NCBI GenBank assembly: GCA_003978465.1
Contig: QNZS01000071.1
Span: forward strand, 1-36,901
DNA length: 36,901 nt
Source: Sulfurimonas sp.
GTDB lineage: Bacteria > Campylobacterota > Campylobacteria > Campylobacterales > Sulfurimonadaceae
Direction of reading: 5' to 3'
Position numbers and translations under genes: made by a program. Below are positions 1 to 36,901 of this stretch, one piece after another. Position 1 is the first letter of the stretch. Each line of letters begins with the position of its first letter. The notes below the pieces were generated by a model that searched no databases, was not told the DNA's origin, and worked only from the letters and a program-made list of their open reading frames with translations.

Positions 1-99
1 GATTTCTTCTGCTGGAAGTGAAGGTGAGTAAACATAACCTTGTATAAGTTCACAACCATTTTGCATTAAAAAATCTTTTCTTGATATATCCTGTAGTAC
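1..99 (-). pseudogene. EAL-domain protein, C-terminal remnant (continues past window edge)
   Basis: The reverse strand directly after the ribA stop reads in frame as KDFLMQNGCELIQGY followed by VYSPSLPAEEI. This is the typical end of an EAL (cyclic-di-GMP phosphodiesterase) domain, where a Gly-Cys-Asp/Glu..Gln-Gly-Tyr segment precedes a Pro-Leu-Pro-Ala-Glu-Glu tail. No start codon or catalytic part of the domain lies upstream, because that place is taken by ribA. It is therefore a 5'-truncated fragment whose frame is the same as ribA's and is separated from it only by the ribA stop. The 3' end lies outside the window. Function is unlikely unless it is read through from ribA. Confidence 0.6.
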
Positions 100-663
100 C
101 TAAAATAAGTGTCCCATCTCATCGCGTTTAGTATCTAAATAATCTTCATTAAACTTATTTGATGCCATTATTATCGGGATACGCTCTAGAATGTCAACTC
201 CGGTAATTGCTTTTACCTTATGTGGATTATTTGTGAGTAGTTTTATTTTTTTAATCTTGAAATAATCCAAAATAAAAGTTACAACTTCATAGGTTCTCTC
301 ATCAGAGGCGAATCCTAGCTGATGGTTTGCTTCTATGGTATTTAGCCCTTTGTCTTGCAGGGAGTAAGCATTTATTTTATTTAAAAGACCAATATTTCTA
401 CCCTCTTGACGAAGGTAAATAACCATACCACCCTCTTTATTTATAAGTTGAAGGGCATATTCTAGCTGGTCTCGACAGTCGCACTTTAGGCTGCCTAGGG
501 CATCACCTGTTAAACACTCTGAATGAACCCTAACTATAGGGTACTCCTCCAGATTTTTTGCATAAATGACTAGATGCTCTTTTTCACCTTCTTTAAAGGC
601 TTTGACATGGAACTGACCGAAACGTGAGGGTAAATTTGCTACTTCTGATATCTCTATATTCAT
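100..663 (-). CDS. ribA: GTP cyclohydrolase II
   Basis: This enzyme opens the imidazole ring of GTP to give the pyrimidine precursor of riboflavin, in the cytoplasm. The 187-residue protein is a stand-alone GCH II without a DHBP synthase domain. The zinc ligands are visible as Cys50, Cys61 and Cys63 (SEC-x10-CDC). The GTP-binding and catalytic stretch YLRQEGRNIGL is at 83-93, and LLTNNPHKVKAI is at 142-153. The length matches the E. coli enzyme (196). It is divergent from hemB, with a TATAAT at 710-705 on the reverse strand. ribH, a later riboflavin gene, is in the same window at 11528. An EAL-domain fragment abuts its stop. Confidence 0.95.
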   Translation of the reverse strand: MNIEISEVANLPSRFGQFHVKAFKEGEKEHLVIYAKNLEEYPIVRVHSECLTGDALGSLKCDCRDQLEYALQLINKEGGMVIYLRQEGRNIGLLNKINAYSLQDKGLNTIEANHQLGFASDERTYEVVTFILDYFKIKKIKLLTNNPHKVKAITGVDILERIPIIMASNKFNEDYLDTKRDEMGHLF

Positions 664-703
664 TAATTTAATCTTTAAAAGGGTAAAATATTTTCTTAGT
701 AAT

Positions 704-710
704 TATTATA
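704..710. promoter_or_regulatory. overlapping divergent -10 boxes for ribA and hemB
   Basis: On the reverse strand, TATAAT occupies 710-705 and would drive ribA with a leader of roughly 35-40 nt. On the forward strand, TATTAT occupies 704-709 and would drive hemB with a leader of about 12 nt. The two hexamers share five base pairs. Clear -35 boxes are not seen, as is common for this phylum's main sigma factor. The assignment rests on sequence match and position only. Confidence 0.55.
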
Positions 711-728
711 GCAAAAAAAAGGTTTAGA

Positions 729-1706
729 ATGTTTCAAAGATTTCGTCGAACTCGTTTAAATAAGCATCTTCGCTCGCTCGTTAGAGAGACTCAGGTGAAT
801 GTAGAAGATTTTATATATCCATTATTTATTAGAAGCGGAGAGGGCATAAAAATAGAAGTAGCATCCATGCCCGGTGTTTACCAGATGAGTATTGATGAAA
901 TTTTAAAAGAGTGTAATGAACTCAAATTACTTGGAATTTATTCTATTATCCTTTTTGGAATTCCTGATACTAAAGACTCTATAGGGAGTGATGCCTTGTG
1001 TGAACACGGTATTATTGCTTCTTCTATTCGTGCTATAAAAGCGAGACATCCTGATATGTTCGTGGTGACTGACCTCTGTTTCTGTGAGTATACAGATCAT
1101 GGTCACTGTGGGATTATAGATGAAGAAAGAGAGACAGTAAATAACGATGCAACCTTAGAGATCTCAGGTGAGCAAGCACTTATCCATGCCAAAGCTGGAG
1201 CAGATATGATTGCACCAAGTGGAATGATGGATGGGATTATAGAGACTTTGCGTGAGGCACTTGATAAAGGTGGATATAAAAACTTACCTATTATGGCATA
1301 CTCAACAAAATTCTCTTCAGGATATTATGGACCATTCCGTGATGTAGCCGAGTCTAGTCCAAGTTTTGGCGACCGAGCATCTTACCAAATGGATCCTGCA
1401 AATCGTAGGGAGGCAATAGCTGAGTCTGTATCTGATGAGATACAAGGTGCGGACATCTTAATGGTAAAACCAGCCCTTGCTTACCTTGACTTGGTACGAG
1501 AGATAAAAGATGCAACTTCTTTACCTATGGCAGTTTATAATGTAAGTGGTGAGTATGCGATGCTTAAAATAGCTGGTCTCAACAACTTAATAGACTATGA
1601 TAGAGTTGTAATGGAAACTATGATTGCATTTAAGCGTGCAGGGGCAAATATTATTATCTCATACCATGCTAAAGAAGTTGCAAAGATGTTAAATGCATCA
1701 AAATAA
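729..1706 (+). CDS. hemB: Delta-aminolevulinic acid dehydratase (porphobilinogen synthase)
   Basis: The enzyme condenses two 5-aminolevulinate molecules to porphobilinogen in cytoplasmic tetrapyrrole synthesis. The 325-residue protein has the usual length. The catalytic zinc site is Cys117, Cys119 and Cys127 in [14 protein letters not shown]. The two Schiff-base lysines are Lys194 ([14 protein letters not shown]) and Lys247 ([12 protein letters not shown]). A weak AAAAGG Shine-Dalgarno lies about 7 nt before the ATG. The heme pathway continues in this window with hemJ at 5181, and heme demand is clear from the 12-heme cytochrome at 12395. Confidence 0.97.
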
Positions 1707-1766
1707 TAGTTAAATTAAAGAAAATTATTATAGAATAAAGATTAACAAAAATATTAGGAAGAAAAA

Positions 1767-2690
1767 TTGAGACATTTTTTAACACTAAAAGATTTTAGAA
1801 AAGAAGAAATTTTAGAAATTATAAATATCGCTATTGATATAAAAAAAGACTTAAGAGCTGGTGTTTACAAAAAACAACTAGAAAATCAAACCTTAGCGAT
1901 GATTTTTGAGAAGAGTTCTACAAGAACTCGTGTAAGCTTTGAGACAGGCATGTTTCAACTTGGTGGGCATGCACTGTTTTTAAGTAATCGTGACATTCAC
2001 CTTGGCCGTGGTGAACCTATATCAGATACTGCAAAAGTTATCAGTAGCATGTGTGATATGGTAATGATACGCACTTTTGAGCATAGTATGATAGAAGAGT
2101 TTGCTGCAAACTCTAGAGTACCCGTTATTAACGGGCTAACAGACTCTTATCATCCTGTACAACTCTTAGCAGATTACTTAACTATGATTGAGTATGGTAT
2201 CAACGAAAAAGCTGTTGTTGCTTATGTTGGTGATGGAAATAACATGACTCATTCATGGATGTTTCTTGCTGCAAAGATGGGCTTTTCTCTTCGTATAGCT
2301 ACTCCAAAGGGTTATGAAGTTGATAGTGCTGTCTTAGAGGAAGCATTAGAAATAGCAAAACTAAGTGGTGCAAAAATAACTGTTATGAATGACCCTGCTG
2401 AAGCTATCAAAGATGCTACTATAGTAACTACTGATACTTGGGCTTCTATGGGACAAGAAGACGAAAAAGAAAAGAGAATAAAGGCATTTAAAGGTTATAT
2501 GATTGATAATAAAAAAATGAATCTTGCTACAAAAAATGCAAAGTTTTTACACTGTCTTCCTGCATATAGAGGTCAAGAAGTCTCAGAAGAGATTATGGAT
2601 ACTCATTCAGAAATTATCTTTAATGAGGCAGAAAATAGACTACATGCTCAAAAAGGGCTTATGGTCTGGCTCGATAAACAACGAGCTTAA
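1767..2690 (+). CDS. argF: Ornithine carbamoyltransferase
   Basis: Transfers the carbamoyl group from carbamoyl phosphate to ornithine to make citrulline, in arginine synthesis. The 307-residue protein shows the carbamoyl-phosphate loop STRTR at 51-55, HPVQ at 129-132, GDGNN at 155-159, DTWASMGQE at 223-231 and HCLPAYRG at 262-269, the last being diagnostic for ornithine rather than aspartate transcarbamylase. Translation starts at TTG (1767) with AGGAAG about 6 nt upstream, and no ATG fits the N-terminus better. It follows hemB by 60 bp, with a TATAGAAT-like box in the gap, so it may have its own promoter. It converges on trpS. Confidence 0.95.
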
Positions 2691-2698
2691 AAGAGTTT

Positions 2699-2724
2699 AG
2701 TATCAGATACTCAGTAACTGATAC
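2699..2724. terminator. nested inverted repeat between convergent argF and trpS
   Basis: GTATCAG (2700-2706) pairs perfectly with CTGATAC (2718-2724). An alternative pairing, AGTATC-A-GATACT, lies at 2699-2711. The element overlaps the trpS stop codon (2711-2713, reverse strand). With convergent genes on either side, a bidirectional transcription end is the natural reading. There is no good T-run on either side, so intrinsic termination would be weak. Confidence 0.4.
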
Positions 2725-3676
2725 CTGTAACTTCTCTGATTCTTTCTATCATGGGCATTGCAGTAGCTCTTGCTTTATCTGCACCCATATCTAAAATTTC
2801 TCTTACTTCTAGTTGCTTATTTGCATAGTATTCACGCTTTTCTCTAAACTCTCTAAAGTACTCCCACATAACTTCTGCAAGATAGACTTTAAAGTGCCCA
2901 TGACCTTCGCCACCTGCTTTGTACCTATTTTGTAAGTCGGTAAGTTCATCGCCTTCTAGGAAAAGTTTTGCCATATTGTAAACATTACAGTCTTGAAATT
3001 CTTTTGGGTCTTCTAAGGCTACTTGTTCTGTTACTATTTTTTTGATAGTTTTTAGTTGTTTTTTCTCTTCACCAAAAATATTTACAGTGTTTTTATAAGA
3101 TTTAGACATTTTTTGTCCATCAGTTCCAGGAACAGTTTGTACAGTTTTTTCTACGCGAAAGTTAGGAATTGTAAAAATGTCACCATACTGATTATTGAAT
3201 TTTATTGCGATATCTCTAGCAATTTCAACATGCTGGATTTGGTCTTTTCCCACAGGAATGATATCAGGAGAGTAAAGAAGTATATCAGCAGCCATTAAAA
3301 CAGGGTAAGAAAAAAGTGAATGATTCGCTTTAATCCCTTTGGATATTTTATCCTTATAACTATGAGCACGTTCAAGTAGACCCATAGGAGTATATGAAGA
3401 CAAAAACCAGTAAAGTTCAAGAACCTCTTTAACATCTGACTGTACCCAAAAAGTATTTTTTTCTGGGTCTATGCCTAGTGCTAAAAAGTCTGTAGCAGAC
3501 TGCATAGTAAGTTTTGCAAGTCTTACTCCATCATTTACACTTGTCATCGCATGATAGTTTGCGATAAAAGTAAAAGTATCCTCTTTTTGTTGTGCCTCTA
3601 CCATCTGTTTTATAGAACCAAAATAATTTCCGATGTGTAAGTCACCTGATGATTGAATCCCCGTTAATACTCTCAT
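2711..3676 (-). CDS. trpS: Tryptophanyl-tRNA synthetase
   Basis: Class Ic aminoacyl-tRNA synthetase that charges tRNA-Trp. The 321-residue protein has the bacterial-type N-terminus with GIQSSGDLHIGNYFG (HIGH-type motif HIGN at 14-17), the tryptophan/adenylate pocket segment PVGKDQIQHVE at 141-151, and the second class I signature KMSKS at 189-193. The length is normal (E. coli 334). A reverse-strand TATAAT at 3710-3705 followed by AGGAAT gives it a short leader. It is divergent from hpf and convergent with argF. Confidence 0.97.
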   Translation of the reverse strand: MRVLTGIQSSGDLHIGNYFGSIKQMVEAQQKEDTFTFIANYHAMTSVNDGVRLAKLTMQSATDFLALGIDPEKNTFWVQSDVKEVLELYWFLSSYTPMGLLERAHSYKDKISKGIKANHSLFSYPVLMAADILLYSPDIIPVGKDQIQHVEIARDIAIKFNNQYGDIFTIPNFRVEKTVQTVPGTDGQKMSKSYKNTVNIFGEEKKQLKTIKKIVTEQVALEDPKEFQDCNVYNMAKLFLEGDELTDLQNRYKAGGEGHGHFKVYLAEVMWEYFREFREKREYYANKQLEVREILDMGADKARATAMPMIERIREVTGISY

Positions 3677-3704
3677 AAAATAAAATTCCTATATTTTTTT
3701 CATA

Positions 3705-3710
3705 ATTATA
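3705..3710 (-). promoter_or_regulatory. -10 box of trpS
   Basis: TATAAT on the reverse strand, about 28 nt before the trpS ATG, leaving room for a leader of about 20 nt that carries TAGGAAT as Shine-Dalgarno. No distinct -35 hexamer is seen. Confidence 0.5.
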
Positions 3711-3736
3711 CCTATTTCAGCTTTATTTAGTTACCA

Positions 3737-3766
3737 TATAAATAGTACAAGAAGTAAAAACTTCTT
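3737..3766 (+). promoter_or_regulatory. hpf promoter and 5' stem-loop
   Basis: TATAAAT at 3737-3743 is a plausible -10 box, so transcription would begin near 3749. Exactly there lies a perfect 7-bp hairpin, AAGAAGT (3749-3755) and ACTTCTT (3760-3766) with an AAAA loop. The Shine-Dalgarno AAGGA follows at 3771. The mRNA would therefore start with a stem-loop immediately ahead of the ribosome binding site. A role in mRNA stability or translation is inferred. Confidence 0.45.
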
Positions 3767-3781
3767 TATAAAGGATTTAAG

Positions 3782-4111
3782 ATGAACTTACAAATTCGCT
3801 CAAAAGACATGACCTTAAGTGATGCTACTAAAGCACATATTGAAGGTGCAGTTGAAGCATTTAGAAAATTTTCATTAGATATTACAAGTATTAACTGTGT
3901 TGTTGCAGCCGAAAGAAAAGGTGTAATGGTAGAGTTTGACATAAAAATTGCTCATGCACAACCAGTAATAATAACACAACATGATGATGTACTTGATGCT
4001 GCGATTGATATAGCTATTGATAAAGGTTCAAAAGCACTTCGTAGACTTCATGATAAAGTAGTAGATCATAAAAATACTTCTGTTAAAGATCTAGAAACAC
4101 TTGATGCCTAA
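3782..4111 (+). CDS. hpf: Ribosome hibernation promoting factor, short form
   Basis: Small protein (109 residues) of the HPF/RaiA (YfiA) family, which binds the 30S decoding channel and silences ribosomes in slow growth. The beta-alpha-beta-beta-beta-alpha pattern is recognisable: MNLQIRSKDMTLSDATKAHI at the start, a strand region ending EFDIKIAHAQPV, and the C-terminal basic helix DKGSKALRRLHDKV. It lacks the C-terminal dimerisation domain of long HPF. The ATG at 3782 is preceded by AAGGATTTAAG. It is a monocistronic unit with its own promoter and a hairpin in the leader, and a further hairpin follows the gene. Confidence 0.85.
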   Translation: MNLQIRSKDMTLSDATKAHIEGAVEAFRKFSLDITSINCVVAAERKGVMVEFDIKIAHAQPVIITQHDDVLDAAIDIAIDKGSKALRRLHDKVVDHKNTSVKDLETLDA

Positions 4112-4118
4112 CTTAATA

Positions 4119-4144
4119 TTATATGTCCATTTGTGGGCATATAG
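4119..4144 (+). terminator. stem-loop after hpf
   Basis: ATATGTCCA (4121-4129) pairs with TGGGCATAT (4134-4142, one G-U pair) around a TTTG loop, and the stem can be extended by one or two pairs. It starts 8 nt after the hpf stop. No T-run follows, so it is a candidate transcript end or 3' stabiliser rather than a textbook terminator. Confidence 0.4.
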
Positions 4145-4235
4145 CCCTCTCCCATAAAGGGAACCAGCTTGAAATTTATCCTTACATTTTTTATTACTAT
4201 CAAGTATATCCTGTGCCAAAGAGATAAAAGAAAAT

Positions 4236-4554
4236 GATTATTCTGTATGTATCTTCTGTGGAGCTTTATTTACAAATGATTTTGGACATCAATTTCGTTT
4301 AGGTATTGGGGAAAGTTACTCATATGCAGAATGTATTCCTTAGGTAGAAGCCGGGAAAGCACGAGTAGAAGGTAAAATCAGTCTAATTTTTTAAACTATA
4401 TGGAAATAACCTAAGACTTTGATCTTGGAAAATTCATTTGTGTAAAGAGTATGGAGCATGAGCAGCTAGGTTGTCTTATTAAACATCGTTTCAGCTTTCA
4501 TAGTGTTTATTATGGTTGAAACTATAACTGGATACATCTAAAAAAAACTTTTAA
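4236..4554 (+). pseudogene. decayed tandem paralogue of the following outer-membrane protein gene
   Basis: The 452-bp gap between hpf and the next gene holds a wreck that aligns with the C-terminal half of the intact protein at 4564. Readable pieces are HQFRLGIGE (intact: IRFGIGE), then after a stop and a frameshift NYMEIT*DFDLGKF (intact: NYIDMSVDFDLGRL), then LIKHRF (intact: ALKHRS), and a terminal NYNWIHLKKTF (intact: NYNTVYLEKNF). At least three stops and two frame changes are present. The N-terminal half is no longer recognisable upstream of about 4236. It is read as a duplicated, divergent and inactivated copy. Confidence 0.75.
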
Positions 4555-4563
4555 GGAGAATAT

Positions 4564-5169
4564 TTGAAAATAGTGTTACTTCTCCTCTTAACACTCAATT
4601 TAATTGCAGTAGATGAATATTCATTTAGAGTAGGATACGGTAAAGCATCAAAAAGTCTTCTTACTGAAATTATATCCGGAAATTCTTATGACAATAACCA
4701 TAACAAAGATTTAAGTGTTTTAAGCTTTAATGGAGGATATTTATTAAAAGAATCTCTATTTGATTGGCCTATAGATATTTATGTAAAAGGGGGGCTTTCA
4801 TATTTTGATGAGGCTGGAACTAGGAGTAATTTGTATGAAGTTGTACTTTACATTAAAGCCTACTACAACCTTGACTTTAGGGATAATAGAATACGGTTTG
4901 GTATTGGTGAGGGCGGTTCATATACTAGTGACATTCTTTTTTTTGAGGATGAAGAAGCATTCGTAAAAAATGCTAATACTGCTCACTATTTAAATTATAT
5001 TGATATGAGTGTAGATTTTGATTTAGGCAGACTGGTAGGACATAAAGAAATGAACAATACCTATATCGGTTGGGCACTCAAACATCGTTCTGGTATTTTT
5101 GGACTTATCAATGGTGTTAAAGATGGTGGATCAAACTACAATACAGTTTATCTAGAAAAAAACTTTTAA
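4564..5169 (+). CDS. Outer-membrane beta-barrel protein, possibly PagL/acyloxyacyl hydrolase-like
   Basis: The 201-residue protein has an N-terminal signal peptide (KIVLLLLLTLNLIAV, then DEYSFRVGYG), alternating aromatic/polar strands and a C-terminal Phe, as in outer-membrane barrels. The C-terminal ALKHRSGIFG (His174, Ser176) followed by GGSNYN (188-193) recalls the His-x-Ser motif of PagL-type lipid A deacylases. The acidic member of that triad is not obvious, so lipid A deacylation is only a suggestion. The TTG start at 4564 has a strong AAGGAGAA 3-4 nt upstream. A decayed copy lies directly upstream. hemJ follows after 11 bp and may be co-transcribed. Confidence 0.6.
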   Translation: MKIVLLLLLTLNLIAVDEYSFRVGYGKASKSLLTEIISGNSYDNNHNKDLSVLSFNGGYLLKESLFDWPIDIYVKGGLSYFDEAGTRSNLYEVVLYIKAYYNLDFRDNRIRFGIGEGGSYTSDILFFEDEEAFVKNANTAHYLNYIDMSVDFDLGRLVGHKEMNNTYIGWALKHRSGIFGLINGVKDGGSNYNTVYLEKNF

Positions 5170-5180
5170 GGAATTAATGT

Positions 5181-5603
5181 ATGTATGAATTTGTTTTATG
5201 GTTTCATGTTGTCTCTTTTATTTCTTGGTTTGCAGTACTTTTTTATCTTCCACGACTCTTTATTTATCATACAGAATATAAAGAGAACGAAGGTTTTGTA
5301 AAGGTAGTAAAAATTCAAGAGTATAAACTTTTTAAGTATATAGGTGTTCCTGCAATGTGGACAACATTACTTAGTGGTGTATATCTTATTTATGAGATAG
5401 GTTTTACAGGAAACACGTGGTTACATGCAAAACTACTTTTTGTCGCTATTTTAATAGTCTATTTTTTCTCAATGAACTTTTATAGAAAACAGTTAGAAAA
5501 AAATAAGTGCCAAAAAAGTGGAAAGTTTTTTAGAATGTATAACGAAGTACCAACTGTCCTAATGATGATAATTGTTGCAATGGTAGTTTTTAAGCCTTTT
5601 TAG
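5181..5603 (+). CDS. hemJ: Protoporphyrinogen oxidase HemJ family
   Basis: Integral-membrane protein (140 residues, four predicted helices) of the HemJ (UPF0093) family, which oxidises protoporphyrinogen IX to protoporphyrin IX in many Gram-negative bacteria. Family hallmarks are FHVVSFISWFAVLFYLPRLF near the N-terminus (conserved His9), WLHAKLL (80-86, conserved Lys84), and the C-terminal NEVPTVLMMI...KPF. The start at 5181 is chosen because the ATG at 5177 runs at once into a stop; AAGGAATT lies upstream. It serves the same pathway as hemB at 729. Its stop overlaps by two bases the stop of the decayed MFS gene on the other strand. Confidence 0.88.
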   Translation: MYEFVLWFHVVSFISWFAVLFYLPRLFIYHTEYKENEGFVKVVKIQEYKLFKYIGVPAMWTTLLSGVYLIYEIGFTGNTWLHAKLLFVAILIVYFFSMNFYRKQLEKNKCQKSGKFFRMYNEVPTVLMMIIVAMVVFKPF

Positions 5604-6287
5604 ATTTTATAAAAAAAAGCAAGGCTCAGAAATATACTAAAGGTGAGACCACAAAAAAATAGGTGGCGAATAGCATAATGAGAAACAGTAGGCTTAAAAA
5701 TTATTAGTGATGAAAATTGACCAAGAAAGAGATTAGATATTAAGATACCAGATGCCTTATCCTGTTGTCTGGACGATATCTGAGATAAAAACCATGCATT
5801 TGTATTTACCAGCATAAGCCCAAATGCGAAAAGAAAAAATATCAGTTAATAAACCACAATATAACTCAGTCTTGCTTTTACTTTTGAATATGCCATGAAA
5901 CAAGTGCATTAAAAAGCATTGTAGCTCCTATAAGGATGGCTCTGCATCGAGTGAGTTTACAATAAAAGATAAGATAGTTGTGTTGATAACATATAAAAGA
6001 GTACTATCACAGTAAATACAGTGATATAGATTGGAAAATAATCTTAAATAAGAGCAATAGAGCTCGTCATAATAAAAGCAATCCGAAAACCTAATACTAC
6101 CCAGGAAATATAGCGATGATTATAGAAGGCAGTGTGAACATCATTTTCAGAGAAATGCTATGTGTTGGACTTGAAAAAAAGTATGTGTTAAAAGTGGCAA
6201 AGAGAAGACAACAGTGACTCCTGACATAATGCCAAGAGTGGCTATAAAAAGAAGAGGGAGCCCTAGTTTTATTTTGTGGGAAGACAA
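5600..6287 (-). pseudogene. decayed major facilitator superfamily transporter
   Basis: Immediately after der, on the same strand, a readable N-terminus (LPLLFIATLGIMSGVTVVF, then SLPLLTHTFF) breaks at a seven-base homopolymer (6174-6180), continues in another frame as SLKMMFTLPSIIIAIF and stops. Further down, MLSTQLSYLLL, a loop KVKARLSYIVVY, and the intact-looking tail NTNAWFLSQISSRQQDKASG..ISNLFLGQFSSL are recognisable, with stops between them. The loop and the NAWLAxxxPxxxRGxAxG-like segment are MFS features (second half of the fold). The substrate is unknown. It fills the 686-bp gap between hemJ and der. Confidence 0.75.
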
Positions 6288-6289
6288 AA

Positions 6290-7780
6290 TTATTTCTCTC
6301 CGCGTTTTTTAGCCTTAAAGAGTAGTGGTGTTCCTGTAAAGTTAAAGGCTTCACGCATTTTATTTGTAAGGTAACGCCTATAAGTAAAGTGCAGCCCACT
6401 TGGTTTATTCATAACTATAGCTATCTTTGGTGGTCGCGTTTCATACTGTGTTGCATAGTAGATACGGATAACCTGACCACTCACACTTGGAAGAGTATGG
6501 CGACGAAGTGCTCTCTCGATTACTTCATTTACCTTACTTGTAGAGATACGTTGGGAATAGTTTTCATTTATCTCTAAAATCATATCGTGAAGTTTATCAA
6601 CTCTTTGGTGTGTTAAAGCCGAAAGAGTTAAGATAGGAGCATATGCTAAAAACTTAAATCTATCACGAATCTCTTGGATGATTTTGTCATGATCTTCTCG
6701 TTTAGAGATATCCCACTTGTTTAAAACGATGATACAAGCTAAACGGTTACTATCAACAAGACCAGCTATTTTTTCATCTAGGTCTAAAAATGGCTCACTT
6801 GCATCTAAAACAACAAGTGCCATGTTTGAATTTTCAAGCATTTCAGTAGTACGCATAAGTGCATATTTCTCAATACCGAGAATTTTACCACGACGTCTGA
6901 GCCCCGCTGTGTCTACAAAAGTAATCTGCTTATCTTTATACTGAACTGTTTCATCTATAGGGTCAATAGTAGTTCCAGCTACAGAACTGACAACACAACG
7001 TTCTTCACCAAGAAGGGCATTAAGAAGTGAGGATTTACCAACATTTGTACGACCAATGATGGCGATTTTGATGTGGTTAATATCTTCCTCATTAAACTCT
7101 TTTATACGGTCGTTATTTCCAAAGATAGAATCATCTGTAATGACACCATCCATTTCATCTTCATCCCAGTATGTAAAACCATCATCATCTTCATCGTGAG
7201 TATTTTTGAAGAACTCTTTCTCGTCAATATCAGATACTTCTTCTCTGATGACTTCAGCTATGTCCTTTTCTTCCTCTTCTTTGATAGTATCTTCTTCAGG
7301 TATTTTATCAGCTATCCAGTCTAATAGTTCAACTGTATTTCGGTTGTGTGCAACAGAGATACCAAAAATATCACCCGTTCCAAACTCGTAAAAATCCCAA
7401 AGTTTGTCTTTCATCTTGTCGTTGTCAATTTTATTTACAACCAAAGCGATCTCTTTACCCATAGCTTGAAGTTCGTAAAAAAACTTTTTATCTTCATCTT
7501 CAGGTATACTTTTTCCATCAACCATATAAAGAATAATGTCAGCAGCATAAGCAGCTTTAAGAGACATTTCTTTTATTTTGTCAAAAAGCTCACAGCCCTT
7601 GTCTAAACCACCTGTATCAAGAAGTAGAGCTTCTTTGTTTTGCACAACAAAATGACGTCGTTTAACATCACGAGTAGTACCAGCTTGTTCTGAAGTAATC
7701 GCATCACGATTTTTTACTAAACGATTAAAGAGAGAACTTTTTCCGACATTTGGACGACCAACGATGGCGATTTTTTTCAT
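6290..7780 (-). CDS. der: Ribosome biogenesis GTPase Der (EngA)
   Basis: Tandem-GTPase protein required for 50S subunit maturation. The 496 residues hold G domain 1 (P-loop GRPNVGKSS 8-16, DTGG 55-58, NKID 116-119), G domain 2 (GRTNVGKSS 243-251, DTAG 290-293, NKWD 354-357) and the C-terminal KH-like domain. Between the two G domains (about 162-235) lies a long, strongly acidic linker with runs of Glu and Asp. A reverse-strand TATAAT at 7852-7847 gives a leader of about 60 nt that contains an ATACCC/GGGTAT hairpin at 7815-7832. A decayed transporter gene follows directly. Confidence 0.97.
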   Translation of the reverse strand: MKKIAIVGRPNVGKSSLFNRLVKNRDAITSEQAGTTRDVKRRHFVVQNKEALLLDTGGLDKGCELFDKIKEMSLKAAYAADIILYMVDGKSIPEDEDKKFFYELQAMGKEIALVVNKIDNDKMKDKLWDFYEFGTGDIFGISVAHNRNTVELLDWIADKIPEEDTIKEEEEKDIAEVIREEVSDIDEKEFFKNTHDEDDDGFTYWDEDEMDGVITDDSIFGNNDRIKEFNEEDINHIKIAIIGRTNVGKSSLLNALLGEERCVVSSVAGTTIDPIDETVQYKDKQITFVDTAGLRRRGKILGIEKYALMRTTEMLENSNMALVVLDASEPFLDLDEKIAGLVDSNRLACIIVLNKWDISKREDHDKIIQEIRDRFKFLAYAPILTLSALTHQRVDKLHDMILEINENYSQRISTSKVNEVIERALRRHTLPSVSGQVIRIYYATQYETRPPKIAIVMNKPSGLHFTYRRYLTNKMREAFNFTGTPLLFKAKKRGEK

Positions 7781-7814
7781 GAATGAGCCTTGTAAAACTT
7801 ATGAAGAGTTGTTT

Positions 7815-7852
7815 ATACCCTTAAGGGGGTATCTTATATTTTCGTGATTATA
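7815..7852 (-). promoter_or_regulatory. der promoter and leader hairpin
   Basis: On the reverse strand TATAAT at 7852-7847 is the likely -10 box. Downstream in the leader, ATACCC (7832-7827 on that strand) can pair with GGGTAT (7820-7815) around a six-base loop, about 35 nt before the start codon. Function of the hairpin is unknown. Confidence 0.4.
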
Positions 7853-7919
7853 TCTAAATAATAGTTAGGAGGAGTTGTAAAGAAGAACTTATTTCCTAGT
7901 ATAGAAAGGAGTAAAAAAA

Positions 7920-8430
7920 TTAGTTAGTTGGAAATTCTTTGTTTAAAGTATCAAAAGCCTGAATAGACTTAAAGTCTTGCCATTTTGAATTATGATTATT
8001 ACAACTTGATTTTGCAGCCTTTTTAACGACATCAGCAGCTGGAACTTTCATAAGCACAATAGTGCACCTGATGGACTATTACATATATCAGCTGCTTTAA
8101 AGTTTGAGAGTTGTACATTATCTGATTGCTCTGAACCTGCTTTTATAATTGCATGGACTGTTTCACTCTATCCGTTTTCAGTTGTTTGAGTAAAACTTTG
8201 TATTTGTCTTTAACCTGAGTTGCTATCTATTAGCTTAAGTTAGAACGACCTTCATCATAGTGATTCTACTAATATATGCTATTCCTGAAGGACTTTTATT
8301 TTCGATAGCTATACAAGACTATATTGGAGCGAGAACATTTGTTTGTTTCTGGTTTTGGTTCCGAATCTGAGCATACACAAAATACTATAATTAAACACAA
8401 TAGGATAATCTTGAAAAATATTCCATTATA
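7920..8430 (-). pseudogene. decayed lipoprotein gene
   Basis: The 750-bp gap between der and the next gene carries, on the reverse strand, a lipoprotein-like N-terminus (KIILLCLIIVFCVC then SDSEPKPETN, with a Cys preceded by a hydrophobic stretch), then pieces in changing frames: NKSPSGIAYISRITMMKVVL, ETVHAIIKAGSEQSDNVQL followed by SNFKAADICNSPSG, and an ending VPAADVVKKAAKSS..CNNHNSKWQDFKSIQAF and DTLNKEFPTN before a stop at 7920-7922. At least three frame changes or stops interrupt it. The segment SPSG-x-hydrophobic-x-MKV occurs twice, suggesting an internal repeat. The family is not recognised. Confidence 0.6.
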
Positions 8431-8530
8431 GGGGAGAGTATTCTTGTTAAATATCTTAAAGTAAAGTATACTAGCATGAATCTTTAAATTATATCATTAT
8501 GAAGCATTAAATCTAAGAAGAAGGGATATT

Positions 8531-8977
8531 TTGAAGGAGTACTATTCATATGAAGTATTTAGAAATGATACAAAAAAACTCATACACAAGAGTAAATCAT
8601 TTAAACCTGAATCCATAGTTTCAATCGCAAGAGGGGGTTTAACCCTGGCACACTGTATTGCTGAAGGTTTAAACCTACGCGATGTTCAATGTATAAGAAC
8701 TGAGTTATATGATGGACAGGTGAAAAGAAAAGAGATTACATTTTTTGCTAATTGTAATTTTGGGGACAAAAAAAGAGTTTTAGTAGTCGATGATATAGCT
8801 GATAGTGGAGAAACACTCAAAGCAGTTATGCACTACTTAGAGAAGAACTTTAAAGGGGTAGAATTCCAATCTGCAACACTTTTTTACAAAAAAAGTTCTT
8901 TATATGAGCCTGACTTTTGGATAAATGAGGCAAAAAATTGGATAGAGTTTTTTTGGGAAAAAGATTTTGAAACTTAA
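8531..8977 (+). CDS. Phosphoribosyltransferase, purine (Gpt-like) type
   Basis: The 148-residue protein has the type I PRTase fold. SIARGGLTLA (31-40) is the pyrophosphate loop region, and VLVVDDIADSGET (83-95) is the PRPP-binding signature with its two acidic residues. The FW-rich C-terminus (NWIEFFWEKDF) resembles small xanthine/guanine/hypoxanthine phosphoribosyltransferases, so purine salvage is likely, but the base specificity cannot be read from sequence. Start is TTG at 8531, with AAGAAGGGA 6-8 nt upstream; no better ATG exists. A TATACT at 8467-8472 may be its promoter. It converges with the DjlA-like gene, leaving 8 bp between stops. Confidence 0.8.
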   Translation: MKEYYSYEVFRNDTKKLIHKSKSFKPESIVSIARGGLTLAHCIAEGLNLRDVQCIRTELYDGQVKRKEITFFANCNFGDKKRVLVVDDIADSGETLKAVMHYLEKNFKGVEFQSATLFYKKSSLYEPDFWINEAKNWIEFFWEKDFET

Positions 8978-8985
8978 AATAGTGT

Positions 8986-9738
8986 TTATTTTCTAGATGC
9001 TTCTATCATCTCATATGCTTGGTTTATCTCCTGAGTTTTAGCAGTTGCCTCTTTCATATAGGCTTCATCTTTTCCTTGGGAAGCGATGATGTCAGGATGG
9101 TATTGTCTGACGAGTTTTCTATATGCTTTTTTGACAGTTTTTATGTCATCATTTTTACTAACACCTAAGGTTTTATAAGCATCTTCAATGTTTGCTTTTG
9201 GAGTAACATTTTTCATCATTTGCTCAAACTGATCAAAGATTTTATGGTAAGCATCAGGGTCAAATTCAAGCGCCTCAGCTATTGTAGATAAAATTTCTTC
9301 TTCACTTGAACTACATTCACCATCAATAAATGCAAGTTGAATCAAAAAACCCATAAACTGCTGTTGTTGTGTTTTGTTTCGTTTAATAGAATTAGCTAAG
9401 GAGTGTGCAACATCTTCTATATTGTCACTTCTTTCTTTTTCTTCATTAAATATATCTTTGAGTATCTGTTTTGTCTTTTGAGGTTCAGGAAAAACTGCAC
9501 TGATATCATCAAACATAATCCCTACAAGTTGTGCTTCAAGTGCATCGACTTTTCCATCAGCTTTAGCCACTTTTGCAACGAGTGCAACAAAAAGACCTAA
9601 TTCGCTACTTGCAAGAGAGCCATGAGAAACAGAAAAGTTCTTAAAGGCTTTTTGTGAGTAGTTTTCATACTTACCATAGCTTTTAAATACAGTGTAAAAA
9701 ACATAACCGATAACAGCAAATATAATGAGGTTTAACAT
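8986..9738 (-). CDS. djlA: DjlA-like membrane-anchored J-domain co-chaperone
   Basis: The 250-residue protein has an N-terminal membrane anchor (LNLIIFAVIGYVFYTVF, 2-18), a central TerB-like helical domain (about 45-165, with KADGKVD at 59-65 and the matching FIDGECS at 137-143), and a C-terminal J domain (about 185-248) with the HPD tripeptide at 214-216 that stimulates DnaK ATPase. This order is that of DjlA. AAGGATG precedes the ATG, and a reverse-strand TATAAT at 9767-9762 is the probable -10. It is divergent from the DMT exporter. The symbol is by architecture, not proven orthology. Confidence 0.82.
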   Translation of the reverse strand: MLNLIIFAVIGYVFYTVFKSYGKYENYSQKAFKNFSVSHGSLASSELGLFVALVAKVAKADGKVDALEAQLVGIMFDDISAVFPEPQKTKQILKDIFNEEKERSDNIEDVAHSLANSIKRNKTQQQQFMGFLIQLAFIDGECSSSEEEILSTIAEALEFDPDAYHKIFDQFEQMMKNVTPKANIEDAYKTLGVSKNDDIKTVKKAYRKLVRQYHPDIIASQGKDEAYMKEATAKTQEINQAYEMIEASRK

Positions 9739-9761
9739 AAAACATCCTTTTAATTATGTTC

Positions 9762-9796
9762 ATTATAAAGAAGAGAAGTTAATAGATGGGTATAAT
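9762..9796. promoter_or_regulatory. divergent -10 boxes of djlA-like gene and DMT exporter
   Basis: Reverse-strand TATAAT at 9767-9762 serves the DjlA-like gene with a leader of about 18 nt. Forward-strand TATAAT at 9791-9796 ends 7 nt before the ATG at 9804. If the forward box is used, the DMT exporter mRNA is leaderless and the upstream ATG at 9786 is not transcribed. Confidence 0.5.
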
Positions 9797-9803
9797 TGCA
9801 TTA

Positions 9804-10691
9804 ATGAATTATATTAAAAATTTAAATGCGGGTGTTAAGTACATGCTTATAGCCTCTTTTACCTTTGCCATTATGGGTGCCTTCGCAAAACTAGCAAGTC
9901 CAACTATACCGTCTTTAGAAGTTGTTTTTTTTAGAAATCTTGCGGGTGTTATCATCGTAGGAATAGCCATACTAAAAGCACCTATGAAACATATAGGAGG
10001 GAAGCCATATCTCCTCTTTTTCCGAGGTTTTATTGGTTTTATAGCACTTTTAGCATTTTTTTATAACATTGCACATATTTCACTAGGTGATGCAATGACC
10101 TACTCAAAAACTTCACCGATTTTTACAGCAGTATTTGCTTATCTTTTTTTGCATGAGAAGTTGAGTTTTAAAGGGTGGCTAGCTATATTTGTTGGGTTTA
10201 TTGGTATTCTTTTTATAACACAGCCGAGTGACTTGGGATTTTCCAAGTATGATTTACTTGGTATATTTAGTGGTGTTGGTGCAGCACTTGCCTACACTTC
10301 TGTTAGAGAACTAAAGTCTTACTATGATACTCGTGCTATAGTACTTTCTTTTATGATGACAGGGACTTTAGGACCTTTTGTTCTTTTTATAGTTTCACCA
10401 TATGTTGAGATAAATGACCTTGACTTTATCTTTAGCAAATTTGTTATGCCAGAGGGAATTATTTGGTTATACCTCTTGCTTATGGGAGTTTTTGCAACAA
10501 TTTCGCAACTTCTAATGACAAAAGCCTATGGTGAAGCCAAGGCAGGAATAGTTGGAGCTGTAAGTTACTCAAATATATTTTTTTCCATCATTGTTGGTGT
10601 TTTACTTGGAGACATGCTTCCATCTTTAAGTACAACATTTGGCATAGTCCTAATCATCTTAGCTGGCATAATGGTAGCAAAAGCAAAATAA
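9804..10691 (+). CDS. DMT (EamA) family transporter
   Basis: Inner-membrane protein of about 295 residues with ten predicted helices in two EamA repeats. The first runs from KYMLIASFTFAIMGAFAKLA to the LFLHEKLSFKGWLAIFVGFI stretch; the second begins at LLGIFSGVGAALAYTSVREL. Such proteins export metabolites, but the substrate is unknown. An ATG 18 bp upstream (9786) is open and has an AGAAGAGAAG sequence before it. I prefer 9804 because a TATAAT at 9791-9796 sits between the two starts and because related proteins begin shortly before the G-VKYML segment. kdsA follows after 41 bp with its own promoter. Confidence 0.8.
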   Translation: MNYIKNLNAGVKYMLIASFTFAIMGAFAKLASPTIPSLEVVFFRNLAGVIIVGIAILKAPMKHIGGKPYLLFFRGFIGFIALLAFFYNIAHISLGDAMTYSKTSPIFTAVFAYLFLHEKLSFKGWLAIFVGFIGILFITQPSDLGFSKYDLLGIFSGVGAALAYTSVRELKSYYDTRAIVLSFMMTGTLGPFVLFIVSPYVEINDLDFIFSKFVMPEGIIWLYLLLMGVFATISQLLMTKAYGEAKAGIVGAVSYSNIFFSIIVGVLLGDMLPSLSTTFGIVLIILAGIMVAKAK

Positions 10692-10693
10692 GA

Positions 10694-10699
10694 TATAAT
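10694..10699 (+). promoter_or_regulatory. -10 box of the kdsA operon
   Basis: TATAAT, embedded in the near-palindrome AGATAT-A-ATATCT (10691-10703), 33 nt before the kdsA ATG. It leaves a leader of about 26 nt with AAGAAG as Shine-Dalgarno. It would serve the whole kdsA-ribH-nusB-cytochrome run. Confidence 0.55.
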
Positions 10700-10732
10700 A
10701 TCTTTAATAAAATTCTAACTTAAGAAGAAAAT

Positions 10733-11524
10733 ATGAAACTTTTATCAGGGCCTTGTGTAATTGAGAGTGAAGAAAATATCTTCAAAATTGCAAAAGAATT
10801 AGAGAAATACCAGAAAGATGAAACTATAGACTTTTACTTTAAAGCTAGTTTTGACAAAGCAAATCGTACTTCGTTAGAGTCTTTTCGTGGACTTGGGATA
10901 GATGAAGGTTTAAGAATATTACAAAAAGTGAAAGATGACTTTGATTACAAAATAGTAACGGATGTTCATGAGTCTGCTCAGGTAAATCAAGTAGCAGAGG
11001 TTGTAGATATGCTACAAATTCCTGCATTTTTGTGTCGCCAAACTGACCTGCTTGTGGCATGTGCAAAGACTTCATGTGAAGTGAACATTAAAAAAGGACA
11101 GTTTCTCTCAGCAGATGCGATGAAATACCCACTTTTAAAGATACTTCAAACTCGTGGATGTTCTGAACCAACATATGAAAATTCAAAAAAGCATGGAGTT
11201 TACCTTTGTGAGCGTGGAAATAGTTTTGGTTATGGAAATATGGTTGTTGATATGCGAAATCTTGTCATCATGCGAGAGTTTGCACCAGTAATTTTTGATG
11301 CAACTCACTCAGTTCAAATGCCAACGGCAGAGAACGGTAAAACGGGTGGTGATAGCTCAATGGTTCCACACTTGGCAAAAGCTGCAGCAGCAATAGGTGT
11401 TGATGGTTTCTTTTTTGAAACGCATTTTGACCCTAGTGTCGCTTTGAGCGATGGACCAAATATGTTAAAGTTAGAAGACTTAGATAAATTAATAAAAAAA
11501 ATAAAATTGATACAGGAGATATAA
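10733..11524 (+). CDS. kdsA: 3-deoxy-D-manno-octulosonate 8-phosphate synthase, metal-dependent class
   Basis: Condenses phosphoenolpyruvate with arabinose 5-phosphate to KDO-8-phosphate for the LPS inner core. The 263-residue TIM barrel shows LSGPCVIES (4-12), [12 protein letters not shown] (36-47), CRQTDLL (101-107), [14 protein letters not shown] (120-133) and DATHSVQMP (189-197). Cys8, His192, Glu229 and Asp240 match the metal ligands of class II enzymes such as that of Aquifex, whereas the E. coli type has Asn in place of the Cys. First gene of a long operon; ribH begins 3 bp after its stop. Confidence 0.96.
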
Positions 11525-11527
11525 AAG

Positions 11528-11992
11528 ATGAATTTAATTGAAGGTAAATTACAAGTAATTAATGGAAAAAAAATAGCGATAGTAAGTACACGCTGGAACC
11601 ACTTCATAGTTGATAGACTAGTTGAGGGTGCTACGGATGCTTTTGCTCGTCATGGCGGAAATGAAGAAGATATAACTCAGGTTATCGTTCCTGGTGCATT
11701 TGAACTTCCTATGATAGTTGACCAATTACTTTCTAGTGGAAAGTATGATGCTGTATGTGCTCTAGGTGCAGTTATCCGTGGGGCAACTCCTCACTTTGAC
11801 TATATAAGTGCTGAGGCTACAAAAGGTATCGCTACTATGAGCTTAAAGTACCAAAAACCAGTAAGTTTTGGACTATTAACAACTGATACTATCGAGCAAG
11901 CAATTGAGCGTGCTGGAACAAAAGCTGGTAACAAAGGTTTTGAAGCAATGACTACAGTTATTGAAATGATAAACCTATATGAGGAACTATAA
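11528..11992 (+). CDS. ribH: 6,7-dimethyl-8-ribityllumazine synthase
   Basis: Penultimate step of riboflavin synthesis, joining the ribityl-aminopyrimidine with dihydroxybutanone phosphate. The 154-residue protein has the family's usual size and motifs: [16 protein letters not shown] (substrate-binding Trp), [22 protein letters not shown] (with the catalytic His) and [12 protein letters not shown]. The Shine-Dalgarno AGGAGAT lies across the end of kdsA, suggesting coupled translation, and the stop overlaps the nusB start (TAATG). ribA, the pathway entry enzyme, is at 100. Confidence 0.96.
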
Positions 11993-12390
11993 TGGCAACT
12001 AGACATCACGCTCGTATGGCTGTTGTAAGCCTTTTATATGCATTTGATTTAGGAAATGGTAACACAGCTGAACATACAGATGAAATACTAGAAGAAAAGA
12101 AGATTCGTAACAAACAAAAAGACTTTGCACTTGATTTATATAGTGGTGTTATGAGTAACCTTGATGCTTGTGATGAAGCAATTATCACACATCTTAAGGA
12201 TTGGGATTTTAAAAGACTTGGAAGTATTGAGCGTGCTACTCTGCGTTTAGCAACTTATGAGATACTTTTTGGAGATCTTGATTCTGCTGTTGTTATTAAT
12301 GAAGCAGTGGAAATTACTAAGGCTTTTGGAACAGAGCAGTCTCCTAAATTTATTAATGGTGTTTTGGATGCAATCAGTAAAGCTAAGTAA
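11992..12390 (+). CDS. nusB: Transcription antitermination factor NusB
   Basis: RNA-binding all-helical protein that joins NusE (S10) on boxA sites, chiefly for rRNA transcription. The 132-residue sequence has the family pattern: TRHHARMAVVSLLYAFDL at the N-terminus, SIERATLRLATYEILF in the middle and VINEAVEITKAFGTEQS then KFINGVLDAI at the end. The start overlaps the ribH stop by one base. ribH-nusB adjacency is widespread in bacteria. The cytochrome gene starts 4 bp after its stop. Confidence 0.95.
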   Translation: MATRHHARMAVVSLLYAFDLGNGNTAEHTDEILEEKKIRNKQKDFALDLYSGVMSNLDACDEAIITHLKDWDFKRLGSIERATLRLATYEILFGDLDSAVVINEAVEITKAFGTEQSPKFINGVLDAISKAK

Positions 12391-12394
12391 ATAA

Positions 12395-14815
12395 ATGAAT
12401 AAGTCACTATTTTTAGTACTTTTATTTTGTGTTTCACTTTTTGCTAAAATTGATTACACAAAAACAAACAACTGTCTGAATTGTCATAGTGGAATTGAAC
12501 ATATCCGTGAGCAAAACTCAGAGATGAGCATAGCAATTGCACATAGGGCAGAAAAAGCTGGTTATGCTGAAAATAGTTGTATTATCTGTCACGGGGGAAA
12601 TCCTGCGACAAAACATAAGAGTAAGGCACATAAGGGTACGATAGATTACTTTAAAGAGCATAAAGGTCCAAAAGAGTACTATCCTGCACCTGCAAGTACT
12701 TGGATAAATGAAAACACTTGTGGTGTCTGTCATCCAGTACAAGTTAAAAACCAAATGAACTCTCTTATGATGACTGAACAGGGAAAAATTCAAGGGGCAA
12801 TGTGGTCATTTGGTGCAAAAGAGGGTTACAAACATATAAACGGTAACTACAAAACACATAATCCTCGTAGCCCAATGTCTCGTTCAGGAACAGCTACCTA
12901 TAGAGAATATATGCAAAAACTTGCCAAAAAGGAACCACAAGCCTTTCCCGAAAGAATGCGAGAACTTCCCCAAGCACCAAGTGTAAAAGAAGTAACTGCT
13001 GATCCATCTTTGGCTGTTTATACCTACCTTCGTCAAGAATGTCTACGTTGTCACACAGGAAGTAAGGGTCGCTCAAAACGTGGTGACTTTAGAGGTATAG
13101 GTTGTGCATCATGTCATGTTCCTTACTCTAATGAAGGCTTTTATGAGGGTGATGACAATTCTATAGATAAAAAATCTCGAGGTCATATGCTCTCTCATCA
13201 GATACAGTCTTCTCGTAAGGTAAAAGTAACTATTCATGATGTGCAGTACTCGGGTGTTCCGGTTGAGACATGTTCTACTTGTCATAACCGTGGTAAGCGT
13301 ATAGGTGTCTCATACCAAGGACTTATGGAAACTTCATACAATGCAACTTTTGATGCTGAGGGTAATGGACAACCAAAACTTCATACAAAACGCTACTTAC
13401 ATATGAAAGAAGATATTCATTATCAAAAAGGGATGTTGTGTCAAGATTGCCACACTTCAAATGATCTTCATGGTGATGGCTTCTTAGGTGGAGCTAACTT
13501 AGCAGCTGTTGAGATTGAGTGTCAAGATTGTCATGGAACGACTAAGGCTTATCCATGGGAATTACCTATTGGTTACTCTGATGAGTTTAGCAAAGAGAGA
13601 AAAGAAGGTAAGCCCCGTGGTGTTGCTCAATACTTAGTAGAGTACTTAAAACAAGGTTTTGTACCTGATGATAAGGGTGATGGTTATATTCTAACTGCAC
13701 GTGGAAATCCACTTCCAAAAGCGGTTAAAAAGGGCAATAAAATCATAATGCACTTGGCTTCAGGAAAAGATATAGAACTAAAACCATTAAAACTTTTAAA
13801 AGAAGAAAAACGTCTCTCTAAAAAAGCACTGATAGCTATGGATGTTGTGACTGCACATACAGAGGAGTTAGAGTGTTACACTTGTCATGCAACATGGGCA
13901 CCTCAATGTTATGGTTGTCATGTTAAGATTGATTATAGTGGTGGTAAATCAAATGTGGATTATCTTAAAGCCTCACATGATCAAGATATTCACGGTACAA
14001 CTGGTGGCATGCGAGACCTTAAAAAATATCTTATTCCCGGTAAGGTTACTGAAACACGTTCATTTCTTCGTTGGGAAGACCCAGCTTTAGCACAAAATGG
14101 AGAAGGGCGTATCACTCCTGTTATACCGGGCTGTCAGACGACTATTACGGTTATAGGTGAAGATGGTAAAGCACTGCTTCAAAACCATATATATAAGGTT
14201 AAAAATGTTGAGGGTAAAGGTGAAGAGGGGCAAAATGCCCTAGATATGTCACCAGTTCAACCCCATACTATTCAAAAAGAGTCAAGAAATTGTGAGTCTT
14301 GTCATGTTTCAGATAAGGCTTTAGGACTTGGTATTGGCAGTAGTGCTGATTGGACTACTACAACTATTGTTGACCTTATGAGCCCAGATAAAAAAGTACT
14401 ACCGAGACAAATAGATGAGCAGATACCAGGGATTCCAAATTTAAAATATGATTATTCACAGTTTGTAGATGAAAATGGTATACAAGTTATGACAGTAGGA
14501 CATCACTTTAAACTCTCACAAGCTCTTGATAAAGAGCAAAGATCGAAGTTAGATCGTCGTGGTGTTTGTCTCTCATGTCACATAGATATACCTGCAGGTA
14601 ATATAGGTGTGAGTGCTATGACACATATTGCAAATATGGCGGAGTTAGAGATAGATAACCAGGAGCATAAAAATATTTTAAATAAAATTTTAAATATTGG
14701 TGCCGGTACACAGATAATAGGTGGACTCCTTGTTTCATTTATGTTTATATATCTTGTATATACTATCTTCATTAGGAAAAAATTTATCAACTCAAGAAAT
14801 AGAGGATGGAAATAA
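12395..14815 (+). CDS. Membrane-anchored dodecaheme c-type cytochrome
   Basis: The 806-residue protein has a signal peptide (SLFLVLLFCVSLFAK, 4-18) and twelve CxxCH heme-attachment motifs: CLNCH, CIICH, CGVCH, CLRCH, CASCH, CSTCH, CQDCH, CQDCH, CYTCH, CYGCH, CESCH and CLSCH. A C-terminal helix (IGGLLVSFMFIYLVYTIFI, about 774-792) is followed by a basic tail. It should be exported, matured by the Ccs/Ccm system and stay anchored in the inner membrane, facing the periplasm, as an electron carrier or reductase. The spacing (two motifs 7 residues apart around WAPQ) does not fit octaheme HAO or pentaheme NrfA families. The substrate is unknown. It lies in a housekeeping operon, 4 bp after nusB. 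Confidence 0.85.
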   Translation: MNKSLFLVLLFCVSLFAKIDYTKTNNCLNCHSGIEHIREQNSEMSIAIAHRAEKAGYAENSCIICHGGNPATKHKSKAHKGTIDYFKEHKGPKEYYPAPASTWINENTCGVCHPVQVKNQMNSLMMTEQGKIQGAMWSFGAKEGYKHINGNYKTHNPRSPMSRSGTATYREYMQKLAKKEPQAFPERMRELPQAPSVKEVTADPSLAVYTYLRQECLRCHTGSKGRSKRGDFRGIGCASCHVPYSNEGFYEGDDNSIDKKSRGHMLSHQIQSSRKVKVTIHDVQYSGVPVETCSTCHNRGKRIGVSYQGLMETSYNATFDAEGNGQPKLHTKRYLHMKEDIHYQKGMLCQDCHTSNDLHGDGFLGGANLAAVEIECQDCHGTTKAYPWELPIGYSDEFSKERKEGKPRGVAQYLVEYLKQGFVPDDKGDGYILTARGNPLPKAVKKGNKIIMHLASGKDIELKPLKLLKEEKRLSKKALIAMDVVTAHTEELECYTCHATWAPQCYGCHVKIDYSGGKSNVDYLKASHDQDIHGTTGGMRDLKKYLIPGKVTETRSFLRWEDPALAQNGEGRITPVIPGCQTTITVIGEDGKALLQNHIYKVKNVEGKGEEGQNALDMSPVQPHTIQKESRNCESCHVSDKALGLGIGSSADWTTTTIVDLMSPDKKVLPRQIDEQIPGIPNLKYDYSQFVDENGIQVMTVGHHFKLSQALDKEQRSKLDRRGVCLSCHIDIPAGNIGVSAMTHIANMAELEIDNQEHKNILNKILNIGAGTQIIGGLLVSFMFIYLVYTIFIRKKFINSRNRGWK

Positions 14816-14817
14816 TT

Positions 14818-14922
14818 ATGAAAAAAGTTACACTTATTTTAGATGCACTAATAAAAGGTAAAAACAACAACAAAGCTGTGGCTATGTTTGTACAAAAAGT
14901 GGGCCAATGTTTAAAAGATTAA
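14818..14922 (+). CDS. possible 34-codon small protein
   Basis: An ATG at 14818, 3 nt after the cytochrome stop and about 10 nt after GAGGATGG, opens a 34-codon frame (MKKVTLILDALIKGKNNNKA, ending VGQCLKD) that overlaps the mqnC start by 16 bp. It is basic and weakly amphipathic, with no recognised family. It may be a real small protein or merely a translational bridge that carries ribosomes to mqnC, whose own Shine-Dalgarno is poor. Conservation would decide. Confidence 0.35.
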   Translation: MKKVTLILDALIKGKNNNKAVAMFVQKVGQCLKD

Positions 14923-15962
14923 CAAAAGAAGAAGCATTAGATTTAATCAAAAATGCTGACTTAAAAGAACTGGGAAGATTAGCATCAGCTCGTAAAAAAG
15001 AATTACATCCTAAAGGCATCACTACTTTTGTGATAGATAGAAATATAAACTATACTAACATCTGTTGGGTAGATTGTAAGTTTTGTGCTTTTTATAGACA
15101 TGAAAAAGATGCAGATGCATATGTACTAACTTTTGATGAAATAGATCAAAAAATAGATGAACTTTTAGAAATAGGTGGAACACAAATCCTTTTTCAAGGT
15201 GGAGTGCATCCTAAGCTAAAAATAGCTTGGTATGAGGATTTAGTTGAACATATTCATACTAAGTATCCTAGTATTACTATTCATGGATTTAGCTCTATTG
15301 AGCTTGATTTTATCGCAAAAGTTTCTCGTATAACTATACAAGAAGTGTTATCGCGCCTTAAAGTAAAAGGTCTCGCTTCCATCCCTGGAGCAGGAGCTGA
15401 GATTCTTAATGATGATGTTCGTGATATTATCGCACCAAAGAAGATAGATGCAAAAGTTTGGGCAAATGTACACCGTCAAGCACATAAACTAGACATAATG
15501 TCTACAGCAACTATGATGTATGGAACAGTTGAGACAGATGAGCAAATACTCGAGCACTTTGATATGATTCGTGATCTTCAAGATGAAACAGGTGGTTTTC
15601 GTGCATTTATTATGTGGAGTTTTCAGGGTAAAAATACTGAACTTTTAGCACAGATTCCAAATATGGAAAAACCATCCTCAAACCGTTACCTGCGTTTACT
15701 CGCAGTTGCACGGCTTTATCTTGATAATGTACCGAATATTCAAAGTTCATGGGTAACACAAGGTCCATACATTGGGCAGATGGCACTGCGTTTTGGTGCG
15801 AATGACCTCGGCTCAACTATGATGGAAGAAAATGTAGTAAGTTCTGCAGGTGCAGCTTATGCAATGGCAAAAGAAGAGATGGTACAGCTTATCCGTGATA
15901 TAGATGAGATACCAGCGGTGAGAAACACTGCATATGAAACGTTAAGTATTTTCGAGGAATAA
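14907..15962 (+). CDS. mqnC: Cyclic dehypoxanthine futalosine synthase
   Basis: Radical SAM enzyme of the futalosine route to menaquinone, which cyclises dehypoxanthine futalosine. The 351-residue protein has the Fe-S cluster motif in NICWVDCKFCAFYRH (Cys-x3-Cys-x2-Cys, residues 53-60) and family segments QILFQGGVHPKLKI, HGFSSIELDF, LASIPGAGAEIL and QTVGPYIGQ-like TQGPYIGQMALRFGANDLG. The last distinguishes the MqnC/MqnE/CofH group; overall pattern and length favour MqnC. The start is inside the 34-codon ORF. The M16 gene begins directly at its stop. mqnP at 25047 belongs to the same pathway. Confidence 0.92.
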   Translation: MFKRLTKEEALDLIKNADLKELGRLASARKKELHPKGITTFVIDRNINYTNICWVDCKFCAFYRHEKDADAYVLTFDEIDQKIDELLEIGGTQILFQGGVHPKLKIAWYEDLVEHIHTKYPSITIHGFSSIELDFIAKVSRITIQEVLSRLKVKGLASIPGAGAEILNDDVRDIIAPKKIDAKVWANVHRQAHKLDIMSTATMMYGTVETDEQILEHFDMIRDLQDETGGFRAFIMWSFQGKNTELLAQIPNMEKPSSNRYLRLLAVARLYLDNVPNIQSSWVTQGPYIGQMALRFGANDLGSTMMEENVVSSAGAAYAMAKEEMVQLIRDIDEIPAVRNTAYETLSIFEE

Positions 15963-17243
15963 GTGAAAATACTTGTAACACTTTTACTACTAGGACAAAT
16001 TATAATGGCAGCAACAATAGATTCAATCGAAATAAATGGTGTAAGTGTACCTCTTATATATGAAGAGGACAATAGACTTCCAATAGTAACTACACAAATA
16101 GTTTTTAAAAATAGTGGAAGTATTACGGATACAAAAAAAGCGGGTGTAGCTCCTTTTAGTGCTAAAGTACTCAATGAAGGAACACAAAAATTAGGCTCAA
16201 ATGCTTTTGCAGAGGCTTTAGAGTCAAAAGCAATTCATATCTCATCTACAGCTGGATCAGAAACTTTTGTTATGGAAGTAAGTTCACTCAAAGATGAGTA
16301 TGAAAACTCTTTAAAGTATTTAGAGATGCTTTTAAAAGACCCAAATTATTCTAAAGAAAGTATAAGTAAAATCAAAACTATGACACTTGGTAGTTTAAGT
16401 CGTAAAGCGAATGATTTTGACTATATTGCAGGAACTGAGCTTAAAAAGCTTATGTTTGAAGGTACTGTTTTAGGTACTCCATCCTCAGGTACAAAAGAGA
16501 GTATAACTTCAATCCGTGTCACTGATATAAAAAGATTTGTAAAAGAACATATAGTACTTTCGCGTGCAATAATTGTTGTAGGTGGAGACATCTCTTTAGA
16601 AGAAGTCAAGAAAAATATGCAAGAAGCTTTATCATCTCTAGAAGTAGGAAAGACTGAAGAAGTTGCACACTTTGAAGTAAGTAAAACAGTTAAAAAATCT
16701 ATACTAAAACGTGAGACAGAACAGGCTTATATCTATTTTGGAACACCTTATAACATGAAAGTTGATGACGAAGAGTACTTTAAAGCTCGTATTGCTACTT
16801 TTATTTTAGGTACAGGTGGATTTGGATCTCGTTTGATGGAAGAGATCCGGGTAAAACGCGGTCTTGCATACTCTGCATATGCTCGTGTTCACATGAGTAA
16901 GTCAAGTGCATATATGTCAGGATACCTACAGACAAAACTGGACTCTATGGATGAGGCAAAAAAAACAGTAACTGAAGTGATAAAAGATTTTGTAAAAAAT
17001 GGTGTTACAAAAGATGAGTTAGAACAGACGAAAAAGTTCTTACTTGGAAGTGAACCACTTAGAGTTGAAACTATGAGTCAGCGTTTAAACAGAACATTTA
17101 TGGACTACTATAAAGGTTTTGAGTCAGGTCATTCCTCATCTGAGTTAGAGAAAATCAAAAATTTAAAACTCAAAGATTTAAACAAGTTTATCAAAAGCCA
17201 TAAAGAGATACTTGATATCACTTTTGCAATAGTTACAAAATAA
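15963..17243 (+). CDS. M16-family peptidase-like protein without zinc motif
   Basis: The 426-residue protein starts with a signal peptide (MKILVTLLLLGQIIMAA) and has the two-domain pitrilysin/insulinase fold. The second half contains the substrate-binding Arg/Tyr segment EEIRVKRGLAYSAYARV. The zinc motif HxxEH expected after the first strands is absent: that place reads GVAPFSAKVLNEGTQKLG. It therefore looks like the non-catalytic partner type of periplasmic M16B pairs, yet no catalytic partner is present here. Start is GTG at 15963, immediately after the mqnC stop, so translational coupling is likely. Cleavage activity should not be assumed. Confidence 0.8.
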   Translation: MKILVTLLLLGQIIMAATIDSIEINGVSVPLIYEEDNRLPIVTTQIVFKNSGSITDTKKAGVAPFSAKVLNEGTQKLGSNAFAEALESKAIHISSTAGSETFVMEVSSLKDEYENSLKYLEMLLKDPNYSKESISKIKTMTLGSLSRKANDFDYIAGTELKKLMFEGTVLGTPSSGTKESITSIRVTDIKRFVKEHIVLSRAIIVVGGDISLEEVKKNMQEALSSLEVGKTEEVAHFEVSKTVKKSILKRETEQAYIYFGTPYNMKVDDEEYFKARIATFILGTGGFGSRLMEEIRVKRGLAYSAYARVHMSKSSAYMSGYLQTKLDSMDEAKKTVTEVIKDFVKNGVTKDELEQTKKFLLGSEPLRVETMSQRLNRTFMDYYKGFESGHSSSELEKIKNLKLKDLNKFIKSHKEILDITFAIVTK

Positions 17244-17258
17244 GTAGTAGCTCTTTAC

Positions 17259-19496
17259 TTGAATACTACACTAATTGGTCAGATAGATAGAATTCTTTTT
17301 GAGAGTGAAGGCTTTTTTATAGCAGCTCTCAAATCTGGCGAAAAAGTAAGTGGGACTTACTATGAGAGTGATATAGAAAGTATAAAAGGCTCTGCTATCA
17401 CACTTAGCGGTTTTTGGGAAGAACATAAAAAGTATGGAAAAACTTTTAAGTTTGAAACTCTCAAAGTAAACCAAAATGAACTCTTCTTTTTTTTAAATAA
17501 AATCATCAAAGGTTTCACCAAAAAACTCACATCTGAACTAATAGAAAAGTTTGGACAAGAGGGTTTAGTAGATATACTTGATAAGGATATAGAAAGGCTT
17601 TTAGAGTTTAAAGGGATAAAAGAAAAACGTCTTAAAAAAATTCAAGCATCATGGAAACAGTTCCGTTCTATGCGGCGTTTAGGAGAATTTCTCTCTCCTT
17701 TTAATGTCTCTCCCGCACTTCTTACTACAATCGCCACAGCTATGAAAGATGTAGATGAGCCTTGTACAAAGATACAAAACAATCCCTATATCCTTACACA
17801 TATTAATTCCATCGGTTTTAAGCGTGCAGATGAGTTGGCTCTCAAAATGGGTATAGATAGAGAAGATGAGGGTCGTATTAGTTCTGCTATGGATTATGTA
17901 CTTTTAAACTACTGTGAAGCTCAGGGTAACTCTTGTATCGCTAAAGAGGTACTCTTTAGTGGTTTGGATGAACTACTTATATTCTCGCAAAAACAGTATC
18001 TCTATGAGGCTGCTTTAGTTGAGAGAGTGGGTGAGGGTAGTATAGTCATTATGAAAAATGATAGAGTTTCACCCTCTAGGCTTTATGATGCAGAGAAGTA
18101 TTTGTACGAAGAGTTTAAGATGCGAGCTAAACTTAGTAGTGGTGGATTTGTTAAAAATATAGATGAATTTTTAAAAGACTCTTCACTTAAACTAGGAGAA
18201 CAACAAAAAGAGGCAGTTGTAAAGATAAATGAGGGTGCTATGCTCCTTTTTCTTGTAGGTTATGCAGGAACAGGAAAAAGTACTACTAGTAAAACAATCC
18301 TTGAATTAATTAATACACAATACGATAAAAAAGAGATAATGACTTGTGCTCTTAGTGGTATTGCTTCGCAAAGAATTAGTGATACAACTGGATATGAATC
18401 TGCCACAATTCAATCTCTACTTATAAAACATGAAAGTAGTGATAAATTTCCTTATAGTGTAGTGCTTATTGATGAAGCTTCCATGATAAACTCTTCACTT
18501 TTTGCAAGACTTATAGGCAAGATATCAAGGAAGGCTATCATAATCATCGTTGGAGATGATGCACAACTTCCTCCTATCGGTGCTGGAAATGTTTTAAGTG
18601 ATGTACTGAGTTTAGAGTTAGCACCTACTGTAAAACTCACCCAGATTTATAGACAGAGTGAAGACCAAGCCATCACACTTATAGCAAATGATATACGTAA
18701 GGGTGTAGTACCTCAGTATAGAACTACTTATGAAGATTTTGAGTTTGTAGACATTACTATAGCCAACTACTATGCTTTAAAAAATCAACTCTCCTCGGGT
18801 GAGTTAAAAAATCTTAGAGATGAAAACTCACAGCAAATTATAGTTGAGATAGTACACCGTGTTTTAGATTCACTCAAAAAAGCAAGGTATAGACTACAAA
18901 ATAAACAGATAAAAGAGTATCTCAATTACTTTCAAGTTATCACTCCGATGAAGGGTGGTTTACTCGGTAGTACAAACCTAAACAAGGTTTTACAAGACTA
19001 CTTCAATCCAAATCCTAAAAAATGTGTCAAACACGGTGGTTTAGAGTTTCGCCTTATGGACAAGGTAGTTCACACTAAAAATGAGAATATGACTAGCTGG
19101 AGTGGAGATGGATTTAAAATGAGTGAAGGCTCTAATCCAAGGCGAATATTTAACGGTATGAGTGGACTGCTTTTTAAGATAGAAGAAGATGATGAACAAC
19201 TGTTCGTTTTTTATCCAAATGAAGATGTAGTGGTAGTGTACGAGTATGAAGAGTTAAAAAGCCTCCTTATGCTCTCGTATGCTTTAACTATCCATAAAGT
19301 CCAAGGTATGGAGTATGACATAGTAGTTATACCCATGAGTTTTACACATTTCATCATGCATAATACTAAACTTATATATACTGCGATTACAAGGGCAAAA
19401 CATAAGTGTATCTTAGTAGGTGAGGGTGCTGCATTTGAGAGTGGGTGCAGAAAATTTGAAGCTACACGTAGAGACACTGTTCTTTTAGAACTATAA
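17259..19496 (+). CDS. recD2: RecD2-like superfamily 1B DNA helicase
   Basis: A 5'-3' DNA helicase of the RecD2 type, present in bacteria without RecBCD or alongside AddAB. The 745 residues show an N-terminal OB-like domain (1-70), helix-hairpin-helix region (about 85-215), then motor motifs: Walker A GYAGTGKST 334-342, Walker B VLIDEAS 402-408, motif III GDDAQLPPIGAG 432-443, QIYRQ, and C-terminal UvrD-like motifs LTIHKVQGMEYD and YTAITRAKHKC. The start is TTG at 17259 with a poor ribosome binding site. It is 15 bp after the M16 gene and is probably reached by coupling in the same operon. Confidence 0.88.
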   Translation: MNTTLIGQIDRILFESEGFFIAALKSGEKVSGTYYESDIESIKGSAITLSGFWEEHKKYGKTFKFETLKVNQNELFFFLNKIIKGFTKKLTSELIEKFGQEGLVDILDKDIERLLEFKGIKEKRLKKIQASWKQFRSMRRLGEFLSPFNVSPALLTTIATAMKDVDEPCTKIQNNPYILTHINSIGFKRADELALKMGIDREDEGRISSAMDYVLLNYCEAQGNSCIAKEVLFSGLDELLIFSQKQYLYEAALVERVGEGSIVIMKNDRVSPSRLYDAEKYLYEEFKMRAKLSSGGFVKNIDEFLKDSSLKLGEQQKEAVVKINEGAMLLFLVGYAGTGKSTTSKTILELINTQYDKKEIMTCALSGIASQRISDTTGYESATIQSLLIKHESSDKFPYSVVLIDEASMINSSLFARLIGKISRKAIIIIVGDDAQLPPIGAGNVLSDVLSLELAPTVKLTQIYRQSEDQAITLIANDIRKGVVPQYRTTYEDFEFVDITIANYYALKNQLSSGELKNLRDENSQQIIVEIVHRVLDSLKKARYRLQNKQIKEYLNYFQVITPMKGGLLGSTNLNKVLQDYFNPNPKKCVKHGGLEFRLMDKVVHTKNENMTSWSGDGFKMSEGSNPRRIFNGMSGLLFKIEEDDEQLFVFYPNEDVVVVYEYEELKSLLMLSYALTIHKVQGMEYDIVVIPMSFTHFIMHNTKLIYTAITRAKHKCILVGEGAAFESGCRKFEATRRDTVLLEL

Positions 19497-19512
19497 AAGG
19501 GAAAGAGAACAA

Positions 19513-20214
19513 GTGCCTGGACGATTGTGTTTATTTAATGATATTTCTTTTAAACAAGATGTCTTTAAAAAGTTTGGTGGATTTAGAGATACTGTAGGTA
19601 TCATAAGTGAACAATACAATATTGCCCCCACATTAAACATTGCTATTTATACAAACACCCATGTTTATACTTATGCACACTTTGGGCTTATTCCATCTTG
19701 GGCAAGTGCTCGTTTGAGTATGCAAATCAATGCACGAAGTGAGAGTGTTTACGAGAAGAGTAGTTTCAAAGAGGCTTACAGACAAAGAAGATGTCTCGTT
19801 CCTCTGAATGGTTACTTCGAGTGGGTAAAAGATGCCAAAACTAAAAAGAGTCAAGCTCATTTTATAGTCTCTACTAGTGGAGACTATTTTGTATTTGCGG
19901 GTATTTATGAGTCTTGGTATGATAACAATCTTAAAAAAACGATACTTACATGTGCCATACTTACAACAGAGCCAAATGAAACAATAGCCACTTTACATGA
20001 CCGTATGCCTGTTATCTTAGAGTCACATCAGTGGGACCTGTGGTTAAATGATAGAAGCAACTATAGGGAGTTAAACAGACTCTTTATTCCACTTCAAAGT
20101 AACAGAATAAGACACTTTAGAGTAGGAAACTTTGTTAATAGTGTTAAAAATGAGGGAGTAGAGTGTATATCAGAGTTAAAAAAAATAGTACCTAGACAAG
20201 GAACTCTCTTTTAA
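19513..20214 (+). CDS. SRAP (YedK/HMCES) family protein with Pro in place of Cys2
   Basis: SRAP proteins bind abasic sites in single-stranded DNA and protect them by a covalent link through Cys2. The 233-residue protein keeps most of the signature: YNIAPT 35-40, FGLIPSWA 57-64, NARSES 73-78, LVPLNGYFEW 95-104 (Glu103) and LHDRMPVIL 161-169 (His162). The N-terminus, however, reads MPGRLCLF rather than MCGR, so residue 2 is Pro and the nearest Cys is residue 6. The GTG start at 19513 is fixed by the PGR motif, with GGGAAAGAGAA upstream. It follows recD2 by 16 bp, a DNA-repair pairing. Confidence 0.85.
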   Translation: MPGRLCLFNDISFKQDVFKKFGGFRDTVGIISEQYNIAPTLNIAIYTNTHVYTYAHFGLIPSWASARLSMQINARSESVYEKSSFKEAYRQRRCLVPLNGYFEWVKDAKTKKSQAHFIVSTSGDYFVFAGIYESWYDNNLKKTILTCAILTTEPNETIATLHDRMPVILESHQWDLWLNDRSNYRELNRLFIPLQSNRIRHFRVGNFVNSVKNEGVECISELKKIVPRQGTLF

Positions 20215-20223
20215 ACACTCTGC

Positions 20224-20832
20224 TTATATAATCCACTCTTTTAGAGCGATTTTCATCTTTAGTCTATATCTCACTAATGGAAAAACAATTAAAAATGATC
20301 CAAAGGTCATATAAACTGGTAATAACATACTCTCTAAACTACGATCTGTAATAGCAAAAACAGCAATAAAAGATCCTATAAAAAAGAATAACCATGCTAA
20401 TGGTTTTTCTTCCTCAGGGCTGTTAAAAACAAAACGCAGGGTTGGAAACAGTGCACAAAAGTCAGCTAAAATTGCGATACTAATTGGAAGTATTCCTGAA
20501 TCATCTTTGAAAAAATACCAAATTACTATAGAAGATAAACCTATGATAAGAGAAAACTTTTCCAAACTATCTATTTTTTTACTTTCTCCTTTAAAGAGTG
20601 TAAGAGTAAATATAATACTAGGGTTTATCATAAAAATAAGTGTAAGCATCTTAGTGACTTCATCAGCGGTATCCGGTGTAATTATCCAAAATGCAAAACC
20701 AATAATACTCCAGATAAACCAAGAAATCCGATTTGGTTTAACAGTACCACGAAAGATACTTATTGAGTAAGGGAGTATAGACAAAGCAAGAATAAACTGT
20801 GCAATAAGTCCTAGTATATATGGTTCTATCAT
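20224..20832 (-). CDS. Membrane protein, possibly PQ-loop/SemiSWEET-like
   Basis: The 202-residue protein has six or seven predicted helices. The N-terminal half (LIAQFILALSILPYSISIFR, then GTVKPNRISWFIWSIIGFAF) has the shape of PQ-loop transporters, with a Pro in helix 1 and a conserved polar loop before Trp. The second half, from about residue 92 (LEKFSLIIGLSSIVIWYFF) repeats the pattern, suggesting an internal duplication. Function and substrate are unknown. A reverse-strand TATAAT at 20877-20872 and AAGGAAA before the ATG support expression as a single gene, divergent from the ars operon. Confidence 0.6.
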   Translation of the reverse strand: MIEPYILGLIAQFILALSILPYSISIFRGTVKPNRISWFIWSIIGFAFWIITPDTADEVTKMLTLIFMINPSIIFTLTLFKGESKKIDSLEKFSLIIGLSSIVIWYFFKDDSGILPISIAILADFCALFPTLRFVFNSPEEEKPLAWLFFFIGSFIAVFAITDRSLESMLLPVYMTFGSFLIVFPLVRYRLKMKIALKEWII

Positions 20833-20871
20833 GAGTTTCCTTAAGTTTAAGAGGAATAGAGTTTATAATTT

Positions 20872-20877
20872 ATTATA
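20872..20877 (-). promoter_or_regulatory. -10 box of the PQ-loop-like gene
   Basis: TATAAT on the reverse strand, about 40 nt before the start codon at 20832, with AAGGAAACTC just before the ATG. No clear -35. Confidence 0.45.
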
Positions 20878-20903
20878 CTTAATTAATGAAGGTATTCTAA
20901 TAA

Positions 20904-20943
20904 ATCAATATATCTTGATGTGGTTATCTATTTGTGCTATACT
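20904..20943 (+). promoter_or_regulatory. ars operon promoter with candidate ArsR operator
   Basis: TTGATG (20915-20920), a 17-bp spacer and TATACT (20938-20943) form the best two-box sigma-70 promoter in the window. An inverted repeat ATCAA-N6-TTGAT (20904-20919) overlaps the -35 box, the usual place for an ArsR/SmtB-family operator. Repression by the arsR product encoded 30 bp downstream is inferred. Confidence 0.6.
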
Positions 20944-20972
20944 TTCATAAGAACTACAATATAGGAGTTTTT

Positions 20973-21296
20973 ATGGAAGTCTTTTTAAAATCAACTGCTG
21001 CACTTCATGATGAAACACGTGTTTTATTATTGAGATTCTTAGATGAGTATGGTGAGTGTTGTGTTTGCGATATGCAGAGCTCACTGGACATGATTCAATC
21101 ACGCCTTTCTCGTCATCTTAAAATCCTCAAAGAAGCTGGTTTTATTAGAGTTGAGCGAAAAGGGACTTGGGCTTATTACTCTATAAGAAGTCCACTAGAT
21201 AGATTTAGGAGTGAGGCTTTAGAAGAAATAAGGCACTTAAGTATAGAACTCCCAATATTACAAAAAATATCAGATAAAGTAGCTTGTAAAAAATGA
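20973..21296 (+). CDS. arsR: ArsR-family metalloregulator
   Basis: Winged-helix repressor of 107 residues, likely dimeric, released from DNA by arsenite or a related thiophilic ion. The metal-binding segment ECCVCDM (28-34) matches the ELCVCDL motif of E. coli-type ArsR, with Cys30 and Cys32 in the key positions plus an additional Cys29. The recognition helix lies in QSRLSRHLKILKEAGFI. The ATG at 20973 has AGGAG 5-6 nt upstream; an in-frame ATG at 20934 lies inside the -10 box and is rejected. It overlaps arsC by 4 bp. Confidence 0.9.
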   Translation: MEVFLKSTAALHDETRVLLLRFLDEYGECCVCDMQSSLDMIQSRLSRHLKILKEAGFIRVERKGTWAYYSIRSPLDRFRSEALEEIRHLSIELPILQKISDKVACKK

Positions 21297-21697
21297 AAAA
21301 TGTCTTAATATTATGTACGGGAAATAGCTGTCGTTCTGTTATGGCAGAAGCTATGATAAATGCGAAAATGACAGAGTGTGTAAAAGCACAGAGTTCAGGT
21401 GTAAAAGCAAGTGGTACAATTAATCCTAAAGCTCAGGCTTTACTAGAGGCAAAAGGTGAATGGAGAGAAGAGTATCACTCAAAACTAATAGAGACTGTTT
21501 TAGAGACTGCATTTGACCTAGTTGTAACTGTATGTGATGGGGCTAAAGAGACTTGTCCTATGTTCCCAAATGCAGTGAAAACTATTCATCTTGGTTTTGA
21601 AGACCCAAGTGGTAAAGCTACGGAAGAGTATGCCAAAACATATGATTTGATTGAAAAAGAATTACTTCCTATAATCAAAGAAGAGTTGTGTCAATAA
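21293..21697 (+). CDS. arsC: Arsenate reductase, thioredoxin-coupled (LMW phosphatase fold)
   Basis: Reduces arsenate to arsenite in the cytoplasm through a cysteine relay. The 134-residue protein has the P-loop CTGNSCRS (catalytic Cys8, Arg14) and the relay cysteines Cys81 and Cys88 in VTVCDGAKETCP, matching Cys10/82/89 of the Staphylococcus enzyme. The acid/base Asp is in FEDPSG (103-108). It overlaps the arsR stop (ATGA), so translation is coupled. The permease follows after two bases. The thioredoxin-like fusion at 22659 could help recycle it (inference). Confidence 0.92.
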   Translation: MKNVLILCTGNSCRSVMAEAMINAKMTECVKAQSSGVKASGTINPKAQALLEAKGEWREEYHSKLIETVLETAFDLVVTVCDGAKETCPMFPNAVKTIHLGFEDPSGKATEEYAKTYDLIEKELLPIIKEELCQ

Positions 21698-21699
21698 TT

Positions 21700-22644
21700 A
21701 TGTGGCATGAATTAACACATGATTTTATCTATGACTTTATCGGTTTGAGTGGAAAACTAGCAGAGGCAAGTCACTTTTTTATCTATGATACTGTAAAGAT
21801 ATGGTTTTTACTTGTAACTATCATCTTCACGATTTCGTTTTTAAGAACTTGGTTTAATACTGAGTATGTTCGTGCACACCTACAAGGAAAGTCTGCACTG
21901 TATGGTCATTCTATTGCGGCTATGTTTGGGATGATTACTCCTTTTTGTTCTTGTTCGGCTATTCCCTTGTTTTTAGGCTTTATTCAAGCAAGAATTCCTT
22001 TAGGTATTACATTCTCTTACCTGATCTCTGCACCGATGAATAACGAGATAGCTATTGCTATGCTATTTGGCCTTTTTGGTATAAAAGTGACTGCGATTTA
22101 TATTGGATTTGGCCTATTCGTCGCAATATTTGGTGGTTTGATTATTGGTAAACTCAACTTAGAAAAAGAGATACTTATGGATGTTACACCTCTAGAGAGT
22201 GAACTCCATGCAGATATAGTTAAACTAACATTCAAAAAAAGAACTAAAGAGGCTTGGGACTATACTTTTGATATATTTAAAAAGATATATCTTTATGTGA
22301 TACTTGGTGTTGGTGTAGGTGCTTTGATACACGGTTATGTGCCAACCGATTTTATCGGTTCATATACTGGTGAAGGAAATCCTTTTGCTGTGCCAATTGC
22401 AGTTATTATGGGTATCCCAATGTACTCAAATGCAGCGGGGATTATGCCACTGATTGAAGTTTTAACAAGTAAGGGTATGTTACTTGGAACTGCACTTAGT
22501 TTTATGATGGCGGTTACAGCTTTAAGTCTTCCGGAGGCTTTGATACTCAAAAAGATTATCTCTTTAAAAATGATAGGAATATTTTTTGGGATTGTGGGAA
22601 GTGGAATCATAGGGATTGGATATTTATTCAATGCGATATTATAA
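21700..22644 (+). CDS. ArsP/SO_0444-type permease (DUF318)
   Basis: Inner-membrane permease of about 314 residues and eight to ten helices. The signature TPFCSCSAIPLFLGFIQARI contains the paired cysteines thought to handle thiophilic substrates in ArsP (organoarsenical efflux) and related copper/zinc exporters. The second half repeats the pattern (IMGIPMYSNAAGIMPLIEVL). With arsR and arsC next to it, arsenical efflux is the likeliest role; no ACR3 or ArsB is present. I take the ATG at 21700, 3 bp after the arsC stop; a GTG at 21688 in frame is a possible earlier start. Confidence 0.85.
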   Translation: MWHELTHDFIYDFIGLSGKLAEASHFFIYDTVKIWFLLVTIIFTISFLRTWFNTEYVRAHLQGKSALYGHSIAAMFGMITPFCSCSAIPLFLGFIQARIPLGITFSYLISAPMNNEIAIAMLFGLFGIKVTAIYIGFGLFVAIFGGLIIGKLNLEKEILMDVTPLESELHADIVKLTFKKRTKEAWDYTFDIFKKIYLYVILGVGVGALIHGYVPTDFIGSYTGEGNPFAVPIAVIMGIPMYSNAAGIMPLIEVLTSKGMLLGTALSFMMAVTALSLPEALILKKIISLKMIGIFFGIVGSGIIGIGYLFNAIL

Positions 22645-22658
22645 ACTAAGGAAAGAAA

Positions 22659-23174
22659 ATGATAAGTAGAATTTTAAGAGTTTTAGTAGGTTTAGGTTTA
22701 ATTGGATATGGTATTTATAGTGGAAATGCATGGTTTTATTTAGGAGTGCTTCCTCTTGTAACAGCATTAATAAACTGGTGTCCATTTGAGAGTAAAGTTG
22801 GTGGCTGTGACCCTAGTAGCGGATGCTGTTCAAGTGAAGTACCTCAATCAGAAAATACTAAAAAGAAAGAGTCTGTAGTTACAGGTATCACAAAACCACT
22901 AGCTCCTAACTTTACAGGAGCTTCGTTTTCAGCAAAAAAACCAAGAAAAATAGAGATACTTGGAACAGGCTGTGCAAAATGTATAACTTTAGCAAAAACA
23001 GTGCAAGATGTTGTTGATACTCTTGATGAAAACTTTGAAGTTGTAAAGGTTGAAGATATAGAGAAAATTATGGCTTATCAAGTAATGAGTACACCGGGTC
23101 TTGTGATAGATGGAGAAGTGAAGAGTAGAGGAAAACTTCTTAGTAAAGAAGAAGTCCATGCACTCTTAGTATAG
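22659..23174 (+). CDS. DUF2892-like membrane domain fused to small thioredoxin-like domain
   Basis: The 171-residue protein joins two parts. Residues 1-45 form a pair of helices of the YgaP/DUF2892 type (GLGLIGYGIYSGNAWFYLGV, then a short helix ending in WCPF). A Cys-rich linker follows (Cys41, 50, 56, 57). Residues 95-171 are a glutaredoxin-sized 'redox-active disulfide' domain with the CxxC GCAKC (Cys105, Cys108) and the cis-Pro segment VMSTPGLVIDG. It is a plausible membrane-bound thiol carrier for the ars operon; the role in reducing ArsC or the permease substrate is inference. AAGGAAAG precedes the ATG. Confidence 0.75.
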   Translation: MISRILRVLVGLGLIGYGIYSGNAWFYLGVLPLVTALINWCPFESKVGGCDPSSGCCSSEVPQSENTKKKESVVTGITKPLAPNFTGASFSAKKPRKIEILGTGCAKCITLAKTVQDVVDTLDENFEVVKVEDIEKIMAYQVMSTPGLVIDGEVKSRGKLLSKEEVHALLV

Positions 23175-23180
23175 AGAAGT

Positions 23181-23684
23181 TTAGTTAGCTTCAATAAATG
23201 ATTGAAGCTCTTTATCTGTGCTTACAGTTGTGATTTTTTCGATCACTCCTTCACGGAGAGAAACAAGAACGATTTTTTCAGTGTCTAGACCTTTTCTAAA
23301 TGGAGCAGCAGTCGTTTTTTCATTTAAAAGTAAAACTGTATGTTTAAAATCTTTTAAACCAGGAAGAATAAAAAGACTCTTGATAATTGATGGTGCTGCA
23401 CTTACATCTGCGATAAACTCAGTATTGTTGTCCCCAAGGTAAGTTGGCTTTTGTGTTTCAAAAAAATCGTTACAAACATGTGCAGAAGCTTTTGCTAAAG
23501 CGAAAACTACCTTAGTTGTTGTTGCTTTAAGTGTATGCTCAACCTCAAACTGATCTTTTAGTGTTAAACCACTCAGACTTGTCCCCATTACAAGTTTTGC
23601 CTTTACATCTTGAGTGTTTTGTTCTTTAGAATCACAAGCTGCAAAAAGTAGAGCTAGTGTAATCGCTGTTATAATCTTTATCAT
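23181..23684 (-). CDS. Periplasmic lipoprotein with thioredoxin-like fold (unknown function)
   Basis: The protein (167 residues from the ATG at 23684) starts with a lipoprotein signal: MIKIITAITLALLFAAC, Cys17 being the lipidation site. The rest (LVMGTSLSGLTLKDQFEVEH, then TKVVFALAK and a C-terminal ..KIVLVSLREGVIEKI..) has the strand order of thioredoxin-like proteins but no CxxC, so redox activity is doubtful. The longer reading frame beginning at 23720 is rejected because AAAGGACA lies just before the ATG at 23684 and the lipobox then falls at the normal place. A large inverted repeat lies in its promoter. Confidence 0.6.
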   Translation of the reverse strand: MIKIITAITLALLFAACDSKEQNTQDVKAKLVMGTSLSGLTLKDQFEVEHTLKATTTKVVFALAKASAHVCNDFFETQKPTYLGDNNTEFIADVSAAPSIIKSLFILPGLKDFKHTVLLLNEKTTAAPFRKGLDTEKIVLVSLREGVIEKITTVSTDKELQSFIEAN

Positions 23685-23714
23685 TAGGTTGTCCTTTTTT
23701 AATGTTGTGCAATG

Positions 23715-23748
23715 ATACACTAGATAGTTTATATTTGCAATAGTGTAT
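23715..23748. promoter_or_regulatory. 8-bp perfect inverted repeat over the lipoprotein promoter
   Basis: ATACACTA (23715-23722) and TAGTGTAT (23741-23748) are exact inverse copies separated by 18 bp. On the reverse strand the repeat spans a TTGCAA (-35) and TATCAT (-10) separated by 17 bp, which would drive the lipoprotein gene. A two-half-site operator is the simplest reading; the regulator is unknown. Confidence 0.5.
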
Positions 23749-23798
23749 AGCTTAGTATATGATATTAATATATTTTAAAGTAAATAAAGAAATTTGTG

Positions 23799-23804
23799 TA
23801 TAAT
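23799..23804 (+). promoter_or_regulatory. -10 box of the parvulin gene
   Basis: TATAAT preceded by TG, 28 nt before the ATG at 23832. It places the transcription start near 23811 and so excludes the in-frame GTG at 23796 as start codon. Confidence 0.55.
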
Positions 23805-23831
23805 TTCAAAACAAAAAATAAGGAAATAAAT

Positions 23832-24110
23832 ATGGCATGGGCAACAGCAAGGCATATACTAGTAGAAAGTGAAGAAAAATGTAGTCAATTAAAAACAGAA
23901 ATTGAGGGTGGAATAGCATTTGAAGATGCTGCAAAAACAAACTCAACTTGTCCTTCATCGGCTCAGGGTGGAGACTTAGGTAAGTTTAGTCCAGGACAAA
24001 TGGTTCCTGAGTTTGACAAAGCTGTATTTAACGGTGATGTTGGTGTAGTTTATGGACCAATTAAAACTCAGTTTGGTTACCATTTACTAGAGGTAACTTC
24101 GAGAGGATAA
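23832..24110 (+). CDS. ppiC: Parvulin-type peptidyl-prolyl isomerase
   Basis: Single-domain parvulin of 92 residues, cytoplasmic (no signal peptide), catalysing cis-trans isomerisation of prolyl bonds. Family features: ARHILVESEEKC at the N-terminus (active-site His), SSAQGGDLGKFSPGQMVPEF in the middle and IKTQFGYHLLEVTSR at the end, almost identical in design to E. coli PpiC (93 residues). The ATG at 23832 has AAGGAAAT 5 nt upstream. Its last 50 bp overlap the 3' end of miaA on the opposite strand. Confidence 0.93.
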   Translation: MAWATARHILVESEEKCSQLKTEIEGGIAFEDAAKTNSTCPSSAQGGDLGKFSPGQMVPEFDKAVFNGDVGVVYGPIKTQFGYHLLEVTSRG

Positions 24111-24981
24111 TCCCTTCTAGCTCCTCTAGAGGAGCACTTATAATATCATCAAACTGTGTTTTATTAAAAGTTTGTTGGCGTTTAGCGAGTTGTGCCGTAT
24201 GAATAGATATCAACTCACACATCTCATCTTTTGTTATTTTTCCATCAAGAAAATCTAAAACTTCTACTATTCCGATACTACTCATTGAGTGTGGCAGTCG
24301 TGAGTACTTCTTCTCTAATCGACACACTTCATCTATTAAACCCATCTCTAACATAATACTGGTACGTTTTTTTATTCGCTCTCGTATAGTATCCCTGGAT
24401 ACTTCTATGTTATAGATAGTTAGGTTTTCAATGATGGCTTGTGGTGGGTTAAGCTCAAACCACTTTGTTGGAGTAACTCCTGATGCCTCATAAATAAGTA
24501 AGGCTTTTTCAATCCTGTAAGTATCATTTTTATTTATGTTTTTCATGTAGAGAGCATCTATATCAGAGAGTAGTGTATAGCAAGCTGGTAAATCTTTTAA
24601 CTGTATGTTTACACTGTTTTTTATCTCTTGAGACATTGTAGGAAGTTTTGAGAGCCCTTGCATCAATGATTTTAAATAAAAAGATGTACCACCTACTATA
24701 ACGAGGTTTTTTTTATCTTCTTCACATCTCTTTACAAGATTTTTATATAGAGAAATAAAAATATCAACACTAAAGTACTCATCAGGTTTTAAAATATTTA
24801 TACCAAAATGTTTGACTTGGGAGAGCTCATCTGCTGAAGGTTTAGCTGAGACAATATCTATCTCTTGATAGATACTCAAAGAGTCTATTGAGAGTATATA
24901 AGCATCTATTTGAAGAGCGATTTTTATTGCCAAATCACTCTTTCCGGATGCAGTTGGTCCAATAATACTAAGTTGATTCAT
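24061..24981 (-). CDS. miaA: tRNA dimethylallyltransferase
   Basis: Adds the dimethylallyl group to A37 of tRNAs that read UNN codons. The 306-residue protein shows the P-loop GPTASGKSD (8-16), the DS-x-x-x-Y segment DSLSIYQEIDIVSAKP, GGTSFYLKSLMQGLS and the C-terminal TAQLAKRQQTFNK. The start at 24981 is firm because the P-loop begins eight residues later. There is no Shine-Dalgarno; instead an extended -10 (TGATATAAT) ends 6 nt before the ATG, so the mRNA is probably leaderless. The last 16 codons overlap ppiC tail to tail. Divergent from mqnP. Confidence 0.95.
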   Translation of the reverse strand: MNQLSIIGPTASGKSDLAIKIALQIDAYILSIDSLSIYQEIDIVSAKPSADELSQVKHFGINILKPDEYFSVDIFISLYKNLVKRCEEDKKNLVIVGGTSFYLKSLMQGLSKLPTMSQEIKNSVNIQLKDLPACYTLLSDIDALYMKNINKNDTYRIEKALLIYEASGVTPTKWFELNPPQAIIENLTIYNIEVSRDTIRERIKKRTSIMLEMGLIDEVCRLEKKYSRLPHSMSSIGIVEVLDFLDGKITKDEMCELISIHTAQLAKRQQTFNKTQFDDIISAPLEELEGIILSKLPLVNGNQTEF

Positions 24982-24987
24982 GGTGAA

Positions 24988-25020
24988 ATTATATCATTTT
25001 AAAGCTCTTTTAGATAAAAT
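24988..25020. promoter_or_regulatory. divergent promoters of miaA (leaderless) and mqnP operon
   Basis: Reverse strand: TATAAT at 24993-24988 with TG two bases before it, only 6 nt from the miaA ATG. Forward strand: TAAAAT at 25015-25020, about 26 nt before the mqnP ATG, leaving room for AAAGGG (25038-25043) as Shine-Dalgarno. Confidence 0.55.
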
Positions 25021-25046
25021 AACTCATAATTATATTAAAGGGCAAA

Positions 25047-25910
25047 ATGTTGCAAAGAGTTATTGACAAAGCAAAGGATTTTAATGAGTTAGTTATGTTT
25101 GAACACTCCATCTTTTCACTTCCATTTATTTTTATAGCTATGGTTGTAGCAGCGAATGGTTGGTTTGGATTTTGGCTTTTGTTTATGGGTGTTTTAGCAG
25201 CACTCAGTGCAAGAAACTTTGCTATGGGTGTTAACCGTTATGCTGATCGTGACATTGATGCTATAAACCCTAGAACAGCAGATAGACCAAATGTAGATGG
25301 TCGTTTAGGAGCTGGGGCTATCTTACTCTTTATTGGTGTAAATGCAGTGATATTTATCGCAGTGGCATATATGATAAACCCTTTAGCATTAAAACTGAGT
25401 CTACCGATTTTATTTATTTTAGGTTCTTACTCATACTTTAAACGATTCTCTTCTTTAGCACATATTATTTTAGGTGTCTCATTAGGACTTGCACCAATAG
25501 CTGGTGTTGTAGCTGTTACTGCTACTATCCCTTTATGGTCTATATTTTTAAGTCTGGGCGTTGTATTTTGGGTGGCTGGATTTGATCTACTTTATTCATT
25601 GCAAGATATGGAGTTTGACAAAGAGAAAGGGTTGCATTCTATTCCTTCAAAGTATGGGGCTAAGATAACACTTCTTATCTCAGCACTTTTTCATACATGT
25701 ACGATTCTTTTTTGGATGCTTTTTGTATATGAGGCAAACTTAGGTTATGTAGCATATATAGCTGCATCTGGAAGTGCTTTCGTTTTAGCTTACGAGCAAA
25801 AACTTGTACGTAAGGATTTTACACAGATAGACCGTGCCTTCTTTACTGTAAATGGTTATTTAGGTGTTGTGTTTTTTATTTTAATTGTTTTAGACAGGAT
25901 AGTCTCATGA
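25047..25910 (+). CDS. mqnP: Menaquinone biosynthesis prenyltransferase (UbiA family, MqnP-type)
   Basis: Integral-membrane prenyltransferase of 287 residues and about eight helices. The two acidic motifs that bind the Mg-diphosphate are NRYADRDIDAINPRTADRP (68-86 region) and DLLYSLQDMEFDKEKG. The EHSIFSLPFIF segment near the N-terminus and the RT-x-x-RP ending of the first motif fit the MqnP/UbiA subgroup. With mqnC in the window and no sign of a ubiquinone pathway, attachment of the polyprenyl chain in the futalosine route is the likely job. First gene of an operon; its stop overlaps the next start. Confidence 0.85.
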   Translation: MLQRVIDKAKDFNELVMFEHSIFSLPFIFIAMVVAANGWFGFWLLFMGVLAALSARNFAMGVNRYADRDIDAINPRTADRPNVDGRLGAGAILLFIGVNAVIFIAVAYMINPLALKLSLPILFILGSYSYFKRFSSLAHIILGVSLGLAPIAGVVAVTATIPLWSIFLSLGVVFWVAGFDLLYSLQDMEFDKEKGLHSIPSKYGAKITLLISALFHTCTILFWMLFVYEANLGYVAYIAASGSAFVLAYEQKLVRKDFTQIDRAFFTVNGYLGVVFFILIVLDRIVS

Positions 25911-26428
25911 GTACTCCGCGTTTAGTACAAGCCCCTATTAGTATCTGCTTTAGTGAAGTGGGTTTAGACAAAGAAGTCTATGAAAGGGAATACCAGCAGT
26001 TAAGTGAGTCAGATGAAGACCCAATAAGTCAATGGCTTAAACTTGCTAAAGCAAAGGGTGATACAAGAGAAACAGATCCTATACTTTTAGAACTAGTAGT
26101 GGAGTTACATAGAAAGATAGACTCTCTTGAGATGTTTTTAAAGAATAAAGTCCCTAATAGAGTTTCCTTAATCTCTGCATCTGCTATAGAGTCTATTGGT
26201 TTTGAGTATTTTAAGATTGAGTCTGCGATTTTGGAAGAGGGAACTCTCTATTATGGCCGTATTGAAATGCCGATTTACCCTAAACACGATGTTGGTGTAT
26301 TTTTTGAAGCTAAAAGTCCAACTTTAGTAAAAATCATTAAAATGCACGATAGAGATGAAAAAGAGTGGAATGCATATATGACAGCAAGAGAAAGAATCCT
26401 TATCCGTGAAGAAAGAGAGAAAAGATAG
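25907..26428 (+). CDS. Uncharacterised protein, possibly PilZ-like C-terminal domain
   Basis: The 173-residue protein has no signal or membrane segment. The N-terminal half is helical and acidic. The C-terminal half (VSLISASAIESIGFEYFKI, then EEGTLYYGRIEMPIYP and a closing basic helix RERILIREEREKR) has the strand pattern of PilZ-type domains (L-SxxGIxF, then L..G..L.L.IeLP). The Arg-x3-Arg that binds cyclic-di-GMP is not seen, so ligand binding is doubtful. It overlaps mqnP by 4 bp and the next gene by 1 bp, so it is translated as part of the operon. Confidence 0.6.
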   Translation: MSTPRLVQAPISICFSEVGLDKEVYEREYQQLSESDEDPISQWLKLAKAKGDTRETDPILLELVVELHRKIDSLEMFLKNKVPNRVSLISASAIESIGFEYFKIESAILEEGTLYYGRIEMPIYPKHDVGVFFEAKSPTLVKIIKMHDRDEKEWNAYMTARERILIREEREKR

Positions 26429-26946
26429 TGAATTATTTACAATTTAATATAGAGTATATTGTTGTTGTTATGGCGGGAATCATCCTTTATCTACTTTATT
26501 ATGTTTATGCAAAAGATGCAAGTTATACTAGAAATATTCGCTCAGTTGCTAGCGTTGTAGAAGAGATGAATAGAGAACTTTTTTATCTGAAAAAAAACCT
26601 TACAGAGACACAGGGAAGTATAAAAGAAAACTCTCAAAGAATGAATGATGAAGCTATATATGAAGAGATAGAACGTAGTGTTTACGATATGGTTCAACCT
26701 TTAAGTTTAGGTATAAAACAGTTACAAGATAATCTAAATACTATTGATATAGAAGTTTCAAAGCGTATAGCACACTTAGAGAGTGGAGTAAAACAAATAA
26801 GTATTCCAACATCTGTTCATGGTAATGATGATGAAAAAATTATTTCACTATTTAAAAAGGGTGTTTCAGTAGAAGCAATCTCTAAAAAATTACATATTTC
26901 ACAACCCGAAGTAGAGTTTGTTTTAAAAATAAACAAAATTAAGTAG
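26428..26946 (+). CDS. Membrane-anchored coiled-coil protein with C-terminal helix-turn-helix-like motif
   Basis: The 172-residue protein has one N-terminal membrane helix (YIVVVMAGIILYLLYYVYA, 10-28), then a long heptad-rich coiled coil (about 38-120), and a C-terminal segment IISLFKKGVSVEAISKKLHI then SQPEVEFVLKI that has the helix-turn-helix look of DUF2802/DUF6115-type proteins found near flagellar or division genes. DNA binding is not implied. Start is GTG at 26428 overlapping the previous stop. It sits directly before ftsW, so an envelope role is plausible but unproven. Confidence 0.6.
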   Translation: MNYLQFNIEYIVVVMAGIILYLLYYVYAKDASYTRNIRSVASVVEEMNRELFYLKKNLTETQGSIKENSQRMNDEAIYEEIERSVYDMVQPLSLGIKQLQDNLNTIDIEVSKRIAHLESGVKQISIPTSVHGNDDEKIISLFKKGVSVEAISKKLHISQPEVEFVLKINKIK

Positions 26947-26950
26947 TCAT

Positions 26951-28141
26951 ATGAATGCAGATAAAAAACTTTTTACCCTTGTGAGTATCTTAATGGGTAT
27001 CAGTGTAATTCTTTCATACACACTAGCCTCATATACGACACTTTTGTTTAATGTAAATGAGTTTCATTTTGCTATTCGTCAGACTTCTTTTGCTATTTTA
27101 GGTATTAGTATTGTTTTTATTCTCTCTCAACTTGACCCAGGTAAGTGGCTCACTCCCATTGGATTTTTACTCTTTTTTGGCTCCTTAACGCTTATGGTAG
27201 CAATGCCATTTCTCCCTGAGTCTTTAGTCTCAGCAGTTGGTGGAGCAAAGCGTTGGATTAAAATTGCAGGTTTTTCTTTAGCACCAGTAGAATTTTTTAA
27301 AGTTGGTTTTGTGTACTTTCTTGCATGGAGTTTTTCACGTAAACTTGGACATCATGATGGTATGGGTATCACAAATGAGTTTAAGCGTTTTATCCCTTAT
27401 GGTATTATTTTTATGGGGGCTATGTTTATCATCGCTTTTTTACAAAAAGATTTAGGGCAGGTAGTTGTTTTAGGTTTAACTCTTCTTTTTATGCTTATTT
27501 TTGCGGGAAGTAGTTTTCGCTTTTTTCTTAGTATATTAGCTGGTATATTTACAGTCATAATTATTTTTATCTTTACTGCTGAACACAGAATCATTCGTAT
27601 AAAATCATGGTGGGCTCTAGCACAAAACTCTATTTTAGAGATTTTACCTGACAGTTTAGCTGAGAGACTAAGAGTACCTGTTGAGGTTGAGCCTTATCAA
27701 ATAGGGCACTCTTTAAATGCCATACATCATGGTGGTATTTTTGGTGTTGGCATAGGAAATGGAATTTTTAAACTTGGATTTCTTTCAGAGGTTCATACTG
27801 ACTTTGTTTTAGCTGGTCTTGCAGAAGAATTTGGTTTTATAGGAGTTGTACTTGTTGTTTTTATCTTTTTATGGATGTTACAACGTATTTTTAAAATCGC
27901 AAATCGTGCAGAGGATAAAAGTGTATATCTCTTTAGTATTGGTATAGGACTTATCTTCTCTTTTGCTTTTTTAGTAAATGCCTATGGTATAAGTGGAATC
28001 ACTCCTATTAAAGGTATTAGCATTCCTTTCCTCTCCTATGGTGGTTCGGTTATGCTTGGCTCTGCATTTGGTGTGGGAATGGTACTTATGGCTTCAAATA
28101 GAGTAAATATGAATAAGATTGATAGGATGGAGAGCAAGTGA
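26951..28141 (+). CDS. ftsW: Cell division peptidoglycan polymerase FtsW (SEDS family)
   Basis: SEDS-family glycosyltransferase that polymerises lipid II at the septum together with FtsI. The 396-residue protein has ten predicted helices and the family segments GGAKRWIKIAGFSLAPVEFF, LQKDLGQVVVL (with the catalytic-loop Asp), HTDFVLAGLAEEFGFIG and the closing KGISIPFLSYGGSVM. The last motif, and murG directly after it, favour FtsW over RodA. The ATG at 26951 lies 4 bp after the preceding stop. The stop overlaps the murG GTG. Confidence 0.92.
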   Translation: MNADKKLFTLVSILMGISVILSYTLASYTTLLFNVNEFHFAIRQTSFAILGISIVFILSQLDPGKWLTPIGFLLFFGSLTLMVAMPFLPESLVSAVGGAKRWIKIAGFSLAPVEFFKVGFVYFLAWSFSRKLGHHDGMGITNEFKRFIPYGIIFMGAMFIIAFLQKDLGQVVVLGLTLLFMLIFAGSSFRFFLSILAGIFTVIIIFIFTAEHRIIRIKSWWALAQNSILEILPDSLAERLRVPVEVEPYQIGHSLNAIHHGGIFGVGIGNGIFKLGFLSEVHTDFVLAGLAEEFGFIGVVLVVFIFLWMLQRIFKIANRAEDKSVYLFSIGIGLIFSFAFLVNAYGISGITPIKGISIPFLSYGGSVMLGSAFGVGMVLMASNRVNMNKIDRMESK

Positions 28142-29157
28142 ATCTATGTATAACTGGTGGTGGTACAGGTGGACACCTAATGATAGCAGAGGCGCTTGTT
28201 GAAGCTGCTACAAAAGCAGGACATAGCGCTATTTTTATTGGCTCAACTCATGGACAAGATAGAAAATATTTTGAAAAATCATCTGCTTTTAAAGCTGTCT
28301 ATTTTTTAGAGACAACAGGTGTAGTCAATCAAAAAGGTTTAGGTAAACTAAAAGCACTGAGTAAAGTTTTTAAAGCATTCTTAAAAGCTAGAAGAGTTAT
28401 TAAAGATGAAAAAATAGATGCAGTTTATAGTGTTGGTGGATTTTCTGCTGCACCTGCTGCATTTGCAAGTATTTTTACAAGAGTTCCTCTTTTTATTCAC
28501 GAACAAAATGCAGTATATGGTAGACTTAACCGTTTACTAAAACCTTTTGCAAAATGTTTTACATCTGCTTATGATAAAGATTCTGCTATTAAAGGTTATC
28601 CTGTAAAAAAGATTTTTTCTTCTACTCAAAGAGTGAGAGATAAATTGAATATTATTATTTTCTTAGGTGGTAGTCATGGTGCTAAAGCCATTAATGATTT
28701 AGCACTAAGTAAAGCACAGAAGCTTCAAAAAATTGGCATACATATCATTCATCAATCAGGTGAAGCTGACTACGAGAGAGTAAAAAATGCATATCAAGAA
28801 TTGGGTGTTGAAGTTGAACTTTATTCTTTTACAAAGGAGTTGCCCTCTCTTATAGTCCAGGCAGACTTAGCAGTTAGTCGTGCAGGGGCAAGTACTCTGT
28901 GGGAACTTACAACAAATGGCTGTCCAGCCCTATTTATACCCTATCCATATGCGGCAGGAAACCATCAATACTTTAATGCAAAGTTTATTGTAGATGATTG
29001 TATGGGGTGGTGTGAGTTAGAAAACCAACAACTCTCTTTCGCATTAGATACGATATTAGTTAAACCAGATTTAAAAAAGAGAAGTACTAAACTACTTCAG
29101 TTTTCAAATAAAGATGTAGCTAAAGAGATGATAAACGAAGTTGAGGACATGATATAA
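28138..29157 (+). CDS. murG: UDP-GlcNAc:undecaprenyl-diphospho-muramoylpentapeptide GlcNAc transferase
   Basis: Makes lipid II from lipid I on the inner face of the membrane. The 339-residue GT-B enzyme has the N-terminal glycine loop GGGTGGHLMIAEAL (7-20), a second loop SVGGFSAAPAAFAS, HEQNAVYGRLNRLL, the hinge glycine loop FLGGSHGAKAIND and the UDP-GlcNAc site SRAGASTLWELTTNGCPALF then IPYPYAAGNHQYFNA. Start is GTG, overlapping the ftsW stop by 4 bp. The two genes act in consecutive steps of septal wall synthesis. Confidence 0.95.
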   Translation: MNLCITGGGTGGHLMIAEALVEAATKAGHSAIFIGSTHGQDRKYFEKSSAFKAVYFLETTGVVNQKGLGKLKALSKVFKAFLKARRVIKDEKIDAVYSVGGFSAAPAAFASIFTRVPLFIHEQNAVYGRLNRLLKPFAKCFTSAYDKDSAIKGYPVKKIFSSTQRVRDKLNIIIFLGGSHGAKAINDLALSKAQKLQKIGIHIIHQSGEADYERVKNAYQELGVEVELYSFTKELPSLIVQADLAVSRAGASTLWELTTNGCPALFIPYPYAAGNHQYFNAKFIVDDCMGWCELENQQLSFALDTILVKPDLKKRSTKLLQFSNKDVAKEMINEVEDMI

Positions 29158-29760
29158 ATGTTACATGAATTAGCACAAATACTTGTAAATTTGATTTTTG
29201 ATTGGGGTTATCTTGGTATCTTTATAATGATGGTAATTGAGAGTAGTTTTATACCTTTTCCTAGTGAGATAGTATTGATTCCTGCAGGATACTTAGCAAG
29301 TCAAGGTGAGATGAGTATTGCTATGATTATGCTGAGTGCTCTTGGTGGATCAATGGTCGGTGCATTTATTAATTACTATCTTGCACTTACATTAGGGCGA
29401 AATATTATCATCAAATATGGTAAATATTTTTTTATTAAAGTTGAAAGCTTAGAAAAAATAGAAAACTTTTTTGTCAAACATGGGCATATTGCAACTTTTA
29501 CAGGAAGACTTATCCCAGGCATACGGCAGCTGATATCTGTTCCAGCTGGTTTAGCACGAATGAATTTAGCACAGTTCTCGCTTTTCACAGCACTTGGTGC
29601 CGGTATATGGGCATTAGTACTGACCCTTTTAGGTTTTTATATAGGTGAAAATGAAAAACTTATTAATACTTACTTACGAGAAATAACTATTACTGTCTTA
29701 CTTTGTCTAGTTATCATTGTTGGGGTATACTACACAATTAAAAAAAAGAGGAATAAATAA
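29158..29760 (+). CDS. DedA family membrane protein
   Basis: The 200-residue inner-membrane protein has four to six helices with the two re-entrant DedA signatures: ESSFIPFPSEIVLIPAGYLA near the N-terminus and FTGRLIPGIRQLISVPAGLA (the conserved F-x-G-R-x-x-P-G-x-R) in the middle. DedA proteins are linked to undecaprenyl-phosphate or phospholipid flipping, which would suit its place after ftsW and murG; the exact substrate is inference. The ATG follows the murG stop without a gap, and its own stop overlaps the next ATG. Confidence 0.88.
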   Translation: MLHELAQILVNLIFDWGYLGIFIMMVIESSFIPFPSEIVLIPAGYLASQGEMSIAMIMLSALGGSMVGAFINYYLALTLGRNIIIKYGKYFFIKVESLEKIENFFVKHGHIATFTGRLIPGIRQLISVPAGLARMNLAQFSLFTALGAGIWALVLTLLGFYIGENEKLINTYLREITITVLLCLVIIVGVYYTIKKKRNK

Positions 29761-30239
29761 TGGATTATATGTTTAAAGCTGGATTTTTAGGGACAAAGGC
29801 ACCATTCTTTATGGACTTTGTTACACTGCTTGTTGCTGTACTACCTATACTTGTGTATGGTGCGATAATGTTAGCAAGAAAAAAAATGTATAAAATACAT
29901 ATGATAGTACAAAATATTATTTTTGTAATTGCACTTATTGTTGTCGCTTATTTTGAAGTTGGTGTACGTGTTGGAGGTGGATTTGATGCTTTTATGGAGG
30001 GTAGTGGTGTCCCTTATACTTATGCTCTTATTGTTTTACTAGTACATATTCTTATTGCAGTAGTGATGCTACTTTATTGGGGTCTTACTGTTTTTAACGG
30101 AAATATTAACTTTAAAAAAAGAAGCTTACCCGGTCTAGCATCTCGTGGACATAAAATAATGGCATATAAGGCTTTCTTAGCTATTATATTTACCTCTTTT
30201 AGTGGTATTTGGGTCTATCTGCTATTATTTGTATATTAA
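29760..30239 (+). CDS. DUF420 family membrane protein
   Basis: The 159-residue protein has four predicted helices and the opening GFLGTKAPFFMDFVTLL typical of DUF420, followed by the conserved His of YKIHMIVQ (44-51), a second His in VHILIAVV and a third in RGHKIMAYKAF. DUF420 proteins are related to the CtaM-type factors that assist heme-copper oxidases, and the histidines could bind heme or metal; that is inference. The start overlaps the dedA stop (TAATG). Confidence 0.7.
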   Translation: MDYMFKAGFLGTKAPFFMDFVTLLVAVLPILVYGAIMLARKKMYKIHMIVQNIIFVIALIVVAYFEVGVRVGGGFDAFMEGSGVPYTYALIVLLVHILIAVVMLLYWGLTVFNGNINFKKRSLPGLASRGHKIMAYKAFLAIIFTSFSGIWVYLLLFVY

Positions 30240-30249
30240 AAGGAATTAA

Positions 30250-30717
30250 ATGATCAAAATTGATGAAAAAGCACCGGAATTCTGTCTCTCAAACCAAGAT
30301 GATATAGAGATTTGTTCTCGTGACTTAAAAGGCAAGTGGATAGTTTTATACTTCTACCCTAGAGATAACACACCAGGCTGTACAACTGAGGCCTGTGAGT
30401 TTACAGAAGCTGTCCCTGATTTTAACTCTTTAGATGCGATCATTTTAGGTGTAAGTGCAGACACTACTAAAAAGCACCGTAACTTTATAGAAAAACAAAA
30501 CCTTGGCATAACACTTTTAAGTGATGAGTCAACTGATATGATGCAAGAGTATGGTGTTTGGCAGATGAAGAAAAACTATGGTAAAGAGTATATGGGTATT
30601 GTTCGTACTACATTTATCATAAATCCTGATGGAATAGTTAAAGCTGTGTTTGAAAAGGTTCGTGTGAAAGAGCATGTAGCTAAAGTAAAAGAAGAACTTC
30701 TAAGTTTACAAGCTTAG
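30250..30717 (+). CDS. bcp: Thioredoxin-dependent peroxiredoxin (Bcp/PrxQ)
   Basis: Cytoplasmic peroxidase of 155 residues reducing H2O2 and organic hydroperoxides. The active site FYPRDNTPGCTTEACEF (35-51) has the peroxidatic Cys44 and the resolving Cys49 five residues later, as in E. coli Bcp. The catalytic Thr (TPG) and the downstream Arg in IVRTTFIINPDG are present. AAAAGGAATTAA precedes the ATG. Last gene of the mqnP operon. A weak GGG-loop-CCC hairpin near 30758-30771 follows. Confidence 0.94.
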   Translation: MIKIDEKAPEFCLSNQDDIEICSRDLKGKWIVLYFYPRDNTPGCTTEACEFTEAVPDFNSLDAIILGVSADTTKKHRNFIEKQNLGITLLSDESTDMMQEYGVWQMKKNYGKEYMGIVRTTFIINPDGIVKAVFEKVRVKEHVAKVKEELLSLQA

Positions 30718-30770
30718 AGATTTTAAAAAGTTTAAGTACTTATAAAGATGAGAACTTGGGCTGTAAAACC

Positions 30771-31588
30771 CTAGTATTTGCATCTAAGACAGAAACGGAT
30801 ATTTTGTGCTGTACCGACAGTAACTGCTGTGCAAGTGTTAAACCTTTAATAAGAGTAGGTGCACCAGTACTACTTTCAAAGAAACTATTACTTCCTGCAT
30901 ATTTATAATCTATATATGTATAACGAACTTGTAAAGGTAAGATATCATCAATAAGTGATCCTCTACAGTATACTTAACTCAGAATACCAATTTTAAAACT
31001 AATATTGGTATCTTCAGTATTACCAATACTATATCATTGTAAAGTTAGCTGGCATACCATCAACTACTTTTATACAATCAAATGTTGCTACTCCTTCATG
31101 ATATGTAAGGTCTGTATCAATTAAATTATTTACATAATAATATTGTGCAGTAATTCCATATAGGCCATCATCAAAAAGTAGAAAAATTAAATCAGCTAAG
31201 TCTATATCTGGGGTATCATCGCTATTTATACTATATGGTGCAGCACTACCTATTGTAGCACTTTGGTTAAAAGAGAAAAATTTAGCATATACATTAGTGC
31301 TACCACTACCTGAATAAAACTTTACATATAAACCATCAAATTCAACATTGAGTGTATGTACTAAATGGGAAGAAGATGTATCATCTTCTCTAAGGTTAAT
31401 AAAATGACCATTTGTTGATGGAGGATGACACATGCTAATGCCTATGGCATGTTTGTACCTAGGAAAGTATCATTAATTTACAGAAAATATACTGGGTATA
31501 CAGGAATTAGACCATCACATGCATTTTCATTTCTGATCCAGTTAAATGTTCCTAAACCAGGATTGTTGAAACCAAAAATAAAGTCTAA
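30771..31588 (-). pseudogene. decayed DUF3373-like outer-membrane protein gene
   Basis: The gap between bcp and rpsB holds, on the reverse strand, broken pieces of an outer-membrane protein: FGFNNPGLGTFNWIRNENA, then after stops a 134-codon open stretch (31433-31029) with STNGHFINLREDD and YGITAQYYYVNNLID, then LPLQVRYTYIDYKYAGSNSF and, in another frame, AVTVGTAQNIRFCLRCKY ending at a stop (30771-30773). The RYTYIDYxYxGSN segment and the closing Ala-Gln-Asp/Asn-Ile-Arg-x-x-x-Arg-x-x-Tyr are, as I recall, features of the DUF3373 porin-like family of this phylum. At least three stops and a frameshift make it inactive. The open stretch alone should not be annotated as a gene. Confidence 0.6.
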
Positions 31589-31625
31589 TATTGAGTGCAA
31601 AAGCTTAAATTAAATAAATTTTGAG

Positions 31626-31784
31626 TATAATTCACGGATTTTTCATTCTCTTTATGAGGAGAAAACATTAAGCAGATATGTGTCAAAAGTTAGTGCAACT
31701 CTCTTTTTAGAGAGTCAATGTCCGACATTATCGAAGTTAACTGACAAAACTCTGGCTTGAGATATTAGCCTTTAAGGATTACCT
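31626..31784 (+). promoter_or_regulatory. rpsB promoter and structured leader
   Basis: TATAAT at 31626-31631 is followed by about 147 nt of leader before the rpsB ATG. The leader contains a perfect 7-bp hairpin ACTCTCT-TTTT-AGAGAGT (31698-31715), directly followed by AATGT-CCG-ACATT (31717-31729), and a GGCT/AGCC pairing (31754-31771) just before the Shine-Dalgarno AAGGATT. AGTT (31689-31692) can pair with AACT (31697-31700) in competition with the first hairpin. The arrangement suggests autogenous control by S2, as known for rpsB leaders elsewhere, but no known leader motif was matched. Confidence 0.5.
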
Positions 31785-32537
31785 ATGGTAACTATGAAAG
31801 ACCTTTTAGAATGTGGTGTACACTTTGGACACCAAACACGTCGTTGGAACCCGAAAATGAAAAAATATATCTTTGGTGTTCGTAAAAATATTTATATAAT
31901 TGATTTACAAAAGACTTTACGTTATTTCCGTAATACTTATACTGTCGTTATGGATGCAGCAGCAGAAGGTCAAACTATCCTTTTTGTTGGAACAAAGAAA
32001 CAAGCTCGTAATTCTGTAAGACAAGCGGCTTTGGATTGTAACATGCCTTATGTTGACAACAGATGGTTAGGTGGTATGCTTACTAACTTTCCAACTATTC
32101 AAAAGTCTATCCGTAAATTAGACATCATTTCTGAAATGGAAGAAAATGGTCAAATTGATCTTCTGACAAAAAAAGAAAAATTAATGTTACTTCGTAAAAA
32201 AATTAAGTTAGAGTCATATTTCGGTGGTATCCGTAACATGAAAAAACTTCCTGACATGCTTTTTGTTGTTGATGCAGTTAAAGAGCACATCGCTGTTTTA
32301 GAAGCACGTTGTCTTAAAATTCCAGTTGTAGCTCCACTTGATACGAACTGTGACCCAGACTTGATTGACTACCCAATTCCAGGAAATGATGATGCGATTC
32401 GTTCAATTCAACTTTTCTGTCGTGAAATGACTGCAGCAATCAACGAAGGTAAAGCACTTCGTGATGCACCAGCTGAAGAAGAACAAACTGAAGAAGCTGA
32501 AGCTACTGAAGCACCAGCTACAACAGAAGAAGCTTAA
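31785..32537 (+). CDS. rpsB: 30S ribosomal protein S2
   Basis: The 250-residue protein is a standard bacterial S2: [20 protein letters not shown] at the start, [40 protein letters not shown] and [20 protein letters not shown] then [10 protein letters not shown]. The last 28 or so residues form an acidic Glu/Ala/Thr tail, a common variable extension. The ATG has AAGGATTACCT upstream. Co-transcribed with tsf, whose ATG lies 2 bp after its stop. Codon choice and spacing are ordinary. Confidence 0.98.
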
Positions 32538-32539
32538 TC

Positions 32540-33592
32540 ATGGCAGCAGTTACAGCAGCAATGGTAAAAGAGCTTCGTGCTTCTACTGATGCTCCTATGA
32601 TGGATTGTAAAAAAGTTCTTGTTGAAGCTGATGGAGACATGGTAAAAGCAACTGAACTTTTAAAGGCTCGTGGTATCGCTAAAGCAGCTAAAAAAGCTGA
32701 TAGAATTGCTGCTGAAGGTCTTGCTGGAATCGTTATCGCTGATGATTTTTCTAAGGCTACTGTGATTGAAATTAACTCTGAGACTGACTTTGTTGCTCAA
32801 AATGAAGGTTTTCAACAGTTAGTAAAAGATGCTGCATCAGATATCTATGCTAACCAACCTGCTGATGTAGCTGCATTTAATGCATCTACATTTGGTGGAA
32901 CTTTTCAAGCTGAAGTAATCAAAATCGGTGAAAAGATTGAAATGAGACGTTTCGAAACTTTAACTGCTGATGCTACAACTGCTTTAAATGGTTACATTCA
33001 CTCAAACAGCCGTATCGCTGTTATCGTTACTGCAAAGTGTGATAGCGAGAAAACTGCTGAAGGTATGAGACCATTTCTTAAGCAAGTTGCGATGCATGCA
33101 TCTGCAATGAAGCCAATAACTCTTTCTTACAAAGATTTAGATACTGCTTATGTAACAAGTGAAACTGTTGGTCGTATCGAAGTTATCAAAAAAGAGAACG
33201 AAGAGTTAGTTCGTCTTAAAAAACCTCTTAAAAATGTGCCTATGTATGTTTCTGTGAGTCAACTTACTGAAGAAGTTTTAGCAAAAGCTGAAGCTGATAT
33301 CAAAGCTACTCTTAAAGAACAAGGTAAACCAGAAAAAATTTGGGATAAAATCGTTCCTGGATCTTTAGCTCGTTTTATCTCTGATAACTCAACTCTTGAC
33401 AAAGAGCTATGTTTATTAGATCAAAACTTTGTAATGGATGACAAACTTACAGTTGCTCAAGCAACTGAAAAAGCTGCTAAAGCCCTTGGTGGTACAGCAG
33501 AAATTACTACATTTATTCGCCTTGAAGTTGGTGAAGGAATAGAAAAGAAAGAAGAAGATTTTGCTGCGGAAGTTGCTGCACAAATGGCTTAA
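32540..33592 (+). CDS. tsf: Elongation factor Ts
   Basis: Nucleotide-exchange factor for EF-Tu. The 350-residue protein starts with the UBA-like domain ([20 protein letters not shown], with the TD-x-PMMDCK motif) and continues with [18 protein letters not shown] and [15 protein letters not shown]. It is longer than the E. coli protein (283) and matches the long Campylobacter/Helicobacter form (about 355), the additional length being in the dimerisation region (about 150-300). Follows rpsB by 2 bp. A 12-bp hairpin comes 32 bp after the stop. Confidence 0.97.
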
Positions 33593-33624
33593 CTCTTAGG
33601 AATTAACTTTTACTTTTAAATTCA

Positions 33625-33654
33625 AATAGGTTAGGATTTAGGTTCTAGCCTATT
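33625..33654 (+). terminator. 12-bp stem-loop after tsf
   Basis: The arm 33625-33636 (AATAGGTTAGGA) pairs with 33643-33654 (TTCTAGCCTATT) over 12 bp including two G-U pairs, around a six-base loop. It begins 32 bp after the tsf stop and ends 25 bp before the next -10 box. No T-run follows, so termination would be imperfect or assisted by Rho. It separates the rpsB-tsf unit from the oxidoreductase. Confidence 0.5.
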
Positions 33655-33675
33655 GTTACTATAAATCATCAAAAA

Positions 33676-33684
33676 TGATATAAT
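33676..33684 (+). promoter_or_regulatory. extended -10 directly before the oxidoreductase ATG
   Basis: TGATATAAT (TG-N-TATAAT) ends 5 nt before the ATG at 33690. There is no Shine-Dalgarno. Transcription starting at the usual distance would begin at or next to the A of the start codon. A second possible -10 (TATAAA near 33661) would give a leader of about 17 nt, also without Shine-Dalgarno. Confidence 0.5.
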
Positions 33685-33689
33685 GATTT

Positions 33690-34901
33690 ATGTCAAAAAA
33701 TAACAAGCATAAAATTATTGTTATTGGCGGTGGTTATGCAGGGCTAAAAGCTATCCAGCAACTTACACAAAACCCCCAAAATGAAATAATTTTATTAGAT
33801 AAAAATCCTTATCACTACATGCAAACAGAAGTTTACGACTTAATCGCAAACGAAGAAGACTTTGCACAAATCTCTCTTGACCTTTTTACATACTGTATTG
33901 GTTTTAAAAATAATAATGTTACTTTTTATAAACAAGAAGTAAAAAAAATAGACTTCACAAACAAGAAAGTCATTACAACAGTTGATAGACTTAACTATGA
34001 TTATCTTATTATAGGGGTTGGTGCACGTACTAAGTTTGTTTCTAATGTAAAAGGACTACATGAATATGCTTATGGGATTAAGGCATTACACCGTGCAATG
34101 TACTTTAAACAGAAGTTTGAGATGTCTCTTTTTCAAAAAGTAGAAGAGAGTGGAACAACATGTAGACCTCTTAGTATTGTGATAGCAGGAGCAGGACTTA
34201 GTGGTGTTGAAATAGCAGCACAAATGGCATCTTTTGCAAGAGATTTTTATAAACATAACAATTTTTTATGCCGTAAATTAAATATTGTCCTTGTAAATGC
34301 AGCAGAAAGAATACTAAGAGGAATGGATACAAAATTGGTTGGGAAGTCGATAAAAAGACTCTTAGACTTAGGTGTCGTAATAAAAAACAAACAAAAAGTG
34401 GTTGCTGTAACTGAGGATAGTGTAACACTGAGTAATGGAGAAAAAGTTTTTATGGACTTTATGATTTTTACTGGTGGAATTGAACCTAATGGGCTTATAT
34501 TTGATCTAGAACTGAAAAAAAATGAGAGGGGATTTTTAGAAACAAAACTAAGTTTACAAACATCTGAATATGAAACAGTTTTTGCCATCGGTGATTGTAC
34601 TACGCTCTATGATAAAAACAATGATATTTTAGCTCCAACAGCAGATATAGCAGAGCAGATGGGTGTACTTTGTGCAAAAAATATTGGCTTGCATCAAGAA
34701 GGTAAAGATTTAGATAGACATAATATAAAGTCTAGAGGAATCCTTATCGCATTAGGTAGAAGATATGCTACAGGCAAAATATTTGGAATATATATAAATG
34801 GTTACCTCGCATATCTAATAAAAAAAATGATAGAAAGAGCCTATTCTAAACAGTTAGATAGACACTCTCGTATTGGATGTAAAAAAATTTTTGACAAGTA
34901 A
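33690..34901 (+). CDS. Type II NADH dehydrogenase-like FAD oxidoreductase
   Basis: The 403-residue flavoprotein has two Rossmann folds: FAD site IIVIGGGYAGLKA (9-21) and NAD(P)H site IVIAGAGLSGVEIAAQMA, plus the second FAD motif VFAIGDCT followed by PTADIAEQMG. These fit non-proton-pumping NDH-2 enzymes that pass electrons from NADH to quinone. The C-terminus (GYLAYLIKKMIERAYSKQLD) has an amphipathic, basic stretch suited to membrane attachment. Sulfide:quinone reductase is less likely because its redox cysteines are not apparent. The start is fixed by the FAD loop; the transcript may be leaderless. It lies between tsf and the ABC ATPase, which I recall as neighbours in C. jejuni. Confidence 0.82.
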   Translation: MSKNNKHKIIVIGGGYAGLKAIQQLTQNPQNEIILLDKNPYHYMQTEVYDLIANEEDFAQISLDLFTYCIGFKNNNVTFYKQEVKKIDFTNKKVITTVDRLNYDYLIIGVGARTKFVSNVKGLHEYAYGIKALHRAMYFKQKFEMSLFQKVEESGTTCRPLSIVIAGAGLSGVEIAAQMASFARDFYKHNNFLCRKLNIVLVNAAERILRGMDTKLVGKSIKRLLDLGVVIKNKQKVVAVTEDSVTLSNGEKVFMDFMIFTGGIEPNGLIFDLELKKNERGFLETKLSLQTSEYETVFAIGDCTTLYDKNNDILAPTADIAEQMGVLCAKNIGLHQEGKDLDRHNIKSRGILIALGRRYATGKIFGIYINGYLAYLIKKMIERAYSKQLDRHSRIGCKKIFDK

Positions 34902-34927
34902 AAAACTTATCTTTAGTAACTTTAGAA

Positions 34928-34933
34928 TATAAT
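34928..34933 (+). promoter_or_regulatory. -10 box directly before the ABC ATPase ATG
   Basis: TATAAT ending 6 nt before the ATG at 34940, with no Shine-Dalgarno in the gap or before it. It predicts a leaderless mRNA, like those of the oxidoreductase before it and miaA. Confidence 0.5.
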
Positions 34934-34939
34934 AATTTT

Positions 34940-35584
34940 ATGAATTTACTAACAGCACAAAATTTAGCACATACTTTTGAATATGAACTCTTTAAAGATG
35001 TAGACATAGAATTAAACTCTGGAGAAAGTATTGCAATTATTGGTATGAGTGGGAGTGGAAAATCTACACTGCTGCATTTACTCTCAACACTTTTAACACC
35101 ATGTGAAGGTAAAATTTTACTTTTTAGTGAAGATGTGAGTTATATGAGTAAAAAAAGGCTCTCTAGCATTAAACGTCATGATTTAGGTCTTATTTTTCAA
35201 TCGCACTACCTCTTTAAGGGTTTTAGTGCTTATGAAAACTTGGAAGTTTCAGAACTCCTCTCAGGACAAAAGATAGAAGATAGCCTATTAGAAGCCTTAC
35301 ATATTAAAGAACCTATGCATCAGAAAGTTACAGAACTCTCAGGTGGACAGCAGCAACGTGTCTCTATAGCAAGAGTTTTAACAAAAAAACCTCGTATCAT
35401 ATTTGCAGATGAACCAACTGGAAACTTAGATAAAAAAACAGCCGATGAAGTTATGAATCTTTTTTTTGACTACTGCAAAAAGAATAATGCAGGTATGATA
35501 CTTGTTACTCATGACAATGATTTAGCACAAAAATGCGATAAAGTTTTTCACCTTGAAGATAAAAAGCTCCAACGCATTAAGTAG
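34940..35584 (+). CDS. ABC transporter ATP-binding protein, LolD-like
   Basis: The 214-residue ATPase has Walker A GMSGSGKST (36-44), Q-loop LIFQSHYLF, the ABC signature LSGGQQQRVSIARVLTKKP, Walker B RIIFADEPTGNLD and the switch His in LVTHDND. The DEPTGNLD form and overall size belong to the LolD/MacB/FtsE group. No permease gene is adjacent; the partner must be elsewhere. The same ATPase stands next to fliR in C. jejuni (Cj1180c, from memory). fliR starts 8 bp after its stop. Confidence 0.85.
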   Translation: MNLLTAQNLAHTFEYELFKDVDIELNSGESIAIIGMSGSGKSTLLHLLSTLLTPCEGKILLFSEDVSYMSKKRLSSIKRHDLGLIFQSHYLFKGFSAYENLEVSELLSGQKIEDSLLEALHIKEPMHQKVTELSGGQQQRVSIARVLTKKPRIIFADEPTGNLDKKTADEVMNLFFDYCKKNNAGMILVTHDNDLAQKCDKVFHLEDKKLQRIK

Positions 35585-35592
35585 TTGATAAT

Positions 35593-36357
35593 ATGGAATT
35601 TATGAAAATATTTCACGATGCAAATGTTATTGGGTTCTTACTTCTCTTTTTTCGTTTTGCAGCACTCTTTATAGCCGTACCAATATTTTCTCATAAAAAT
35701 ATACCGATGCAGATAAAAGCAGCAATGGCATTTTTCTTTACAATTGTATTTTACTCTTCTATGCCACCACTTGAGATAGAAATAACACTGCCGACTATTG
35801 TACTAGCTGTTTTGAGTGAGTTTATGCTTGGTTTAGTTGTTGGTATTGTACTTTTACTAGCATATCATGTTATAACATTTGCGGGAGGCATTATCTCATT
35901 TATGATGGGGTTTTCAATGGCTAGTGCAATTGATCCTCAGTCAGGTGTCTCAATGCCAATCATATCTCAGTTTTTATCTCTAATGGGATTGATGGTACTC
36001 CTTTCATTAGACCTACATCATTGGGTACTACTATTTGTAGACAGATCATTAAAAGTTGTGCCCTTGGGTGGATTTATGTTGAGTGAAGATCTTTTTCATT
36101 ATATTATTCATGCTGCTTCAAATATGTTTCTTGTTGGTTTTATGATAGCATTTCCTATCGTTGCACTCTCTTGGCTAGCTGATGTTATATTTGGAATGCT
36201 TATGAAAACAATGCCACAGTTTAACCTTTTAGTTATAGGTTTTCCAATCAAGATTATGGTATCGTTTGTAGTGTTAATAGCAACATTTGCTTCGACTATG
36301 CTAATAGTTAAAACTCAAATGGTAGAGGCATTTAATGCCTTGGTAATGTTCTTTTAG
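35593..36357 (+). CDS. fliR: Flagellar biosynthesis protein FliR
   Basis: Integral-membrane part of the flagellar type III export gate, with FliP and FliQ. The 254-residue protein has about six helices and family segments FLLLFFRFAALFIAVPIF, HKNIPMQIKAAMAFFFTI, LSEFMLGLVVGIVLLLAYHV and MGFSMASAIDPQSGVSMPII; the last (A-x-x-x-DPQ-x-G) is typical of FliR. The C-terminus NLLVIGFPIKIMVSFVVL matches as well. It is the only clearly flagellar gene in the window. The ATG at 35593 has only a weak ribosome binding site. The receiver gene follows after 56 bp. Confidence 0.95.
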   Translation: MEFMKIFHDANVIGFLLLFFRFAALFIAVPIFSHKNIPMQIKAAMAFFFTIVFYSSMPPLEIEITLPTIVLAVLSEFMLGLVVGIVLLLAYHVITFAGGIISFMMGFSMASAIDPQSGVSMPIISQFLSLMGLMVLLSLDLHHWVLLFVDRSLKVVPLGGFMLSEDLFHYIIHAASNMFLVGFMIAFPIVALSWLADVIFGMLMKTMPQFNLLVIGFPIKIMVSFVVLIATFASTMLIVKTQMVEAFNALVMFF

Positions 36358-36413
36358 TTTTATTTAGATACAATAATATTAATATATCAATATAGTACCC
36401 TCAAGGAATATTC

Positions 36414-36901
36414 GTGAATATTTTACTCATAAATGACAATCCAGTCGTCAATAAACTTGTTAGACTCAGTGCTCAAAAAACTTCTAACAATCTTGAAGTT
36501 GTTGACTCCTTAAAAAATTTAGAGTCAAGTATATATGACTTGGTTATCATTGATGATACCCTTTATAGTAATAAGTTACAGATAGAGCTAAAGGCTAAAG
36601 TTAAATATTCTTTATCACTTTATATTTGTGCGAGAGATGCTGAAGAAGTAAGTGGTTTTACTAAGGTACTGAAAAAGCCATTTCTTCCAACAGATTTAGT
36701 AGAACTTTTTTTAGTTTTAAGTAAAGTGACGGATGAAATAGACTTAAGTGCTTTAGAAGAACACAAAGATGAAAATGAAGGTAAAGTTAGCCTAAAAGTC
36801 CAAGATTTAAAAAGTTTAGATGAAGAGATTGAAGAACTAGAAAGTTTAGATGAAGAGATTGAAGAACTAGAAAGTTTAGATGAAGAGATTGAAGAACTAG
36901 A
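36414..36901 (+). CDS. Receiver-domain protein with acidic tandem repeats (partial, runs off the window)
   Basis: The visible 162 codons start at GTG (36414) with AAGGAA 5 nt upstream. Residues 1-105 are a CheY-like receiver: ILLINDNP with Asn7-Asp8 as the acidic pocket, DLVIIDDTL with Asp47 as phosphoacceptor, ICARDAEE, and Lys88-Pro89. After an acidic linker (108-130) comes SLDEEIEELE repeated at least three times; the last three 30-bp units (36811-36900) are identical in DNA. C. jejuni has a 'highly acidic protein' (Cj1178c) next to fliR, and this may be its counterpart. The length of the array and the C-terminus lie outside the window. No kinase is adjacent. Confidence 0.75.
   Translation, partial: MNILLINDNPVVNKLVRLSAQKTSNNLEVVDSLKNLESSIYDLVIIDDTLYSNKLQIELKAKVKYSLSLYICARDAEEVSGFTKVLKKPFLPTDLVELFLVLSKVTDEIDLSALEEHKDENEGKVSLKVQDLKSLDEEIEELESLDEEIEELESLDEEIEEL
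36811..36901 (+). repeat. perfect 30-bp tandem repeat, at least three copies, open at window end
   Basis: Three identical 30-bp units fill 36811-36900 and the next base continues the pattern. Each unit encodes ten residues (SLDEEIEELE in protein frame), so copy changes preserve the frame. Absolute identity at third codon positions implies recent expansion or gene-conversion-like homogenisation. The window ends inside the array, so total copy number is unknown. Confidence 0.95.

Follow-up and report, generated by a model that had tools for sequence, protein, structure and literature searches.

A probable chePep gene cut by a contig end in a Sulfurimonas-like bacterium, and the retention of its family in Campylobacterota without flagella

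Which protein begins behind fliR at the end of this contig, and does its receiver-like head with an acidic repeat array serve the flagellum? The window, i.e. the whole stretch of 36,901 nucleotides that was analysed, is an entire contig (G000:C12) of a genome that is 82% complete and consists of 74 contigs, and its edge is an assembly break. An initial annotation had described a receiver-like open reading frame (ORF) leading into identical SLDEEIEELE repeats up to this edge, with Asp8, Asp47 and Lys88 in the head. The ORF call and TRF confirmed this arrangement, and all three residues were found at these positions (Table 1). Visible are 162 residues, after which the contig ends. For the array, TRF returned a period of 30, 3.0 copies, 100% match and a score of 182, and a chance match is ruled out. 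The exact array occupies the final 91 bases of the window, the last 61 of which are also present 30 bases upstream. On the other contigs of this 82%-complete genome, neither the 30-bp unit nor the C-terminal half of the gene (E<=10; a weak negative) was found. The conserved C-terminal tail, present in complete relatives, would lie past the contig end in the window gene.

Table 1. Features at the right end of the window and the basis of their assignment.
Feature	Position	Strand	Basis or remark
ABC transporter ATP-binding protein gene, conserved, upstream of fliR	34940..35584	+	Synteny in relatives
fliR, upstream neighbour of chePep	35593..36357	+	Pfam PF01311, E 3.0e-59
Putative RBS AAGGA	36403..36407	+	Read from the sequence; 6 bases 5' of the GTG start
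Probable chePep ORF, GTG start	36414..36901	+	Open at window end
ChePep head, atypical receiver domain, residues 1-108	36414..36737	+	Alignments of 30 + 81 genomes; 3dge profile match; structure model
Start of acidic linker, non-repeated	36738..36810	+	Translation; variable among relatives
Tandem array, three exact 30-bp copies (SLDEEIEELE), incomplete at contig end	36811..36901	+	TRF and suffix repeat

In relatives, the genes are arranged in the order ABC transporter-fliR-X-gmk-tatA-argS, where X is chePep. The near-invariant neighbour of chePep is gmk, not fliR: gmk lies directly downstream in 66 of the 68 named loci where this was testable, whereas fliR lies directly upstream in 59 of 77. 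The window ends before gmk; this adjacency was seen for the nearest relative (L024), and fliR and the ABC transporter gene upstream agree. Of the 249 genomes of the class, 243 gave a ChePep match in a profile search, nearly always as a single copy. Four genomes of family f9 gave no match to the profile; the two inspected have no gmk in the fliR region, and absence of ChePep there is unproven. That the weak matches in f9 are ordinary response regulators was considered too, and was dismissed where the gene adjoins gmk.

The domain order is shared by full-length relatives, H. pylori-type and Campylobacter-type genomes among them; they have in common the head, a long linker containing 26-54% Asp + Glu, two motifs and the tail GVEALKKLLKALSDKNVAASLKGMKISINITLGDK. 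The first motif reads VLDxxE..(V/I)xxLL (LL motif) and the second ends in LKLAVGEE; short conserved helices held by the linker are VLDDEEAQKVKDLLDE and LESQIENAVEELSEEDL...SRDLKLAVGEE. One H. pylori-type genome is G053; its FlhA is almost identical to the 3myd chain, the H. pylori protein, and its ChePep has a poly-E linker and lies beside gmk. The Campylobacter-type ChePep is located between fliR and gmk. HP0322 adjoins gmk (HP0321) in H. pylori, and Cj1178c sits between fliR and gmk in C. jejuni. The 'poly E-rich protein' HP0322 of H. pylori was renamed ChePep (PMC3561388), and the C. jejuni ChePep is CJJ81176_1193 (PMC9665402; PMC5438104). Based on position, domain order and distribution, the window gene is very probably the ortholog of these genes, i.e. 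the chePep of a Sulfurimonas-like bacterium, incomplete because the contig stops within it.

ChePep is an already described protein steering swimming in Helicobacter and Campylobacter. The acidic protein at this locus had initially been regarded as one without a known function; this view is superseded by position, domain order, distribution and literature, and the biology of the window protein should be readable from the studies in H. pylori and C. jejuni. In common with ChePep of these species are the place before gmk (from the relatives), the receiver-like head with KPFLPT[DE], the acidic repeat-rich linker, one copy per genome and limitation to Campylobacterota; the family also has a conserved C-terminal tail, seen in complete relatives. 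The window gene differs in its own SLDEEIEELE unit and array, as all members differ from each other, in its C-terminal half lying beyond the contig, and in a genome showing no CheA or CheW. Searches of Pfam and NCBIfam yielded no family name for the window protein, and the full-length ChePep profile had no match among solved structures.

In H. pylori, ChePep is important for the polar localisation and function of CheZ, and delta-chePep cells show frequent reversals (hyper-reversal; PMC11237671; PMC7750401). A C. jejuni chePep mutant reversed 120 times per minute compared to 95 in the wild type (PMC9665402). The flagellar or polar link proposed for the window protein agrees with this work by others. 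Both flhA and fliR are present in the window genome, as is an intact cheZ; behind cheZ lies a U32 peptidase gene, an order described as conserved (PMC9321776). In H. pylori, others have shown that ChePep recruits CheZ, a phosphatase, to the pole with the flagella and limits reversals; polar CheZ recruitment and control of reversals were shown for C. jejuni as well.

The three conserved pieces head, LL motif and C-terminal tail stand out as candidate functional parts. ChePep is likely scaffold-like, with a docking head, short docking motifs and a tail joined by an acidic spacer; the head would probably not be phosphorylated, and the long, acidic linker with its tandem repeats is predicted to be mostly disordered. 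HubP/FimV and PopZ are polar scaffolds, and ChePep would work like them as an acidic, repeat-rich or disordered polar scaffold gathering motility and chemotaxis proteins. It differs in that its head is a receiver where the others have LysM or PopZ parts, and in the lack of a Pfam or NCBIfam match, and is not a member of these families. The LL motif was also considered as a FliM-like CheY-binding peptide; this is a mere resemblance (CheZ starts with MTQEELDALM), and CheY binding as its sole role is disfavoured by its persistence in genomes without chemotaxis.

CheZ recruitment is not the whole story for the family, since chePep is also kept in genomes without flagella. All 25 genomes without FlhA, CheW, MCP and full-length CheZ carry the ChePep head, and chePep lies beside gmk in 23 of them. 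They comprise 14 genomes of family f6, which we infer to be Sulfurovum-like, eight of the Campylobacter-like genus g30, and G011, G221 and G247. The Pfam CheZ model is too weak for Campylobacterota and an alignment was used for this search instead, which gave one partial match among the 25 (G226, E 8.9e-4). FliR was absent in 18 of 18 tested genomes of this set; all eight g30 genomes have no fliR between the ABC gene and gmk and retain chePep. In one pair without flagella (G207/G226), dN was 0.055, dS 0.295 and dN/dS 0.19, i.e. chePep is under purifying selection; this is the one measurable pair, all others without flagella being saturated or nearly so. Joint loss of chePep and flagella was considered as well and rejected; the weak matches in clades without flagella are orthologs beside gmk.

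This retention is the less expected part and merits a second look, as it raises the direct question of what job a 'chemotaxis' protein has in cells without chemotaxis. From the gene content of these genomes, it suggests a flagellum-independent role. We consider it quite possible, if somewhat short of probable, that ChePep belongs to the core proteins of the entire phylum Campylobacterota and has a role that depends on neither flagellum nor chemotaxis; its pseudo-receiver head and C-terminal tail would then bind a partner common to the phylum. Less likely, but the strongest of the alternatives, is that its older main job was non-chemotactic (e.g. in polarity or division) and that CheZ recruitment was added in flagellated lineages: the 25 genomes and the low dN/dS speak for this as well, but the latter comes from the only unsaturated pair, and the phenotypes reported in flagellated species concern chemotaxis. 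Two papers that name both ChePep and Sulfurovum, neither of them a founding ChePep paper, contain no comment on retention without flagella; one of them has ChePep in its reference list only.

Short or diverged ChePep sequences beside gmk in genomes without FlhA, CheW, MCP or full-length CheZ were observed at L124-L130, L132, L139-L141, L143, L147 and L162-L170. Two genomes of the window's own family (G011, L037; G221, L138) yielded no flagellar or chemotaxis gene; they have no fliR between the ABC gene and chePep, which is short in both.

According to profile and structure models, the ChePep head is a receiver by fold, and an unusual one. For a profile built from 81 heads, the match to T. maritima RR468 (3dge) spans positions 2-102 with E 3.9e-5. 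In the AlphaFold model of the window protein, pLDDT exceeds 93 for almost all residues from 1 to 100, and the matches of this model are receivers throughout (Foldseek), with VIA Z 12.0-13.7 over 103-121 residues. Pfam alone does not name the head a receiver. The modelled topology is b1-a1-b2-b3-a3-b4-b5-a5; alpha2 and alpha4 are absent from both predicted models (window protein and a full-length relative), and a complete five-helix receiver fold with an alpha4 face was not found in them.

Shared with CheY-like receivers are the fold, Asp47 at the phosphoacceptor position and Lys88, the latter two being invariant in 81 heads. Conserved in the head alignments are N7, N9, D47 and K88-P-F-L-P, but not D8. 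N7 aligns with CheY D12 and is Asn in 29 of 30 genomes; D8 aligns with CheY D13, and its position holds D in 17 of the 30 and N, E, Q, R, S or K in the others. The head thus differs from CheY-like receivers by Asn at the D12 site, the unconserved D8, the models without alpha2 and alpha4 and a similarity below Pfam detection; in the 30 genomes, the CheY-type two-acid metal site (D12, D13) is not kept. Because of the Asn, the variable D8 and the missing helices, Mg2+-dependent phosphorylation of the head is unlikely.

The acidic arrays change fast, which is a trait of the whole ChePep family. Most relatives have an array of their own with their own unit, whose length is nearly always a multiple of three bases. 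In Sulfurimonas sp. SAG-AH-194-C20 (L099), a close relative whose gene is complete, a 33-bp unit (SLEEDEIEELE) occurs 10.5 times in the corresponding position, and the VLDGDEAQKVKDLLDE motif and the tail follow. One unit of this array contains an in-frame TAA (L099 4541-4543), which may be a single-cell amplification error. In Campylobacter-like genomes the unit has four residues (12 bp), and a run contains 6 to 28 of them; the unit of H. pylori-type genomes has eight residues and is present 8 times, 4 times or not at all. Between G131 and G128, whose heads are 99% identical, the number is 38 (24+14) versus 17 copies. Among 33 biofilm genes compared across 74 strains, chePep showed the greatest variability (PMC6501431), and CRISPR-like direct repeats were reported within the poly E-rich gene (PMC6330956). 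Two expectations from the initial annotation, a varying copy number and a receiver head fused to a long acidic repeat-rich tail, are borne out by these data. The units appear to be re-made in each lineage by tandem duplication, which fits a tolerant, passive spacer better than a sequence-specific part.

A further explanation, the one originally put forward, is that the protein serves as a flagellar or polar spacer, in the form of a tunable, charged rod or coiled coil that is switched by phosphorylation of the head. The invariant D47 and K88 and the fast-varying array length are compatible with it, and AlphaFold draws residues 129-161 of the window protein as one helix (pLDDT about 90). However, the unit contains six acids in ten residues and no base, and this all-acid charge and the 4-3-3 spacing of L-I-L are ill-suited to a stable coiled coil; in addition, a full-length relative has a linker that is mostly disordered by prediction. 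A governing switch is not supported, as the metal site is not kept and the model lacks alpha4, and chePep is kept in genomes without flagella. As a whole, we regard this explanation as improbable.

Since the array is interrupted by the end of the contig, the three copies in the window reflect a limit of the assembly. The break probably reflects an assembly-graph loop, with the number of copies set by the assembler. Assembly breaks within chePep of other genomes also have repeated suffixes, of 127 (L067), 126 (G002), 99 (G016) and 85 bases (L098). That the three perfect copies are an artefact of a genome with fewer could be read from the 61-base repeated suffix as expected of such a loop, but the loop itself requires a real exact repeat, the other genomes break in chePep in the same way, and the relative assembled through its array has 10.5 copies; we consider this very unlikely, and more copies than seen are likelier than fewer. 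Contigs or scaffolds break or have gaps inside exact chePep repeats at L067, L098, L009 (G016), L010 (G002) and L038 (G028). Due to such breaks, draft genomes under-report chePep.

The least credible explanation is that the ORF is kept mainly through translation coupling to the essential gmk, its most constant neighbour, whose start it overlaps by 1 or 4 nt in 45 of 64 loci, since conservation of head, LL motif and tail is seen at the protein level, G207/G226 show purifying selection and mutants have a chemotaxis phenotype.

In the lineage of the window, ChePep as a probable scaffold coexists with a chemotaxis system that may be reduced. Neither the window genome nor its nearest relative G009 (99% complete) gave a match to CheA or CheW. 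MCP matches numbered none in the former and two in the latter, where a stop interrupts cheV; both have flagellar genes and cheZ. Chemotaxis appears to be undergoing loss in this lineage, with ChePep and CheZ retained.

Also, unusual ChePep architectures were observed. In two Sulfurimonas-like genomes, an HPt phosphotransfer domain with an HKLKG motif is inserted after the LL motif (G006, L018 1498-3309; G019, L035 1584-2708); the Pfam Hpt match has E 7.7e-9 in G019 and 4.7e-4, below the cut-off, in G006. In Sulfurimonas sp. SAG-AH-194-C21 (L105 3532-6567), a 1012-aa ORF joins ChePep head and linker, in the same frame, to HAMP and histidine-kinase parts and has no gmk behind it; this ORF may be a single-cell amplification chimera.
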